Notes under the pieces: generated by a model
The model's input: the letters and a program-made list of their open reading frames with translations, nothing else
Told to the model about the DNA's origin: nothing
Database searches by the model: none
Program-made: the position numbers and the translations under genes
Shown here: positions 1 to 64,000 of the stretch, one piece after another
How the letters are laid out: every line of letters starts with the position of its first letter
How positions within the stretch are numbered: position 1 is the stretch's first letter
NCBI GenBank assembly: GCA_028287505.1
Contig: JAQBPN010000130.1
Location: 62,001 to 126,000, forward strand
Direction: 5' to 3'
DNA from: Fibrobacterota bacterium
GTDB lineage: Bacteria; Fibrobacterota; Fibrobacteria; UBA11236
DNA length: 64,000 nt

Positions 1-78
1 AAGAAACGATTCGTGCTGCCGATTGCGCTCCTGCTGGGCCTGGCGGCAAGCTTTCTGGCGATATTCAAACCCTTTTAG
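1..78 (+). CDS. C-terminal tail of an unidentified membrane protein (partial)
   Basis: Only the last 25 codons are in the window, read from base 1 to the TAG at 76-78. They encode a basic start (KKR) followed by one hydrophobic helix rich in Leu/Ala and a short KPF end, which is typical of the last membrane segment of an inner-membrane protein. The following DoxX-like gene starts 17 bases later on the same strand, so the two may be cotranscribed. The family cannot be named from so little sequence. Confidence 0.55.
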   Translation, partial: KKRFVLPIALLLGLAASFLAIFKPF

Positions 79-95
79 GAAGATGCGGAACAACC

Positions 96-521
96 ATGAA
101 AAAAGACAGAATCATCTATTGGACGACCACGGGAATCATCGCGACCCTCATGTTCGTCAGCGCGCTCAACTTCGCATTCAACAAGGATATGCAAGGCGCC
201 TTCCACCATCTCGGCCTTCCCAATTGGTTCAAATTGGAATTGACCACCGCCAAATTCCTGGGCGTCCTGGCGCTCGTCCTTCCTTTCGCACCCCGGATAA
301 CCAAGGAGTTCGCCTACTTCGGATTCGGCCTCACTCTCGTCTCGGCCGACATCGCCCATTTATCAAGCGGGGATCCTGTCTGGTTCGTGGCGCCGCATGT
401 GACGTTCCTCAGTATCCTGGCCGTGTCTTACGTCTACTATCACAGACTGCAGGACCTGAGAGATGGCAGCAAGGGAGCCGACAAGGCGGTGCGCTCACGG
501 CTGTATGAGCACAGCGTATAA
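96..521 (+). CDS. DoxX-like family membrane protein
   Basis: This 141-aa protein has four hydrophobic segments (about residues 8-28, 48-66, 71-90 and 97-116) with short polar loops and a charged C-terminal tail. The pattern of a first helix ending in an aromatic/Phe-rich loop (FAFNKDMQGAF), then a PxWF/KLELTTAKFLG segment, resembles the DoxX-like (DoxX_2) family of small inner-membrane proteins, whose biochemical role is mostly unknown. Start: ATG at 96 with a purine-rich GGAAGATGCGG stretch upstream. It follows the membrane protein tail at 1-78 and is followed by a convergent LysR gene. The family assignment is by sequence pattern only. Confidence 0.7.
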   Translation: MKKDRIIYWTTTGIIATLMFVSALNFAFNKDMQGAFHHLGLPNWFKLELTTAKFLGVLALVLPFAPRITKEFAYFGFGLTLVSADIAHLSSGDPVWFVAPHVTFLSILAVSYVYYHRLQDLRDGSKGADKAVRSRLYEHSV

Positions 522-550
522 AGACGGGAAGCAGCCGCTGAATATATGGG

Positions 551-1441
551 TTACTCTGCGCAAACGTCCCGAATGCACCCGCGCACCCAGCTATGGGCCG
601 GATCGGCATCCAGGCGCGGGTGCCAAAGCAGAGACACCGTGAATTCCGGCAAAGGTACGGGAAGCGGGAAGCTATGCATTCCGGCGCGCAGATTTCCGGT
701 GTGGCGTTCGGGCACGGTGGCTATCAGATCGGAGGCCCGGGCCAAGGCCAGAGCCGTTGAAAAGCCGCCTACGATGGCGGCATTTTCCAGCTCCAATCCG
801 AACGCCTTCAAGGCTTCATCAAGCGGTCCCTTGTCGAGTCCTTGCAGCGAAACGCAGATATGCTTGCCGCTCGTATAACGGGAAAGCGTTACCTTGCTCT
901 TGCCGAGCGCATGACCTTTTCGCACGACGCCGATGTAACGATCCCTGAACAAAGCGCGCGCATGGAGCTCCGGACTGGTTGTTTTCTCCAGCACGCCGGT
1001 CTCCAGATCGACGGTCCCATCGCGCAGGGACATGCCCGCTTTGTCCGGTTTCTGTAAAAAGCAGAGCCGCACGCCGGGCGCTTCCTTGGCGACGCGCGCA
1101 ATGAGACCCGGTCCGAAGGTCTCGGCGAAACCTTCGCGTGTGCGAATCGTAAAAGTCCTGACAAGCCGCTTGAGGTCGGGTTTTTCGGCAGGGCGGAGAA
1201 TCGCTTCCGCGTCCTGGACAACCTGACGGACCCGCTCCCGGAGTTCGAGCGCCCGAGGCGTGGGAACCAGGCCTCGTCCGGCCCTGACCAAAAGCGGATC
1301 GCCGGTCGTCTCCCGCAAGCGCGCAAGCGCGCGGCTCATGGCCGAGGGGCTGAGCCGCATACGTTTGGCCGCGCGGGCAACGCTTCCCTCCGCGAGCACC
1401 GCATCGAGCGTGGCGAGCAAATTGAAATCCAGGGCCGACAT
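551..1441 (-). CDS. LysR-family transcriptional regulator
   Basis: This 296-aa protein has the LysR layout: an N-terminal winged helix-turn-helix (about residues 4-62, with the pattern GSVARAAKRMRLSPSAMSRA) and a periplasmic-binding-protein-like effector domain from about residue 90. It is transcribed divergently from the MFS exporter gene, and the 130-bp gap holds a large symmetric inverted repeat (1450-1514). Known LysR practice is autorepression plus effector-dependent activation of the divergent gene, so control of the exporter is the likely job. The effector is not deducible. Confidence 0.88.
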   Translation of the reverse strand: MSALDFNLLATLDAVLAEGSVARAAKRMRLSPSAMSRALARLRETTGDPLLVRAGRGLVPTPRALELRERVRQVVQDAEAILRPAEKPDLKRLVRTFTIRTREGFAETFGPGLIARVAKEAPGVRLCFLQKPDKAGMSLRDGTVDLETGVLEKTTSPELHARALFRDRYIGVVRKGHALGKSKVTLSRYTSGKHICVSLQGLDKGPLDEALKAFGLELENAAIVGGFSTALALARASDLIATVPERHTGNLRAGMHSFPLPVPLPEFTVSLLWHPRLDADPAHSWVRGCIRDVCAE

Positions 1442-1449
1442 TCGTTGAA

Positions 1450-1514
1450 TTTAACATGATATGGCGTCAAACGCACGCATAAAGTGCAAATGGTGCGTCT
1501 TCCGCCATGTTAAA
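1450..1514. promoter_or_regulatory. Inverted-repeat operator between LysR gene and MFS gene
   Basis: The left arm (1450-1476) and right arm (1493-1514) are near mirror images. TTTAACAT and ACGCAC on the left match ATGTTAAA and GTGCGT on the right, and ATGGCG (1461-1466) matches CGCCAT (1503-1508), all centred near 1484.5. The left arm carries three extra bases. The position between two divergent genes, one encoding a LysR regulator, makes this the probable binding site. This is read from the sequence; binding is inferred. Confidence 0.6.
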
Positions 1515-1572
1515 AAAGAGGGTAGCCTTCTGATAGCCCATTTCGGGAGTCACACAAAAAGCGGAGTTCCCT

Positions 1573-3075
1573 TTGAAGACGGAAGTTGAAAAAGCAAATG
1601 GGGCGCCGGCCGGGCATGCGGAGCGCGCGCCTGCCGTTGGTTGGGTCTTGGCAAGCCTTTCCCTATCCATGTTGATGCCCTCGCTTGATACCAGCATCGC
1701 CAATGCCGCCTTGCCGACTTTGGCGCATGCGTTCGCCGCCCCTTTCCAGACGGTCCAATGGGTCGTCCTCGCATATCTCCTTGCCATCACCACCCTGATA
1801 GTCGGCGTCGGACGGTTCGGCGACATCTCAGGCCGCCGGAGGTTGCTGCTGGCCGGAATCGCCTTGTTCACCGTGGCCTCGCTCCTGTGCGGAGTCGCTC
1901 CCACCCTTTGGTTTCTGATTGCCGCCCGGGCGATGCAGGGTCTCGGAGCGGCGGTCATGATAGCCCTCACCCAGGCGAGTATCGGCGATACGGTTCCGAA
2001 AGGAAAGATCGGCAGCGCCATGGGATTGCTCGGAACGATGTCCGCGATTGGCACTACCCTGGGCCCGTCGCTGGGCGGCTTACTGATCGCCGGCCTCGGT
2101 TGGCGTTCGATCTTCCTGGTCAACGTTCCGCTGGGCATCCTCAATTTTCATCTGGCTTATCGATATCTGCCCGTCGATCAACTTAAACCGAAGGCGGATC
2201 GGGCCCGCTTCGACAATCGGGGCATGCTGGCGCTTGCCCTTACGCTCGCGGCTTATGCCCTTGCCATGACCATCGGACGGGGACGGTTCGGAGTCGTCAA
2301 TATGGCTCTGCTCTCGGGCGCCATCCTTGGGGCGGCCCTTTTCGTGGGAATCGAGGCGAAGGCCGCATCCCCATTGATCCGATTGACGATGTTCCGGAAT
2401 CCCGTGCTAAGCGCGAGCCTGGCCTTGAGTACGCTCGTCTCGACGGTGATGATGTCGACTTTGGTCGTCGGACCATTCTACCTCTCCCGGGCGCTCGGGC
2501 TCAAAACCGCCCTTGTGGGTCTCGCCTTATCGGCCGGCCCGCTCGTCGCCGCTCTGACCGGTGTGCCTGCAGGCCGCCTGGTGGACCGTTTCGGCGCGCA
2601 ACGCATGACCCTCGCCGGGCTCATCGGCATGGCCGCCGGCTGCTCCGTTCTATCCACCCTGCCGATGATATTCGGCTTACCCGGATACATCATGCCCATT
2701 GTCTGCACTACCGCCGGCTACGCGGTGTTCCAGGCCGCCAACAACACCGGAGTCATGACCGGCATCCGCCCCGACCAACGCGGCGTCATTTCAGGCATGC
2801 TCAACTTATCGCGCAATCTCGGGCTCATAACCGGCGCGTCGCTCATGGGCGCGGTATTCGCGTTCGCATCGGCGGCCACCGATATCACGACGGCCCATCC
2901 GGATGCCGTTGCCGCCGGTATGCGCTTCACGTTCGCGGTCTCGGCGGTTCTGATGATCGCCGCTCTCGCCATCGCGGTCGGAAGCCGCATGGTAAGGCGG
3001 GATATTCGCAATTGCGTGCCGCAAACCGTCTGCATGATTTCGAAAAAACCCGGCGGACCCGGAGAATCCGGATGA
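1573..3075 (+). CDS. MFS transporter, DHA2 (drug:H+ antiporter) type
   Basis: This 500-aa protein has about 14 hydrophobic segments. The first carries the DHA2-type motif LDTSIANAALPTL (about residues 39-51). The loop between helices 2 and 3 carries the MFS motif A form GRFGDISGRRRLLLAG. Such proteins export lipophilic compounds in exchange for protons in the inner membrane. I chose the TTG at 1573 because a GGAG lies 6-7 bases upstream and internal ATGs would cut the first helix. A divergent LysR gene and a shared operator precede it. The C-terminal tail after the last helix is basic and cytoplasmic. The substrate is unknown. Confidence 0.88.
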   Translation: MKTEVEKANGAPAGHAERAPAVGWVLASLSLSMLMPSLDTSIANAALPTLAHAFAAPFQTVQWVVLAYLLAITTLIVGVGRFGDISGRRRLLLAGIALFTVASLLCGVAPTLWFLIAARAMQGLGAAVMIALTQASIGDTVPKGKIGSAMGLLGTMSAIGTTLGPSLGGLLIAGLGWRSIFLVNVPLGILNFHLAYRYLPVDQLKPKADRARFDNRGMLALALTLAAYALAMTIGRGRFGVVNMALLSGAILGAALFVGIEAKAASPLIRLTMFRNPVLSASLALSTLVSTVMMSTLVVGPFYLSRALGLKTALVGLALSAGPLVAALTGVPAGRLVDRFGAQRMTLAGLIGMAAGCSVLSTLPMIFGLPGYIMPIVCTTAGYAVFQAANNTGVMTGIRPDQRGVISGMLNLSRNLGLITGASLMGAVFAFASAATDITTAHPDAVAAGMRFTFAVSAVLMIAALAIAVGSRMVRRDIRNCVPQTVCMISKKPGGPGESG

Positions 3076-3139
3076 ATAGGAAGTGGATTCCGGCATTTGA
3101 CCCTCCGGATATGCATTTGACGTATACCGTACCGTCCAC

Positions 3140-5008
3140 ATGAACGGACTGAGTCTATATTGGGCCCGGATGAATTCGCTCAATTTCCGATTAATCCGGG
3201 TCTCGGTCCGGGTAATGGCCCTTGGGCTGGTTCTGGGTCCAGGCATGAAAGGGTTCGCCGGGCAAGCCGTCGATGCGGCCCCGGTCTCCGCCATAAGGCA
3301 TGTCTTATCGGTCTGGGATAAACCCCAAGTCCTCGACGGAGTCTGGAAATTCCGCGCCGGGGACTCCGCCGCATGGGCCCGATCCGACTATCCGGATTCC
3401 CATTGGGATGCCGTCCTTCTCAGCCATGGTCTCGGTAGGAAAACCGTCCTGCGCAATGGCTTCGCCTGGTACCGGCTCGAGATCGAGCTCCCGCCCGGAG
3501 CGGAGTCGGAAAAAACCTTGGGTATCCTCCATCCCGCCGCCACGCCCCAGGAATATTACTGGGACGGCAACCTGATCGGAAGGACCGGCATCGTCGGCGC
3601 CTCGAAGGCCGAGGAGCGTAGCGGGGACGTGACGCTCACCGGGATACCCGCGGAGCTGTCCGGTCCCGGCAGGCATGTATTGGCTATCCGGCTATGGGCA
3701 CATCATCCCCTATTCTATCCCAACTCCATGCAGGTGAGCATCGGAGAGATCAGGACGCTGGAACTGGAATCCAACCACAAGATGATGGTGATGTCCTTAC
3801 TGGCCGGTATCCTGGTATGCGGAGCCGTTTACCGGTTCCTCAACTACCGTGCTTCCGGATACAGGCGGAATACCCTCCTCTTCTCGGTTTTCGTCCTTTC
3901 CTGCGCGGCCTATATCGTGCTCGTGCATCTGGCATCCATCGTCGATCTGAATGCCGGGCAGCAACTGGCCGTCCGGCTGGGCTTCTCTGTGGCCTGGTAT
4001 TTCATGATCAGCATGGTTCCGGACTATTTCATCTTCGAGGAATCCTTTCCCTACCGTTGGCTGCTTCCCGCCCTCCTCACCGGGGGGCTCTTCGCGGCCG
4101 TTCCCATGGGCTTGGTGTACACCGGGTACGCGCCCCTCGATTGGATTGCGCCCGTCGTTTTCACCAATCACGTATTCGTCAGCCTCAGCATGGCGGCATC
4201 CATCTGGGTCATCGGCTGGGCGGTATGGAGGAAGCAGTCCGGCAGCGGGCTGGCCTTGCTGGGCATTCTCAGCATGCTGGCCGGCATTGTCGTAACCTGG
4301 ACGTTCCGGATCGAATGGGCATGGGCCGCAGGCGTGGCCGCGCACGTGATCTTCCTGGCCTGGGCCCAGACCCGGCGGATGTCGGAACGCATGGCCAGGC
4401 ATCGCGGGATGGACCTGCAGTCGGCGCGCCTGGAAATCGAAATCCTGAAGAAGAATATCCAGCCCCACTTCCTCCTCAATTCCCTCAGCTCCATCATCGC
4501 CTGGCTGGAGGAAGAGCCCAAGACCGCCGCCCGGCTGGTCAATGCCCTGGCCGATGAGTTGGGTATCCTCCTCCGGATCTCCTCGCAGAAGACCATCCTC
4601 CTCAAGGAGGAGATTGATCTCTGCCGGCTTCATCTGCAAGTGATGGGCCTGCGCCAGGACAAGACCTACAGCCTGGAAGATACCGGTATCCGCGGAGACG
4701 AGCGCATCCCGCCCATGGTATTGCATACCCTGGTGGAGAATGGGCTCACCCACGGGTATACGGGCAGGACCAACGGCGCATTCGCATTCAAGCGCGAGGA
4801 TTTTCCGGGCCGCGCGCGTTACTCCCTGTTCAACGACGGCGTTCCCAGGGAGCGGAAGGCGGGGAAAGAGAAGAAGGGAGAGGGCACAGGATTGCGCTAT
4901 GTCCGCACCCGTCTGGAAGAGGCGTTCCCGGGCCGGTGGAGCCTGGATTCGGGTCCTGTCGGGAACGGATGGCTGGTCACCTTGGAAATAAAACATGAAA
5001 CGGGCTGA
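3140..5008 (+). CDS. LytS/YpdA-type sensor histidine kinase with extracytoplasmic sandwich domain
   Basis: This 622-aa protein starts with a signal-like segment (about 20-40) and an extracytoplasmic beta-sandwich domain (about 55-205, with the EYYWDGNLIGRTG strand pair). Seven or so membrane helices follow (about 215-410), in the manner of 7TM sensor kinases, and then a His_kinase (PF06580-like) domain. The phospho-acceptor is His443 in IQPHFLLNSL, and the ATP-binding N-box is intact (LVENGLTHG, Asn534). A GTGLRYVRTRL G-box lies near the end. The start is uncertain: ATG 3140 or ATG 3170, neither with a strong ribosome site. The response-regulator gene follows after 12 bases, so this kinase should phosphorylate it. 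Confidence 0.85.
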   Translation: MNGLSLYWARMNSLNFRLIRVSVRVMALGLVLGPGMKGFAGQAVDAAPVSAIRHVLSVWDKPQVLDGVWKFRAGDSAAWARSDYPDSHWDAVLLSHGLGRKTVLRNGFAWYRLEIELPPGAESEKTLGILHPAATPQEYYWDGNLIGRTGIVGASKAEERSGDVTLTGIPAELSGPGRHVLAIRLWAHHPLFYPNSMQVSIGEIRTLELESNHKMMVMSLLAGILVCGAVYRFLNYRASGYRRNTLLFSVFVLSCAAYIVLVHLASIVDLNAGQQLAVRLGFSVAWYFMISMVPDYFIFEESFPYRWLLPALLTGGLFAAVPMGLVYTGYAPLDWIAPVVFTNHVFVSLSMAASIWVIGWAVWRKQSGSGLALLGILSMLAGIVVTWTFRIEWAWAAGVAAHVIFLAWAQTRRMSERMARHRGMDLQSARLEIEILKKNIQPHFLLNSLSSIIAWLEEEPKTAARLVNALADELGILLRISSQKTILLKEEIDLCRLHLQVMGLRQDKTYSLEDTGIRGDERIPPMVLHTLVENGLTHGYTGRTNGAFAFKREDFPGRARYSLFNDGVPRERKAGKEKKGEGTGLRYVRTRLEEAFPGRWSLDSGPVGNGWLVTLEIKHETG

Positions 5009-5020
5009 AAAGGGGATCGC

Positions 5021-5713
5021 ATGCGCATCCTGATCGTCGAAGATGAAATCATGACGGCCCGCCGGCTGGAGCGCATGGTGCGGGAGATCCTGGGGGACCG
5101 GGCCGAGAGCATGATTCTCAAGGAAAGCCTCGCCGACGCGGAGGAATACCTTCTCGGGATGCCCATCGATTTGCTGTTCCTCGATCTCAACCTCAATGAA
5201 GAGGACGGCTACGATCTGCTGGGGCTGGCAGCGGCCGGATCCTTCCAGACCATAGTGGTATCGGCGAATTCGGACCGGGCCATCGAAGCCTTCAAGTTCG
5301 GAGTGGTGGATTTCGTGCCTAAGCCGGTCGACATGGAAAGGCTCAAGCTGGCCCTGGACCGCGCGGATATGAAGGGGCCGGGCCAGTCTCCGGCCCATTA
5401 CCTCTCGGTGCGCAAGCACGGGAAGGTGGAACTCATTCCGGTCGACAACGTGCTCTATCTGCTGGGCGCCGGGAACTACGTGGAGGTCCATCTCGCGGAT
5501 GGGGGTATGGAGCTGCACACCAAGACTCTCGAGGCCCTATCGGGCCTGCTTCCGACCCATTACGAACGCATTCACAAGAGTTGCATCGCGAACATGCGGT
5601 GCATGAAGCGCCTGGTCCTGGAAGGCGCGGGAAAATATTCCATGGAGCTGAAGGGCGGACGTCTCGTGCCGGTCAGCCGGACCAAGTATAAGGAATTGAA
5701 AGAGCGGATCTGA
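5021..5713 (+). CDS. LytTR-type response regulator
   Basis: This 230-aa protein has a receiver domain (about 1-115) with acidic Glu7-Asp8, phospho-acceptor Asp55 in LLFLDLNLNEEDG and Lys at VPKPVD. A LytTR DNA-binding domain follows (about 130-230, with the NVLYLLGAGNYVEVHL and YERIHKSCIANM segments). AAGGGG precedes ATG 5021. It lies 12 bases after one LytS-type kinase and 3 bases before a second, so all three form one operon. The TonB receptor and lipoprotein downstream are the obvious candidate targets, which is inference. Confidence 0.92.
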   Translation: MRILIVEDEIMTARRLERMVREILGDRAESMILKESLADAEEYLLGMPIDLLFLDLNLNEEDGYDLLGLAAAGSFQTIVVSANSDRAIEAFKFGVVDFVPKPVDMERLKLALDRADMKGPGQSPAHYLSVRKHGKVELIPVDNVLYLLGAGNYVEVHLADGGMELHTKTLEALSGLLPTHYERIHKSCIANMRCMKRLVLEGAGKYSMELKGGRLVPVSRTKYKELKERI

Positions 5714-5716
5714 GGC

Positions 5717-7600
5717 ATGAAAACCCTGCGCTTTTCACGTGCCGCCCGGTCGCTGGCTTTCGCATTGGCCATCGGCTCGGCAACGCCGGCTTTCTCCGCT
5801 TCCCCGCCAACCGCGGGGAAAGCCGAACCCGCCCGGTTCACCGTGGACATCCTGTCCAGGAAAGTGACCCTCGTCGGCAGCTGGAAGCTGAAGTTCGGGG
5901 ATGATCCGGCTTGGGCTCTCCCGCAGACGGCCGACTCGGATTGGATCATTGCCGACAAGCCGGGCGCCTTTTGGGTGCTGAATGGATTGCCCGACAGGGG
6001 AATAGGCTGGTACCGCGCCCGCATCCATCTCGTATCCAGGGCCGATTCCCTGAATCCCCTATACATACATATCATCCACTACCCCACCGCCCAGGAGATC
6101 TACTGGGACGGCGTCCTCATCGCCACCAACGGCCGCATCGGCAGGACCGCCGAAGAAGAGCGATCGGGACTGATAGCCCAATCGGCGCGGGTTCCGCATC
6201 GGTTGACCGGACCCGGGGATCACCTCCTGGCCTTCCGGGTCTCCAACTATTTCAATGCGACCGGAGGCCTGGGAGAAGTGAAGCTGGGAGGCTGGAAACC
6301 CCTGCAGAACTCTTTCTATGGACAATGGGCCTTGCTCATCTTCCAGGTGGGTATCATCGGCATTACCGGGGTCTATTTTTTCGCCAACTTTTTCGCCCGC
6401 ATCAACCGGACCTACGCCCTGTTCAGCCTCATCTGCCTCGGCTGCGTCCTGCAGACCATCCCACGGTATTTCGCCTTTTACTGCAATGTGGACTTCGTGG
6501 CCAACAGATGGTTCCACGCTCTGCAATACCTGGGGTATAGCGTGATTCTGTGCTCCCTGCCCCTGTGCTTCTTCAGCGAATTCTCCTCGCTATCGCGCAA
6601 ATGGTATTGGGTGGTGGCCGCGATGACGGCGATCGTAATCCTGCCCTGCGAAGGCTACATTTTCGATCTCTTTCCCAGCTCATTGCTCCAAATCGTAAAA
6701 GTATCCAACGACATCGCGAACTTCGCCGCCATCGGGGCCTGCCTGGGCGTAACGGGGTGGGCCGTCTACCGCAAAAAGGAAAACAGCCTCCTGGCCTGCC
6801 TGGGCCTGCTCTGCATGCTCGCCGGGGTCGCCCTGGGGGTGATCTTCGAGTTGCAGTTCACCTGGCCGCTGGGGCTGACCGCGCTTATCCTGTTCCTCAA
6901 TGCCGGTCTGACGCGCAGCCTCACGCGCCAAAACATGGCCTATCAGGAAATCCAGCTCAAAGGGGCAAGACTCGAGATAGAGCTGCTGAAGAAGAACATC
7001 CAACCGCATTTCCTGCTCACCTCCCTCCGATCCATCACCGATCTGCTCGAGCGGGAGCCCAAGGTGGCGGCCCGGCTGGTGAGCGCCTTGGCGGTGGAAT
7101 TGCGGATGATGCTCAAGATGACCGTGGAGCGGGTGGTAAGCCTCCGCGAGGAGGTCAATCTCTGCCGCACCCACCTCGAAGTGATGGGACTGAGGCGTCA
7201 TCGGACTTTGGCCCTGGATACCCGGGAGGTGGATGGCGAGGAGCGGATACCGCCCATGGTCATGCATACCCTGATGGAGATGGGCCTGGAGGAGGCGGAG
7301 GAAGGACCCGAAGACATCCGGTTCCTTCTCGAGCGGCTCGACGGGAAAGGCCTGATCCTGCGCCTATCCCATCAGGCCAGGCTCAAGCCACGCTGGCAGC
7401 GCGGCGAGGACGAGACCGGCCTCAAATACGTCCGCGCCCGCCTCCAGGAATGCTATCCCGACCGCTGGTCCCTGCGCGCCGGACTTTTCGATCCCCCTTG
7501 GATGGCGGAGATCCGCATCACCGATCCGCAGGCCCTCGCGGCCGGACTCTCGAAGGCCGGCTCTTCCAGGCAAGCCGCGCCTCCACTTCGCGGATCGTAA
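5717..7600 (+). CDS. LytS-type kinase paralogue with degenerate ATP-binding site (probable pseudokinase)
   Basis: This 627-aa protein has the same architecture as the kinase at 3140-5008: signal peptide (1-28), sandwich domain (about 40-195, with EIYWDGVLIATNG), a 7TM-like region (about 203-398), then a kinase-like domain. The acceptor His431 is kept (IQPHFLLTSL, with Thr for the usual Asn). The N-box is not kept: the partner's LVENGLTHG is LMEMGLEEA here, with Met522 in place of the Mg-binding Asn, and the region after it is shortened. A TGLKYVRARL segment remains. It may act as a sensory partner or phospho-acceptor rather than an ATP-using kinase. GAGG precedes the ATG, 3 bases after the regulator gene. 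Confidence 0.83.
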   Translation: MKTLRFSRAARSLAFALAIGSATPAFSASPPTAGKAEPARFTVDILSRKVTLVGSWKLKFGDDPAWALPQTADSDWIIADKPGAFWVLNGLPDRGIGWYRARIHLVSRADSLNPLYIHIIHYPTAQEIYWDGVLIATNGRIGRTAEEERSGLIAQSARVPHRLTGPGDHLLAFRVSNYFNATGGLGEVKLGGWKPLQNSFYGQWALLIFQVGIIGITGVYFFANFFARINRTYALFSLICLGCVLQTIPRYFAFYCNVDFVANRWFHALQYLGYSVILCSLPLCFFSEFSSLSRKWYWVVAAMTAIVILPCEGYIFDLFPSSLLQIVKVSNDIANFAAIGACLGVTGWAVYRKKENSLLACLGLLCMLAGVALGVIFELQFTWPLGLTALILFLNAGLTRSLTRQNMAYQEIQLKGARLEIELLKKNIQPHFLLTSLRSITDLLEREPKVAARLVSALAVELRMMLKMTVERVVSLREEVNLCRTHLEVMGLRRHRTLALDTREVDGEERIPPMVMHTLMEMGLEEAEEGPEDIRFLLERLDGKGLILRLSHQARLKPRWQRGEDETGLKYVRARLQECYPDRWSLRAGLFDPPWMAEIRITDPQALAAGLSKAGSSRQAAPPLRGS

Positions 7601-7727
7601 CTCCTAAGTTAACACGGAAGCCGGCTGCCGCGGTTCCACGCGCGCTCCGAAGGCCGTTTGCGTTTCGCCATGCCAAACCGACAGTTCGCGTACGGACAAG
7701 CCGGGGAGCGGCCGGCAGGCCATATAT

Positions 7728-7766
7728 TTCCTTTCGTAAGCAGCGCAACCGCGCTTGCGAAAGGAA
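7728..7766 (+). promoter_or_regulatory. Stable mRNA hairpin burying the ribosome site of the TonB receptor gene
   Basis: The arms 7728-7741 and 7753-7766 pair over 14 positions, 13 Watson-Crick and one T.G wobble. Three further G-C pairs (7743-7745 with 7750-7752) close a CAAC tetraloop. The 3' arm contains AAAGGAA, the only good Shine-Dalgarno sequence for the ATG at 7771, four bases away. The geometry implies that initiation is blocked unless the hairpin opens or is bound. No run of T follows, so it is not a simple terminator. Confidence 0.6.
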
Positions 7767-7770
7767 GCGG

Positions 7771-10245
7771 ATGAAAAACTTCAGTCTTATTTCGGTTCGT
7801 CTCGGCCTGGGCCTGGCGCTGCTCGCGGCGGCCGTCCCGGCCCGCGCGGTAATCGTCAAGGGAACGGCCCCGGCGGGATCCAGAGTATCCATAGGAGGCG
7901 AAGTGTTCGCCGTGGATTCCACGGGACATTGGACCGCGGCGGTCTCTCCCGATAGCGCAGGATCTTCCCGCCGGGAACTTTGCCTGCTCGAAGGCGAGGA
8001 CCGTGCGTGCACCATGTTCGATCCGGGCGCTTTCGATACCGTCGAGTTGGCTCCGTCGACCTTCCTGTCGACCACGACCGGCACCGGCGTATCCTTTCCC
8101 GACGCTCTCCCGCAGGCCGGGGATTCGGAATCGGCAGCCTCCGCCCCCATTCAGCCAGGAGGGGATTCCGCGCGCGTGGTGGACAACGGCCGGGAAGCCG
8201 CCGGCCGCACGGTCAAGGTGAGAGCCAAGCGCAAACCCCTGCGCGTCTCGGGACAGACCCGCGTCACCTCCGCGGAAATCAAACGCCTGCCCGGACTCGC
8301 CGAGCCGGACGTGATCCGCGCGGTGCAGGCCCTGCCGGGCGTAGTCGCATCCTCGGACTTCTCCACCAAACTGTACGTGCGGGGATCGTCCAGCGACCAG
8401 AACCTGGTGCTGTTCGACAATGCCGTATTGTATTCGCCCATGCACTTCGGCGGCATCTTCTCCACCTTCCTCGCCGACGCCGTGGGCGGGATGGAGTTCT
8501 ACAAAGGCGGCTTCCAACCCAGGTACGGCAACCGGCTCAGCTCCGTGCTCGCCGTCGAGAGCAAGAACGGCGGAGCCACCGATACCGGCGCCGCCAAGGA
8601 CACCTGGGCCCAAGGCACCGCCCGCGTCACCACCCTGTCCGGATCCCTGGAAACCGACGGCCGCAAGGGCGACTTCTCCTGGGTGATCGCGGCCCGCCGC
8701 ACCTGGATCGATCGGGCCTTGGAAGCGGGACGGGCCGCCGGCCTCACCGACATCAAGCTTCCCTATTATTTCTACGACACCCAGGGCAGCGCCGCCTACG
8801 GCCATGACGGCGATACCCTCAGGGTTTCCATGTATCATGGACTGGATCAGTTGTCCCTGGGCCCCATCCATATCGATTGGAGCAACACCGCGGTCCCCAT
8901 CAACCTCAAGCTCCGCCTCTCGGATCGCTGGTCCTATGCGGGAACCGCCGCCTTCTCCGACTTCTCGCAATTATTCGGCTTCGGCGACGTCACCCGGGCC
9001 ACCATGTTCATGAAAGAATGGAACCTGCGCCAGGAAGTCTCTCTCGATGCGGGCGCCGGCCATCTGCTTACCTTGGGAGGCGAGTTCAACCGCTACGAAT
9101 CCAAGCTGCAAATCGATCAGCCCGTCCTTGCCATCCACACCCTGGATAGGACCACGGCGGATTTGTATTCCGGATATCTCCAGGACCGCTGGGCGATTTC
9201 CCCGAAGCATACCGTAACGGCTGGGATACGGGGTTACGCCTACCCGGAACTCGACGTAACGGCCTGGGATCCCAGGGCCACCTATACCTGGCGTCCGACC
9301 AGGGATTGGCGCCTGGACGCGCATGCGGGCATCTACCATCAGTTCATTTCGAGCATCCGCTGGACCGACCAGGAGACCTTCAATGAGTTCTGGTATCCGG
9401 CCAAGAGCTCCATCAAGCCGTCCCGTTCCACCTTGGTTTCGGCCGGCGCGGAGCGGAGCGATATCGGTCCCCTGCGCCTGCGGGTGGGATTGGAAGCCTA
9501 CTACAAGGACATCCGGGATCTCCCCCTCTATTTCCCGAACCGCACCCAGTCGGAAGTCCAGGACAAGGACAGCGCGGCGGGCGGTTACCAGATCGCCGAC
9601 GAATTCACCACCCAAAGCGGATACTCCGCCGGCGCCGAACTTACCGTGGCCAGGGACGAAGGCGCGCTGAGTGGCGAGGCCAGCTGGGGCCTTTCCAAAG
9701 CCGTGCTCAAGCAGGATGATTTCACCAATGCCACCGGCACCTACACCTTCGAGCCGTATGCGGCCGACTGGGATCAGCGCCATACGGTCAAAGCCAAACT
9801 GAACCTCAACTGGCGGGGCGCGAAGGAGAACGCTTTTTGGACCTCGGGAAAGAAGGGCCGGTTCCTGCGCACCAGCCTGCTGGCGAACTACCATACCGGG
9901 CTGCCCTATACCGCCTTCCAGGACTATTACGCCATCCATGAACCCAATCAGGGAGCCGACGGGGCCAACGGGTCCGGCCCCCCGGCTTTTATCAAGGACA
10001 ACACCTACCTCCGTCAGGGCCGCCGCAACGACGCCATCCGCAAGGATTACTTCCGCCTGGACGCGACCGTGATCGACTGGGGACGCGAGGGACACTGGAG
10101 GCTGTACTGGAGCGTCCTCAATATCACCGACAACGAGAACGTCTTCCTGATCAACTTCGACACGAGCAAGAATCCTCCCGAGAAAAAGGAAACCTACCAG
10201 ATACCCCTCCTTCCGATCCTGGTGGGCTATGAATTCCAATTCTGA
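7771..10245 (+). CDS. TonB-dependent outer-membrane receptor
   Basis: This 824-aa protein has a signal peptide (about 1-26, cut after ARA) and a small N-terminal beta domain. A plug domain follows (about 170-290; LPGLAEPDVIRAVQALPGV, then VRGSSSDQNLVLFDN and YKGGFQPRYGNRLSS), then a long beta-barrel region ending in an aromatic residue (VGYEFQF), as outer-membrane barrels do. The reading frame is open far upstream, but ATG 7771 is the sensible start: it precedes the signal peptide and has AAGGAAG before it. Downstream is a lipoprotein gene of the type often paired with such receptors; upstream is the kinase/regulator operon. The substrate is unknown. Confidence 0.9.
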   Translation: MKNFSLISVRLGLGLALLAAAVPARAVIVKGTAPAGSRVSIGGEVFAVDSTGHWTAAVSPDSAGSSRRELCLLEGEDRACTMFDPGAFDTVELAPSTFLSTTTGTGVSFPDALPQAGDSESAASAPIQPGGDSARVVDNGREAAGRTVKVRAKRKPLRVSGQTRVTSAEIKRLPGLAEPDVIRAVQALPGVVASSDFSTKLYVRGSSSDQNLVLFDNAVLYSPMHFGGIFSTFLADAVGGMEFYKGGFQPRYGNRLSSVLAVESKNGGATDTGAAKDTWAQGTARVTTLSGSLETDGRKGDFSWVIAARRTWIDRALEAGRAAGLTDIKLPYYFYDTQGSAAYGHDGDTLRVSMYHGLDQLSLGPIHIDWSNTAVPINLKLRLSDRWSYAGTAAFSDFSQLFGFGDVTRATMFMKEWNLRQEVSLDAGAGHLLTLGGEFNRYESKLQIDQPVLAIHTLDRTTADLYSGYLQDRWAISPKHTVTAGIRGYAYPELDVTAWDPRATYTWRPTRDWRLDAHAGIYHQFISSIRWTDQETFNEFWYPAKSSIKPSRSTLVSAGAERSDIGPLRLRVGLEAYYKDIRDLPLYFPNRTQSEVQDKDSAAGGYQIADEFTTQSGYSAGAELTVARDEGALSGEASWGLSKAVLKQDDFTNATGTYTFEPYAADWDQRHTVKAKLNLNWRGAKENAFWTSGKKGRFLRTSLLANYHTGLPYTAFQDYYAIHEPNQGADGANGSGPPAFIKDNTYLRQGRRNDAIRKDYFRLDATVIDWGREGHWRLYWSVLNITDNENVFLINFDTSKNPPEKKETYQIPLLPILVGYEFQF

Positions 10246-10303
10246 TACCGGTTTCGCAGTTCCTAAAACCGGACCGAAAAAACAATCCTTTGAAGAGGCT
10301 GAT

Positions 10304-11671
10304 ATGAACAAGCTGATGACGAACAAACCGAGGATGGAAAAGCCGGAGACTCTCGTGACTTTCACGACCGTAGGGGCCCTCGCGACTCTGAAGACCCTGG
10401 CGGCGCTTGCGACCCTGGGCTTGGCGGCCTGCAACGGCCCCTGGAACATGCAGCCGGACGAAGGCCCGCAGGATCCCAAGCTCTGGGTTTCCATGCTGCT
10501 GATCGCCGATAGGCCCTTGGATACCCTATGGATCGAGCGCCCCCTGCTGTTGGACCGCAAGTCCGATCCCGCCGTCCTCTTCGTGGACGCGGCGGAAAGC
10601 CGGATCGCCATCATGGACCCGGCCGCAGGGGATACCTTGCATTTTCGGCCCGTGGAGGGACGCGCGGCCGCATGGGTCGCCGAAGATACCGCCTACCGCG
10701 TCAGGCGCGGCGCCTGGTACCTGCTCGAAGCCGGCCTGCGCTGGAACGCCTCCAAGGAATTCCCCTCCGGCGCGGATTGGCGCAACGAGACCTTGACCGC
10801 GGAGACGCGCGTGCCCGCCGCCTATGCCCTCGACTCCACGGTGCAAGTGCCGGCCGAGGCTTTGCATCCCAGCCTCTCCGTCGGCCTGCCGTCGGCGATG
10901 GTCACCCGGGCACTGGCTGAACCGGCCTATCGCCAATCCGTCTATGACAGCCTCAACGCGCTGCCAGACGTGCGATCCCTGGCGGCGCGAGGCATCACCG
11001 AGGACGATTTCGCGGCCTATCTGGAGGGACGGACCGTCTTCCGGCCCGTGGGCAAAGAGGACACCGTCTACTCCATCTACGACGGTACCCCGTCCACGGA
11101 TTATACCGGTACGTCCTTTCGCCGTTACTCCCTTTCCTATCTGTTCACCCAGCGAATCGACAAGCGTGACTTCGGCGGAGTCATCCTCGCCCAGCGATTC
11201 GATTCCTCCCGGGCGCGCATCTACTCTCCCATGTATAAAGACATCCTGGCATCGGTGGGAGGGGATCTGGACAGCGCCGGATTCTACCAGCGGGGGGAAG
11301 TGAGGCCGCTGAAAGTCTCCGGCTCCTATTATTCCGGCATCCAGGGGTATCCGGATACGCTCCGGGTCACCAATATGGAATGGGGATATACCGGCCGCAA
11401 CGTGCTGATTGCCTATTCGGTCGACCCGCTCTACTACGAGTATTACAAAGGTCTGATCGGAACCGGAGCGGAAGGAGGCGGGGGCCTGGGCGGAGGCAGC
11501 AGCCGTCCCCAGAACGTTTTGCGGTACAGCAATATCGGGAACGGGGATGGGTACTTCTGTGGAGCCGTGGCCGACAGTTTCGCCATCAACATCCGGGCGG
11601 TGCGGGACACCATTCCGGTATCCGCTTTGCGGAATGCGTGGCTGCGCAGCGATCTTACGAACCGAAATTAA
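10304..11671 (+). CDS. DUF4249-like outer-membrane lipoprotein partner of the receptor
   Basis: This 455-aa protein has a signal peptide with lipobox LAAC (Cys43 from the chosen start), so it is probably a lipoprotein. The body reads as beta-rich: a short N-terminal domain (ILI/IADRPLDTLWIERP pattern) and a longer C-terminal part ending near the stop with PVSALRNAWLRSD. Such DUF4249-like lipoproteins often follow TonB receptors in Bacteroidetes-type genomes; the assignment is by context and pattern, not a strong motif. I chose ATG 10304, preceded by GAAGAGG; an upstream in-frame ATG at 10229 would overlap the receptor gene and make the signal peptide too long. Confidence 0.6.
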   Translation: MNKLMTNKPRMEKPETLVTFTTVGALATLKTLAALATLGLAACNGPWNMQPDEGPQDPKLWVSMLLIADRPLDTLWIERPLLLDRKSDPAVLFVDAAESRIAIMDPAAGDTLHFRPVEGRAAAWVAEDTAYRVRRGAWYLLEAGLRWNASKEFPSGADWRNETLTAETRVPAAYALDSTVQVPAEALHPSLSVGLPSAMVTRALAEPAYRQSVYDSLNALPDVRSLAARGITEDDFAAYLEGRTVFRPVGKEDTVYSIYDGTPSTDYTGTSFRRYSLSYLFTQRIDKRDFGGVILAQRFDSSRARIYSPMYKDILASVGGDLDSAGFYQRGEVRPLKVSGSYYSGIQGYPDTLRVTNMEWGYTGRNVLIAYSVDPLYYEYYKGLIGTGAEGGGGLGGGSSRPQNVLRYSNIGNGDGYFCGAVADSFAINIRAVRDTIPVSALRNAWLRSDLTNRN

Positions 11672-12044
11672 AAAGTCCTTCGGCCGGTCGCCTAGCGGCC
11701 GCGCCTATCCCGCAGTCCTCATTGGGCGGCCATCAGCTCTTCATTGCAATGCCCCTTATCGTAATTTCCCGACGTACGGATTACGGAAGCGGACCAGCAC
11801 TAACAACTATCATCTTAAGGTAATTTTCAAATCGGGAGCGTTGGCGGAAGCGGCAACTATTCGAAAAGTTCGAATAGTTCAAGTGGCAGGAGCATCGAAC
11901 TGGATCGCCGTTTTGAAAGCGACTTCGAGAAGGAGACAAAGCGGCTGGCAGGAGATAAAAGAAAAACCCGACAGGATCCCAAAGGGGATAATGGCCCGTA
12001 GAGATTTCACGCAAGGCGTGCGAGCCGCGCCAGCACTACGGCCG
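11672..12044. other. Gene-free stretch with one inverted repeat
   Basis: No convincing gene is seen between the lipoprotein stop and the tRNA-derived repeat. The one structured element is a perfect 11-bp inverted repeat with a 3-base loop at 11855-11879 (AACTATTCGAA and its complement). It is not followed by a run of T, so it is a possible protein-binding site or leftover structure rather than a terminator. Confidence 0.5.
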
Positions 12045-12095
12045 AAAAACTGCACCCGCCTGGGTTCGAACCAGGGACCAACGGTTTAGAAAACC
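12045..12095 (-). repeat. Distal copy of the 3' half of tRNA-Arg (att-like direct repeat)
   Basis: These 51 bases are identical to 15260-15310, which cover the 3' part of tRNA-Arg(UCU) from the anticodon loop to the end plus a few flanking bases. The similarity stops abruptly inside the anticodon loop/stem. Integrases of the tyrosine-recombinase type commonly leave such a partial tRNA copy at the far end of an inserted element, so this is read as the distal attachment site of a 3.2 kb island. Confidence 0.8.
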
Positions 12096-12491
12096 AATCG
12101 GCAGGGGTTCGAAGTGGTATTTTCCAAGGGAATTCGGCACTGTTCCCAACTTCCACTCGGGGAAGTGTACACCGACTGTACCCCTCCGCGGGTCAAATTG
12201 TAACAACCATTAAAATGCTTGTCACCCCTGAAATCATTGGCCTAAAATGATTTTAGCATATCCCGGGTTGACATGACTTGTTCTTTTTGGAATTCTTGAT
12301 TGGCTATGCCCTAAGTCGTGGCAAAACCAAAGGGACCAACCATGATCATCTAGCAAACTCCAACCGAAATTTTGGAAATCCCCCCTTGTAAAGCAACTAT
12401 TTTTGAATTCGAATCTTTGAATGTCATTTACCTAGAATCGCGTCATTTCGGGTGAAACCGAATTCTGCCGCAAGAAGGAGTCAGGTGAGGA
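12096..12491. other. Left part of the island, no gene seen
   Basis: This lower-GC stretch precedes the helicase gene. It contains a 15-base inverted repeat CTAAAAT-G-ATTTTAG at 12242-12256 and, 11 bases on, TTGACA at 12268-12273. No matching -10 box sits at the right distance, so a promoter cannot be claimed. Confidence 0.4.
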
Positions 12492-13409
12492 GTGGAAGAT
12501 AACCCGGAAAACCTAGCTGACGGCGAAATATCCCAGACGGATTCCATACGATTGGGTCTATCGGATTCATTCAAGGATATAGAGGGCTACGCAAAAGGTG
12601 AGTCCGCGGGCGTGCCAACGGGATTCCGGGATTTGGACAACCTGACAGCGGGCGGATTCCATCCAGGGGAACTCAGCATCTTAGGAGGAGTTGCCGGGAC
12701 CGGAAAGACTTCCTTGGCCTTGGCCATCACCGCAACGGCGTCCATTGAATTCAAAAAAGCATGCCTTTATGTTTCCACCAAGGACACGACCAAAGGGCTT
12801 ACACAGCGCATTCTGAATGCGCAAGCAGGGGTCAATGGATTTCTCCTGAGAACAGGCAGATTGCCTCAACGCAATTTTCCAAAGCTGTCCCTCGCGGTCG
12901 GACCGCTTTCCGGCGCCCCCATTGAGTTTTATTGCCAACCGAGAACCCAACTTCGGAAGGTGGTCGAGGCCGCGAGGTCGCTTCGAGAACAAAGGCGCCT
13001 GGAATTATTGGTCGTAGACCACCTTCAGATGGTACTCGTGAACCCCCAGCAGCAAAACAAATATGAAGATGTGACCATCGTCGTAAATGAATTGAAACGG
13101 CTCGCCCGCGAACTCGATATTCCGGTACTGGCGCTATCGTCGATGAATCGTTCTGCCCGGGATCGCTATAGCGCCGAACCTCGCCTATCGGACTTAGGCG
13201 ACTCAGGCGCGATCGAAACCACGTCCGATGTCGTGCATCTCCTTCACAGACCAGAGATGTTCGACCCCGAAGAGGAAAGAGGAAAGGCGCAAATTATCGT
13301 GGCAAAACAGAACTTGGGGCCCACCGGCACGATTCCGCTTACATTCATCGCCGATTATTCCACATTTGTGAAGTATTCATACGAGAAGACGGACTCATCC
13401 GGATTCTGA
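12492..13409 (+). CDS. Stand-alone DnaB-type helicase (RecA-fold) domain protein
   Basis: This 305-aa protein matches the C-terminal ATPase half of replicative DnaB helicases without the N-terminal primase-binding half. Visible motifs are VPTGFRDLDNLTAGGFHPGE, Walker A GGVAGTGKTS (65-74, Lys72), Walker B LELLVVDHLQMV (Asp176), the SSMNRSARDR segment in place of SQLNR, and an end motif KQNLGPTGTIPLTF close to the arginine-finger region. It begins with GTG 12492, with AAGGAG about 12 bases upstream. It could unwind DNA for an element's own replication or be a regulatory relative. It lies in the tRNA-bounded island. Confidence 0.78.
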   Translation: MEDNPENLADGEISQTDSIRLGLSDSFKDIEGYAKGESAGVPTGFRDLDNLTAGGFHPGELSILGGVAGTGKTSLALAITATASIEFKKACLYVSTKDTTKGLTQRILNAQAGVNGFLLRTGRLPQRNFPKLSLAVGPLSGAPIEFYCQPRTQLRKVVEAARSLREQRRLELLVVDHLQMVLVNPQQQNKYEDVTIVVNELKRLARELDIPVLALSSMNRSARDRYSAEPRLSDLGDSGAIETTSDVVHLLHRPEMFDPEEERGKAQIIVAKQNLGPTGTIPLTFIADYSTFVKYSYEKTDSSGF

Positions 13410-13473
13410 AATCAGGTAATGCCCCAGATGAACACATTGTTCCACAAGAACCTAGAGCGAGAACCGCGGGTCA

Positions 13474-13493
13474 GCCTCCTCGATCGAGGAGGC
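13474..13493. promoter_or_regulatory. Perfect 20-bp palindrome covering a ribosome site
   Basis: Bases 13474-13493 form a perfect palindrome around CGATCG. Its right half, CGAGGAGG, is the Shine-Dalgarno sequence of the gene starting at 13496. As DNA it could bind a dimeric regulator; as RNA it could fold and hide the ribosome site. Only the symmetry is seen directly. Confidence 0.55.
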
Positions 13494-13495
13494 CG

Positions 13496-14233
13496 ATGAA
13501 CTCCTTCTACAAACGGCGCCGCATATATTTTCTGTTCGCGTTTTTGATTTCATTCATCCAAGCCAACCCGCCCTCGCTCAAACCTACAAATCAACCGGGT
13601 GATCCGAAAATCATCGGAGCGATGAAGGAGGTCATGTGGGAAGGCCGATTATCGGCGCAGATCGACATCGATACGCTTTCCGATAAAAGGCATCTCTACG
13701 GATTGGGCCCTGTTGAATTTCTGGCTGGCGAGATCCTGATCCTGGATGGAACAGGATACAAATCCGAAGTCCTCAGCGATACGTCAATGAAGGTGACCGA
13801 AACGTTGAAGATCAAGGCACCGTTTTTCGGGTATGCGAATATCGGGAAATGGACAGTGACCTCTCTACCCGACAGCGTGACAACGCTTCCGCAATTGGAA
13901 GCCTACCTGAATATAGCCCCCAAGAAGCGGGCGCGTCCCTTCTTTTTCAAAATCACCGCAGTGGCGGATAGCGCGAACATCCACGTCGTGAACATTCCCA
14001 AGGGCTCAAAAGTATCGTCCCCAGCCGATGCGCACCTCGGTCAAAAAGACTTCACGATCCGCGGCGAAAAGTTCGATCTGCTGGGATTTTTTTCCACTGA
14101 ACACCAAGCCATCTTCACCCACCATGACACCTTTGTCCACGCGCATCTGATTACCGGAGACCGCAAGCGGATGGGCCACCTGGATGAAATAGCGATCCGA
14201 AAAGGCACGGGCAGGCTTTTCCTACCGGAGTGA
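13496..14233 (+). CDS. Exported alpha-acetolactate decarboxylase-like protein
   Basis: This 245-aa protein has a basic N-terminus and a hydrophobic signal segment (about 9-23, cut near QAN). The rest fits the acetolactate decarboxylase family: LYGLGPVEFLAGEILILDG (68-86, like the family's GxxxxLxGExxxxDG) and the metal-site region FVHAHLITGDRKRMGHLDE with His215, His217 and His228. The family enzyme converts 2-acetolactate to acetoin; some relatives are exported. GAGGAGG precedes ATG 13496. Whether it has this activity is inferred. It lies inside the tRNA-Arg island. Confidence 0.72.
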   Translation: MNSFYKRRRIYFLFAFLISFIQANPPSLKPTNQPGDPKIIGAMKEVMWEGRLSAQIDIDTLSDKRHLYGLGPVEFLAGEILILDGTGYKSEVLSDTSMKVTETLKIKAPFFGYANIGKWTVTSLPDSVTTLPQLEAYLNIAPKKRARPFFFKITAVADSANIHVVNIPKGSKVSSPADAHLGQKDFTIRGEKFDLLGFFSTEHQAIFTHHDTFVHAHLITGDRKRMGHLDEIAIRKGTGRLFLPE

Positions 14234-14240
14234 TGCCCCG

Positions 14241-14385
14241 CTAGGCGTTACGCAGCACCGGAACCGAGGTCTGAAGCACCTCGAATGAGGAACGCAGGAA
14301 CAGGGCCGAAATGCATGCCCCGACCGCGATATCCGGCCATGGGCTTCCGGTCCACCGTACCAGCGCCGCGACCGGAATCTATCGA
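14241..14385 (-). pseudogene. C-terminal fragment of a cation diffusion facilitator gene
   Basis: On the minus strand this reads, in a frame without a start, PVAALVRWTGSPWPDIAVGA, then ISALFLRSSFEVLQTSVPVL, ending at the TAG complementary to 14241-14243. The W-P-D-I-x-VG helix followed by ALFLRS is characteristic of the last membrane helices of CDF-type cation efflux proteins. A stop codon lies just upstream in the frame, so only about 45 codons survive. It abuts the MFS fragment on the other strand, as expected for a deletion junction. Confidence 0.6.
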
Positions 14386-14387
14386 GC

Positions 14388-14907
14388 GTCGGCCAGGCTG
14401 GCTTGGTCAACAACCTGAACGACGGTATGTCCTGGGGATTGTTCCCGCTGTTTTTCGCCGCGGCCAACATGACCCTGGGACAAATCGGAATCCTGGCGGC
14501 CATCTATCCCGCGACGTGGGGCATCGAGCAACTCGGAACCGGGGCGCTTTCGGATCGCATGGGTCGCAAATGGTTGATCGCGATGGGTATGTGGATCCAA
14601 GCCCTCGGCATCGGCATGATCATCCTTTCAGGCACGGTGTTCGGCTTTTCCATGGGTGGTAATTTCCTCGGTCTCGATACTGCGATAGTGTACCCTACTC
14701 TGCTCGCTTCGATCGGAGACATCGCCCATCCTACCTGGAGGGCATCCGGAGTAGGCGTGTACCGCCTGTGGCGGGATCTCGGCGGATCTACTGGGATTGC
14801 CGGGAGCGACGTGGATTGTTGCCGCCTTGACCTTCGCCTCGGGACTTTGGGTTGCCGTGCGCATGAATGAGATTCTGATCAGGAAAACCGTTACGACGTC
14901 AGGATAG
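14388..14907 (+). pseudogene. Decayed MFS transporter fragment
   Basis: The sequence reads GQAGLVNNLNDGMSWGLFPL, then GIEQLGTGALSDRMGRKWLI and several hydrophobic helices, the C-terminal half of an MFS permease. There is no start, since the upstream half is missing. Near 14790 the frame breaks: after GVYRLWRDLGGST the conserved helix continues in another frame as TWIVAALTFASGLWVAVRMN and stops at 14905-14907. So the gene is truncated at the 5' end and carries an internal deletion. It is adjacent to a fragment of a cation-efflux gene inside the island. Confidence 0.75.
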
Positions 14908-15205
14908 ATTCCGGTTCTGATGATGAGCTTCGGCGATTTTGAAGACTGATTTCAAACAAGTCCATCGGTTAAAATAACCGTTGCTCCCTCCGGTATCTTG
15001 GGGTTCCAATTCGCATGAATTGATGCGGGAAAGCAGGAAAACGCCCTTCAATTTCCTGGATGCGAGAAGAGCCACGGACAAAAAAACCAACGCTCCTTCT
15101 TGGAAAAATCCGCCTAAACGGAATGGAAAAAGTAAACTTGATTCAGTGATCCTGAAAGAGTACCCACAGGCGTACCCTTTCTTCGAAAATGGGCTGACTG
15201 GAAAT
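14908..15205. other. Right part of the island, no convincing gene
   Basis: A possible 86-codon frame exists here (14981-15241) but shows no recognisable motif, has no ribosome site, and runs through the terminator of the tRNA gene. I see no other supported feature. Confidence 0.4.
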
Positions 15206-15237
15206 AAAAAGGGCCGGACTTTCGTCCGGCCCTTCCT
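15206..15237 (-). terminator. Rho-independent terminator of tRNA-Arg
   Basis: The stem AAGGGCCGGAC / GTCCGGCCCTT with a TTTC loop (about 15209-15234) is followed, on the minus strand, by TTTTTATTT. It lies about 30 bases beyond the 3' end of the minus-strand tRNA gene. Confidence 0.8.
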
Positions 15238-15259
15238 ATAAATCAATAACTTATGAGGA

Positions 15260-15310
15260 AAAAACTGCACCCGCCTGGGTTCGAACCAGGGACCAACGGT
15301 TTAGAAAACC
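15260..15310 (-). repeat. Proximal copy of the 51-bp att-like repeat
   Basis: This is the copy that is still part of the intact tRNA-Arg gene (anticodon loop to 3' end, plus six flanking bases). It is identical to 12045-12095 and defines the island's right edge. Confidence 0.8.
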
Positions 15311-15338
15311 GCTGCTCTATCCACTGAGCTACGGATGC
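15266..15338 (-). tRNA. tRNA-Arg (anticodon UCU)
   Basis: The 73-nt minus-strand gene folds as a cloverleaf. The acceptor stem is GCATCCG with CGGGTGC (one T.G pair), the D arm is GCTCAGTGGATAGAGC, and the anticodon arm has TCT in the loop TTTCTAA. The T arm is CCTGGTTCGAACCCAGG, and the discriminator base is A. CCA is not encoded. A terminator follows. Its 3' half is duplicated at 12045-12095, marking it as an integration site. Confidence 0.95.
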
Positions 15339-15617
15339 CTGAAGGCATAAATGCGATCGCAAGGGTTTTGCCCGAGCGCGCGGCCCATAAGGTATCAAGC
15401 GCCACCCCACCTTGCAACCCTTCCGGCGCCCGGAACCCAGCCTTCGCCCCCAAACCCGGATCCGCGCCCCCCTTTCCCTGCCACGCTGTCCGGACACGCC
15501 TCCCTTTCCAAGCACCTTACTCTCTCTCCCCGCAGTCCCGTGTTGACCCGGCCCCGGCCCCGCGCTATCTTGGGTCTACGCCGCCTGTGTCCTGTTTGCA
15601 GCGGCCCAAAGGACCCT

Positions 15618-16745
15618 ATGCGCACCCGACTCGCCCTTCCTTACCTCCCCGCCCTGCTCCTCGCCTCCCTCTTCCTCACCGCCCCCCTCCAAGCCCAAGT
15701 CACGGTCACCAAGTTCAGCAAGGACTTCCCCGGCGCCTACGCCTTCACCTTCGACGACGCCCTCCCCAGCCAAATCATCTACGCCGCCCCCTACCTCGAC
15801 CAAGTGGGCCTCAAGGGCTCCTTCTACCTCATCACCAACAATGTCATCGACGGGGCCGCCGGAAACGCCGCCATCGGCAAACCCACCACCTGGGCCGATT
15901 GGAAGGCGATCTCGGACAAGGGCCACGAAATCGGTTCGCACACTCTCACCCATACCGACCTGACGACCCTGGCCGCCGATGCGCTCGGGCGCGAGCTGAC
16001 CGAATCGGCGAAGATCATCAAGGAGAAGATCGGTATCACTCCCGTTACCCTGGCCTATCCGTACAACGCCTTCAACGCGACTGTGGGCAAAGCGATGTTG
16101 CAGACCTACATCGCCGCCCGCACGTCCCAGGTCGCATACGGGGATGTGGCCGGGTTCGCGAACACCACGGAGGCCATGAACAAATACGTGGACGGAGCCG
16201 TGGCCGGCAAGAGCTTCCAGATAGGCATGATCCATGGGCTTACGGAGCCCTACGCCCCCATGGACCCGGCGCAATTCCTGGAGCATCTGAAATACTGCAA
16301 GAAGCTGATGGACGATGGCAAGCTGTGGGTGGCCACCTTCGGCGAGATCCGCAAATACCTGATCGAAAAGGATTCCATCCATATCACCATCAAGACCCAG
16401 ACCGCGACGGAAGCCTCCTTCACGGCTGAGGCATCCCTGGACAGCGTCCGCTTCAACGTCCCCCTGACCTTCGCGGTCGCCTATTCCGGAACCGGGGCCG
16501 CGCCCGCGGGAGCCAAGGCCTACCGCGCCGGGTCCGCGACACCGCTTCCCGTGACCGTAGAAGCGGATCGCATCCTGGTACAGGCCGTTCCCGGGAAAGC
16601 TCTCATTTCTGTGGATTGGTCCGGGACTGCGGCGATCCATGAAACCGCGGCGGCGAACCGGCGGGCGGTGGGAGCCAGGACTTCGAAGCGGAAGTACTTG
16701 GTTTCCGGAAAGCGCCTGCTCCCGCAAATCAAGAAATCACCCTAA
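15618..16745 (+). CDS. Polysaccharide deacetylase (carbohydrate esterase family 4), exported
   Basis: This 375-aa protein has a signal peptide (about 1-27, cut after LQA) and a NodB-type deacetylase domain (about 36-225). Visible motifs are the catalytic/metal Asp pair in AFTFDDALPS, the metal-binding HEIGSHTLTHTDL and the LAYPYNAFNA strand. The family removes acetyl groups from chitin, xylan or peptidoglycan sugars. The last part (about 260-375) is a separate beta-rich region of unknown role. The frame is open upstream to 15351, but ATG 15618 directly precedes the signal peptide. It stands alone downstream of the tRNA. Confidence 0.87.
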   Translation: MRTRLALPYLPALLLASLFLTAPLQAQVTVTKFSKDFPGAYAFTFDDALPSQIIYAAPYLDQVGLKGSFYLITNNVIDGAAGNAAIGKPTTWADWKAISDKGHEIGSHTLTHTDLTTLAADALGRELTESAKIIKEKIGITPVTLAYPYNAFNATVGKAMLQTYIAARTSQVAYGDVAGFANTTEAMNKYVDGAVAGKSFQIGMIHGLTEPYAPMDPAQFLEHLKYCKKLMDDGKLWVATFGEIRKYLIEKDSIHITIKTQTATEASFTAEASLDSVRFNVPLTFAVAYSGTGAAPAGAKAYRAGSATPLPVTVEADRILVQAVPGKALISVDWSGTAAIHETAAANRRAVGARTSKRKYLVSGKRLLPQIKKSP

Positions 16746-16763
16746 GGAACGGGCGCAAATGAA

Positions 16764-16790
16764 AAGGGGGCTCCCCACGGGCCCCCCTTC
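16764..16790. terminator. Probable bidirectional terminator between convergent genes
   Basis: AAGGGGGC at 16764-16771 pairs with GCCCCCCTT near 16780-16788. On the minus strand the hairpin is followed by TTTTCATTT, so it best serves the small minus-strand gene at 16814-17143; on the plus strand it follows the deacetylase gene by about 20 bases. Confidence 0.55.
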
Positions 16791-16813
16791 CGGCACAGTC
16801 GAAAAGTTTTTAA

Positions 16814-17143
16814 TCAGCCTTGCGGGGCCTGGTAAGTCCAGTCCAGGGAGGTCCGGCCGGACTGTAAATCGTGCACGATCCGCATCATCGCGTTCTCGCA
16901 CTTCTTGAGGAATTGCAGGCGGGTTTCCTGCAGGGAGACTTCCCGGCGCACCACGAAGACTTCCTTCTCGTGTTCGATCAGGGTATGCACGTATTGGGGC
17001 GGCAGCCATTGGGAAAAATGCGTCACCAGGCCTTCCATGGTGGTGAACGAAAACTGCATGCCGTTGCCCGGAGACACCAGGGATTGCGTCCCCAAGAGCG
17101 GTTTTTCCGAAGGCGGCGGGTAGGGCCGCCACTGATCCATCAT
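16814..17143 (-). CDS. Conserved-looking small protein of unknown function
   Basis: This 109-aa soluble protein has no signal peptide. It has a Pro-rich start (WRPYPPPSEKP), then a mostly helical, charged body (LIEHEKEVFVVRREVSLQETRLQFLKKCENAMMR). I do not recognise the family. It starts at ATG 17143; a five-base-pair hairpin (CCCCG/CGGGG, 17145-17160) sits directly before the start. A terminator follows on its strand. It is divergent from yajC. Confidence 0.55.
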   Translation of the reverse strand: MMDQWRPYPPPSEKPLLGTQSLVSPGNGMQFSFTTMEGLVTHFSQWLPPQYVHTLIEHEKEVFVVRREVSLQETRLQFLKKCENAMMRIVHDLQSGRTSLDWTYQAPQG

Positions 17144-17305
17144 ACCCCGAGTATCCGGGGCGGCGGCCGGGAAGGTAAAGACCCCGGGAGGCCTCGAGGC
17201 CGCAGGGCCAGACTCAAAAGGCCCGAAAACCTCCGAGGCCTAAATTATTATATTGCTTGGACCGCCTCCCGGGACCTCCCGCCGGCACACTTTTAAGGAA
17301 AAACC

Positions 17306-17587
17306 ATGAAATTCAATGTTCAAGACCTGATGTTCTTTCTCCCCATGATCGCGATCATTTATTTCATGATCTTCCTGCCCAAGAAGAAGGAGCAACAGGC
17401 CCAGACCAAAATGCTGGAAGCCCTCAAGAAGGGGGATCGGGTCCTGACCACCTCGGGAATGTACGGGGAAATCGCCGCCATCCGGGATAATGTCATTACA
17501 CTCAAGTTCGAAGGCGGCGTGCGCATCGACTTCATCAAGTCGGCGATCACCCGTGCGGTGGATGAGAAAGAGGAAGTCAAGGCTTGA
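17306..17587 (+). CDS. yajC: Preprotein translocase accessory subunit YajC
   Basis: This 93-aa protein has a single membrane helix (about 8-26, FFLPMIAIIYFMIFLP) followed by the family's KKKEQQAQTKMLEALKKGDR and VLTTSGMYGEIAAI segments. YajC associates with SecDF in the inner membrane and supports protein export. AAGGAAAA precedes the ATG. The peptide deformylase and SpoIID-like genes follow closely on the same strand. Confidence 0.95.
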   Translation: MKFNVQDLMFFLPMIAIIYFMIFLPKKKEQQAQTKMLEALKKGDRVLTTSGMYGEIAAIRDNVITLKFEGGVRIDFIKSAITRAVDEKEEVKA

Positions 17588-17622
17588 GCAAGGCCGCGGC
17601 GGTTCCCGTAAGGAAATCCAAA

Positions 17623-18144
17623 ATGGTGCTACCCATCTATCTCTACGGACAGAAGGTCCTGCGCAAACGCGCGCAGGAAGTATCCAAGGTCACCCCGGAG
17701 CTTTCCAAGCTGGCCGAGGACATGTTGGAAACCATGTACAAGTCCGCCGGCATCGGCCTGGCGGCCCCGCAAGTGGGCCACTCCATCCGCCTGATCGTCG
17801 TGGACGTGACGGGAGAGGATGAGGAGCGGAAACCCTACTTCATGTTCAACCCCGTGGTGTCCGTGAAGAAGGGCGACTGCGTGGCCGAAGAAGGCTGCCT
17901 CTCCGTGCCCGGAGTCTGGGCGGACGTGGAACGGCCGGAAACCATCACGGTGGAATCCCTGGACAAAGACGGACGGAAACAGGTGCTCAAGAACATCGAC
18001 GGTCTCCTGGCCCGGTGCATCCAACATGAAATCGACCACCTGGAAGGGGTCCTTTTCGTGGACAAGATCTCGGCCACGGACCGCACCCTCAACGAGGGCA
18101 AGCTGAAGAAGCTTTCGAAAGAATCCAAGTCGGTCCCGGCCTAG
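17623..18144 (+). CDS. def: Peptide deformylase
   Basis: This 173-aa enzyme removes the formyl group from the N-terminal methionine of new proteins. All three family motifs are present: GIGLAAPQVG (43-52), EGCLSVPG with metal ligand Cys92, and HEIDHLEG with ligands His135 and His139 and catalytic Glu136. The frame is open to a TTG at 17584 that overlaps the yajC stop, but ATG 17623, with TAAGGA nine bases upstream, fits the family start better. It sits in the yajC-def-spoIID-like operon. Confidence 0.95.
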   Translation: MVLPIYLYGQKVLRKRAQEVSKVTPELSKLAEDMLETMYKSAGIGLAAPQVGHSIRLIVVDVTGEDEERKPYFMFNPVVSVKKGDCVAEEGCLSVPGVWADVERPETITVESLDKDGRKQVLKNIDGLLARCIQHEIDHLEGVLFVDKISATDRTLNEGKLKKLSKESKSVPA

Positions 18145-18153
18145 CCCAAACTG

Positions 18154-19692
18154 ATGCAGCGCACCGGACCCGCGCGGCTTTTCGCCCTCCTCCTTCCCCT
18201 TCTGCTGCTTTCCCTCTTCGCGTGCACGCCTCCCGTGCTGCACCCCGTTGGCGCGGTGAACGACGAATTCCATCCTGACACGACCACGCATTCCCCTGAG
18301 CCGCAATTCGAAGCCGGATCCGGCTCGCCGCTCCCCTTCCCGGAAGCCATAGACACCCTGAGCTGGGACATCACCGATACCGGATCGGACACCGGCCGCG
18401 CCGCCGCGGACAGCTCCGGCCACCGCCCCAATACCGGTTCCCGCACGCGCCCCCTGGCGCAAACCCTGCCTCCCGTCTCGCGCCCGGATGGCATCGTCCA
18501 GAAGCCGCGCCCCAAGGATCTTCCTGAACGCGTGCATGTGTTCCTGAGCAAGTCCGCCAAGCCGCTTTCCCTATATTCCCTGGGAGACATGCAGATCCTG
18601 GCGGAAGTGGTATCGGAATCCGGCGGCGGCAAAACCGTGACGGCCACCAGGCTGACCACTCTCAAGGGGCGGTTCTTCATCAAGCGATCGGGCGGCGGCT
18701 TCACGGTGGAGCAGGGCGGCAAAGTGATCCAGTCCACGTCCGCGAAGAAGATACGGATGGTTTCCGTGAACCCGTACAACCTGGTGGACGTGGGCGGATC
18801 GGTGTACCGCGGCAGCCTGCATCTGATCGGGGAGGCCAATGGGGAGATCACCACCGTCAACGTGCTGGGGGTGGAAGACTATCTGCGGGGCGTGCTGCCC
18901 TACGAACTGGGCACCGTGGACCGGGAGGCCCTGGAAGCCCTGAAGGCCCAGGCCATCGTGGCGCGCACCTACGCGTACAAGCGCATGATGCGCCCCGGCT
19001 CCCGGGATTTCCATATCTACAACGACGTGCAGGATCAGGTGTACAAAGGAGTGCGGGGGGAGTATCTCCTGAGCGACCGTGCCGTGTGGGAGACGCGGGG
19101 CATGGCGGTATGCCATGGGGACTCCCTGGCCATCTGCTATTACTTCTCCACCTGCGGCGGCCGCACCGCCAGCAAGCATGAGGTCTGGGGCGGGGACAGC
19201 ATCGCCTACCTGGTTTCGCGGCCGGACCTGGACAATATGGGCGATGCCTATTGCCAGGCTTCCAAATACTCCGCCTGGACCCAGGAATGGAGCCAGGCCC
19301 AGATGGCCGGCATCCTCAAGCGCAACCTGCGCTCGGCCGGCGTGGCGGACTTCCCGTCCTTCTCCACGGTGAAAGGCTTCGAGGTCTCCCAACGCGCCAC
19401 CTGCGGGCGCATCCGCCTTTTGACCATCCAGACCGACAAAGGACCCATCCTCGTCAAAGGCGACAAGGTCCGCTGGGCCATGCGCCCCGCGGCCACGCCG
19501 GAGAAGATCCTGCCGAGCGCATTCTTCAACGTAAGCCTGGCAGGCGGCAAGGTCACGGCCCAAGGCAGGGCCTTCGGCCACGGGGTGGGCCTATGCCAGG
19601 TGGGCGCCATCGGCCGCGCGCGGGCCAACCAGAATTTCGTGCAGATTATCCAGGCCTATTATTCAGGCGTACAAGTCGTAGAGTTCAAGTAA
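18154..19692 (+). CDS. SpoIID/LytB-domain lipoprotein (putative lytic transglycosylase/amidase-enhancer type)
   Basis: This 512-aa protein has a signal peptide and lipobox LFAC (Cys24), a Ser/Thr/Pro-rich linker (about 30-120), and a SpoIID domain (about 228-512). That domain carries VLGVEDYLRGVLPYELG, the family's catalytic-region Glu, then AQAIVARTYAYK, YYFSTCGGRTAS and RAFGHGVGLCQVGA. SpoIID cleaves denuded peptidoglycan during sporulation, but relatives occur in non-spore-formers. It starts 9 bases after def. Its 3' end overlaps the convergent glycosyltransferase by 8 bases. Confidence 0.88.
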   Translation: MQRTGPARLFALLLPLLLLSLFACTPPVLHPVGAVNDEFHPDTTTHSPEPQFEAGSGSPLPFPEAIDTLSWDITDTGSDTGRAAADSSGHRPNTGSRTRPLAQTLPPVSRPDGIVQKPRPKDLPERVHVFLSKSAKPLSLYSLGDMQILAEVVSESGGGKTVTATRLTTLKGRFFIKRSGGGFTVEQGGKVIQSTSAKKIRMVSVNPYNLVDVGGSVYRGSLHLIGEANGEITTVNVLGVEDYLRGVLPYELGTVDREALEALKAQAIVARTYAYKRMMRPGSRDFHIYNDVQDQVYKGVRGEYLLSDRAVWETRGMAVCHGDSLAICYYFSTCGGRTASKHEVWGGDSIAYLVSRPDLDNMGDAYCQASKYSAWTQEWSQAQMAGILKRNLRSAGVADFPSFSTVKGFEVSQRATCGRIRLLTIQTDKGPILVKGDKVRWAMRPAATPEKILPSAFFNVSLAGGKVTAQGRAFGHGVGLCQVGAIGRARANQNFVQIIQAYYSGVQVVEFK

Positions 19693-20986
19693 CCGCTACG
19701 GCCGGTTTGGGCTCCATCTCCAACCCGCGCTCGATGATCTCGAAGGGGTGGTAGGCTTCCAGCTCCGCCCGCACGCGGGCCACGTTCTCAGCAAAGCGCT
19801 TGTCCCCCAAAACCCGCAGCACTCCGCTCGCGATCGCCTCCGGGGTGGGCCGCTCCGTCCGAAGATCGATTCCCACTCCGCGCCAGTCGATACGGGCGTT
19901 GATATCGTTCTTGCCCTCGAGCTTTCCGGCCGACAATAGAGGTACGCCTTTCATCAACGCCTGCAAAATGCTCCCGAACCCGCCATTGCAGATGAACAGA
20001 TCCGCATGCCCGAGCAGGACGTCGAAATCGAGGTAATCCTCGATGATGACATTGTCTTGGGGAAACCGCTTGCGCAGGGCTTCCGTATTCCGGTAGCCGG
20101 TGGTGGCGATGACCAGATGCGGCCCGTCCTTAAGGGCTTCCAGGACCGGCACGAACAGCTTTTCCGGATCGCGGTTGTCCATGGTACCTTGGGAAACGAC
20201 GATGACGGTGGGATATTTGCGCAGTTTCTCCTCGTGCCCGATCCCTTCCCCGCTCTTGCGTTTGTGCGGCAGCAATGGACCGATGAACTCGAAGCCTGAA
20301 GGCCAATCGGTGCGCGGGTATTCGAATCCGGGAACCCCTATCTGGTAAATCCTTTTCGCCCTGCCTACGTGGAGATCGAATACGCTTCCCCGGTATGCGG
20401 GCAGTCCTTCCCGGGTCCGCAGTTCGTTCAGCAGTTTCATGCCCGGCTTGGTGGAGTTTTCCACCAGCATGCGGACGACCCCGTGGGCGATCTTGTGGAA
20501 GACGTTCCGCGGCGGCTTGAGGCCGAAAAAAGGCGGGGGCGTCCCTCCGCCGGTGGGAGCGGGCGTGGGCGAAGGGGAGATGACATAGACCCGCGGCTGG
20601 AGCTTCTCGGCGACCAGATGCGCCGCATAGAACGCGGCATCGCAAATGAACGCATCGAAAGGGAAACCGGCCCGCAATTCCCGTATGTCGTGAAAATGGG
20701 TTTCCAGGTTGGAAAAGAAGATCCGGGTCAGGGCGAACTCGATCGCCTTGGGCCCGGTTCCGAGCTTGGAATATTCGGGGTAAAGCTCGGTGATGTTTTC
20801 GGCGTTCACTTCGGTCGCGCGTTGGAAGGGGAAATGGGGCACGTTCAGTTTGGCCAACCTGGCCGCATAACTGGGCCCGGTATACCACCGGACGTCATGA
20901 CCCCGTTCCTTGAGGTGCATGGCGATGCCGGTCAAGGGATTGAAGTGCCCATCGAAAGGCATTGTGGCGAATAGGATCTTCTGCAC
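19685..20986 (-). CDS. GT1-family (UDP-glycosyltransferase/MGT-like) glycosyltransferase
   Basis: This 433-aa two-domain enzyme has an N-terminal acceptor domain starting with KILFATMPFDGHFNPLTGIA (the GT1 start with the catalytic-region His in DGHFNP). The C-terminal donor domain has VIVVSQGTMDN and the FICNGGFGSILQALMKGVPLL loop, where most relatives have H in the HGG motif but this one has Asn (CNGG). Such enzymes glycosylate small molecules or sterol-like acceptors. It starts at GTG 20986 with AAGGGGG upstream. It is convergent with the SpoIID-like gene. Confidence 0.85.
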   Translation of the reverse strand: MQKILFATMPFDGHFNPLTGIAMHLKERGHDVRWYTGPSYAARLAKLNVPHFPFQRATEVNAENITELYPEYSKLGTGPKAIEFALTRIFFSNLETHFHDIRELRAGFPFDAFICDAAFYAAHLVAEKLQPRVYVISPSPTPAPTGGGTPPPFFGLKPPRNVFHKIAHGVVRMLVENSTKPGMKLLNELRTREGLPAYRGSVFDLHVGRAKRIYQIGVPGFEYPRTDWPSGFEFIGPLLPHKRKSGEGIGHEEKLRKYPTVIVVSQGTMDNRDPEKLFVPVLEALKDGPHLVIATTGYRNTEALRKRFPQDNVIIEDYLDFDVLLGHADLFICNGGFGSILQALMKGVPLLSAGKLEGKNDINARIDWRGVGIDLRTERPTPEAIASGVLRVLGDKRFAENVARVRAELEAYHPFEIIERGLEMEPKPAVAVT

Positions 20987-21091
20987 GCAGGCCCCCTTGG
21001 ACGGGGAATCGGGACCCCGTGCTACATACCCATCAAGGTAGGACCAAGACCGCGAATGTCCAAACGGACACCGGCCCGTAGCGGCGCCGGC

Positions 21092-23218
21092 TCAGAACAG
21101 CGCCAGCCGCTTCCTCTGGACCATGCGCCCGCCGGCTTCCAGTTCCAGGAAGTAAGTCCCGCGGGGAAGCCGGGAGGCATCGAAGATTCCTTGTCCTTCA
21201 CCCTCAGGCGCAAAACCGCTGAACACTTCCGCGATGTTACGCCCGTCCAAGGCGCGCAGGGAAATCCGCACCTGGGCAGACCCGGCCAGGGAATACTCGA
21301 AGGCAAGCCGTCCCTCTCCCACCGACCTCGCCACCAATCGGCCCGCCGCGCCCGCCGCCTTCACCGCAGGACGTGCGACCATGCCGGTGGGCTTGCTCTG
21401 GCTGACCGTATACTTGACGGTCTGGCTGCCCGTGCCGCTCAGCTTGATGATCAAGGGATAGCATTCCAGACCGGGAAACGGGCTCCAGTATTTCGTCCGG
21501 TCCTCGCCGGAAACCAAGGTCACGGGCGAGGTGCTGGAAGTCACCCGCAGTTCCCAGACTCCGCCTTCCGCCGTGGTGATGCGGAACAGGCTGTCGCCCG
21601 CCAAAGCGTATTGGTTTCCCGCATTGTCCACGAAAGGCTCCACGATGCGGACGCCCGTGGGTGACGTGACGGTTACCTCGCTGGAATAGCTGTCGGCCTG
21701 GAAGCGGTGGATCCACGTGAACCCGGTGCCGGAACTGGCTCCGTTCGCATCGCGCAAGGCACCGGCCGAAGTGGCCTTGAAGCCCCCGGCCTCGGCGACC
21801 ACGCCCAGGGTAGCCTTCTCATCATACAGATTGGCGTAGTAGGGCGTTCCCGGTTTTTCGATACGGGCGGTCAGGGGCAACAGGGCTCCCTCGGTGGGCA
21901 TGTGCATGGCCTCTTCCCGGTTGTACACGGTCTGGGACGATACCTGCAGGAATCCGAGCGATCCGTAGCCTTCGAACCATAGGTCGGTGATGCTCCCGCC
22001 CCGGACCACTTCGCCCCGGTCGTATTGGCCGATGCCATCGTAGGCCGTGACGGTGGCCATGATCTTGTCCGTGCGGATGAGCGAGGTTTTGGCCGTGGGG
22101 AAATACTGGAACCAGTTCTTGCCTTCGGAGGGAATGGGGCCGCTGGCCGTGGCCGTGGGGCCGTATTCCAGGGCCGTGGCCAGGCTCTGGGCCCGAGCGA
22201 AGGCGGAATAGATGCAGGGCGGATTGCTGCTCGCATGCTTGGACGCGTGCGGTCCGTAGGGAATGAGGTTGTTGCTGCCGATGAAATTCTTGCTCAGGAA
22301 ATCCACGCTCAACTCGGCGCCCCGCAGGAAGGCCGGGTCCCGATCGGCCAGAAGTCCGAAGGAGAACGGGATGCCGGGAGCGGTCTTGGTGCCGCTTTCC
22401 AGCATCCACTTATAGGAGCGCGTGCCCCAGGAATTGTCGATGGCTCCGTTGGGGTACATGAACTTGGCATGGGGCTTCAATATCCGCGCCGCGAAATCCA
22501 CGTCCGCCTTGGTGTTGGTGAGGATACCGTACAAGGCGATATAGCCGATGGACTGGGCGATGTTGTAACCCAGGTCGATGCCGGCGCCTTCGCCCGTGAT
22601 GAAATCGTCCGCGTTGATGGATTGCATGGTGGTGACCATCAAGGCGGCGGCCTTGGTCATCCACTTGGCCGGCGCGCCCGGGAGGGCCGTGGTGGCCTGC
22701 TTCAGGGCCACGGCTCCCGTGGGCAGATAATTGAGATTGCCCTTGGGGAAATTCGCTTCGATCCAATTCGAGGCCCTGGTGAGGGAATTGGTCCAGGCGG
22801 TATTCTCCTGCGCCGTGAGCCGGTCCTTCAGAATGATATACGCGCCGGCCATGGAGATGACCTGATCGGCCGTGGTTCCGTCCCAGCCATCGTAGTTGGG
22901 CCATTCCTCGCCCCAGGCCCCGGCCGCGTTCTGCACCGTGATCATCCAGTTCCCCAGCTTAACGGCCGCGTCCGCATACTTGGCGTTCCCGCCATGCTTG
23001 AAGGCCACGGCGAACGGATAGATGGCTTCGCCGCCGCGGGAATGGGTGGGATGGTTGTCGGGATTGGTGCTGGGACAGACCAGCGCGCCGTAATTCTTGT
23101 TCCCGACGGTCAGGTTCTGCGTGGCGATGAGGCCGTCGCAAAGCTTGTACAAAGGAACCAGGTAATCGGGTGCGGCCTGCACGGCAATGGCGGCCAATAA
23201 AAGGAATCTAAGCAACAT
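21092..23218 (-). CDS. Large secreted protein with helical-barrel-like body and C-terminal sorting-type module
   Basis: This 708-aa protein has a signal peptide (MLLRFLLLAAIAVQAAP). The body (about 20-420) is rich in helices and aromatic/Gly turns (RGGEAIYPFAVAFKHGG, GAWGEEWPNYDGWDG), resembling alpha/alpha-barrel polysaccharide lyases or hydrolases, though I cannot name a family. A beta region follows (about 430-630). The last 60 residues (VRISLRALDGRNIAEVFSG, then LPRGTYFLELEAGGRMVQRK) look like the C-terminal module of secreted proteins in this group. I chose ATG 23218, just before the signal peptide; the upstream frame is a run-on. Confidence 0.7.
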   Translation of the reverse strand: MLLRFLLLAAIAVQAAPDYLVPLYKLCDGLIATQNLTVGNKNYGALVCPSTNPDNHPTHSRGGEAIYPFAVAFKHGGNAKYADAAVKLGNWMITVQNAAGAWGEEWPNYDGWDGTTADQVISMAGAYIILKDRLTAQENTAWTNSLTRASNWIEANFPKGNLNYLPTGAVALKQATTALPGAPAKWMTKAAALMVTTMQSINADDFITGEGAGIDLGYNIAQSIGYIALYGILTNTKADVDFAARILKPHAKFMYPNGAIDNSWGTRSYKWMLESGTKTAPGIPFSFGLLADRDPAFLRGAELSVDFLSKNFIGSNNLIPYGPHASKHASSNPPCIYSAFARAQSLATALEYGPTATASGPIPSEGKNWFQYFPTAKTSLIRTDKIMATVTAYDGIGQYDRGEVVRGGSITDLWFEGYGSLGFLQVSSQTVYNREEAMHMPTEGALLPLTARIEKPGTPYYANLYDEKATLGVVAEAGGFKATSAGALRDANGASSGTGFTWIHRFQADSYSSEVTVTSPTGVRIVEPFVDNAGNQYALAGDSLFRITTAEGGVWELRVTSSTSPVTLVSGEDRTKYWSPFPGLECYPLIIKLSGTGSQTVKYTVSQSKPTGMVARPAVKAAGAAGRLVARSVGEGRLAFEYSLAGSAQVRISLRALDGRNIAEVFSGFAPEGEGQGIFDASRLPRGTYFLELEAGGRMVQRKRLALF

Positions 23219-23429
23219 CGGAACCCCACGCGCCTGCCGCCGCGAAATCGCGCCGGCCCATTTCCCCCGGGTTCCAATATAGCGCAAGGGACACGGCGGG
23301 ATCGGGCTTTCCGGCCGCTATTATCGGGATCCCGTTTCGCGAACGGAAACAATCCTTGCGCGCCCGCTAACTTCGCAACGCAATGCTACTGCGGCGTCCG
23401 AAAATATTAGGCAGGAAGCAAATCGGGGA

Positions 23430-23630
23430 TCAGCCGCCGCCCAGGAATTTCACGATTTCCACTTCGTCACCCTCTTGGATCAGAGTGGCGGCGTAGGCGC
23501 TTTTGAGCGGGACTTTCCGGTTCAACTCCACCACCACCTGATCGATTTTCAGGCGATAGAATTTGATGAGGTGTTCCAGGTTCATGCCCGATTCCAGCTC
23601 CGCGGGCTGGCCGTTGATTTTGACTCGCAT
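23430..23630 (-). CDS. thiS: Sulfur carrier protein ThiS
   Basis: This 66-aa ubiquitin-fold protein has the MxVKINGQ start and the Gly-rich C-terminus (VKFLGGG) where sulfur is carried as a thiocarboxylate for thiazole synthesis of thiamine. Its length is normal for the family. No other thiamine genes are nearby in the window, so it is a solitary gene here. Confidence 0.88.
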   Translation of the reverse strand: MRVKINGQPAELESGMNLEHLIKFYRLKIDQVVVELNRKVPLKSAYAATLIQEGDEVEIVKFLGGG

Positions 23631-23706
23631 AGGTAGAGAAAAAGATACAAAGGGCCGCCGCGCCTGTCCGTCCCCGATTCTCCCGCCTTTTTTTAAAAGA
23701 AAGGCA

Positions 23707-23742
23707 TTGACCTAAGTATTCCCTGGCCTTATATTAAGGCAA
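23707..23742 (+). promoter_or_regulatory. Promoter and ArsR operator with leaderless start
   Basis: TTGACC (23707-23712), a 17-base spacer and TATATT (23730-23735) form a near-consensus sigma-70-type promoter. A perfect inverted repeat GCCTTA-TAT-TAAGGC (23726-23740) overlaps the -10 box, a typical operator for an ArsR repressor. Transcription should begin around 23742-23743, exactly at the ATG, and no ribosome site is present, so the mRNA is probably leaderless. This is computed by eye. Confidence 0.7.
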
Positions 23743-24084
23743 ATGCCTAACCAAAGCGCCGTCCTGAATTCAGTCTTCCATGCCTTGGCGGACCCCACCC
23801 GGAGGTCCGTCCTGGAAAGGCTGGGCAAGGGACCCGCCCCGGTCAGCGAGCTGGCCCAGGGGTTCGACATGGCGCTGCCCTCGTTCCTGCAGCACCTGGG
23901 CGTATTGGACGCGTGCGGTCTGGTCCTGTCCGAAAAGGCGGGCCGGGTGCGCACCTATCGGCTCGCCGAGCCCCTGCCGTTCAAAGTGGCGGAGCAATGG
24001 ATGGGCAGCCAACGCGTGGTCTGGGAACGCCGCCTCAACCAGTTGGATTCATACCTCATCAAACTCAAGGAGAAAAAACCGTGA
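23743..24084 (+). CDS. ArsR-family transcriptional repressor
   Basis: This 113-aa winged-helix protein shows [39 protein letters not shown] (recognition helix) and [12 protein letters not shown] (wing), the ArsR pattern without a cysteine metal site. It belongs to the subgroup paired with SRPBCC/AHSA1 proteins. It likely represses its own promoter through the inverted repeat over the -10 box. The partner gene starts within its stop codon (GTGA overlap at 24081-24084). A related pair with reversed gene order lies at 37049-37841. Confidence 0.9.
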
Positions 24085-24590
24085 ACAATTCCATCATCAT
24101 CAAAGCCGATCCCAATCTGGACCTGGTTTTGGAGCGCATCGTGGATGTGCCCAAAGAGCTCGTCTGGGCCGCCTGGACCACGCCCGAACATCTCATGCAA
24201 TGGTTCACGCCCGTGCCGTGGAAAACCGTGGAGTGCGAAATCGATTTGCGTCCCGGCGGCATGTTCCGCACCGTGATGCAATCGCCCGAAGGGGAGAAGT
24301 TCCCGAACCTCGGCTGCTATCTGGAAATCACCAAGAACGAAAGGCTCATCTGGACCGACACCCTCGAGGCCGGATTCCGGCCGTCCCGCAAACCCGCCGT
24401 GCCCGGCCTATCCGGATTCACGGCCGTGATTGCCATGGAGTCCCATGGCAAAGGAACCAAGTACACGGCCACGGCCATCCACAGGAACGCGGAAGACCGC
24501 AAGCTGCACGAAGAAATGGGGTTCCACGAAGGTTGGGGCAAAGCCACCGAACAATTGGTGGAAGCGGCCAAGAAGCTGATGCGGACCTGA
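24081..24590 (+). CDS. SRPBCC (AHSA1/START-like) domain protein
   Basis: This 169-aa protein has the AHSA1 pattern: [20 protein letters not shown], then [23 protein letters not shown] and [12 protein letters not shown], with a C-terminal helix ([17 protein letters not shown]). The fold binds hydrophobic ligands in a helix-grip cavity; the ligand is unknown. It starts at GTG 24081 with AAGGAG ten bases upstream. The frame is open further upstream, but that part overlaps the ArsR gene. Confidence 0.88.
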
Positions 24591-24637
24591 TGATGTTGGC
24601 CTGAGGATCTTGGACCGGGGTACGGCGGCCCGACCGC

Positions 24638-25177
24638 CTACCCGGTTTGCTGCCGCAATCGGCTGGGAAACTCCTTATCGAAGTAATCCCATTTCCTCTG
24701 GATGGACTTGGCCAGGCCCGGTTCCTCCAAGGCCCTGCGGATGGCCAGCTTGTACCGGTGATCGTCCCGATACGCCTCCGACCTCAGCACGTCGCGGAAG
24801 AACCCGATGCCAATCAAGGCATACATGGTCCGGGACCGGCTGGTCTTTTGGATGAAGGTATCCAGGTCCCGCGTGTTCCCCAGCTCCGATTTGACCTTGC
24901 GCAATTGGATCTCCAACAACAGCTTCCGTTCTGCCGCGCCGCTCGAGAGCAGCCGATGCGTGTTCTTCTTGCGCGCCTCCAGGTCCAGAAAGCATTCCGG
25001 ATCCCGCAGGCCCGCTTGCAGGTGTTCGCGGATGCGAGTGCGCTCCACCTGGTTCAGATAGCGCTTTTCCTTGCGCCGCGCTTTGCGGATGTCCCGGGAC
25101 GGGACATAAGCCGGAAAGGACGGCTCGGCATCGGATGAAGAATAGTGGGATTCGGTCGGGAGCTGGTCGTGTTCCAT
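24638..25177 (-). CDS. Charged, helical protein of unknown function
   Basis: This 179-aa protein has no signal peptide or membrane segment. It is rich in Arg/Lys/Glu with long helices (KARRKEKRYLNQVERTRIRE and LLLEIQLRKVKSELGNTRDL) and may form coiled coils. I do not recognise it. Start: ATG 25177 with GAAAGG upstream; the longer frame to 25261 has an out-of-character N-terminus. It is convergent with the SRPBCC gene. Confidence 0.55.
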   Translation of the reverse strand: MEHDQLPTESHYSSSDAEPSFPAYVPSRDIRKARRKEKRYLNQVERTRIREHLQAGLRDPECFLDLEARKKNTHRLLSSGAAERKLLLEIQLRKVKSELGNTRDLDTFIQKTSRSRTMYALIGIGFFRDVLRSEAYRDDHRYKLAIRRALEEPGLAKSIQRKWDYFDKEFPSRLRQQTG

Positions 25178-25386
25178 AAGGGACCTTTCCGAGCGTTGAG
25201 GTTGGAAACCATGGGGCCGGAGGGCCGGGCCAAAGCATCTTCCTGCAATTAATGTCCTCATTTTTTATGAGGCGATCAAGGCCAATTAATCTGAAAAATG
25301 GGATGGACCGCCATGACGGCGGCAATTTTGGGATCTAGTTTAAGGGGACCTACTAATCTCTTACCTGAGACCAACCCAGGGTATTT

Positions 25387-26058
25387 GTGAATAATAAAGA
25401 CCTTTACGACGTTCTGAAGGAGGCGGTCCGGGAATTGGCCCATGCCAGCGATCTCTTTTCCCCGCTCCCGGCGATGGGAAACGAAGAGGCCGCCCTGGAA
25501 TCCATCGGCCTGGACCCGCTGCTCCTGCCCGATATTGTAATGGAATTGAAAAAACGTTTCGGAGGAAAAGACCTCAGCTCCTGCCTGGCCAACCCCTCCG
25601 CTCTCGTCACCTTGGGCGATTTCCTGGATTCCCTCTCAACTTCGCTGGCGCATGGCATCGCCGCCCCCTGTATGGTTTACGTGGACGATGAAGATTCGAA
25701 TCTGTTCGTATTCAAACGGCGCTTCGACAAATACTTTTCGATCAAGTATTTCTCCGACCCCTTGGCCGCTCTCGAATTCATCCTGAACGATGCGACCGTG
25801 GCGCTGGTGCTGACCGATGAAGTGATGCCCGGATTGACGGGCAACCAGCTTTGCGATCGGGTGCACGCGCTGAAGCCGGCCGTGAAATTCATCCTGTTGA
25901 CGGGGAACCCCAACAATCAGGATGACCTTCTCTATCATTCCATGCGCCGGAACCGCTTCTTCGAATTTCTCCGCAAGCCCCTGGATTTCGAAAACCGCTC
26001 CGATGAACTCCGGAACCTGTTTGCGTCCATCCTCGAGACGGACGGAATGCCCAAGTGA
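25387..26058 (+). CDS. Acyl-carrier-like domain fused to a response-regulator receiver
   Basis: This 223-aa protein has two domains. Residues about 5-88 match the acyl-carrier-protein fold (SIGLDPLLLPDIVMELKKRF, then TLGDFLDSL), but the Ser that would carry phosphopantetheine is Pro44. Residues about 94-205 form a CheY-like receiver with acidic DDED (100-103), phospho-acceptor Asp144 in VLTDEVMPG and Lys197. No output domain follows. It starts at GTG 25387, and the next gene overlaps its stop codon (GTGA). The combination suggests a signalling scaffold; its function is unknown. Confidence 0.75.
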   Translation: MNNKDLYDVLKEAVRELAHASDLFSPLPAMGNEEAALESIGLDPLLLPDIVMELKKRFGGKDLSSCLANPSALVTLGDFLDSLSTSLAHGIAAPCMVYVDDEDSNLFVFKRRFDKYFSIKYFSDPLAALEFILNDATVALVLTDEVMPGLTGNQLCDRVHALKPAVKFILLTGNPNNQDDLLYHSMRRNRFFEFLRKPLDFENRSDELRNLFASILETDGMPK

Positions 26059-26441
26059 AGGATTTGCCTCCCAGCGAACCGGTCCGGGAATTGGCGCGCC
26101 GATTCATCCTCGATTTGAACTCGAGGGATCTGGAAAAACTGATGGGGTGGTTCCTGGAAGAGACCCAGTTATGGATTCCGCCCGCCCCTCTCGTCCAGGG
26201 TTCCAAGCGAATCAGCCTCTTGCTCAAATTGATTTTCCGCCGCTATAGCGACATCCAATGGGAAATCACGGAACTGTATCAGGCGTCGGACAGCATCATT
26301 CTGGTGGAGATGAGGTCCTTCGGCACCTTTACCTCCGGAAAGCTTTATGAGAACAATCTCATTTCCCTGATCAAGTACAATGCCTCGGGGAAAATCTTTT
26401 ACATCTCGGATTTTTTCAAAAACACCGCCGTCTTCCTATAG
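26055..26441 (+). CDS. SnoaL/NTF2-like protein
   Basis: This 128-aa protein has the alpha+beta cone pattern of NTF2-like proteins: a helix with ARRFILDLNSRDLEKLMGWF, then LIFRRYSDIQWEITELYQA, SIILVEMRSFGTFTSG and a C-terminal strand. These bind or transform small ligands, or act in protein assemblies. It is cotranslated with the ACP-like/receiver fusion through a GTGA overlap, which suggests it works with it. Confidence 0.7.
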   Translation: MKDLPPSEPVRELARRFILDLNSRDLEKLMGWFLEETQLWIPPAPLVQGSKRISLLLKLIFRRYSDIQWEITELYQASDSIILVEMRSFGTFTSGKLYENNLISLIKYNASGKIFYISDFFKNTAVFL

Positions 26442-26464
26442 GGCGATTTCCCCCCAGGGATGAC

Positions 26465-27583
26465 TCAGGGCGAGGCCGGCCGGACCAGGAGCATTCCCGA
26501 GGCCGCTGAAAGAGGCGAAACCGCCCTTCCATCCAGGCCCCGAACCACGCCGGCCCGCGTGGGCGCAAAGCGACCGCCCTCCGCAGTCCGGAAGAATATC
26601 CCGGGCAGAAAGGCGGCTGCCCTCGCCGGGTCGCCGGCCGGTTGCAGCGAAGGCCGGATCGACGCGCCCGCTCCGAACAGCAAGTCGTACGCGAACGCGG
26701 TAGTCATGGTCAGCATGGTATCCACGCGGGCATCGGTGAGCGAGGGGAAGCCATGCCCCATTCCCGGGAACGGCTTGAGCACGGAATGGACGCCCGCGCG
26801 GGTCAAAACCCGATGCACGCAGGCGCTGCCGAAGGTGACCAGCGCGGGATTCCCCAGCGCATACCCGATGTCGTAGGGCACGGTGGGGTCGGCGGTTCCG
26901 TGGAAGCTGATGATCGGCAGCTTGCCGTTCTTGAGTATGGTGGAATCCCCTACTCCGCCCCAACAGTTGATGATGCCGTTGATGGCCGAGGAAACGCCCG
27001 GCGTCCCGCTCCGGCCTTCAATACCACCGATGGCATTGGTATCGATATAGGCCGGCATCTCATCCGCATCGATATAAGCGTAATCGAGCGACAGCGCCCC
27101 GCCCGCCGAAGTCCCGCCCATCATGATCCGGGTATCGTCGATCCCATACTCCGCGCGATGGGCCCGCAAGAATCGCACCGCCGCTTTGGCATCCTGCACG
27201 GCTCGCACCACTTCCGTCCCCATCGCCTGGGCGGTGCTGAGTGGTGTCTCGAGACGATATGCAAAGGACGCGGTGACATAGCCTTTTTTCGCGAAGGTCT
27301 GGCAGAGGAATACGATATCGCCGTCCGTCTTGGCGCCCCCGGAGAAGCCGCCGCCGTGGATGAAGATAATCAGGGCGCGGGCCTTGGCCGTGTCGCCGCT
27401 GGGCTGATAGACATCGAGAAGGAGGTTTTCGGTGGCGCCGGAGTGGTTGATGGCGGAGCCGTATTTGATGTTGGAGGTGGCGGTGACGGTGGTGAATACG
27501 GGGTCTTTGTAGCGGACGGGGGCGGCCTGGAGAAGCTGGAATGCCAGGATGGGAAAAAGGGAAACGGCTTTTCGGATATGCAT
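26465..27583 (-). CDS. Exported alpha/beta-hydrolase (carboxylesterase-like)
   Basis: This 372-aa protein has a signal peptide (about 1-21) and a hydrolase fold. The oxyanion HGGGF (76-80) is followed by the nucleophile Ser159 in GGTSAGG, Asp232 in GTADPTVPY, and His277 in GMGHGF. The layout fits the hormone-sensitive-lipase/carboxylesterase type acting on ester bonds outside the cytoplasm. A C-terminal stretch (about 320-372) resembles the beta module of this organism's secreted proteins. It is convergent with the NTF2-like gene. Confidence 0.85.
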   Translation of the reverse strand: MHIRKAVSLFPILAFQLLQAAPVRYKDPVFTTVTATSNIKYGSAINHSGATENLLLDVYQPSGDTAKARALIIFIHGGGFSGGAKTDGDIVFLCQTFAKKGYVTASFAYRLETPLSTAQAMGTEVVRAVQDAKAAVRFLRAHRAEYGIDDTRIMMGGTSAGGALSLDYAYIDADEMPAYIDTNAIGGIEGRSGTPGVSSAINGIINCWGGVGDSTILKNGKLPIISFHGTADPTVPYDIGYALGNPALVTFGSACVHRVLTRAGVHSVLKPFPGMGHGFPSLTDARVDTMLTMTTAFAYDLLFGAGASIRPSLQPAGDPARAAAFLPGIFFRTAEGGRFAPTRAGVVRGLDGRAVSPLSAASGMLLVRPASP

Positions 27584-27690
27584 AGGACCCCCGTGGAATA
27601 ATGTACCGGCTACCGGGGGTTAGGAGTTGGAGAAAGAACCGGGGTTTCCGGACTTCCAACGGCTCTTACGGGGACCATTCCCCGGGAGCG

Positions 27691-30105
27691 TCAGGATTTG
27701 GCCGCCAGGGCCTCCCTCACGCGGTGCTTCAGGGTCTGGGCGGAAAAGGGCTTGTTGATGAACTCGGTTCCCGCATCAAGAACCCCGTGATGCACGATGG
27801 CATTGTCGGTATACCCGGACATGTACAGGACCTTGAGGCCCGGCCTCGCCCGGAGGAGTTTTTCCGCCAATAGCCTGCCGTTCATTCCCGGCAAGACCAC
27901 ATCCGTCAGGAGGAGATCGATTTGACCCGCATGGGCTCCGGCCATTCTCAAGGCGGATTCGGCATCCGCCGCAACCAGGCAATGATACCCGCATTCGGAC
28001 AAGGTATACTGCACCAGCTTGCGCACCCCTTCTTCGTCTTCGACGATCAGAACGGTTTCGCCGCCAGGGCGATCATCCGGCGCCTCTTTGTTTCCATGTT
28101 CGGCCAAGGCCGCAGTCGCGACTTCGACTGCGGGAAAGTAGACCTTGAAGGTGGTGCCCCGGCCGGGCTCGCTGTACACATTGAGGCTCCCCCCGCTTTG
28201 TTTGACGATGCCGAATACGGTCGAGAGACCCAGGCCGGTCCCTTTCCCGGGCCCCTTGGTCGTGAAAAAAGGTTCGAACAACCGCGCCTTGACGTGGGCG
28301 TCCATCCCTATCCCGGTGTCGGTGATGGCCAGCATGACATGCGGCCCCTGCTTGGACTCGAGGTGGGTGCTCACATAGGCTTCATCCAGATCGACGTTCG
28401 CCGTTTCCATGGTGAGCTTGCCGCCATCCGGCATCGCATCCCGGGAATTGAGCGCCAGATTGAGGATTACCTGCTCAATCTGTCCCGGGTCGGCCTTGAT
28501 TCTGTCCAGGTCCGGATGCAGCATGGTGCGCAGTTCGATGTTTTCCCCGATCAGTCTTTGGAGCAGGGTATCCATACCGCTCAGGATCTCGTTCAATCCG
28601 ATTATTTTCGGGGCCAGGATCTGCTTCCGGCTGAAAGCCAGAAGCTGATGGGTCAGCGACGCCGCCCGTTCCCCTGCATTGCGGATTTCCGTGACCTGCC
28701 CGAATAAATCATCGTCTTCTTCGAGTTGGCCGAGGACGATGTCGCTGTAGCCGTTGATGGCGGTGAGAAGATTGTTGAAATCGTGCGCGATGCCGCCCGC
28801 CAATTTCCCGACCGCTTCCATCTTCTGGGATTGGCGCAGCTTTATCTCCGCCTCCTTGAGTTCGGTGACGTCGTGCAATATGCTGACCACGGACATCAGA
28901 GCGCCTTTGCCGTCGAAGATCGGCTTGGCGCTGCTGATGACCCAGCGCTCCTTGTCCTCATCCGACATTCTGAAACGCAGGGATACGGGCGCCGACGCCT
29001 CGCCCTTGAGCGCCAGTCTTCCGGGTGTCGCATCCTGGGGAAAAGGGTTCCCGCCTTCGTCGAAAACCGAAATGCGCTTCGCGATGACCGCGGCTTTCGC
29101 GGGATCGGCCGCCAGATCGAGCACATCCTGGGGGGAAGCGAATCCCAGCAGGGTGGCACAGGCCTGATTGAGATAGAGGAGTTTTCCCTTAGCGTCCTGC
29201 ATGGAAATGGCATCCGTAATGCCTTCCAGAATGACCCGCAACTGCTCTTTGGCCGCCCGCTCCTCCAGCTCCTTACGCTTCAGTTCCGTGATATCCTGGA
29301 AGAAATTGATGGCCATGGAGACATTGCCGTCCGGGCCCCGGACGGGAGTCGCCCTGACCAAGGACCATCTTTCCGCTCCGGTCGAGATCTCGTGATACCT
29401 CATGACCACGGCGTTGGCGTCCATGCCCATCAAGGCGAGCCTCCCCGGCATCTTATCCAGGGGAAAGGGATTGCCATCCTCGTCCAGGATCCGATAGCGT
29501 CCCATGAGTTCGGTTAAGGGGGCGCTCAAGAGGGCTTCGGCGGAGGGATAGCCCAGATTCCTGGCGGCCGCGGCGTTCGCGAACACCAGCTTTCCTGTTA
29601 CGTCCTGGGCCGTGATGGCATTGTCCACGCCATTCAGGATGATATCCAACCGGCTTTCGCTTTCCGCCAGCCTATCGTTGAGGGTCTGCAAATCCGCGGC
29701 GACCTTCCGATCGGTGACGTCCCGGGTGACCTTTGCGAACCCCCGCAGATTCGAGTCCCCGTCGTATATGGGTGAAATCACGGCCTCGGCAAAAAACCGG
29801 GTGCCGTCTTTCCGGATGCGCCAGCCTTCGTCCTTGGCAATGCCGGTCTTTCTGGCCTGCTCCAACAATGCTTCCGGCCGCCCTGCGGCCCGCATCTCTT
29901 CGGGAAAAAAAAACCGGAAGGACTGGCCGATTATTTCCGAAGCCGCATACCCCTTGATGCGTTCGGCTCCGGTGTTCCAGCTGGCCACCCGGCCGTCCAG
30001 GTCCAATGTGTAAATGGCATATTCCGTGACCGCGTCCACCAGGAGTTGAAAATGATTGACGTCCTGGCGAAGGGACTCATGCATGCCGGAAGTTGATGGA
30101 TTCAT
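27691..30105 (-). CDS. Soluble hybrid sensor histidine kinase with three PAS domains and a receiver
   Basis: This 804-aa protein has no membrane segment and so senses cytoplasmic cues. Three PAS domains lie at about 18-135, 150-275 and 287-415; the second and third share a GNPFP..PGRLAL insert and look duplicated. The HisKA domain has His441 (GGIAHDFNN), and the ATP domain has the N-box Asn553 (LNLALNSRDAMPDGG), DTGIGMD and GKGTGLGLS. A C-terminal receiver has Asp735 in LLLTDVVLPG and a Lys at NKPF. The output partner is not adjacent. The start ATG 30105 lacks a clear ribosome site. Confidence 0.92.
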   Translation of the reverse strand: MNPSTSGMHESLRQDVNHFQLLVDAVTEYAIYTLDLDGRVASWNTGAERIKGYAASEIIGQSFRFFFPEEMRAAGRPEALLEQARKTGIAKDEGWRIRKDGTRFFAEAVISPIYDGDSNLRGFAKVTRDVTDRKVAADLQTLNDRLAESESRLDIILNGVDNAITAQDVTGKLVFANAAAARNLGYPSAEALLSAPLTELMGRYRILDEDGNPFPLDKMPGRLALMGMDANAVVMRYHEISTGAERWSLVRATPVRGPDGNVSMAINFFQDITELKRKELEERAAKEQLRVILEGITDAISMQDAKGKLLYLNQACATLLGFASPQDVLDLAADPAKAAVIAKRISVFDEGGNPFPQDATPGRLALKGEASAPVSLRFRMSDEDKERWVISSAKPIFDGKGALMSVVSILHDVTELKEAEIKLRQSQKMEAVGKLAGGIAHDFNNLLTAINGYSDIVLGQLEEDDDLFGQVTEIRNAGERAASLTHQLLAFSRKQILAPKIIGLNEILSGMDTLLQRLIGENIELRTMLHPDLDRIKADPGQIEQVILNLALNSRDAMPDGGKLTMETANVDLDEAYVSTHLESKQGPHVMLAITDTGIGMDAHVKARLFEPFFTTKGPGKGTGLGLSTVFGIVKQSGGSLNVYSEPGRGTTFKVYFPAVEVATAALAEHGNKEAPDDRPGGETVLIVEDEEGVRKLVQYTLSECGYHCLVAADAESALRMAGAHAGQIDLLLTDVVLPGMNGRLLAEKLLRARPGLKVLYMSGYTDNAIVHHGVLDAGTEFINKPFSAQTLKHRVREALAAKS

Positions 30106-30251
30106 GATGGATTACTGCTACTCCCAAATGCGTCGCGAAATATGCCCACCAAGCCTCTAAGTGGATATAGTATTGAATTTATGCTTAACCCGGGTGATTT
30201 TCAAACCTGGGCACACTACTTGGCGATTTTTTCAGGATTTTTAACTGTAAT

Positions 30252-30273
30252 GGGGAGTGGGTAATCCCTCCCC
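30252..30273 (-). terminator. Possible terminator downstream of the 747-aa gene
   Basis: GGGGA and inner GGG pair with CCC and TCCCC around a TAAT loop (30252-30273). It lies about 30 bases after the stop of the minus-strand gene at 30303-32546. The T content after it on the minus strand is weak, so this is tentative. Confidence 0.4.
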
Positions 30274-30302
30274 TTTCGGATTGGGCAGGGCTCACCGAAC
30301 AA

Positions 30303-32546
30303 CTAATGGGAAGGGCTGAGTCGGATATCCCCTAGACCGATATTGGCCGGGGTCGAATCCGTGATTACAAATTTCCGAACCTGGCGCATCGCTGGTCCCG
30401 AACCGCCTGCTGCAGGTCCGGAAGCGACCTCCAATACGTAGGAACCAGGCACCAGCCCCTGGAAGATGTCCGCCTGGTCCGTGAACTGTCCCGCTCTATG
30501 TTCCGCCCGGTAGATGGGTCCGCGCCGCACGACTCCAAAGACCGCGTGGCGCAGTTCAACCTTCAATTGGATGGGCTCGCTGCCTCCCCCCTTCGCCAGA
30601 ACCCGGTACTCCACATCGACTCCCTTGCGAAGCCCCACGGAAGCGGTCGTATCTCCATGCACCTCGAACCGCCCGGACTCCCACGGCTGCATGCCCGGAA
30701 CGCACACCGCGAATTCATACGCTCCATCCCCAAGGCCCGTAAAAACCAGGTCCGGTCGCACATCCATGTCGAATGGAGCGCCGTACTCACCGGCTTCGCG
30801 TTCCAATCGCCTGAACATCGCCCGCATCCGCTTTTCCGGCCTCGGGATGTATCCGGAAGGGAAAATGAAACGCAGCTCCACGCGTCGCAGGGGAATATCG
30901 ATCCGCAGGGGTTCCTCAGGCGTTTCCACCAAGGGAATCGTCACCCCATACATACTCCCGTGAAGCGGATCCTGGGAACCCGGATAATAGTGAGATAAAT
31001 GAGCCGCTCCGGCTCCATGCCATAAGTACAGGTAACTTGTCCGGTCAAGGCTACACCTCCCACCTTCGATTGATGAACTGTTACACAATCCGGGGCAGGG
31101 CTCGACCCCCTCCTGACACGGCAACCCTAAATTCAGGGACCCATCCGGAAAACGGCCCCCGTTGGAAGTGATAAGCAGGGTTACGGGCTCCAGGGATGGC
31201 AGTTTACCCGGGCGAAGCCCCATTTTCTTCAATGCCTGCAATGCTTCCGGCCTGGAACGGCGATCGGGAACCGCGGCCAAGCGGCTCAGGTATACCCCTT
31301 GTTCAGGGAAATCGAACCGGGACAATATCCGGACAAACAGCAAAGCATTTATCCTATAAGGATTATTATCGATCTTTCCAATCAATCGTTCCAGAATCCG
31401 GCGCTTGAGATCCGCCGATAGCGCCGCTGCATGCGGATCCCGGACATAGTCGGATTCAGCATAGGTGCCATCGCCTATCGGCAGCCTGGCTCCGGGGCCC
31501 AGCAGAAACGTCCCCAGGGCTTCCTCATATCCATAGAGATAGGTACCGCCGTATGAGGAATCAGGATTGAGTTGCAAGAGTTTGCGCGCCGCTTCCGGGG
31601 ATCCATAGCGGGCGAGGATCCGCATGGGCCTGTCCCGGCCTTCCAAATCATTGTCGACTGTCTCGCCCAGGAAAAACAATTCCCAGTCCAGGCCCCGGCT
31701 CATCAACATCTGCCGCACCCGCTCGCCATCCTGGGTGGCGCGCAAAGCCGGAAGGAAATCCCCCCGATCCAACTGAACAATCAATCTGGCCATTCCCTTA
31801 GGCCCATACAAGGCTTGGCTGCCAGTGCCGCACCAACCTTCCCATTCGAAATTCCAAATGGGTTCCAGAGCGGCCGGCTTCTCTTCCCGAAGGAACTCCA
31901 GAATATCGCGGTACAACTCCGTATAGGTCCATTTGACCGACGAGGCCATTTCCATTGCTCCGGATCTACGGGGCTCGAACAAGAGACTTCTCCGATAGGA
32001 CCACCCTTCGCGAAAGGCAGCGGGCAGATTGCCTGGGGCGGCGACGGATGGGACTCCTGCCAAGGTCGGCGCCGATTCCGCCCTCTTCGGGGAAGAGCAA
32101 AATTGATCGTATGCCCTGTCGAGACGCGCCTTCAGGAGCTTATCGATGATTTTACTTTCCGGATATGTCGAAGCCGAATCGATCCTGACCCGCGCCAACA
32201 ATCTCGCATACCCCTTCTCTCCTTCCAATTCCAGGATCAAGCCGGCCGATGAGTCGATGGCTTCGCCTACGTACTGGACTTTGGGGTTGGATTCCGCCAA
32301 GAGGAACAGGTCCCTGTAGGCTTTTTCAAGGCATGATTGCGTGGGGTGGGCACGGCAGTTTCCGAGGGCGGTTTTGAAATCGTTCAGCCAAGCTTCCTGG
32401 CTGTGGGGGTCGCGCATCAGGCTGTCTCGGAAGACGGCGAGTTCTTGGGGGGAGTTGGGAGCGTTTTCTTTTGGGAGGGATGGTTTGGGCGTACCAATGG
32501 CGATAAGAGTTAGCAGGGAAGCTATGATTGGAAGTAGTGCGGACAT
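30303..32546 (-). CDS. Large exported protein of unknown function
   Basis: This 747-aa protein has an N-terminal hydrophobic signal segment (about 1-20). The middle (about 30-430) is helical and charged, with no motif I recognise. The C-terminal third (about 480-747) is beta-rich with several tripartite strands, including a cysteine cluster (PCQEGVEPCPGLCNSSSIEG) and fibronectin-like strands near the end (VPGSYVLEVAS). It borders the AT-rich island on its right. I do not assign a function. Confidence 0.65.
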   Translation of the reverse strand: MSALLPIIASLLTLIAIGTPKPSLPKENAPNSPQELAVFRDSLMRDPHSQEAWLNDFKTALGNCRAHPTQSCLEKAYRDLFLLAESNPKVQYVGEAIDSSAGLILELEGEKGYARLLARVRIDSASTYPESKIIDKLLKARLDRAYDQFCSSPKRAESAPTLAGVPSVAAPGNLPAAFREGWSYRRSLLFEPRRSGAMEMASSVKWTYTELYRDILEFLREEKPAALEPIWNFEWEGWCGTGSQALYGPKGMARLIVQLDRGDFLPALRATQDGERVRQMLMSRGLDWELFFLGETVDNDLEGRDRPMRILARYGSPEAARKLLQLNPDSSYGGTYLYGYEEALGTFLLGPGARLPIGDGTYAESDYVRDPHAAALSADLKRRILERLIGKIDNNPYRINALLFVRILSRFDFPEQGVYLSRLAAVPDRRSRPEALQALKKMGLRPGKLPSLEPVTLLITSNGGRFPDGSLNLGLPCQEGVEPCPGLCNSSSIEGGRCSLDRTSYLYLWHGAGAAHLSHYYPGSQDPLHGSMYGVTIPLVETPEEPLRIDIPLRRVELRFIFPSGYIPRPEKRMRAMFRRLEREAGEYGAPFDMDVRPDLVFTGLGDGAYEFAVCVPGMQPWESGRFEVHGDTTASVGLRKGVDVEYRVLAKGGGSEPIQLKVELRHAVFGVVRRGPIYRAEHRAGQFTDQADIFQGLVPGSYVLEVASGPAAGGSGPAMRQVRKFVITDSTPANIGLGDIRLSPSH

Positions 32547-32776
32547 TTCGGTACTGACATCAATGTAAGCGGGAAGGTGGATTTAGAGAGGAAGAATCTT
32601 AACTAAGCCGACTGCCCGAGATCGGGGGTAGCGTTCATTCCCAGGGGCATCTAGCGGTCTACAAATTGGGGAGTACCGTACAGTATACTCATGTATCCTT
32701 GGCTGGTAGCTGTTGAGTGAACGTACTAGCTCTTGTTGCATTTTTGAGGGGGGGGGGTGTGTTCTCAAAAAAATTG

Positions 32777-33385
32777 CTATGCAATGAATTTCTTTGAAAT
32801 TGAAATGAGGTAGTTTTGATACAACTCAAATCGGGTTTCATCTGGAGTTATTCTGTAAACGGATCTTAAGTAACCAACGGGTGTTTGCTCTTTAGGAGGG
32901 AGCTTGTAGCTGCTTATTGCTTTCAAAAACACATCCTTTGAATGGGAACTACTATGGGCAAGCACGTTTCTCACCGTTATCATTTCCCTAAGCGCATTCT
33001 CTTCGTTCTTGTCAATAGATTTAAAACTATCCATTCTGCTACAGTAGATTTCCAATCTCTTTTGTGCTCTATCAAATGGAAGCCAGTCCAAATATTTTTT
33101 ATCGACATGAACAATTGCACGCGCTATGCTTTCATTTTTAAATATAATGATCGGCTTATATTTTCGAAGAACTGGTTTGTCGCTCGTTGTGATAATGTGA
33201 TAGAAAAGCTCTTCGATATAGGTTTCAAAAGAGGTGATTGTAGACAGAAAAAGTCCGCGATACGTTTGGTAGAGATCATTTTGAATTAGGATTTTTTTGC
33301 TGAAAAGACGCTCCATCCTTTTTCGGGATCGATTAATGGATTCCAAATTATTCTCAAATTTTATTTGAATATTGTAAAGCGTCAT
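32777..33385 (-). CDS. HEPN-superfamily protein (probable RNase), partner of DUF262
   Basis: This 202-aa, mostly helical protein carries Arg139-Asn-Val-Leu-Ala-His144, the Rx4-6H motif of HEPN ribonucleases, within a long helix (ALREMITVRNVLAHSS). Helices at about 36-66 include TSFETYIEELFYHI, as in RiboL-PSP-HEPN-like members. It is encoded directly after the DUF262 gene with a 3-base gap, so the two are coexpressed. The low GC content sets it apart from neighbouring chromosome. HEPN proteins often cut RNA in phage defence or toxin systems; that role is inferred here. Confidence 0.68.
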   Translation of the reverse strand: MTLYNIQIKFENNLESINRSRKRMERLFSKKILIQNDLYQTYRGLFLSTITSFETYIEELFYHIITTSDKPVLRKYKPIIIFKNESIARAIVHVDKKYLDWLPFDRAQKRLEIYCSRMDSFKSIDKNEENALREMITVRNVLAHSSSHSKDVFLKAISSYKLPPKEQTPVGYLRSVYRITPDETRFELYQNYLISISKKFIA

Positions 33386-33388
33386 ATA

Positions 33389-34450
33389 TCAAAAGGAATT
33401 TAAGTACTTAACTAATTTGGTTCTTGACTCAGGATGTGTTGTTCTTCTTGCAAGTGATTCAAGAACAGCCTGCGGCGCAGTAGCGTTTAGGATTTTCTGA
33501 TTCGCTTTTTTCAATGCCGCGCCAAACGACGTCGCCAGCGGATTTGGCTTTTTGTTTTGCAATTTAGAATTGAGATCATAACATTTATCATAAACGGTCG
33601 CGAAAAGTGGGTAAAACAATGCCTTTTTCTTGAATTCGGTTTCCTTGATTATTTGGCCAAGTGTAGAATCGACGATGTCCATTACATACCGAAAACGCAC
33701 TTCCATGACGTTTTTATTTGGCAAAGACTGGTCGTAATCTTGATAGTATTTGTCTATTGCTTCTTGGGACTTTCCTCTGATTCCATCCCGGATAAGCATC
33801 AACAGCTCACCAGTCAGCTCAACCTCTTCCATTCTGGAAATTGCGCTCTCGGAAAAAATCCCCCAATCTCTCCACCTTTGCAATTGCTCAGTCGCCAATT
33901 CGTATGCGATGGATTTAAATTCGCCATACCACTCGGCATTTCGAAGCTCTTGGTCATTTAATTTCACACCCGTTGCATTCATCCTTGAGAAAATTTCCAA
34001 AACATCTCGATCTCCAACTTCGGCTGGCAAAATATGAACACTAAACTCATAGTCCAAGATTCTCTGCTGTATCTCTTCCGGTAATCTTTTAAATGAAAAT
34101 CCACCGTATTCTTTACTGTGCGCTTTGTTAATCACAAATTCGTCTGTAGACTCGTTAAAATCCTTTAGGATATTTGGGGCTATAAAAGAAATGACCGTTC
34201 GAAGCCTCTGTTGGCCATCCACGATTTCGCGTTTAGGCTCGAATGTTTTCAGATTCGATCTTTTTTCTCGAATAAAAATGATTGGAACCGGTAAACCTCT
34301 AATGATTGTGTCGATTAGATATGATTTCGCCCCAGATTTCCAGACAGATCGCCTTTGAAAATGAGGACTTAACTCTAAGGCTTTTTGTTTTTGCCAGGTT
34401 AAAAAATCGGCGGTTTTATATAGGGTTTTTTTTATGTCCCACGTTTTCAT
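33389..34450 (-). CDS. DUF262-domain (ParB/GmrSD N-terminal-like) protein
   Basis: This 353-aa protein has the DUF262 signature: LSPHFQRRSVWKSG (27-40), RGLPVPIIFI (51-60), and VDGQQRLRTV (77-86). DUF262 is a ParB-like nuclease/NTPase domain found in phage-defence proteins such as GmrSD. The second half (about 150-353) is helical. It is the first gene of an AT-rich pair with the HEPN protein. No DUF1524 HNH domain is seen, unlike full GmrSD, so partnership with the HEPN nuclease probably supplies the effector. Confidence 0.85.
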   Translation of the reverse strand: MKTWDIKKTLYKTADFLTWQKQKALELSPHFQRRSVWKSGAKSYLIDTIIRGLPVPIIFIREKRSNLKTFEPKREIVDGQQRLRTVISFIAPNILKDFNESTDEFVINKAHSKEYGGFSFKRLPEEIQQRILDYEFSVHILPAEVGDRDVLEIFSRMNATGVKLNDQELRNAEWYGEFKSIAYELATEQLQRWRDWGIFSESAISRMEEVELTGELLMLIRDGIRGKSQEAIDKYYQDYDQSLPNKNVMEVRFRYVMDIVDSTLGQIIKETEFKKKALFYPLFATVYDKCYDLNSKLQNKKPNPLATSFGAALKKANQKILNATAPQAVLESLARRTTHPESRTKLVKYLNSF

Positions 34451-34979
34451 TGGTCAGACCCTTCTTTCGTTTTCAAGATTTAATAATAGAAATTCGATAT
34501 ACCCTAATTCGCTCCTTGCCCCTCAACAAAGTTTTCGTGCCAATTGCTCTCCCCCTGGAAAGATTGAGGGCAACACTCTAAGAACCCGTATTCCACTCAA
34601 TGTTGCCGAGGGTGAATTTGGTTTGGGGCTTGCCCGATTTGCAAGGGCGCGAATGGAGTGGGGTCCAAGCCCCCCCGAAACTGGTGCGTGCTGCCTGCCC
34701 TCTGGTAGTCAACCTTAAGCAGTACGAGCTTAACTGGCAAGTATTTCCTTCGTGCGCACCTTTTGCATTGGAACGAGATCGGACTTTCCCATTGGTAACT
34801 CCGGTTTAGGCGCGCATCTCAATTTAATTCAAAGCGTTAAGGCTAATTCAATACATTCATTTTTGGTATTTTGATTTCAGCGAAGGCTTGAGTTCGGGAT
34901 CGAGGAATGTACCTTTAAAGGAAAGCCTAGTGGTAAACTATAGCGTGTCCGTAGCTAATTGGAGTGAATCAAGCGAATT
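34451..34979. other. Gene-free divergent gap in the AT-rich island
   Basis: This 529-bp gap separates the minus-strand DUF262 pair from the plus-strand TIGR04255 cassette. I see no recognisable gene. A block at about 34590-34740 is richer in GC than its surroundings and may be a remnant. No repeat or clear promoter could be defined. Confidence 0.4.
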
Positions 34980-35726
34980 ATGCAGAACTATCCGACTCTG
35001 ACCAATGCCCCAATCAGAGAAGCTCTTATTGATTTTCGGTTCCAGTTGCCAAATGATTTTAACTTTGAAAAGTTTGATCGCGCTTATACGAACTTTAAGA
35101 AGGACTTTCCAAAACGAGAAGCGTTGAACGAGTCTCTCGGCAAATTTGAGATCGGACCAAAGGGTCTAGTTTCTAGTGCTGCTTCGACAATAAAGCCAAT
35201 CGGATTCCTTTACAAATCCAAGGATGATTTAAGCGTTGTCCAGTACAAGACGAATGGATTTACTTACAATAGACTAAAGCCCTATATTGATTGGACTCAT
35301 TTGGTATCTCAAGCCAAACTGTACTGGTCCTATTTGCAAACTGAAATTGGTTCGGGTCCGATTAGTAGAATTGGATTGCGCTTCATTAATGCAATTCCAT
35401 TACCGGCAGAAAAATTCGAACTGGATGATATTTTAACAGAATTCCATGGGCTATCCGATGGCATAGATTGTACGATAACTGGATTTCTGCATAGAACAAC
35501 AATTCGAAGCAATTCGAATTCCAATCAAGGGCATATTACCACAACCGTTGAGAAGACCGATGCAAGCAAAGACCGCAAGTTGATATTTGACATAGACGTT
35601 TTTAATGTCGGGGCATTCCTCATGGACGGCGACGAAATATGGAAAACTCTTGATTCGTTGCGCGAATTAAAAAATTCAATCTTTTTCATGCAATTAACCT
35701 CTGAAAAATTGAAGGAGTTCGCCTAA
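34980..35726 (+). CDS. TIGR04255-family protein
   Basis: This 248-aa protein matches the pattern of TIGR04255: a start with NAPIREALIDFRF (about 8-20), a central W-T-H-L/aromatic stretch with YWSYLQTEIGSGPISRIGLRFINAIPLP, and strands leading to KLIFDIDVFN. The family is sporadic, of unknown biochemistry. It begins a three-gene set on the plus strand, and the next ATG overlaps its TAA (TAATG). Base composition is AT-rich like the HEPN/DUF262 pair. Confidence 0.75.
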   Translation: MQNYPTLTNAPIREALIDFRFQLPNDFNFEKFDRAYTNFKKDFPKREALNESLGKFEIGPKGLVSSAASTIKPIGFLYKSKDDLSVVQYKTNGFTYNRLKPYIDWTHLVSQAKLYWSYLQTEIGSGPISRIGLRFINAIPLPAEKFELDDILTEFHGLSDGIDCTITGFLHRTTIRSNSNSNQGHITTTVEKTDASKDRKLIFDIDVFNVGAFLMDGDEIWKTLDSLRELKNSIFFMQLTSEKLKEFA

Positions 35727-36220
35727 TGGCCTCAACCCTTGAAGAGGAAATCGAATTATTAACATCCCCCTTGATAAGGAGTCCCTCTATTTCTGAGGAG
35801 GGAATGGAGGTTACTGAAGAATTCAATGATTTGATTGAGGACCACTTTGAACCCCTTTCTACCGGTTGGGACAAGAAGAAAATCAAACTTGATTTGTACA
35901 AAAAGGTTTACAAATTTCTCAGTGATGAAGATTTGACAGGAGAAGAACGTCTACAGATAATGAGTTCCTTTTCAAATGCCATTCTTTTTGCGGATACTTT
36001 GCCCAGCACAATTCATACTCCCGAAATCAGTGTCGATATCGACTTCGGAGTAATTTTCGATTGGACCTTAACAAAGTTTAAAACATTTAGCGTAAGTATT
36101 GGAAAAGGGAACTACCTGAATTATGCGGCAATTTATGGACAATCAGTGCATCACGGAAAGGAATTACTAGGTGACAAATTTCCTGATTCCTTTGATCTAT
36201 GGATTAAACGAATTTTTTAA
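35726..36220 (+). CDS. Unknown protein of the TIGR04255 cassette (first partner)
   Basis: This 164-aa acidic protein has helical segments (about 25-75, then 80-100) and a C-terminal part with SVDIDFGVIFDWTLTKFK. It has no membrane segment or signal. It overlaps the stop codon of the TIGR04255 gene by one base, which suggests translational coupling. I do not recognise the family. Confidence 0.6.
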   Translation: MASTLEEEIELLTSPLIRSPSISEEGMEVTEEFNDLIEDHFEPLSTGWDKKKIKLDLYKKVYKFLSDEDLTGEERLQIMSSFSNAILFADTLPSTIHTPEISVDIDFGVIFDWTLTKFKTFSVSIGKGNYLNYAAIYGQSVHHGKELLGDKFPDSFDLWIKRIF

Positions 36221-36620
36221 ATTTCGCTACAAACGTGGGAATTTTTCTAAGGCGCCTTTTTCTCGGTACATTACCAAGAAAGAAGACATCGGAAATAACA
36301 ATGTTTTGCGGTGGCAAGTTTTCAAACAAAACAAGAAAACTCGCGACATGTCTGTCTACGATGTAACTGGTTTCCGTTACTCAGTTATTAAGGCCCACGG
36401 AGAAAGGTATGTTGTCAATAAAAAGATTCCTAAGCTTTATGGGCATGCCATACTATTTGGAAGAGATTTTGAATCTGAAAAACTCGCCGTCTCGTACAAC
36501 AATGTTCCACCTCGACATGCCAACATTAAGAATTGGCTTCCACCGGTGGAAGAAAATGTATCTGCGTTGATGGCTGTTGCCAAACGCCTTAACTCACTAG
36601 CTGATTTTAAACAATATTAG
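36171..36620 (+). CDS. Unknown protein of the TIGR04255 cassette (second partner)
   Basis: This 149-aa protein is basic and Tyr/Lys-rich (FSRYITKKEDIGNNN). It has strand-like segments (RYVVNKKIPKLYGHAILFG) and ends in helices (NVSALMAVAKRLN). It starts at GTG 36171, overlapping the previous gene by 50 bases, with AAGGA upstream. An overlap of this size could also mean a start further in. The family is unknown. Confidence 0.5.
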   Translation: MTNFLIPLIYGLNEFFKFRYKRGNFSKAPFSRYITKKEDIGNNNVLRWQVFKQNKKTRDMSVYDVTGFRYSVIKAHGERYVVNKKIPKLYGHAILFGRDFESEKLAVSYNNVPPRHANIKNWLPPVEENVSALMAVAKRLNSLADFKQY

Positions 36621-36966
36621 TCTCCGCCTTTTCCACGCGCCTCCTTTGACCACTTAAATTGCAGTCAACTCGGTCTATGGTGCAACAAATTTGCATGATT
36701 GTGGATTTAATTAGGTATACTACGGCGCAAATGTGGTCGCCTCGCACGCTCATCCTCCTTGGCCCGATTATCTTGATTCTCTTCGCACAACTAATGCATT
36801 GAGGCTCACCCATCGAGAGCTAACTCACAGTCCCATCAGCCCAATCCATATAGAGCCTCCATCTACGCCATCGACCTATTTTCGTTCCCTAGAAGCGGCT
36901 ACGAACGCCATGCCACTAGCCCCAGCCACCCATCCCTTACCCCTTTGTCCCCTTTCCCTCCTCCCC
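36621..36966. other. Right edge of the AT-rich island, no gene
   Basis: The base composition changes from AT-rich to GC-rich within this stretch (near 36730-36900). I see no supported gene, repeat or att site. The change point is the island's likely right boundary. Confidence 0.4.
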
Positions 36967-37010
36967 TTGACATCCCCGTCCCCCCGCACTATACTTAAGT
37001 ATATACTTAA
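36967..37010 (+). promoter_or_regulatory. Promoter with palindromic operator of the second SRPBCC/ArsR pair
   Basis: TTGACA (36967-36972), a 17-base spacer and TATACT (36990-36995) form an almost consensus promoter. Two overlapping perfect palindromes, TATACTTAAGTATA (36990-37003) and TTAAGTATATACTTAA (36995-37010), cover the -10 box and start point, the expected place for an ArsR repressor. Confidence 0.8.
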
Positions 37011-37048
37011 CCTTTGAATGCCCCCACTCCCCTCCCGAAAGGCCCCCA

Positions 37049-37525
37049 ATGTCCTCACCCACTTCAACCCCCACCGTCACCCACGGCACCTTCTCCATCG
37101 AACGCCACTACCCCACCACCCCCAAACGCGTCTTCTCCGCCCTTTCCGACAAAGCCAAAAAACGCCGCTGGCAGGTGGAAGGCGAAGGCTTCACCATCGA
37201 GAAATTCGAAATGGACTTCAAGGTCGGCGGCCTTGAGCATGCCAGCTTCAGCTACCAGGGAGGCCCCCTCATCACCATGGATCTGATGTACCAGGACATC
37301 GTCCCCGAGAAGCGCATCGTGTTCGTCTATTCAATGGCCATGGGCGGCAATCGCATGTCCTCGTCTTTGACCACCATGGAACTGTTGGCCACCGACAAGG
37401 GCACGGACCTCATCTTGACGGAACAAGGGGCCTTCTTCGACGGCATCGACAGCTTCAAGGGGCGCGAGGAGGGCACCCGCGGCCTGTTGGAAATGTTGGC
37501 GAAAGAGTTGGATGCCCACGCTTAA
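37049..37525 (+). CDS. SRPBCC (AHSA1-like) protein
   Basis: This 158-aa protein has the helix-grip pattern: GTFSIERHYPTTPKRVFSAL (12-31), GEGFTIEKFEMDFKVGGLEH, and a C-terminal helix (GTRGLLEMLAKELD). The start is ATG 37049 with GAAAGG upstream. The ArsR gene overlaps its end by 14 bases. Gene order is opposite to the pair at 23743-24590. The ligand is unknown. Confidence 0.88.
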   Translation: MSSPTSTPTVTHGTFSIERHYPTTPKRVFSALSDKAKKRRWQVEGEGFTIEKFEMDFKVGGLEHASFSYQGGPLITMDLMYQDIVPEKRIVFVYSMAMGGNRMSSSLTTMELLATDKGTDLILTEQGAFFDGIDSFKGREEGTRGLLEMLAKELDAHA

Positions 37526-37841
37526 GCAGAAAGGCGTCGATAAGGTTTTCCATGCGTTGGGCGATTCGACGCGGCGGGAGATCCTGGAGATGTTGAGCGA
37601 GAAGCCCGTGTCGGTTTCGCTGCTGGCGGGGCCGCTGAAGATCTCCTTGCCGGCCGTGTTCCAGCATTTGCAGGTATTGGAAGCGTGCGGGTTGGTGCGA
37701 TCGGAAAAGGTGGGGCGGGTGCGCACATGCCAGATCGACCCCGCGGGTTTTTCCGTGGCGGGCAAGTGGATCGCGGAGCGCCGCGCCATGTGGGAACGGA
37801 AGTTGGATCGATTGGGTGATTTGCTCGACGAGCCGGATTAG
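37512..37841 (+). CDS. ArsR-family transcriptional regulator
   Basis: This 109-aa winged-helix protein shows FHALGDSTRREILEMLSEKP, SLLAGPLKISLPAVFQHLQV and SEKVGRVRTCQI, the same subgroup as the regulator at 23743. There is no obvious metal-binding cysteine pair; the single Cys in the wing differs from the first copy. It probably represses the palindromic promoter at 36967-37010. Confidence 0.9.
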   Translation: MPTLKQKGVDKVFHALGDSTRREILEMLSEKPVSVSLLAGPLKISLPAVFQHLQVLEACGLVRSEKVGRVRTCQIDPAGFSVAGKWIAERRAMWERKLDRLGDLLDEPD

Positions 37842-38034
37842 GGTCGCGCTCGCGGTTGATCGTCTGAGTGCAACTGTGACCTCCGGCGCTGTCGGAATAA
37901 GAACTTCGGTAACTTCGGAATAAAGGTTGTGTCGGGGATCACACGTCCGAGCTTGCTTTGAGTTTGAAACCCATTGGTTCCGGTCGTGACTCTATATTTT
38001 CCAGCATAGAGTTGGGAAATCAAAGGAGTCTTCC

Positions 38035-39054
38035 ATGTTCAAGAATCGATTTGTTGTGTATGTCCCGTTGGCGCTGGGGTTGGCCCTGTCCGCTTGCAAT
38101 CGTTCCGATAACGCTCCGACCGCCTCCACGCCTTCCCAGGATCCGGATTATTCCGCGGTGCATGGAATGGCTTTGGAAAAGGAGATGCTGGCCCTCAAGG
38201 CCGGGGAAACGGATCAGGGGAAACTCGAGCAGAAAATGCGCGAGACCATGGCGCGTTTCGGATATCCCGTCCAGGCACCTGCCGACCCCGCGGGGACTGA
38301 AGCGGCCCCGGCGCCGCAGGAGGGCGCTTTGGGAAAGGCCGCCGCCGCCGCCAGGAACGTAAACACCTACAGGACCGTGAAGAATTTCAATTTCGATTTG
38401 CCCTATACTTCCAGGTTTGCTTTCAGCATAAACCCCGGCGTTACCCTGCGCGTATTCACACGGCGCACCCCGGAGGAAGTGAACGTCGATCCGGTCCTGG
38501 TGGGATACTACGAGACCAGCGGACCCTCGGCAACGGCGCGGCTGATCCAGGTGGTGGGCGTGAGCGATGATGCCAGCGGCCGGGACGCGGATTTCACCTG
38601 GACGAATTCGACCGGGGCGACCAAGGTTGTGCAAGTAGTGTCCTTCGCTTACTCGGACGTCAGCAGCGGCGGGGCCGTGGTGACGATCAGGCGATCCAAT
38701 GTTTTCAAGGACTTCGTCCTCCAAAGGACCATGGGCGGGGTGGTCAAGTGGACCAATAATTCAATCAATACCACGGGCTGCACGGGCCCCTCATCCTCCC
38801 GGATCACCCTCAAGCGCGTATTCGGCGGCGGGTTCCAGAACAACCTCCTGGCCGTGAACGCGGCGACCATGCGGGGCGGAGTCATCTATGAGGGCTCCAA
38901 CGATGTCGAGAGCCTGGACCTGGCCGACGTCCTGACTTCCGGGGGCAAGAACTTCCTCCTGGGATCCTTCTCCATGGACGGCACGCTTTTCGAAGCGACC
39001 CGATTCAACGCCGTTCAGGCGGATCTGTACTCTTGCCCATCCGTTGGGCCTTGA
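38035..39054 (+). CDS. Lipoprotein of unknown function
   Basis: This 339-aa protein has a signal peptide and lipobox LSAC (Cys21), a charged helical spacer with an Ala/Pro-rich linker (about 22-110), and a beta-rich second half (about 115-339) with no family I recognise. AAAGGAG precedes the ATG. A strong terminator follows at about 39115-39152. Confidence 0.65.
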   Translation: MFKNRFVVYVPLALGLALSACNRSDNAPTASTPSQDPDYSAVHGMALEKEMLALKAGETDQGKLEQKMRETMARFGYPVQAPADPAGTEAAPAPQEGALGKAAAAARNVNTYRTVKNFNFDLPYTSRFAFSINPGVTLRVFTRRTPEEVNVDPVLVGYYETSGPSATARLIQVVGVSDDASGRDADFTWTNSTGATKVVQVVSFAYSDVSSGGAVVTIRRSNVFKDFVLQRTMGGVVKWTNNSINTTGCTGPSSSRITLKRVFGGGFQNNLLAVNAATMRGGVIYEGSNDVESLDLADVLTSGGKNFLLGSFSMDGTLFEATRFNAVQADLYSCPSVGP

Positions 39055-39113
39055 TAAGCGCATGGGAAGCGGACGGTCCGGATAAAGCGGCCCGTTCGGT
39101 CTGAAAACGGGTT

Positions 39114-39152
39114 GGGAGGGGGTGCGCCTGGGCGGCCCTCTCTTTTTTTTAC
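39114..39152 (+). terminator. Rho-independent terminator
   Basis: GAGGG (around 39116-39120) pairs with CCCTC (39136-39140) with a GC-rich inner stretch, followed by TCTTTTTTTT (39141-39150). It ends the lipoprotein transcript just before valS. Confidence 0.75.
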
Positions 39153-39186
39153 CTATATTCGTAAAAACCAACCCTTTGAGACAACT

Positions 39187-41889
39187 ATGGACAGCCGCTA
39201 CTCCCCCCAGGACATTGAAGAAAAATGGTACCGCGTTTGGCGCGAGGCCGGGGCGTTCAAGCCCCAGGGCCCGGGCAAACCCTTTACCATCGTCATCCCC
39301 CCGCCCAATGTGACGGGCGCCCTGCACATGGGCCATGCCCTGAACAACACGCTCCAGGACGTCCTGATCCGTTTCAAGCGCCTGCAGGGGTACCGTACCC
39401 TGTGGCAGCCGGGGACGGATCATGCCGGCATCGCGACGCAAAGCGTCGTTGAAAAGCAATTGGCCAAGGAGGGCGTGAAGCGCCAGGATCTGGGCCGCGA
39501 GAAGTTCGTGGCCAAGGTGTGGGAATGGAAGACCGAGTACGGCGACCGGATCGTGAACCAGCTGATGCGCCTGGGAAGCTCGTGCGATTGGTCGCGCCTG
39601 CGCTTCACCATGGACGAGGGCTTGTCCAAGGCGGTGCGCGAGGTGTTCGTGCGCCTGCACGAGGAGGGGCTGATCTATCGCGGTACGCGGCTGATCAATT
39701 GGGATCCCAAGCTGCAGACGGCCCTGGCCGACGAGGAAGTGGACAGCAAGGAGACCAAGGGGCATTTCTGGTCCATCCGTTATCCTTTGGCCGACAATCC
39801 TTCCGAGACGATTACCGTTTCCACTACGCGTCCGGAGACCATGTTCGGGGACGTGGCCGTGGCCGTGAACGGGGAGGATGAACGTTACAAGCATCTGATC
39901 GGCAAGCAGGTGCGGATTCCCGGGACCGATAGGACCATTCCCATCATCGCCGATGAGCATGCGGATCCCACCAAAGGCACGGGCGCGGTGAAGATCACGC
40001 CTGCGCATGATTTCAACGATTACGAAGTGGGCAAGCGGCACAACCTCACGCCCATCATCGCCATGAACCTGGACGCGACCCTGAACCATCAGGCGGGCAA
40101 GTACCAGGGCATGAATCGATTCGTGGCGCGCAAGGCCATCGTGGCGGATTTGGAAGCGGCCGGCCTGCTGGCCGGCGTGGAGGATCGCGTGATCCCCATT
40201 CCCTATTGCTACCGCTCCGAGGAAGTTGTGGAGCCCTATCTGTTGGATCAGTGGTTCGTGAACATGAAGCCGTTGGCCGTGCCCGCTCTGGAAGCGGTGG
40301 AGCAGGGGCGCACGCGCTTCGTGCCGGCGCGCTATACCAAGACCTACCGGGATTGGCTGGAGCCGTTCAAGGACTGGTGCATCTCGCGGCAGTTGTGGTG
40401 GGGGCATCAGATTCCCGCCTGGTACGTGGTGAGCGAGACCGACGGCAAGCGCCGCCAGGATACGCCCTTCGTAGTGGCGCGTTCCGTGGAGGATGCGAAA
40501 GCGGAGGCCGCAAAGAAATACGGGCCCGATGCCGTGCTGGTGCAGGAGGAGGACGTGCTGGACACGTGGTTCTCCAGCGCCCTGTGGCCTTTCAGCACCT
40601 TGGGCTGGCCGGACAAGACGCCGGAACTGGCGACGCATTATCCCACCGATGTGTTGGTGACCGATCGCGGCATCATCTATTTCTGGGTGGCGCGCATGAT
40701 CTTTTCCGGTCTCGAGTTCCTGGACAAGGAGCCGTTCCATACCGTGTACATCCACGGGACCATCCTGGATGAAAAGGGCCAGCGCATGTCGAAGTCGAAA
40801 GGCAACGGCATCGATCCCATCGAGATGATCGAGAAATACGGAGCGGACGCGATGCGCTTCGCGCTGATGATCCTGACCACGGAAGGCCAGGACATCAAGC
40901 TGTCTCCGGTCAAATTCGAGACCGGGCGCAACTTCGCCAACAAGCTTTGGAACGCCGTGCGCTTCGTGCTGCCGCACCTGGAAGGGGCCCTTGGGGACCC
41001 CGGCAATCGCGAGCCTTTGCGCGGAGGGGAACTGCATCTGGCCGATCGCTGGATCCTGGCCCGCCTGGACGAGACCATCAAGACGGTGACGGAAAGCCTG
41101 GAGCCGCCCACCCTGCGCTTCTCCGAGGCCGCGCAGGCTTTGTATCGCTTCACCTGGGACGATTTCTGTTCCAGTTATCTGGAAATCCGCAAGAAGGTGA
41201 TCACGGCCGATGCCGCTACGGCGACGCCGGAAGCGTTGGCCGCCAAGAAGCAGGCCGTGTCCGTGTTCGCTACGGTGCTGGAAAAGCTGATCACCCTGCT
41301 GCATCCTTTCATGCCTTTCATCACCGAGGAAATCCGCCAGGCTTTGGGCAAAGAGGAATTGCTGATCACCTCCAAGTGGCCGGAAGCGGGCAAGGGTTCG
41401 CATGGCGATGCGGAGGCGAAAGCCACCATGGAGCTGTTGCTCAAGATGGTGGATACCATCCGCGCCATCCGCGGGGATTATACCCTGCCGCCCTCTCAGG
41501 CCACGGACGTGCGCATCAGTTGCGATTCGCCGGATCTGCTGAAGCGGCTGCAGCCCCATGCGGACGTGATTTCCAGCCTGGAGAAGGTCGGGACGCTGGT
41601 CATCGAGACCAATGCCGCCAAGCCGGCGTTCTCGGCCGCTGGCCTGTTCCCGGGCGGACGCATTTTCATCCCCCTGGAAGGCATCCTCGATCCGGCCCAG
41701 GAAAAGGTCCGCCTGACCAAGGAATTGGGCAAGGCGGAAAGCTTCGCCGCAGCGCAGGAGAAGAAGCTGTCCAACGACGCATTCGTGAAGAGCGCGCCCG
41801 CGGACGTGGTGGACGGGGAGCGGACCAAGCTGCAGTCGCAGAAGGACAAGGTCGAGAAGCTGAAAGCCGCTTTGGCCGATTTAGGTTAA
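39187..41889 (+). CDS. valS: Valyl-tRNA synthetase
   Basis: This 900-aa class I synthetase charges tRNA-Val. It has the HIGH-type motif HMGH (47-50), a connective editing domain (about 210-370), the KMSKS-type RMSKS (about 533-537), an anticodon-binding domain and a C-terminal coiled coil (EKVRLTKELGKAESFAAAQE). The frame is open upstream to 39112, but the family start MDSRYSPQDIE fits ATG 39187. A 31-bp degenerate tandem repeat begins at its last codons (41875). Confidence 0.97.
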   Translation: MDSRYSPQDIEEKWYRVWREAGAFKPQGPGKPFTIVIPPPNVTGALHMGHALNNTLQDVLIRFKRLQGYRTLWQPGTDHAGIATQSVVEKQLAKEGVKRQDLGREKFVAKVWEWKTEYGDRIVNQLMRLGSSCDWSRLRFTMDEGLSKAVREVFVRLHEEGLIYRGTRLINWDPKLQTALADEEVDSKETKGHFWSIRYPLADNPSETITVSTTRPETMFGDVAVAVNGEDERYKHLIGKQVRIPGTDRTIPIIADEHADPTKGTGAVKITPAHDFNDYEVGKRHNLTPIIAMNLDATLNHQAGKYQGMNRFVARKAIVADLEAAGLLAGVEDRVIPIPYCYRSEEVVEPYLLDQWFVNMKPLAVPALEAVEQGRTRFVPARYTKTYRDWLEPFKDWCISRQLWWGHQIPAWYVVSETDGKRRQDTPFVVARSVEDAKAEAAKKYGPDAVLVQEEDVLDTWFSSALWPFSTLGWPDKTPELATHYPTDVLVTDRGIIYFWVARMIFSGLEFLDKEPFHTVYIHGTILDEKGQRMSKSKGNGIDPIEMIEKYGADAMRFALMILTTEGQDIKLSPVKFETGRNFANKLWNAVRFVLPHLEGALGDPGNREPLRGGELHLADRWILARLDETIKTVTESLEPPTLRFSEAAQALYRFTWDDFCSSYLEIRKKVITADAATATPEALAAKKQAVSVFATVLEKLITLLHPFMPFITEEIRQALGKEELLITSKWPEAGKGSHGDAEAKATMELLLKMVDTIRAIRGDYTLPPSQATDVRISCDSPDLLKRLQPHADVISSLEKVGTLVIETNAAKPAFSAAGLFPGGRIFIPLEGILDPAQEKVRLTKELGKAESFAAAQEKKLSNDAFVKSAPADVVDGERTKLQSQKDKVEKLKAALADLG

Positions 41890-41967
41890 AACCGCCCCGC
41901 ATCTAGCCGACTTAGGCTAAAGCAGCCCGGCTTTTGGCGGACTTGGGCTGAAGCGCCCCGGCGCCGG
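41875..41967 (+). repeat. Three degenerate tandem copies of a 31-bp unit at the end of valS
   Basis: Units begin at 41875, 41906 and 41937, a period of 31 bases. Each reads roughly GC(C/G)GA(C/T)TT(A/G)GG(C/T)T(A/G)AA followed by a C-rich stretch. The first unit contains the last four valS codons and its stop, so the gene end has been copied twice. Units two and three match at 21 of their first 26 positions. Confidence 0.7.
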
Positions 41968-42063
41968 CCGACCGGGGCTTGGGCCGAACACCTTGGGCGT
42001 GGTGCATCACCCGGGGGGAAATCCGATCGGGTTGGGCGTACTCCGCCTAATTATATTGGCCTC

Positions 42064-43440
42064 ATGGCCACTTCCAACCTCCTTCCCAACCGGCCCTCCG
42101 CGGCGAAACCCGCTTTGAAAGGCTCCCGCCTGCTCGGGCTTCTGCCCAGCATGCGCAAGGACCCCATCGGCGTACTGTTGGAGGCGCGCGATCTGGGGGA
42201 CGTGGTGCCTTTGGACTTCCGCATCCGCAAGGTCTTCCAGGTGAACCATCCTGACTTGGTGAAACGCGTGCTGCAGGACAACCGCGCCAACTATCCCAAG
42301 AGCGTGCTCTACGAAAAAATGCGGCCCGCTTTCGGGAACGGGCTATTGCTTTCGGAAGGGGATTTCTGGGCCGTGCAGCGGCGCCTGATCCAGCCCGCCT
42401 TCGCCCATCATCGCCTGGAAGGCATGACGCGGCTGATGGTCTCGGAGACCCTGGCCCGGGTGCCCATTCTGTCGCTGGCCGCGGAAGAGAAACGGATCGT
42501 GGACATCGCCGATGAGATGTCCGCCCTGACCCTGTCCATCGTGGTCAAGGCCATGTTCGGCACGGAGCTCAAGGAGGACATGTCCGCCATCGCCCATGCG
42601 GTGGAGACACTGAACGAGCATTCCAACCACCGCTTCTATTCCGTCATCGACCTGCCTCTGTGGGTGCCCACCCCGCGCAACCTGGAAGCCCGTGGGGCGT
42701 TGGAACACCTGGAGTCCGTGGTGTATCGGATCATCCGGGAACGGCGGAAGGCCGCCCCCGCGGCGTCGGAAAACTCCGACCTGCTGGACATGCTGCTTTC
42801 CGCGCGCTACGACGATGGCTCCGCGATGCCGGAGCGCCAGGTGCGGGACGAGGTGATGACCATTTTCCTGGCGGGCCATGAGACCACGGCCACCTCGCTG
42901 GCCTGGACCCTGATGCTCCTGGACGAGAATCCCATCGTGGAGGAGAACCTGCGGGCGGAATTCCACGCGGTGCTGGGCGAACGGGATCCCGTCTTCGCGG
43001 ATATGCCCCGCCTGCCCTACCTGAAGTCCGTGCTGGAGGAGTCCATGCGTGTGCGGCCGCCGGTGTGGGTCTTTTCGCGCACCGCCCTGGCGGACGACAT
43101 GCTGGGCGATTGCCGCATCCCCAAGGGGACGGCGGTGATGTTGAGCCCGTACGCCATGCACCGGGACCCGCGCTACTGGGAGGACCCGGAAGCCTTCCAG
43201 CCCGAGCGGTTCGCGGCCGGGGAGGCGGAGAAACGCCCGCGTTACGCCTACTTCCCGTTCGGCGGCGGACCCAGGATCTGCGTCGGGAGCGGTTTCGCCA
43301 TGGCGGAAGGGGCCCTGGTGCTGGCCTGCCTGTTGCGGCGGTTCCGGTTCAAGAAAGCGAACCCGGGACCTGTGGGCATGAAGCCCCTTGTCACGCTGCG
43401 GCCTCGGGGCGGGATGCCGATGTTCGTTTCGGCGATGTGA
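42064..43440 (+). CDS. Cytochrome P450 monooxygenase
   Basis: This 458-aa soluble P450 has the oxygen-binding I-helix motif AGHETTATS, the ExxR of the K helix (ESMR), and the heme-ligand loop FPFGGGPRICVG with Cys406. It lacks a membrane anchor, as in most bacterial P450s, and will need separate redox partners, which are not encoded nearby. The substrate is unknown. It stands alone, convergent with the following glycoside hydrolase gene. Confidence 0.93.
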   Translation: MATSNLLPNRPSAAKPALKGSRLLGLLPSMRKDPIGVLLEARDLGDVVPLDFRIRKVFQVNHPDLVKRVLQDNRANYPKSVLYEKMRPAFGNGLLLSEGDFWAVQRRLIQPAFAHHRLEGMTRLMVSETLARVPILSLAAEEKRIVDIADEMSALTLSIVVKAMFGTELKEDMSAIAHAVETLNEHSNHRFYSVIDLPLWVPTPRNLEARGALEHLESVVYRIIRERRKAAPAASENSDLLDMLLSARYDDGSAMPERQVRDEVMTIFLAGHETTATSLAWTLMLLDENPIVEENLRAEFHAVLGERDPVFADMPRLPYLKSVLEESMRVRPPVWVFSRTALADDMLGDCRIPKGTAVMLSPYAMHRDPRYWEDPEAFQPERFAAGEAEKRPRYAYFPFGGGPRICVGSGFAMAEGALVLACLLRRFRFKKANPGPVGMKPLVTLRPRGGMPMFVSAM

Positions 43441-43495
43441 GGGTCCCCCTTCGCGCCCTGAGCGGTAGCGAGGCGGAAACGAAGCGGAAGCGCCC

Positions 43496-45643
43496 CTAGC
43501 GGGCCGAAAGCACCACTCTTCGGGTAACTTTAAGGTTCCCCATGGAAATCCTGAGGGCATAGACGCCGGCCTTCCGCTCCCCGGAAACCAGGTCGACCGC
43601 GGCGCGTCCGTTTCCGGCCACCTCCACCGCGCCGGTCACCCGGGTCTTCCCGGCCATGTCCACCAACGCGTAGCCGACCTTCTCCCCTGTCGCCGAACCG
43701 TTGACCAGGTTCAAGCGTCCGGATCCGGCGTCGAACGCCGCCGACCATTCGCCGGGCAGAACGTTGCGCGCCGCCGTGACGCTGGGCGTCTTGTCCGCGA
43801 ACCAGATGGCCATGTCCGCTCCCGCCGCCAAAGCGGGCGCGGTCACCGTCAAGACGCCGCCGGTGGCGGTCACGCCGGCCGCGTTTCCGTAGCCGCCTTT
43901 CCAGGTATCGAAAGACTTCCAATCGTATGCGACGTTGGCCACGCCGGTCACCTTGACCTGATAGTTGTTCGTGGCCGCGCCGCCTTTGTTGTAGAGCCAG
44001 ACGAACACGCCGCGGTCGGACTTGATGGCCCGCGCCTCCACGTTGGCGACGGATTCCGTGGCCAGGCTGGAAACGCCCTTGGTATCGGCCGTCATCTTGT
44101 CCATGAAGTCCCGGGCGCGGGCGAAGTGGAAGTAATCGTTGTTGTCCGCATGGAAGTCCCACCACCAGGTGAGGGGCAGGATGGGCGTGGCGGAGAACAT
44201 GCCGCGCCACAAGCCCAGGTGCAGCTCCTTGGCGTACTGGTCGTGGGGATGCTGGGTCACGCCCTGCCAGTCGAAAGAGAACTCGCCGGAGACGAAGGGC
44301 TTCTTGTAATTCTTCGAATAACTGTCGAGAAAGGTGATGAACTGATCCGTGGACCCGTACAGGTGACGCTGGGTGAAGTCCATGTTCTTAAGGCTCCATA
44401 TTTCGGGGAAGTCCGAATGGGAAAGGCTCGTGGTGACGAGATGGTTGTATGGATCGATGCTGCGCAGGTACGAGGCCATGTAATTGTGCCAGTTGCCCAG
44501 ATCGGCGGCGGGCACATGCTCCGTGATGTTGGCCCAGTCCACTTCGTTGAAGAATTCATATACCGCCATATAAGGACTGTAGCCCCAGCGCGCCACCGCG
44601 TAGCGCAGGCGGTTCTTGTAGATGTCCCGAGCCTTGGCCCCGTTGAAGAAATCGATGGGGCCGTTGCAGGGCCCGCCCTTGTACGTTCCGTAAGGGTTCT
44701 TCTGCCACTTGATCTCGCCGCTCCATCCGTCCACGCCGGTCTGGTATTCGATGACGGGATCCAAGGTGGGCATCAGGTAGATGCCGCTCTGCTCCGCCAG
44801 GTTGAGCACCTTGTCCAGGCGGTTGGCGGTGTCCTGCTGGTACCAGCCGGCCTTGCCCGTGCCCTGCTCAAGGTAAAAGTTGCCCGGGCCCTTCCAGGTG
44901 CGCACGAAATTGGCGCCGTTCTGCTTGAGCAGGGCGAACATCACCTCGAAAGTGTACTTGCCGCTCTCCCAGCCGAAGTTCTCGCCCACGCCGCGCCAGG
45001 GTTTTCCCGAATCGAAACGGAACTGGTAGAAGGACCCGGTGGTATCCATGTGCAGGAAGCCGTCCAGGTTGGAGGGATTGACCGTGAGGCTCTGGGCGGC
45101 GGAGAGGGAGGTTTCCCCGCTCTTGAGCACGGAGATCCTGTAGGTGAAATCGCCCGTTTCCCGGGGCGTCCAGCGCGCTTCCCAGACCGACGCGGCCGTG
45201 GTGCCGGATTTGAAGAAACAGGGTTGCACGATGGTCTTGCCCGAAGGGGATGTGGCCACCAGATCCACCTTCACATCGTTCTGGTCATAGGGATTGGCGT
45301 AGTTGACGGCCATGGTGATGGTGGCGAAGAGGGGACGGTAAAGATCCACCGCGGCGGCGGCTGGCTTCACGTCGATGGCGATGGCGGCGGCCGCGGCGGC
45401 CATTTTGCCCAAGGGCGCGGCGGCGGGCATGGGAATGGGATCGATGGGCGCGAAGGGGCGGGCCGCTTCTTGGGGACCTTGAACCGCAGTGCCCGGGGAA
45501 CCCGCTCCGGGATCCTTAGCGTACTTCTCGGAACCATCCGGATATTGCCTGGCCGCGGAGCCGTTGCCCTCTTGCGCGAAGCCGATGGAAGCCGATAAAA
45601 CCAGATTGACCGCAATGCCTGAAAACAGACCCCACCGGCGCAT
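43496..45643 (-). CDS. Secreted glycoside hydrolase (clan A-like barrel) with C-terminal module
   Basis: This 715-aa protein has a signal peptide (about 1-23), a linker, a beta-sandwich (about 95-190, DUF5060-like) and a (beta/alpha)8 barrel (about 200-530). Glu367 in FFNEVDW is the likely acid/base and Glu454 in VSGEFSF the likely nucleophile, the arrangement of retaining clan A enzymes. The last 80 residues (AGVYALRISMGNLKVTRRV) form a beta module shared with other secreted proteins here. The substrate is probably a beta-linked polysaccharide. Confidence 0.8.
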   Translation of the reverse strand: MRRWGLFSGIAVNLVLSASIGFAQEGNGSAARQYPDGSEKYAKDPGAGSPGTAVQGPQEAARPFAPIDPIPMPAAAPLGKMAAAAAAIAIDVKPAAAAVDLYRPLFATITMAVNYANPYDQNDVKVDLVATSPSGKTIVQPCFFKSGTTAASVWEARWTPRETGDFTYRISVLKSGETSLSAAQSLTVNPSNLDGFLHMDTTGSFYQFRFDSGKPWRGVGENFGWESGKYTFEVMFALLKQNGANFVRTWKGPGNFYLEQGTGKAGWYQQDTANRLDKVLNLAEQSGIYLMPTLDPVIEYQTGVDGWSGEIKWQKNPYGTYKGGPCNGPIDFFNGAKARDIYKNRLRYAVARWGYSPYMAVYEFFNEVDWANITEHVPAADLGNWHNYMASYLRSIDPYNHLVTTSLSHSDFPEIWSLKNMDFTQRHLYGSTDQFITFLDSYSKNYKKPFVSGEFSFDWQGVTQHPHDQYAKELHLGLWRGMFSATPILPLTWWWDFHADNNDYFHFARARDFMDKMTADTKGVSSLATESVANVEARAIKSDRGVFVWLYNKGGAATNNYQVKVTGVANVAYDWKSFDTWKGGYGNAAGVTATGGVLTVTAPALAAGADMAIWFADKTPSVTAARNVLPGEWSAAFDAGSGRLNLVNGSATGEKVGYALVDMAGKTRVTGAVEVAGNGRAAVDLVSGERKAGVYALRISMGNLKVTRRVVLSAR

Positions 45644-45756
45644 AGACTCTCCCTGTTACTTCCCGAACCACCGGCAGGAATAATAAAGATTGCCGCGGCG
45701 CCGCGGAACTCCGGCGGGAAAATACCGGTTTCGGATTGAAAGCGGGAGGAGGAGCG

Positions 45757-47373
45757 TCAGGGGACGCGGGCGATGTAGACCCCGGTCTGCAATGGATGCT
45801 TGGGCCGCAGCATAAGCAGGACGCCGCTTTTGAGCACGGTAACCGGAATGCGACGTCCGGACAGGTCGATCAATTGCAGATCCGGTTTGGGCCGGCCCGG
45901 ATCCCAGCCGAGGATGATGGGGTTTTCGCCGCCCGAATGGTAGAGCCGGGAAATCCCCGTTTCCACCAGGGGAGGTAAGATGGGAACTCCGGTCTTGCGG
46001 ACCGCCGCCGCCGCGTCCACCACCCCATGGCCCACCTCGCCGTTGGGATGGGCGTAATGATCCGCCGTGGTGATAAGGGCCTGGCGGATGTCCTCGGCGG
46101 AAAGCTCCGGGCGCAATTGGCGCATGAGGGTCCCGATGCCGGCGAGGACGGGAGCGGCGAAGCTGGTGCCGCCGGCGGCCTCCGAGGCCGCAACGGCCGA
46201 TCCGGGGTCGGCCACCGCCACCAAGCAATTACCCGCGATCCCCAGGGACATGACGTCCGGTTTCACCCGGCCGTCGACGCTGGGTCCAGTGGAAGAATAG
46301 GAGCACCGCTGGCGGAATGCGTCGGCGATACCCACGGCCAGGATGCTGTCGGCGTCGGCGGGGGTGCTGAGGGACGGAAAGCCGGATGCGTCTTTGGCCC
46401 CGTCGTTGCCCATGGACACGGAGACCAGCACGTTGCGGCGGGCCGCGCCCAATGCGGCCAGGGACGACGGGCGCGTGCGGCCGTCGAATTCGGAATAGAG
46501 GAGGTTCGGACTGCCGTCCGTGAAGTCGTACCGGTACCCCAGGCTGATGCTGATCACCTGGGCGCCGGAGTCCACGGCCCTTTCGATGGCGGCGGCCACG
46601 TAGTCCTCCTCCACGTAGCGCTCCTGGGCGGCTTCTTCCGCGCGGTAGAGCAGGAAATCGGCCTCCGGGGCGCCGCCCACCAGGGTACCTGGCGCGTTAC
46701 CCCCGATCAGGGACATGCATTCCGCCCCATGGCTGTCCAGCAGGCTGTCCGTAACGGCGGTATTCTTGTTGGCCACGAAATCGAACTGATCCTTGATGCG
46801 GCTTTTCATCGCCGCGAAGATGGGGCTGCCCAGGTGGAAATCTGCGTCAATGACGGCCACGCGCATTCCCTTGCCGGGCGGCATTCCCAGCGCGGTCATG
46901 TAGGCGTGCACCTTGTCCACGCGCAGGGATTCCATCAGCGGCCGGCCCGCGCCGTAGTCCAATCCTTCCGCCGCCCGTTTGGCCAGCCCGTTGGGGGGCC
47001 ATTGGAACGGGAGCCGCGGCATCGCGCGGTACGGGGCCTTGCGGGGCATGAGTTCTACCGAAGCGACGAAGGGAAGCCTCCGGATGGTTCCTATCGATCC
47101 TTCTTCGACGTACCCGGAGACGCGGTTCTGCCATTTGAGGCGGACCTCCGCGGCCAGGCCGCTTGCGCCCAGCGCCTGGATATAAGGCGCGTAGACGGAC
47201 AGGTTTTCGTACGACCGGGAGGCATGGGAAATAGCGGTGGTGGCGGGACCTTTGTCCTTGAAGGTGACCCAGACTTTGACGGGTTCGATCGAGCCCCCCG
47301 CCAACAAGCGTGTCACCGAGACCAGGACCAATAAGACCAGCGCTTTAAGCGCCGATCCCGGAAGCGGATTCAT
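45757..47373 (-). CDS. Secreted subtilisin-like (S8) serine protease
   Basis: This 538-aa protein has a signal segment (about 10-26), a propeptide-like region, and a subtilase domain. The triad is Asp176 in VAVIDADF (the usual DTG is DAD), His215 in DSHGAECMS and Ser404 in GGTSFAAP, with oxyanion Asn323 in MGNDG. The C-terminal 70 residues, ending GVYIARVP, look like the beta module of secreted proteins in this genome. It is adjacent to two glycoside-hydrolase-like genes on the same strand. Confidence 0.9.
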   Translation of the reverse strand: MNPLPGSALKALVLLVLVSVTRLLAGGSIEPVKVWVTFKDKGPATTAISHASRSYENLSVYAPYIQALGASGLAAEVRLKWQNRVSGYVEEGSIGTIRRLPFVASVELMPRKAPYRAMPRLPFQWPPNGLAKRAAEGLDYGAGRPLMESLRVDKVHAYMTALGMPPGKGMRVAVIDADFHLGSPIFAAMKSRIKDQFDFVANKNTAVTDSLLDSHGAECMSLIGGNAPGTLVGGAPEADFLLYRAEEAAQERYVEEDYVAAAIERAVDSGAQVISISLGYRYDFTDGSPNLLYSEFDGRTRPSSLAALGAARRNVLVSVSMGNDGAKDASGFPSLSTPADADSILAVGIADAFRQRCSYSSTGPSVDGRVKPDVMSLGIAGNCLVAVADPGSAVAASEAAGGTSFAAPVLAGIGTLMRQLRPELSAEDIRQALITTADHYAHPNGEVGHGVVDAAAAVRKTGVPILPPLVETGISRLYHSGGENPIILGWDPGRPKPDLQLIDLSGRRIPVTVLKSGVLLMLRPKHPLQTGVYIARVP

Positions 47374-47409
47374 GGTCTTATATTCTAACTAATTCCGGGC
47401 CGCTCCGCC

Positions 47410-48792
47410 TCATCGGCGCGCGCCATCTCGGGCGGCGGGAGTCCACGGACCGCGGAACCGGCCCCCGGCATCCAGAATCCAGGGTGCGGCCAACCCGGAG
47501 CCGGCTGTTTCCGGGATCAGGATCATTCCCGCGAAATGGGGTCTTTCCATGCCGTTGAAGAAATACGCTCCTCCGGATTGCTCCAGATTCCGGTTCCGGA
47601 ATGCCAATCCAGTCCGGCTTCCCGCGATTCTGTAGAGATGCACGCCGTAGTCCGAAAAGGTATCGCTGAATTTCCCGCCGGCCAGAGGGATGCTCCGGTC
47701 CTCTCCCAGAACCACGGCTTCGACGCCTTCGGGCACCGTGAAGGTGGCCGTAACCTGTCCCGGACGCATGGCCGCGGCGAATACGTAGGTATAGCCGCCG
47801 TGCCGTTTCACCAGGATATTGATGGGCGCCACTGAAGAAATGGAAGCGACGGTAGCCGCTTCGGACGCGGTGGGCGAATTCAGAACCGGAGCCAGCGACT
47901 GGATCTGCAGATTCAGGGCCGTGATGCCGGTCAGCATGGCATTGTCCCCGAAGAAACCCGCCTCTACCGTGGCCGGGAAGAAACTATGGCAGAAGTAGCC
48001 GATGCCGGTAGCGCCGTGGATGATGGCCATCCACACTTCGGACCGCACTTGCGCGGGAGTGGGCTTATCCGCCGGGGTCTCCGCAATCCGGGTGGTCTCG
48101 AACCAGGTCCAGACCGGCTTGGCGCGGTCGGACCATCGCGCCAGGCTGTCCACGCCTTTGGAGACGTACCACAAATTGCCGCGCACCTTGCTTTCGCCGG
48201 AATTGACCGGATACACGTCGAAGGACAGGATATCGGCACCCTGCGCGTATTGGGCATACATATCGGTTTTGCCCGTGCAAGTGCCGCGGCCGATCCAATC
48301 CGTCACGGCCACTCCCCGGCCCAAATTGAGATAAACCGGACGGGTGGAGTCCTTGGCCCGCATGGACTCGTACCCGGATACGATCTGGGAAGGAGCGATA
48401 CAGGGATCATATCCCGAACCATCCGCCTTGGCCTGGGCGTTGTCGGGTTCGTCATTGTGCATCCATCCCACGATGGTTTTGGAAGCGGCGTTCTGCAGGC
48501 CCACCGCATTCTGATCGCAAATGACGCGCATGCCGGCGGTGGCCAGAGCGGACAATTGCGCCTGGGTGGGCCCCTCCCATAGGCCTATATAGAGGTTCAC
48601 GCCCGCCTGTTTGTACTTGGCCGCGTTGGCGGGGCTTTGCAACCAGACGGCGATGGGGAAAAAGGCGGTGTCGGAAGGAATCCCGTTCTTCCACCGGCCG
48701 TTGTAAACGATGGGATCGGGTTGCGCCCGGGCCGGACTGCCGGCCCCGGTACAGAGGATCCCCGCGAGGATGATGAATAGACCTGCGCGCAT
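47410..48792 (-). CDS. Exported barrel protein resembling glycoside hydrolases
   Basis: This 460-aa protein has a signal peptide (about 1-24). A TIM-barrel-like body (about 35-310) follows with WMHNDEPDN, a possible acid/base Asp-Glu pair as in GH families 42/39-like enzymes, and PVWTWFETTRI. A beta domain ends it. The frame starts at GTG 48798, but ATG 48792 has GGGGGG five bases upstream, so I prefer it. The exact family is not recognised. Confidence 0.65.
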   Translation of the reverse strand: MRAGLFIILAGILCTGAGSPARAQPDPIVYNGRWKNGIPSDTAFFPIAVWLQSPANAAKYKQAGVNLYIGLWEGPTQAQLSALATAGMRVICDQNAVGLQNAASKTIVGWMHNDEPDNAQAKADGSGYDPCIAPSQIVSGYESMRAKDSTRPVYLNLGRGVAVTDWIGRGTCTGKTDMYAQYAQGADILSFDVYPVNSGESKVRGNLWYVSKGVDSLARWSDRAKPVWTWFETTRIAETPADKPTPAQVRSEVWMAIIHGATGIGYFCHSFFPATVEAGFFGDNAMLTGITALNLQIQSLAPVLNSPTASEAATVASISSVAPINILVKRHGGYTYVFAAAMRPGQVTATFTVPEGVEAVVLGEDRSIPLAGGKFSDTFSDYGVHLYRIAGSRTGLAFRNRNLEQSGGAYFFNGMERPHFAGMILIPETAGSGLAAPWILDAGGRFRGPWTPAARDGARR

Positions 48793-48864
48793 AAGCACCC
48801 CCCTTGGACCTCTTTATTATATCCGGTCCGGAAGAATTTACCCGCGAAAAACGATCGTTCCGGG

Positions 48865-50439
48865 CTAGGGACGCTTTCCCGGCGTGGGTTCGATGGAATT
48901 CCAATTCACGGGATCCCCGGAAAAAGCCCCGGGATCGGTGCGCCCCAGGGATTTCCCGCTCCCATCGGCGCCGGAAGGCCAGGGAGATTGGTCCGTATAG
49001 ACCATTTTTTCGACCGTCATATAGGGAACCAAGGTTCCCGAGCCGCGAAGATAAGGCTCTTCCGGCTTGAGCAGTTCCAACGAGTCCGACGCGTTGGAAA
49101 GCCGCTTGGACCCCGGGAAAATGCGGACGGACGGGGGAATCCCATGCAGGTTCCGGAATGTCGTATCCACCATGTTCCTGGACAGGATCACCACCACTTC
49201 GGCAGGGGCCAAGCTGACGCCGATCGGGAACTCGAAACCAAAGCCGCCGACTTTCCACGTGTTCTCCGGGAAGTCGGGATCGAAAAGCGGAACCGTATCG
49301 GCGGAAATGTTGGCCAACTCCACGTACTCGCCGGAATCGGCGGCGCCATCCGCGGGATGGTACATCACCTCGGTGAAGATCACGGGTCCCGTCCTGGGCC
49401 CTGCGTTCGCGCGCCCCAGTGTGGGTTCCTTCTGGGCCGGGAAAAACACCTGGCCGTGGACGCTGACGTACCGGCCGAGCGTGACGCCGTTTTCGATCTC
49501 GCCGAATGCGACGCCCTGGCAGAACCGGCCTCCGCACCCGAGGGAATCCGCCGACAGCCAGACTTCTTCCCCATGGGCATCCAGGGAGAAACTGTTGGGC
49601 AAGGTGGAGTCCGCGTTGAAGTCGCCCTCGTCGAAAACCGCGTACCCCTTGGCGGCGATGAGGGTGCCCGCCGGGATCCGGAACTTCATCGGCTGGGTGC
49701 GCTTGTCCGAAAGGAACCAGCCCCCGACATCGACAGGCGCGTCGTTGGGGTTGAAGAGTTCGATGGCGTCAAGGACCGGAAAGTCCGTATGCGTGAGGAC
49801 TTCGTTGATGACCACGCCGGCGGGATCGTCCTTGCCGGGAGAACCGTGGATGGCGAAAGAGGCGCGCCAGGCGTCGGTCCGCGCGGCACCGTCCGCCGCC
49901 GGAACCAGGGAATACCCGTCGCCGTCCGCCAGGGCCGGCCAAGGGCTCTTGTCGGAATATTCCACCGAGTCGATTTTTTCGCCGGACGGCACGTGCGTCA
50001 GGACCACCGCTTCGCCGGCGTTGTTGAGCCTGCCGGTATAGGCCCCGAACGGAGCGAACCCGTACCGTTGTTCGAATCGATCCGGATTGGCGGCCAGGAC
50101 CAGCAAGGCTCCCGCCTCCAGTCTTGCATCCTTGGGAAAGAGAAAGTCCACCCCGTCCGTAATCCCGATCCCGGTCAGGGAGAGAGCGGAAGCGCCCGTG
50201 TTCTTGATTTCCAGGAACTCGAATTCGTCCCCGGAAACCGTATCCTGGTCCGCGGGATGGTAATGGATTTCCGTGAAGCGGAGAGCCGACAGTTCCGGTC
50301 GGAATGCGGATCCATCCGATGAGTCCAGGCTGCCGCACCCGGAGAGGCCGGCCGCCAGCGCGGCTCCCAGGCAGAATCCGATCCATGTTCCCGATGCCGT
50401 CGATCCTCTTGTCATGCCCATCCCTATTGTCATGCCCAT
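48865..50439 (-). CDS. Lamin-tail-domain lipoprotein
   Basis: This 524-aa protein has a signal peptide with lipobox LSGC and three lamin-tail-like (LTD) repeats: FTEIHYHPADQDTVSGDEFE (about 55-160), VVINEVLTHTDFPVLDAIEL (about 210-330) and VIFTEVMYHPADGAADSGEY (about 345-480). LTD domains are beta-sandwiches that mediate surface or envelope contacts. It starts five bases after the VTC gene (ATG 50439 with AAGGA nine bases upstream); TTG 50448 is also open. An 18-bp duplication marks the signal-peptide coding region (50409-50440). Confidence 0.8.
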   Translation of the reverse strand: MGMTIGMGMTRGSTASGTWIGFCLGAALAAGLSGCGSLDSSDGSAFRPELSALRFTEIHYHPADQDTVSGDEFEFLEIKNTGASALSLTGIGITDGVDFLFPKDARLEAGALLVLAANPDRFEQRYGFAPFGAYTGRLNNAGEAVVLTHVPSGEKIDSVEYSDKSPWPALADGDGYSLVPAADGAARTDAWRASFAIHGSPGKDDPAGVVINEVLTHTDFPVLDAIELFNPNDAPVDVGGWFLSDKRTQPMKFRIPAGTLIAAKGYAVFDEGDFNADSTLPNSFSLDAHGEEVWLSADSLGCGGRFCQGVAFGEIENGVTLGRYVSVHGQVFFPAQKEPTLGRANAGPRTGPVIFTEVMYHPADGAADSGEYVELANISADTVPLFDPDFPENTWKVGGFGFEFPIGVSLAPAEVVVILSRNMVDTTFRNLHGIPPSVRIFPGSKRLSNASDSLELLKPEEPYLRGSGTLVPYMTVEKMVYTDQSPWPSGADGSGKSLGRTDPGAFSGDPVNWNSIEPTPGKRP

Positions 50440-50444
50440 CGCCT

Positions 50445-51269
50445 TCAATCCTTCCGGAAACCGGCCCAGGGCGAAACCCTGAGCGATTCATCGAATGTAT
50501 GCCTTTGGAATACCTGGGCGGCCCCGGCCCCATACTTGGAAAAACCGCGCCGCCTGAGTTCGAAGGTCCGGATGAGATCCACCATCCAGAGCGGCACGTA
50601 TTTGGAGAAGCATTTCAACTCCAGCACCACGGTGCATCCCTCGTCGAAAAAGTTCTCGGCATCGGAGGGCGCCATCGCGTCTCCGAGAAAAAGAGGGCGG
50701 TATTCCCGCTGGACCATGAACCGCAGATCCGAATCGAAAGTGACCCGCGCGTAGTCGTCGCAACCGGAGACGAAAGCCTTGCGGCGATAGCTGGTCATGA
50801 CCACGGGGGCGGCGTTGTAGGTATGCGCCAGCCGGCGGAACAGGGCGGCGCTCGCGGCCTCGCCGGCCTCACCGGCGTCCGCCAAGTAGGCGTGATCGGA
50901 ACGGGCCGGGTCGAGGACGCTTTCCAGATCCGGGTCTTTCACCCTGGCCCGGTATTTCCGGATGATGTCGCCCTGCTTCTGCTTGACCTCCAGGAAGTAA
51001 GGCAAACCGGGCCGTTCGCCGTAGGTGCGCACGCGCATGTTGAACCGGTTCTCGCTGCCATCCAGGCGGTTCCGCAGGAACACGTAATCGGGAGAGTCCA
51101 GGTAGAGGCTGTTCACCTGGTAGTACCCGTCGGCGGAGAGGTTCGAATACCGATCCAGGAAGCAATAGGGCCGGATGAATGCGGACACGGCCTCCACCAA
51201 CCCGACCGGAATGGTGTACTTGAGCTCGAACCGCTCCAGCATGCCCGCGGCGCCTTTATCGATGGTCAT
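50445..51269 (-). CDS. VTC-domain (polyphosphate polymerase-like) protein
   Basis: This 274-aa protein fits the VTC domain of the triphosphate-tunnel fold: RFELKYTIP (about 12-20, start of the ExK strand), RFNMRVRTYGE, PYFLEVKQKQGDIIRKYR, YRPLFLG and TVVLELKCFSKYVPLWMVDL. In yeast, VTC4 makes polyphosphate from ATP; bacterial relatives usually pair with DUF4956 membrane proteins. It overlaps the TolC-like gene by four bases (ATGA). Confidence 0.85.
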   Translation of the reverse strand: MTIDKGAAGMLERFELKYTIPVGLVEAVSAFIRPYCFLDRYSNLSADGYYQVNSLYLDSPDYVFLRNRLDGSENRFNMRVRTYGERPGLPYFLEVKQKQGDIIRKYRARVKDPDLESVLDPARSDHAYLADAGEAGEAASAALFRRLAHTYNAAPVVMTSYRRKAFVSGCDDYARVTFDSDLRFMVQREYRPLFLGDAMAPSDAENFFDEGCTVVLELKCFSKYVPLWMVDLIRTFELRRRGFSKYGAGAAQVFQRHTFDESLRVSPWAGFRKD

Positions 51270-52558
51270 TGGGCCAGGACCTCATTGCGCGCGGACAGGA
51301 AATTGCGGAGCGGAGCCTGGGAGAGTTTACCCGTGGCATCCATCACCTTGACGTAGTTCAGGATGAGGCCGTACTTCACCTCTTCCAGCTTGATGGAGTT
51401 CCGGAGATTGCTGGCCTTGAGGGAAAGGAGGATCAGGGGATCGACTCCGCTCAATTGCAGGTACTTCTTGAGGGAGGCTTTCGCATCCACTTCGGTTTCC
51501 CTGGCTTTGAGATACCGGTATTGCGAGATCAGGGAGGCGATGTCCTCGATGTCCTTTTCCATCACGTTCTTCAGTTCGCGCTTCTTTTCTTCGAAGTCCT
51601 CTTTCTCGGAAAGGAACTCTTCCTTCCGCCGGTTCAATTCCAGATTGCCGTCCGTCAGGCCGGGCAGGCGGAAGCCTGCCTCCAGGATGTAGGCGCGGCC
51701 GAGATCATAGTCCCGGCCCTCGTCCCTGCGGACCTGTTCGTCGAGTCTGTTCTCCACGTCGTAGGAAAACTCCAGGAAGCTCAGGAACCGGCGGCCCTTG
51801 GCCTTTTCCAGGCGGTAGCGGCTTTCGGCCAGATCCAGGCTCAACTCCAGATAGTCCATGTAGACATGGTTGGTATCCACCGTGAAGCCGCCCTTTTCCG
51901 CCAGGACGATGATGGAATCGACGGAAACCAGGCCGGTGGTGTCGAACCCGGCGAAGGGTCCTTTCAGGTATTGGCCGGCGCGCAACTCCAGGACGCGGAT
52001 TTCCTTCATCGCTTCCAGGTTCTGGGCCTTGAGCTTGGAGAGTTCGATCTCGGCCTCGATGAGCGTGTTGAAGTCGAAATTCTCGCTCGTCTTCCGCTTG
52101 TCCAATACCATGATCTTGTCTTCGGACACGGAAATCATTTCCTGGTACAGGAGCTGAAGTTCCCGCTTCATGAGCATGTCTATGACGATGGCATACCGCT
52201 CCGCCAGGGCGCGGTTCAGGAGCATGCGGTTCCGCTGCCCGCTCTGCTTCATCAGGATGCCGTTGAAACGCTTGGAGGCGCCGCCCTCGCCGATGCCCCT
52301 CGGCTCCAGCCTGAGGCTGTAACGCTGCCCGATCCAATCGAAGGCGACGTTGCGGACCCTGAATTCCATATCGCTTACGAACGGCAATCCCGTGTAGGCG
52401 CCATAGGCGAATTCCCGATCGGCGCGCCTGGCCTGGATGACATCGTCTTCCTTGGCCGTGAGCAGGAAACCGGAAATGCCGGACGATCCGGCGGGGGCCG
52501 CGGACGATTCCGGGATCAGCGTCAGCATGAGAGCCGCCGCCGCGAGGATAAATTTCAA
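51266..52558 (-). CDS. TolC-like outer-membrane channel protein
   Basis: This 430-aa protein has a signal peptide (KFILAAAALMLTLIPESSAA) and long heptad-rich helices (about 125-215 and 325-385, such as LLYQEMISVSEDKIMVLD and EDFEEKKRELKNVMEKD) typical of the coiled-coil tunnel of TolC-family channels. Homology is weak, so this is by structure pattern. TTG 52558 overlaps the stop of the HlyD-like gene (TTGA). In the operon it would extend the conduit through the outer membrane. Confidence 0.65.
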   Translation of the reverse strand: MKFILAAAALMLTLIPESSAAPAGSSGISGFLLTAKEDDVIQARRADREFAYGAYTGLPFVSDMEFRVRNVAFDWIGQRYSLRLEPRGIGEGGASKRFNGILMKQSGQRNRMLLNRALAERYAIVIDMLMKRELQLLYQEMISVSEDKIMVLDKRKTSENFDFNTLIEAEIELSKLKAQNLEAMKEIRVLELRAGQYLKGPFAGFDTTGLVSVDSIIVLAEKGGFTVDTNHVYMDYLELSLDLAESRYRLEKAKGRRFLSFLEFSYDVENRLDEQVRRDEGRDYDLGRAYILEAGFRLPGLTDGNLELNRRKEEFLSEKEDFEEKKRELKNVMEKDIEDIASLISQYRYLKARETEVDAKASLKKYLQLSGVDPLILLSLKASNLRNSIKLEEVKYGLILNYVKVMDATGKLSQAPLRNFLSARNEVLAQ

Positions 52559-54588
52559 GGCACGGCCCCCAACTTCTGTATGCGCGAAGGCCGGCCGGAG
52601 CCGTTGTCGAAAGCGATGAAAAGGCTTTTGTCGGCGGCGCGATAGGCGATGCCCTCGGGCTTCCGGCCGCCGAAACCGCGCAGGCGTTCCGGCCGGGAGG
52701 CCCCGGCCCGCAACCGCCACAGTTCGCCCAGATGCCCGCCTCGATCCTCCGCGCCGCCGGCGCTGCCCGTGGACAGGATATAGGCGTCGCCCTCCACCAT
52801 CAGGAGGTCGGAAATCCCGCAAGGGACTCCGGTCTCCAGGTCTTTCAATTCCACGGCCTTCCAGATGCCGATCTTCCCGGAGGCGGCAGCGGTTCTTCCG
52901 GCGGCTGTTCCATCCAACACGGCCTTGGCGTCGGCGAGGCGCAGGATCACGGCCTTTCCGCCCAGGAGCGGGCGCTTGCAACCCAACAGCAAGGCGCCGT
53001 CGCGCCAAGCCATGCCTTCGATATCCAAGGAGCTGTCCGCGATGGCGCCGGCGACATACCCGGCCCATTCCTCCCCCGGATTCTCCCGCGCCGCATTCTC
53101 GAGAAGATCCGTAAGCGACACTTTACCGTTCAGTTCCAGGGTCCAGCCTTTGCGTTTCGCGCGCACCAGCAGCTTGCGCGTGTCCGGGATCTTCCCTTTC
53201 TTGTTGAGGCTCTGGCTGGAAGCCACGTAGATGGAACCGTCGTCCCCGGCGGTGATGGATTCCATGTCGTTCATCTTCTCCAGACCGATGATGCCGGTCT
53301 CGCGCTCCTTGCGGAAGGCCGAGTCCAGAAGAAAGAGCACCGGGGCCTTCTTGGGCGTGTCATCGCTGATGACCAGGAACCGGCCCAGGTCCTCCAGGTA
53401 GAGGAGACCGGAAGCTTCGATGCCCGGCAATTCCGCGCCCGTATCCGCCGCGGTCGATGCGGACGGCGCGGCGCTCCCGGATATAGGCTGCGCGGCCGCG
53501 GGCCGGGCCGGAGACGGGAACAGGCCGGCGCTGGCGCTGGCATTGGGACTTGCGCCCACAGGGGCGGGAGCCTTCGTTTCCGGCCCGGACAAGGCGATGG
53601 TCACCTTTTCACCCAGCAGGAACCGGTTATCCGGCGGAAGCCTGACGATGATCTCGCGTCCCCAAATCTGGATATCCGATCGCTTCCTCAGCCGCTCCGG
53701 ATACTCCACGATGCGCGCCCCCACACCGACGACCTCGCCAGCGATGCGGCTCTTCCCGTCATGGCTGGACTGGACCGTGACCTTCTGATTCACCGCCACC
53801 CGGCTGTAGACGTCCTCGTGGATGTAGCCGCGCACGAAAGACGGCGATTCGGCATGGAGCGTAAGGATGGGGGCGAAAGCCGGAACCTTCTCGCCCTCCT
53901 TGAAATTCACGGAGCCGATGAGCCCGTGGATCTGCGCGGTCATAATCAGGCCCGATTTCTCCTCCTGGAGCATTCCGAGTTCGTCTTCGAGGCGGCGCAC
54001 CTGCTCGACGAGAGGCTCGCCGGAGGAAGAGAGGGCGTTGCTCAGCCGATCGACATAGATCCGGGACGGATCGCCTGCCAGCTCCAGCATCTTCCTGAGG
54101 CTCTCAAGCTTGATCCTGACGGGATTGCCCGCATCGTCCTCCTGCTTGGCGGATGCCTTGTCCTTATCCAGGCTCCTGAGTTGGGAAACCAGCTGCTTAT
54201 TGAGTTCGAGCTGCGCCTCCAACTCCCGGATCTCGTCCCGCAACCCGCCGACGCGCTCCTGCTGCTCCGCCCGCAGTTGGCGGATCTCGGACTTGGACAG
54301 CGTGGCATGGGCGGTTTTGCGGGTGCGGAGCTCGTTGAGTTCATGGCTGATCCGGGAGATGTCCTGCTCGAGCTCGGGGTTGTACAGCTCCAGCAAGGTG
54401 TCTCCGCGGGCGACCATGCGGCCCTGCTCGACGTAAATCCTGCGGATCTCCACGGGACTCCGGGAGCTTACCGCGATCTCCTTGGTGTCCGCTATGCCGT
54501 ACAACGTGTCCGGCTCGGAGCGGTAGAATGCGGTGAGGCCGATGAGGGCGGCGGCGGCGATCGCGCAGGCCCAGTAAAGGGTTTTCAT
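52555..54588 (-). CDS. HlyD-like membrane-fusion protein fused to a C-terminal propeller-like domain
   Basis: This 677-aa protein has a membrane anchor (about 6-22), a lipoyl/HlyD start (VEIRRIYVEQGRMVARGDTL), coiled coils (about 80-230), and a beta-barrel adaptor region (about 290-385). A Pro/Ala-rich linker follows, then a domain (about 450-677) with SGLLYLEDLGRFLVISD, SLDIEGMAWRDGALLLGCK and GISDLLMVEGDAYILS, the repeat form of a propeller (DUF3616-like). Typical HlyD proteins end without such a domain. ATG 54588 overlaps the DUF4956 stop (TGATG) with GGAG nearby. Confidence 0.75.
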   Translation of the reverse strand: MKTLYWACAIAAAALIGLTAFYRSEPDTLYGIADTKEIAVSSRSPVEIRRIYVEQGRMVARGDTLLELYNPELEQDISRISHELNELRTRKTAHATLSKSEIRQLRAEQQERVGGLRDEIRELEAQLELNKQLVSQLRSLDKDKASAKQEDDAGNPVRIKLESLRKMLELAGDPSRIYVDRLSNALSSSGEPLVEQVRRLEDELGMLQEEKSGLIMTAQIHGLIGSVNFKEGEKVPAFAPILTLHAESPSFVRGYIHEDVYSRVAVNQKVTVQSSHDGKSRIAGEVVGVGARIVEYPERLRKRSDIQIWGREIIVRLPPDNRFLLGEKVTIALSGPETKAPAPVGASPNASASAGLFPSPARPAAAQPISGSAAPSASTAADTGAELPGIEASGLLYLEDLGRFLVISDDTPKKAPVLFLLDSAFRKERETGIIGLEKMNDMESITAGDDGSIYVASSQSLNKKGKIPDTRKLLVRAKRKGWTLELNGKVSLTDLLENAARENPGEEWAGYVAGAIADSSLDIEGMAWRDGALLLGCKRPLLGGKAVILRLADAKAVLDGTAAGRTAAASGKIGIWKAVELKDLETGVPCGISDLLMVEGDAYILSTGSAGGAEDRGGHLGELWRLRAGASRPERLRGFGGRKPEGIAYRAADKSLFIAFDNGSGRPSRIQKLGAVP

Positions 54589-55271
54589 CAGATCTCCACC
54601 GTGGTTTCCTGGAGCATGAGATTCACGTCCTTGGCCGTCCCCAGCCTGCGGATCCCGTCCACGAGGCCGTCCCGGGTCTTGCCGAATCGGAGCTTGACGT
54701 GATAGGCGTACTCCAGCCGGCTTCCCTGCGTGGTCTCCCGCAGGGTGATGAGGGCGAAGTTCCGGCAATGATCCTTGAGGATGCCCTCCAGGCCGGTCCT
54801 TTCGCCGGCATCGCTCGGGATGTTGAAGCGCAGCAGGCCGTCGTAATGGCGGTACTCGCCCAGCGGCGAATAATAGAGAAGCGTCGCCGCCAGGCAGAAG
54901 CCCGCGGTGCCGATAACGGCGATGCCGTAGCCGAACACGCCGCAGGCGATTCCCGAAGCGATGGAAGCGAACATGAAGATGATGTCGCGCGGATCTTTGA
55001 ACGAAGTACGGAACCGGATGATGGAAAGGGCGCCCATCATGCCCAGGCCGCGGGCCAGGTTGTCGCCGATGGCCTGCATCACGGTCCCGGCCACGATGGA
55101 GCTGAGGATCATGGCCTGCAGGAAATTCCGGGAATAGGAAAGTCCGCGAAAGGTCTTCTCGTACGTGACGGCGATGGCCGTGGACAGCAGGAAGGAAAGC
55201 AGGACGGTATAGAGGATGCTGACGAACGAAGGGTTGGCGGAGGTCGTCTGCAAAGTCAGGAAATCAAGCAT
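54588..55271 (-). CDS. DUF4956-family membrane protein
   Basis: This 227-aa protein has about four membrane helices (about 16-38, 50-66, 97-117 and 122-134) and a soluble C-terminal part (about 145-227). It has the conserved GLGMMGALSIIRFRTSFKDP stretch between helices. DUF4956 proteins are typical partners of VTC-domain enzymes. It is the first gene of the five-gene minus-strand operon ending at 48865. Confidence 0.88.
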   Translation of the reverse strand: MLDFLTLQTTSANPSFVSILYTVLLSFLLSTAIAVTYEKTFRGLSYSRNFLQAMILSSIVAGTVMQAIGDNLARGLGMMGALSIIRFRTSFKDPRDIIFMFASIASGIACGVFGYGIAVIGTAGFCLAATLLYYSPLGEYRHYDGLLRFNIPSDAGERTGLEGILKDHCRNFALITLRETTQGSRLEYAYHVKLRFGKTRDGLVDGIRRLGTAKDVNLMLQETTVEI

Positions 55272-55380
55272 TTAGGCGAAGCCTTTCTGAGCGAAAGCCT
55301 TCCGGGAGACCCGAAAGGCGCTTGTAGATCAAGTATTGATTCAATCGGCGGTCGGGATAATCGGCGGACCCTTCCAGCCC

Positions 55381-57429
55381 TCACTGCTTACTGAACCCGG
55401 GATAGGGCCGGGCCTGCTTGATGAGGATTATCGGACTCCCATTCGGATCGTCCATGGGCTGATCGAGTTTGAAATCCACTTCCATGCCCCACCATTTGGA
55501 GGCATCCTTTCCATATAGGGGTTGGTAGTACTTTTGGATTTCCTTCAAAGCCATCCCCAGCATATGGGTCTGGGCGGTGGTCAAAACCGTCGTTCCCTTG
55601 GGAACGAGGCTGGAATGGGCGATGAAGACGATGGGCTGCCCGGGCATGTCGTAATGGTAGACGAATTCATCGGTGGTAACTCCGGCGGTGGGCGCCACGA
55701 CTTCCTCATCGCCTCCTATCTGCGTATTGACGTAGAACCCCGGTTCCAGGCCGGACTCGTCGAACGGGTTGGCGGTGCTCGCGACGCCGTTGGCCTCCTC
55801 GTCGGGGAAAGCCGGATGCACCAGCAAGGCCATTCCCACCGATTTGTGGTCGATGCTGCGATACGTGCGTTCTTCGAAGGATCGGAAGAACCAAACGCCG
55901 GACCAGACGTTCTTGAGCGCATCGAAGATGGTTTTCACGGGATCGTCCAGGAGTCCGGCATGCGATTCGTAGAGGCCGGCGCCCGTGAACCCGTCAAGAT
56001 CTTCGGCGTTTGTGCTGGAACGGAAGCGGATCCTGTTGACGCCGGGGAATTCCTTGAGGACCATTTTCATCACCGCGTCCGCGAAGGCTGAATCGAGGGG
56101 AGCGGAGCGGATGGCATCGCGCAGCCGCTTCAAGCGCCTGTCCCGCTCCCCCGGATCTCCCGTGAACTTGGGATCCGCAAGCCACTTGTCCACACTGTCA
56201 TTGAATCCATGCTGTTGCATGTGCTGCCAGTAATAGAAGACGGGAATGCCGAAAGCCTTATGGAACTTGATCTGCGTGGTGTCCATGTGCGGAAAGGTGC
56301 CGTAATTGCTGGCCTTGCCGCCATAGGCGGGAATCGCTTTCTTGATGGCTTCGCCCAGGCTCAGGTTCTTCAGATCGAGGATATCCCCCACCGGCAGCAA
56401 TTCCTTGGCCGTGGTATCCATGTGGGCTATGCTGACGGCCGTCGGCTTGTGGGCTTCCCACCAGGCATCGGCTTCCACTTGGGTCACTTCCGTCACCGAA
56501 TAGGAGTCGGGGCCCACCACAAGCTTCACCCATTTCCCCTCAAGGGCGAGGAGCTTTTGATCGGTAACGGCTCCGTGGAGGCCCATATTCGGGATGCCGC
56601 GGTTTTGCGAAAGCACATTGATATGGGAGAGGGGGGTCTGGAACTCCTGCGTGATGATTCCGCTCGTGACCGAGATGTCGTTGGGCACGGCGTCGAGAAC
56701 CACGATGTCGCGGAATCCCACATATTCCGTTTCCAGATCTTTCGCGGTGGTGAAGACCAGCCTGCCGATGCCGGTCGCGTAATTGAGAGGCTGATAATCG
56801 ATGCCTTGGAAGAGTTTTTCCGATGTGATGATTTTCACCGAAGCGGGGAGCTTTTTCGCCTCAAGCTCCACGGCTTGGGAACTCGGATGGAAATACAGGC
56901 TGTCCCCGCAATAGCAGGCATCGGCAATTTTATTATAGGCCGTGGTTATCATTTCCGCGCTGGCGTTGTCATAGGGCGCGATTTCATAGGCCCAGATTCC
57001 CGGACCCTCGTAGCGGGTGACAGTGCCCAGGATAAAGCGCCGGTCAGGGCTGTAGTATTCCGTCTGATTGAATTGGGACAGCGGCGGCACGATGGGCTTG
57101 CCGTTTCCGGAGAGGTTGGAAGAGGTGAACTGCCAATGGATTTTGTATTCCTTGCTGTTCTGGAAATACAGGGCGCCCCCGTCCGCCAAGTCGATGACGG
57201 ATTTGAGCGAAGTCGCCCCGGGGATGGTCGCGTCCAAGGGCACGGAGGACAAGGCCGTGAAGTCGTCTTTGCATCCGATGGAATGGGAATAGGCGGGAGC
57301 GTCTCCATTGGCGATGGCGCATTCCCAGCTTTTGGGCGCGGCGGTCGAAGCACGCTCGCAGGAAGAGCTCAACAGGGCCAAAGCGCAAGCCAGCATCGGA
57401 AACAGGACGGTGGGTTTGCGCGCCATCAT
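55381..57429 (-). CDS. Exported PEP/pyruvate-binding (PPDK/PpsA-like) protein
   Basis: This 682-aa protein has a signal segment with possible lipobox Cys24 (SSSC, weak). A phosphohistidine-type swivel domain with His269 (FQTPLSHINVLSQNRGIP) precedes an ATP-grasp PPDK N-terminal domain with RFRSSTNAEDLDGFTGAG (about 467-484). In PEP synthase and PPDK the order is reversed: ATP-grasp first. Exposure outside the cytoplasm, where ATP is scarce, is odd. The start codon overlaps the upstream lipoprotein stop (ATGATG). Confidence 0.75.
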   Translation of the reverse strand: MMARKPTVLFPMLACALALLSSSCERASTAAPKSWECAIANGDAPAYSHSIGCKDDFTALSSVPLDATIPGATSLKSVIDLADGGALYFQNSKEYKIHWQFTSSNLSGNGKPIVPPLSQFNQTEYYSPDRRFILGTVTRYEGPGIWAYEIAPYDNASAEMITTAYNKIADACYCGDSLYFHPSSQAVELEAKKLPASVKIITSEKLFQGIDYQPLNYATGIGRLVFTTAKDLETEYVGFRDIVVLDAVPNDISVTSGIITQEFQTPLSHINVLSQNRGIPNMGLHGAVTDQKLLALEGKWVKLVVGPDSYSVTEVTQVEADAWWEAHKPTAVSIAHMDTTAKELLPVGDILDLKNLSLGEAIKKAIPAYGGKASNYGTFPHMDTTQIKFHKAFGIPVFYYWQHMQQHGFNDSVDKWLADPKFTGDPGERDRRLKRLRDAIRSAPLDSAFADAVMKMVLKEFPGVNRIRFRSSTNAEDLDGFTGAGLYESHAGLLDDPVKTIFDALKNVWSGVWFFRSFEERTYRSIDHKSVGMALLVHPAFPDEEANGVASTANPFDESGLEPGFYVNTQIGGDEEVVAPTAGVTTDEFVYHYDMPGQPIVFIAHSSLVPKGTTVLTTAQTHMLGMALKEIQKYYQPLYGKDASKWWGMEVDFKLDQPMDDPNGSPIILIKQARPYPGFSKQ

Positions 57430-58382
57430 TTGCACTGGAGGTCCTTCTGGCAGGTTTGGCCGTCCGGGCACCCGTCATTGTCTTCGCAAGAGATGAGGCC
57501 GGGAATGATGAGCGCTTTGGTGATGCCGGACTCGAGGACCAGGTCCACATGCACCGCCGCATTGGTACTGGTCGCTTTCCTCGAGATGCCGATATTGGGA
57601 TATCCGGAAACGCCCAACGCCTTGAGTTGATCCACCAGGGCGGCCGCTATTTCCAGCTTGCCGTCGTCGGGGCCTTCGCATTCGATTTTCCCCTTGATCC
57701 CGCCATGATGGCTGATATCGACCGCGACGGAGATCACGGTGGCTCCCGCGCTTTTCGGCGGCGTCCATTCCAGGCTGATCGGTTTGCCGTCGGCGAGGGT
57801 CAGGCTGTCGGTGAGAACCTCCAACGGGCTGATTCCGACCGCGGACACCGTGAAGGCGGAAGCGCCGGTATCCCCGCTGGCGGAGAACGTAACGGCATCG
57901 CCTTCGGCGAACGGAGGGAAGTCGAGGATGATTCCGCCGGTGGGCTGGTAACTGTTGACCACCGGATCCATGGCGAAGGAAACCGCGCCGGATTTCGTCT
58001 TCAGCCCGGTCACGCTCACCCTTCCGATTCCGACCGACTTGGGGAAATCCCGGCATTGGTTGTCCTCAACGCAGATGGCTCCGCTGCCGCAAGACTGTTC
58101 GCAGAACGGAACCCTCGGCTTCAGGAGCCGGCATTCACCGCTTTTCGCGGCTTCCTCCCAGATGAGGGACGACGGCGCGGGGCCCGTGTATACCTTGCCC
58201 AGCACCGAGGTGAATCCTTGCGATATATCCGTCGGAGCCACCAGGGAGACCTGGAAGCTGCCGGAGGTCGCATGGGTTCCCGTTGCCGGCTTTCCATCAT
58301 CGCCGGGATCATTCGTGCAGGCGAAAACGAACAGGAAGAGAGGCAAAACCCGGAATGGAAAACTCGATCTGGAATGTTTCAT
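57426..58382 (-). CDS. Lipoprotein with beta domains
   Basis: This 318-aa protein has a signal peptide with lipobox FVFAC (FAC at about 22-24), a Cys pair region (CEQSCGSGAICVEDNQC, about 105-120) and beta-rich repeats (such as GIGRVSVTGLKTKSGAVSF). It ends with a Cys-rich tail (CEDNDGCPDGQTCQKDLQCK). The two cysteine clusters resemble small EGF/dickerin-like folds. It is cotranslated with the PEP-binding protein. Confidence 0.65.
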   Translation of the reverse strand: MKHSRSSFPFRVLPLFLFVFACTNDPGDDGKPATGTHATSGSFQVSLVAPTDISQGFTSVLGKVYTGPAPSSLIWEEAAKSGECRLLKPRVPFCEQSCGSGAICVEDNQCRDFPKSVGIGRVSVTGLKTKSGAVSFAMDPVVNSYQPTGGIILDFPPFAEGDAVTFSASGDTGASAFTVSAVGISPLEVLTDSLTLADGKPISLEWTPPKSAGATVISVAVDISHHGGIKGKIECEGPDDGKLEIAAALVDQLKALGVSGYPNIGISRKATSTNAAVHVDLVLESGITKALIIPGLISCEDNDGCPDGQTCQKDLQCK

Positions 58383-58399
58383 CGATGTCTCTTCCCGGT

Positions 58400-59737
58400 T
58401 CATGGATTGAAAGCGAAGCAATAGAATCCGCCATAGCCGCCGCCCGAGCCGACGATGGGGTTGTTGGGATCGGACCCGCCGGTTTCCACCAGGTTGACGC
58501 CGACGCCGCAGCCGCCTTCGTCCTGGCCCGAGATCCAATTGATGCGGTTGCCGGCCGGAAAGGAGAAGCCCGTGCGCGGGCGGCCGGAGGTGGTGGCGCT
58601 CGACGTCCAGCTCAGGCAGGTGGCGGTGGGGCCGTATAGTTTACCCGTGGCGTCCGAGCCGGTCAGGAAGTGGTGATTGTCCTCTTCCGGCTTGGTCGGA
58701 TCGGGCCGGTGGTTGGGGATGCCGTCTTCGTTGGGGAGATCCACCTGTATGATCGGATCCCCGTTCGCGGGACGGGTGCCCAGGAGGTCCGCCTTCTTCG
58801 GCGCGAGCATCCTGCCGACGCGATCGTACCAAGGGCCCTCTCCGATCCGATCGATGGCGTTGGCCGGCTTACCGGCGTTATCCACGCTGACGCTCAGGAA
58901 GGCGCGCCAGCCCCTGGACGCGGAGCCGGGCATGCTCATCTCGGCCAGGCCGGCGCAGATCTTGTCCGCTCCCCGCAAGCCCGCCCCGTTTCCCGTTTCC
59001 CCGAATCGCAAATCCCCGCCGAAGCCTTTCTGGTTGCCGGAAAGGGTTTGCAGACCCTTCAGGCTGGTCACAAAGAAACTGAAATGCGGAGCGTTCTCCT
59101 TGATCATCTTCACCTTGACGCCGGAGGTATCCGAGCTCCCCAGGTTCAGGTAGTATTTCAGGTATCCGGTTTTCGTCGCCGTCAGCACGTCATAGGCCGC
59201 CGTAGCGCCCTGGGCCGCATTCTTGGCCAGGGCGGATTGCCCGGCGGGATTCCCGAGGCTTACCGGAGAAGCCCGCAAGGCGCCATCGATGGAAAAGGCC
59301 GTCACCACGGTCTCAAGCGGGCCCGACTTCACTTTGTAGAAACCGACGCCGGAACCGATCTCCAGCAACTTCACGGCATGCGACCCGGCATCCAGCTGCC
59401 GGCGTAGCGAGGAAAGCGCCTTGCCGTCGATCCCGAAGGCCGTGATCGTGATTTCGGATCGCTCTGCGAGGGAAATGAACATCGAGCCTTCGCGGATGGC
59501 GGCGATGGGCGCTCGTGGAACCGCATTCAGGATGGAAGTGTTCCCGCTCAGGGAAAAACTGCCGTCCGGGGCCGACGTCGTCGTCTCGCCGGAATTTTCC
59601 AGCTTGAGGGACGCCGCGGCAATCGGCGCGCCCGCGGAGTCCGTGACGATGCCGCTGACCTTCTGGCCGAACGCCGCTTGCGCCGCCAGCATCGCGCCTG
59701 CCGTCAGCACCGCCCGCATTTGTTTCCGCATCTTCAT
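58400..59737 (-). CDS. Secreted carboxypeptidase-regulatory/DUF1554-like protein (copy 1)
   Basis: This 445-aa protein has a signal peptide (about 1-24) and a carboxypeptidase-regulatory-like Ig fold (about 27-80, KVSGIVTDSAGAPIAAASLK). A middle beta region follows, with the Fibrobacter-type GFYKVKSGPLETVVTAFSI pattern. A C-terminal DUF1554/endostatin-like domain (about 225-445) has GNGAGLRGADKICAGLAEMS, WRAFLSVSVDN and final GGGYGGFYCF. AAGGAG precedes ATG 59737. It is one of two tandem paralogues. Confidence 0.78.
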   Translation of the reverse strand: MKMRKQMRAVLTAGAMLAAQAAFGQKVSGIVTDSAGAPIAAASLKLENSGETTTSAPDGSFSLSGNTSILNAVPRAPIAAIREGSMFISLAERSEITITAFGIDGKALSSLRRQLDAGSHAVKLLEIGSGVGFYKVKSGPLETVVTAFSIDGALRASPVSLGNPAGQSALAKNAAQGATAAYDVLTATKTGYLKYYLNLGSSDTSGVKVKMIKENAPHFSFFVTSLKGLQTLSGNQKGFGGDLRFGETGNGAGLRGADKICAGLAEMSMPGSASRGWRAFLSVSVDNAGKPANAIDRIGEGPWYDRVGRMLAPKKADLLGTRPANGDPIIQVDLPNEDGIPNHRPDPTKPEEDNHHFLTGSDATGKLYGPTATCLSWTSSATTSGRPRTGFSFPAGNRINWISGQDEGGCGVGVNLVETGGSDPNNPIVGSGGGYGGFYCFAFNP

Positions 59738-59768
59738 AATGGCTCCTTAAGGATAGTCCGTTCCCGGT

Positions 59769-61139
59769 TCATGGATTGAGGGCGAAGCAATAGAATCCGC
59801 CGTAGCCGCCGCCGCCGCCGATGATGATGGATCCGGGAGGCGCGACGCCGGCATCGACGATTTCGAACCCGGCAGCGCAGCCGGGCGCATCCCACGTGGA
59901 GATCCAATTCTGGCCGGTCTTGTTGCCGCCCACGGCGGAAGCGCTTCTGGGCCAGGAAAAGCCGCAGCTCGGTTTGCCGTTCACGGAGGAGCCGTCGGAC
60001 GTAGTCCAATCCTTGCAGGTTGAGGTCGTCGACTTCAGCTTTCCGGTCGAATCCGAGCCGGTGACGGTATGGTGGTTGTCGACAATCGGTTGGGTCGGAT
60101 CGGGCCTATGGTTGGGGATCCCGTCTTCGTTGGGAAGATCCACTTGTATGATGGGATCGCCGTTCCTGGGCCGGGTGAACAACAAATCGGCCCGGGTCGG
60201 GGCCATGACCCTGCCGAGGCGATCATACCAGGGGCCTTCTCCGATCCGATCGATGGCGTTGACCTTTTTCCCGTAGGTATCGGCGGTGACGCTCAGGAAG
60301 GCGCGCCAGCCCTTGACCGAAGCGCCCGGCATGCTCCTCTCGGCGATGGCTGCGCAGATCTTGTCCGCTCCCCGCAAGCCCGCCCCCGGGCCCGTTTCCC
60401 CGAATCTGAAATCGCCGCCGAATCCGTTCTGGCTGCCCGAAAGGCTTTGCATGGCCTTCATGCTTGTCACGAAGTAGCTGAACTTCGGGGCGCCCTCCTT
60501 GATCATCTTGATCTTGAGGTCGCTCGCATCCGAAGCCGTCACGCTCACGTAGGCTTTCTGAAAACCTGATTTCGCCGCGGAAACGATATCGTACAATGCC
60601 GCCGCGCTTGCCGCGGATTTCGCCAAGAGGGATTGCGGAGCGGATGAGCCGGGGTTTGCGGACGCGCTTCGCAATGCGCCTTCGATGGAAACCGCGCGCA
60701 CCACGATCTCGTAAGTCTCCGAGGCTATCCTGTAGAAACAGACTCCGGACCCGATACCCGGCGGCTGCACGCTATGCGACCCGGCCTCCAAGCGCCGCCG
60801 TATCGACGAGACCGCGTTCCCCCGGAGCCCGTAGGCCGTGATCGTGATGTCGGATTTTTCCGGGAGGGACAGGAACAACGATCCCTCGCGGATGACGGCC
60901 ATCGCCTCCTGCGGGCGCGCACTATGTATTGCGGTTCCCGTGGCCAATGAAAAACGCCCATCCGCTCCGGTGGTGGCGGTCAGGCCGGCATTTTCGAGCC
61001 GGAGGCCGGCCCCGGAAATCGGCGTGCCGGCGGAGTCCGTGACGATACCGCTGATGCCGATGCTTTGGGCCCGGAGGCCACGGCCGAAGAAAAGCATGAC
61101 GGCAGCGGCCAACAATAGATGGTATCTCGATTGGGGCAT
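59769..61139 (-). CDS. Secreted carboxypeptidase-regulatory/DUF1554-like protein (copy 2)
   Basis: This 456-aa protein has the same layout as copy 1: signal peptide (about 1-23), SGIVTDSAGTPISGAGLRLE, a middle region (GVCFYRIASETYEIVVRAVS) and the DUF1554-like end (GPGAGLRGADKICAAIAERS, WRAFLSVTADTYG and GGGYGGFYCFALNP). The conserved DNA continues 8-10 bases past both stop codons, so the copies arose by tandem duplication. The role is unknown; surface adhesion or display is plausible. Confidence 0.78.
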   Translation of the reverse strand: MPQSRYHLLLAAAVMLFFGRGLRAQSIGISGIVTDSAGTPISGAGLRLENAGLTATTGADGRFSLATGTAIHSARPQEAMAVIREGSLFLSLPEKSDITITAYGLRGNAVSSIRRRLEAGSHSVQPPGIGSGVCFYRIASETYEIVVRAVSIEGALRSASANPGSSAPQSLLAKSAASAAALYDIVSAAKSGFQKAYVSVTASDASDLKIKMIKEGAPKFSYFVTSMKAMQSLSGSQNGFGGDFRFGETGPGAGLRGADKICAAIAERSMPGASVKGWRAFLSVTADTYGKKVNAIDRIGEGPWYDRLGRVMAPTRADLLFTRPRNGDPIIQVDLPNEDGIPNHRPDPTQPIVDNHHTVTGSDSTGKLKSTTSTCKDWTTSDGSSVNGKPSCGFSWPRSASAVGGNKTGQNWISTWDAPGCAAGFEIVDAGVAPPGSIIIGGGGGYGGFYCFALNP

Positions 61140-61148
61140 GTGTCCCTC

Positions 61149-61709
61149 TTAGGTGGAAAGAAGTGGAAAAACCGGGTGGCAAAGCCCGCCGTCCCGGACG
61201 AATGCGCCGGCGGTAAGGGCATTGAGGAGAGGTCGGTTTCTATCGGGGGAGAGTCGTTCCGCGCGGAGGCTGGGGAGGCGGCGGAAAAGGAGGATTCCCG
61301 GGGAGGATCGGCCGGAGACAAGGCGCGCCTCCACCGGAGGGCCTTGTGAGCGCGGAAGGCCCAGAACCATGGGGATGCAAGGAATTCCGTTCGCGTCCAT
61401 CCAGCCGCCGCGGGCTATTCCCCCCGGCCCCATGCTTATCGGACCAAGTTGAAGGGAGTGCCGGCACGGCGGAACCGAATGCTCCGCGACCTCCGGATTC
61501 GGCGCGAGGCGGGCGGCCGGACCGTGAACGGGCGGCGTCATCCCGACGAAGCGATCGGACGGGTGGATGATGGGGAGCCCTAAATGGCCGCACTCAATGC
61601 AGTCCTGTTCCGAATCCGGATCGGCATCCTCGGCGAAGCAGTCGTCCAGGCTCGAGCCCAGCAGCAACATTGCCAGCGCCATGACCTTGCGGAGGATCGG
61701 CTTATTCAT
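61149..61709 (-). CDS. Small exported Cys-containing protein of unknown function
   Basis: This 186-aa protein has a signal peptide (about 1-25, LLLGSSLDDCFA) and then a Gly/Pro-rich body with a Cys pair (DCIEC). It ends just before the DUF1554-like gene (9-base gap). AAAGG precedes ATG 61709. I do not recognise the family, and composition alone cannot exclude a chance frame. Confidence 0.5.
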   Translation of the reverse strand: MNKPILRKVMALAMLLLGSSLDDCFAEDADPDSEQDCIECGHLGLPIIHPSDRFVGMTPPVHGPAARLAPNPEVAEHSVPPCRHSLQLGPISMGPGGIARGGWMDANGIPCIPMVLGLPRSQGPPVEARLVSGRSSPGILLFRRLPSLRAERLSPDRNRPLLNALTAGAFVRDGGLCHPVFPLLST

Positions 61710-61733
61710 GGACGCCTTTCGGCTCCATGGCAA

Positions 61734-62061
61734 GCGACACCCGAATAAACACCCCAGTAGTCAATTTGAAATTCCGTCGAAACCCCACCACAACCAATCA
61801 GTAACCCACATAATATATCGAATCGAAAAATCCTGCGCTGCGAACCATTGAGTACGGTAACCGCCAAATCGGGGAAACCGGTTCCCTTCCTGTTCTCGGA
61901 TGTTCTCGGATCATCGCCTGCGGAAGATCGATTTCCTCGGGTCCGGTTTTTTCCGCTTTGGCCGGAATGCCTCGGTTTTGTCGAAATTTATCCGCCAGGC
62001 TCCCTGCCGGCCCTGGCGAGAATTCCCCTTTTTTCTTGATTTTGCTAGATTCGGCAATGAC
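61734..62061. other. Leader region of trpE
   Basis: This gap between a minus-strand gene and trpE is divergent and must hold promoters for both sides. TAGATT at 62046-62051 is a possible -10 for trpE, but no good -35 is seen. No leader peptide with tandem Trp codons or attenuator could be found. Confidence 0.35.
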
Positions 62062-63521
<1,460 letters not shown>

Positions 63522-63525
<4 letters not shown>

Positions 63526-64000
63526 TCCTCATTCTCGATAACTACGATTCCTTCACCTTCAATCTGATGCAGTATTTCGGGGAGATCAATCCCGACCTGA
63601 AGGTGGTGCGCAACGACAAGATCACGGTCGCGGAGGCGCTGGCGCTGAAGCCCACCCACATCGTGGTCTCCCCCGGTCCCTGCACGCCTTCCGAGGCGGG
63701 CATCTCGATCGAGCTGATCCGCAACGTTCCCGCTTCCATTCCGCTCTTCGGCGTCTGCCTGGGGCATCAGGCCATGGGCGAAGCGTTCGGCGGCAAGGTG
63801 GTGCGCGCCCCGGCCCCCATGCATGGAAAGCTTTCCGTGATGGAATGCGACGGCAAGGGCGTCTTCGCCGGCCTCCCCGCCACCTTCAACGCCACGCGCT
63901 ATCATTCCCTGATCGTCCAAAAGGAAGGCCTCCCGGCCGAGCTGGAAATCACGGCGACCTGCAAGGATGAAGCCGCCGCGGCACAAGGCGGAGATGGCGT
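63522..64000 (+). CDS. trpG: Anthranilate synthase component II / glutamine amidotransferase (partial)
   Basis: The 159 codons in the window read ILILDNYDSFTFNLMQYFGE, HIVVSPGPCTPSEAG, and FGVCLGHQAMGEAFGG with the catalytic Cys of the class I amidotransferase. It supplies ammonia to TrpE; the same protein can serve PabA in folate synthesis. The His/Glu part of the triad lies beyond the window. It starts four bases inside trpE. Confidence 0.94.

Follow-up and report, generated by a model that had tools for sequence, protein, structure and literature searches.

The locus described here raises the question of why a VTC-domain protein and a DUF4956 membrane protein should be encoded together with a periplasmic adaptor, an outer-membrane channel and a lipoprotein. 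The DNA that was analysed, called the window below, is a stretch of 64,000 nucleotides from a Fibrobacterota bacterium (Fibrobacteria; UBA11236; assembly GCA_028287505.1, contig JAQBPN010000130.1, positions 62,001-126,000). Its open reading frames and Pfam matches reveal a five-gene operon at 48865-55271 on the minus strand, arranged head to tail in the following order:

54588-55271, minus strand: DUF4956 membrane protein, 227 aa (PF16316, E=1e-11)
52555-54588, minus strand: membrane-fusion protein (MFP) fused to a beta-propeller (HlyD_3, 2e-9; weak phytase-like propeller match, 3e-4)
51266-52558, minus strand: TolC/OEP-like outer-membrane channel, 430 aa (family-level OEP matches; TTG start; signal peptide)
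50445-51269, minus strand: VTC-domain (triphosphate tunnel) protein, 274 aa, without a signal peptide (PF09359, E=1.9e-41)
48865-50448, minus strand: lamin-tail-domain (LTD) lipoprotein, 527 aa (PF00932, E=9e-35, three LTD stretches; TTG start; LSGC lipobox)

The earlier note had given this gene content and order, and Pfam or family profiles confirm all five genes, four of which (DUF4956, the HlyD-type MFP, VTC and LTD) are named by Pfam itself. Its description of the junctions needs one correction. Overlaps of 1-4 bases are indeed present, and they are found at all four junctions (TGATG, 1 base; TTGA, 4; ATGA, 4; TTGA, 4), so that the genes it took to be 5 bases apart at TGATG in fact overlap by 1 base.

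On the same strand, 109 bases upstream of the operon, lies a gene (55381-57471) whose product resembles a lipoprotein and has a PPDK_N domain (ATP-binding, of the PEP-synthase type). Downstream, after gaps of 66 and 36 bases, follow genes for a protein with weak likeness to GH42 and for a protease of the S8 family (subtilase). These outer neighbours are not conserved in most relatives: a relative of the PPDK_N protein occurs in one locus (L058) and S8 matches occur in two. In L058, which is a Chitinispirillaceae locus, the PPDK_N homologue is found upstream of the operon together with a relative of the PPDK_N protein's 370-aa neighbour. The window genes for the GH42-like (weak), S8 subtilase and DUF5060/GH5 proteins (43496-48798, minus strand) are separated by short gaps and are possibly cotranscribed; they are not conserved with the operon. 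No CotH kinase gene was found in the window, and the sole weak model match to CotH, at 43496-45643, turned out to be the DUF5060/GH5 protein.

The operon itself shows strict synteny. The identical 47 of 61 genomes of the window's class carry the MFP subfamily, the TolC-like subfamily, VTC and DUF4956, and in all 47 the four genes lie on one contig and one strand in the same order, with their matched domains no more than 345 bases apart. In an independent set of 241 genomes of the class Desulfobacteria, MFP is present in 14, VTC in 20 and both in 13, which places VTC in 13/14 genomes with MFP versus 7/227 (Fisher p ~1e-15). The two genes are adjacent in 12 of these genomes, and the two exceptions have partial MFP matches. 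Chance or local adjacency is ruled out by the order conservation in 47/47 carriers and by the Desulfobacteria co-occurrence. The usual Fibrobacterota order is DUF4956-MFP-TolC-VTC-LTD, and that of Desulfonema-type loci is (CotH-LTD)-MFP-TolC-VTC-DUF4956. VTC and DUF4956 belong to one locus in either case, with the MFP and TolC genes between them in the window and side by side in Desulfobacterota loci. The LTD gene follows VTC in most Fibrobacterota loci, where it is common but not universal, and a lipobox is present in 74 of 82 homologues of its product.

Neither of the two objections that the earlier note had raised against its own proposal applies. The order is not unique to the window genome, as it recurs in those 47 relatives and the operon is found in several phyla. 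The HlyD- and TolC-like genes do not come from an unrelated neighbouring exporter, as in the 61 relatives both subfamilies have one copy per genome, always inside the operon cluster and never apart from DUF4956. The proposal was an envelope-spanning assembly that may make or move a phosphate polymer. Its envelope-spanning part is well supported by synteny and by the dedicated MFP and TolC genes, whereas the phosphate polymer is something that we still infer, given an intact VTC active site and Bacteroidota without VTC. The note did not mention the CotH kinase genes that are frequent neighbours of the operon, nor the simpler VTC-DUF4956-CotH locus on another contig of this genome.

Residues ~1-335 of the MFP make up a periplasmic adaptor of the HlyD/EmrA type, which is followed by a disordered linker and a beta-propeller (~390-675). 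This assignment is reached by Pfam, by the PDB profile search (best match EmrA, 1.3e-9), by the structural model (pLDDT 84.9; a single TM anchor, lipoyl/barrel parts and a long hairpin, then the propeller) and by a Foldseek search with that model (EmrA/MacA at 1e-13 to 1e-14; YncE for the propeller). In some loci (L054, L058) the MFP and the propeller are two separate genes. The protein encoded by 51266-52558 has no Pfam match of its own and is assigned to OEP/TolC channels only through its family, 21 of whose 41 members match OEP (PF02321; best 7.7e-10). Around the operon (43496-59737), none of the genes could be recognised as encoding an inner-membrane pump of the ABC, RND or MFS type.

The inner-membrane position is more likely taken by DUF4956. 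The 70 loci from which its relatives were gathered belong to Fibrobacterota, Desulfobacterota, Spirochaetota and Bacteroidota, and it adjoins MFP or VTC in every phylum sampled. Because it stays with MFP-TolC even where VTC is absent, DUF4956 is the probable inner-membrane partner of the duct. The AlphaFold model (mean pLDDT 75.5, moderate confidence) has about four TM helices, with helical segments at 14-40, 48-70, 72-84, 94-111 and 115-134, and then a C-terminal ACT-like alpha/beta domain. We considered whether DUF4956 is a Vtc1 homologue and rejected this, as its profile has no sequence match in the PDB and its model has weak fold matches only, to ACT domains and the MgtC C-terminal domain (2lqj) instead of the Vtc1-like three-helix channel subunit. 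A viral origin was rejected as well, since no relative of DUF4956 was found among viral contigs. The basic motif RFR[TS] is conserved, Gram-positive members included, and its first R is replaced in Bacteroidota.

A PDB search with the VTC profile picks up structures of yeast Vtc4 (E=3.5e-8). Eleven tunnel residues were compared (R264, R266, K281, K294, Y359, R361, R373, E426, K428, S457 and K458 of yeast Vtc4), and every one is identical in the window protein, where R264, R266 and E426 correspond to R79, R81 and E217. As such residues are common to triphosphatases and polymerases, their conservation is no proof of polymerisation, and judged from its sequence the window VTC is a candidate polyphosphate polymerase with an intact active site. 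In yeast, the R264A/R266A/E426N exchange impairs the enzyme, and VTC couples synthesis to translocation, with new chains entering a basic membrane channel (PMC9911596). In the VTC tree, the exporter-linked proteins form one group (support 94/90) apart from the plain VTC types. Two families of the window's class (f3/f4) are united with 100/100 support in a clade to which the window VTC does not belong, and the nearest rows to the window VTC are from Chitinispirillaceae and Desulfobacterota. Furthermore, among six genomes of its genus only the window's own contains the operon. This placement and distribution suggest horizontal transfer of the window operon, although the operon may instead have been lost elsewhere. 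The VTC of Desulfamplus magnetovallimortis (L057, G073:C2:484922-485637) is read in two frames of 101 and 164 aa, whether because the gene is split, because a frameshift interrupts it or because of an error in the sequence.

The reading that we favour, with a probability of roughly 0.45, is that of a polyphosphate exporter in the diderm envelope that is coupled to a synthase and in which DUF4956 would be the conduit feeding MFP-TolC. Cytoplasmic VTC would polymerise phosphate from ATP at the mouth of this inner-membrane conduit, and the growing anionic chain would pass outward through the putative DUF4956 pore and a sealed MFP-TolC duct to the cell surface, where it could be anchored or used by the lamin-tail lipoprotein and also, in many relatives, by a CotH kinase that is secreted. 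The push of synthesis and the membrane potential would take the place of the usual pump. We are more tentative about the complete scheme of a dedicated bacterial polyphosphate export machine, running from VTC via DUF4956 to a pump-less MFP-TolC, with surface delivery and possible use by CotH.

Some observations count against an exporter of polyphosphate. No resemblance to the channel helices of Vtc1-type proteins was detected in DUF4956, and the duct can exist without VTC, because all 11 Bacteroidota carriers lack it. DUF4956-MFP(-TolC) was found without VTC in 16 Bacteroidota loci, and a divergent VTC was sought there with the family profile (loci) and Pfam (11 genomes) and not found; the Pfam search gave 0/11 genomes with a VTC anywhere. 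The constant partner of MFP-TolC is thus DUF4956, not VTC: the core that stays invariant consists of DUF4956, MFP and TolC, and VTC joins it very frequently. PPK1 is present in 10 of these 11 Bacteroidota genomes and absent from both Desulfobacterota tested and from 37 of the 47 operon carriers of the window's class, which makes VTC the candidate polyphosphate synthase of those 37. The pattern fits a duct that either synthase, VTC or PPK1, may feed, with phylum and PPK1 confounded. The window genome has two PPK1-like genes close together (G000:C33:73174-77491), and the pair occurs on one contig in 3/5 other genomes of the genus.

That Bacteroidota retain the duct without VTC is also what the main rival would lead one to expect. 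According to this possible but doubtful explanation, what DUF4956-MFP-TolC exports is a different substrate, for example a peptide, a phosphorylated glycan or an anionic molecule that is either small or lipid-linked, and VTC has an auxiliary part, modifying or regulating this cargo as an enzyme or sensor. The MgtC-like layout of DUF4956, a TM bundle plus an ACT-like domain, is consistent with it, and so is the Gram-positive VTC-DUF4956-CotH set, which is accessory to loci for the Pel polysaccharide (PMC7112168, PMC12345266). However, VTC stands beside the duct genes always or nearly always in Fibrobacteria and Desulfobacteria, and no glycosyltransferase or other synthase is consistently adjacent.

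CotH brings in a further explanation. It is present in 14/63 four-gene loci and in 6 VTC-less loci, in one case (L035) 3 bp upstream of DUF4956, and the CotH proteins of operon loci probably act outside the cell because they can carry LTD and T9SS sorting domains. In Chitinispirillales-type genomes, arylsulfotransferase (ASST)-like proteins with T9SS-type sorting domains are encoded near CotH and the operon (L050:3166-4800, L051:4300-5745). Exported polyphosphate might then serve as the phosphate donor, or as a polymer transferred, for secreted CotH and for proteins on the surface, the lamin-tail protein among them. We know of no case of CotH using polyphosphate. Gram-positive bacteria offer parallels: CotH, polyphosphate polymerase and DUF4956 genes adjoin pel clusters in streptococci and clostridia (PMC7112168), a CotH-VTC-DUF4956(-DUF4832) set is found at the Pel locus of S. 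intermedius (SIR_1592-1594; PMC12345266), and C. perfringens NELoc-2 carries VTC and CotH genes (PMC2879425). Nevertheless, such extracellular phosphorylation appears unlikely, as the description of CotH in B. subtilis is that of a Ser/Thr protein kinase (PMC7821199), the window operon has no CotH nearby, and the only copy in this genome lies on another contig (C35) in a plain VTC-DUF4956 locus.

This plain layout, VTC-DUF4956 without the MFP or TolC subfamily, occurs in 5/61 relatives in addition to contig C35, and CotH stands beside it both there and in G004. The VTC-DUF4956-CotH locus of the window genome (G000 contig C35, L032:8430-12501) is common to G004, a genome of the same genus. MFP and TolC are missing, too, from two plasmid loci of Gram-positives, one of which has CotH. 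The plain loci and the pump-less operon could be taken to mean that VTC-DUF4956 has a role in phosphate storage or sensing at the inner membrane and that MFP-TolC, though regulated together with it, works mechanically on its own as an efflux system with a pump encoded elsewhere, yet this is quite improbable, as in the 61 relatives MFP and TolC subfamilies never part from DUF4956, which remains with them when VTC is absent.

Polyphosphate export remains our preferred reading. Bacteria have been reported to accumulate or secrete extracellular polyphosphate (PMC10653871, PMC12772234), and in the open-access literature we found no dedicated bacterial exporter for it, no description of the MFP-TolC version of the VTC-DUF4956 operon, and no account of DUF4956 beyond its place next to VTC and CotH. 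The operon is a concrete and widespread candidate for such an exporter in culturable Fibrobacter and Desulfonema-type hosts, and it supplies a role hypothesis for DUF4956.

One of the closest known arrangements is the Gram-positive CotH-VTC-DUF4956 set of Pel loci, which has been reported without an established function (PMC7112168, PMC12345266, PMC2879425). There, too, VTC adjoins DUF4956 and CotH is nearby, and a plain set of this kind is present on the other contig of the window genome. The window operon differs by three further genes, for its dedicated MFP, TolC-like channel and LTD lipoprotein, by a VTC that belongs to a separate group, and by the lack of CotH, which 14/63 related loci do have; no pel genes were noticed in its surroundings. 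With the yeast VTC complex (Vtc1/3/4) it shares the VTC/TTM catalytic domain, including all checked tunnel residues, and a putative polymerase encoded with a membrane protein. In contrast to yeast, there is no SPX domain and no detected Vtc1-like channel, DUF4956 being unrelated to the yeast channel by sequence and fold tests, and a duct across the diderm envelope is added. Finally, the EmrA/MacA-like adaptor and the TolC-like channel resemble those of EmrAB-TolC, MacAB-TolC and type I secretion systems, but here the adaptor may carry a beta-propeller, and DUF4956 probably takes the inner-membrane position in place of an MFS, ABC or RND pump. If our reading is correct, polymer synthesis, and not a pump, would drive this tripartite exporter.
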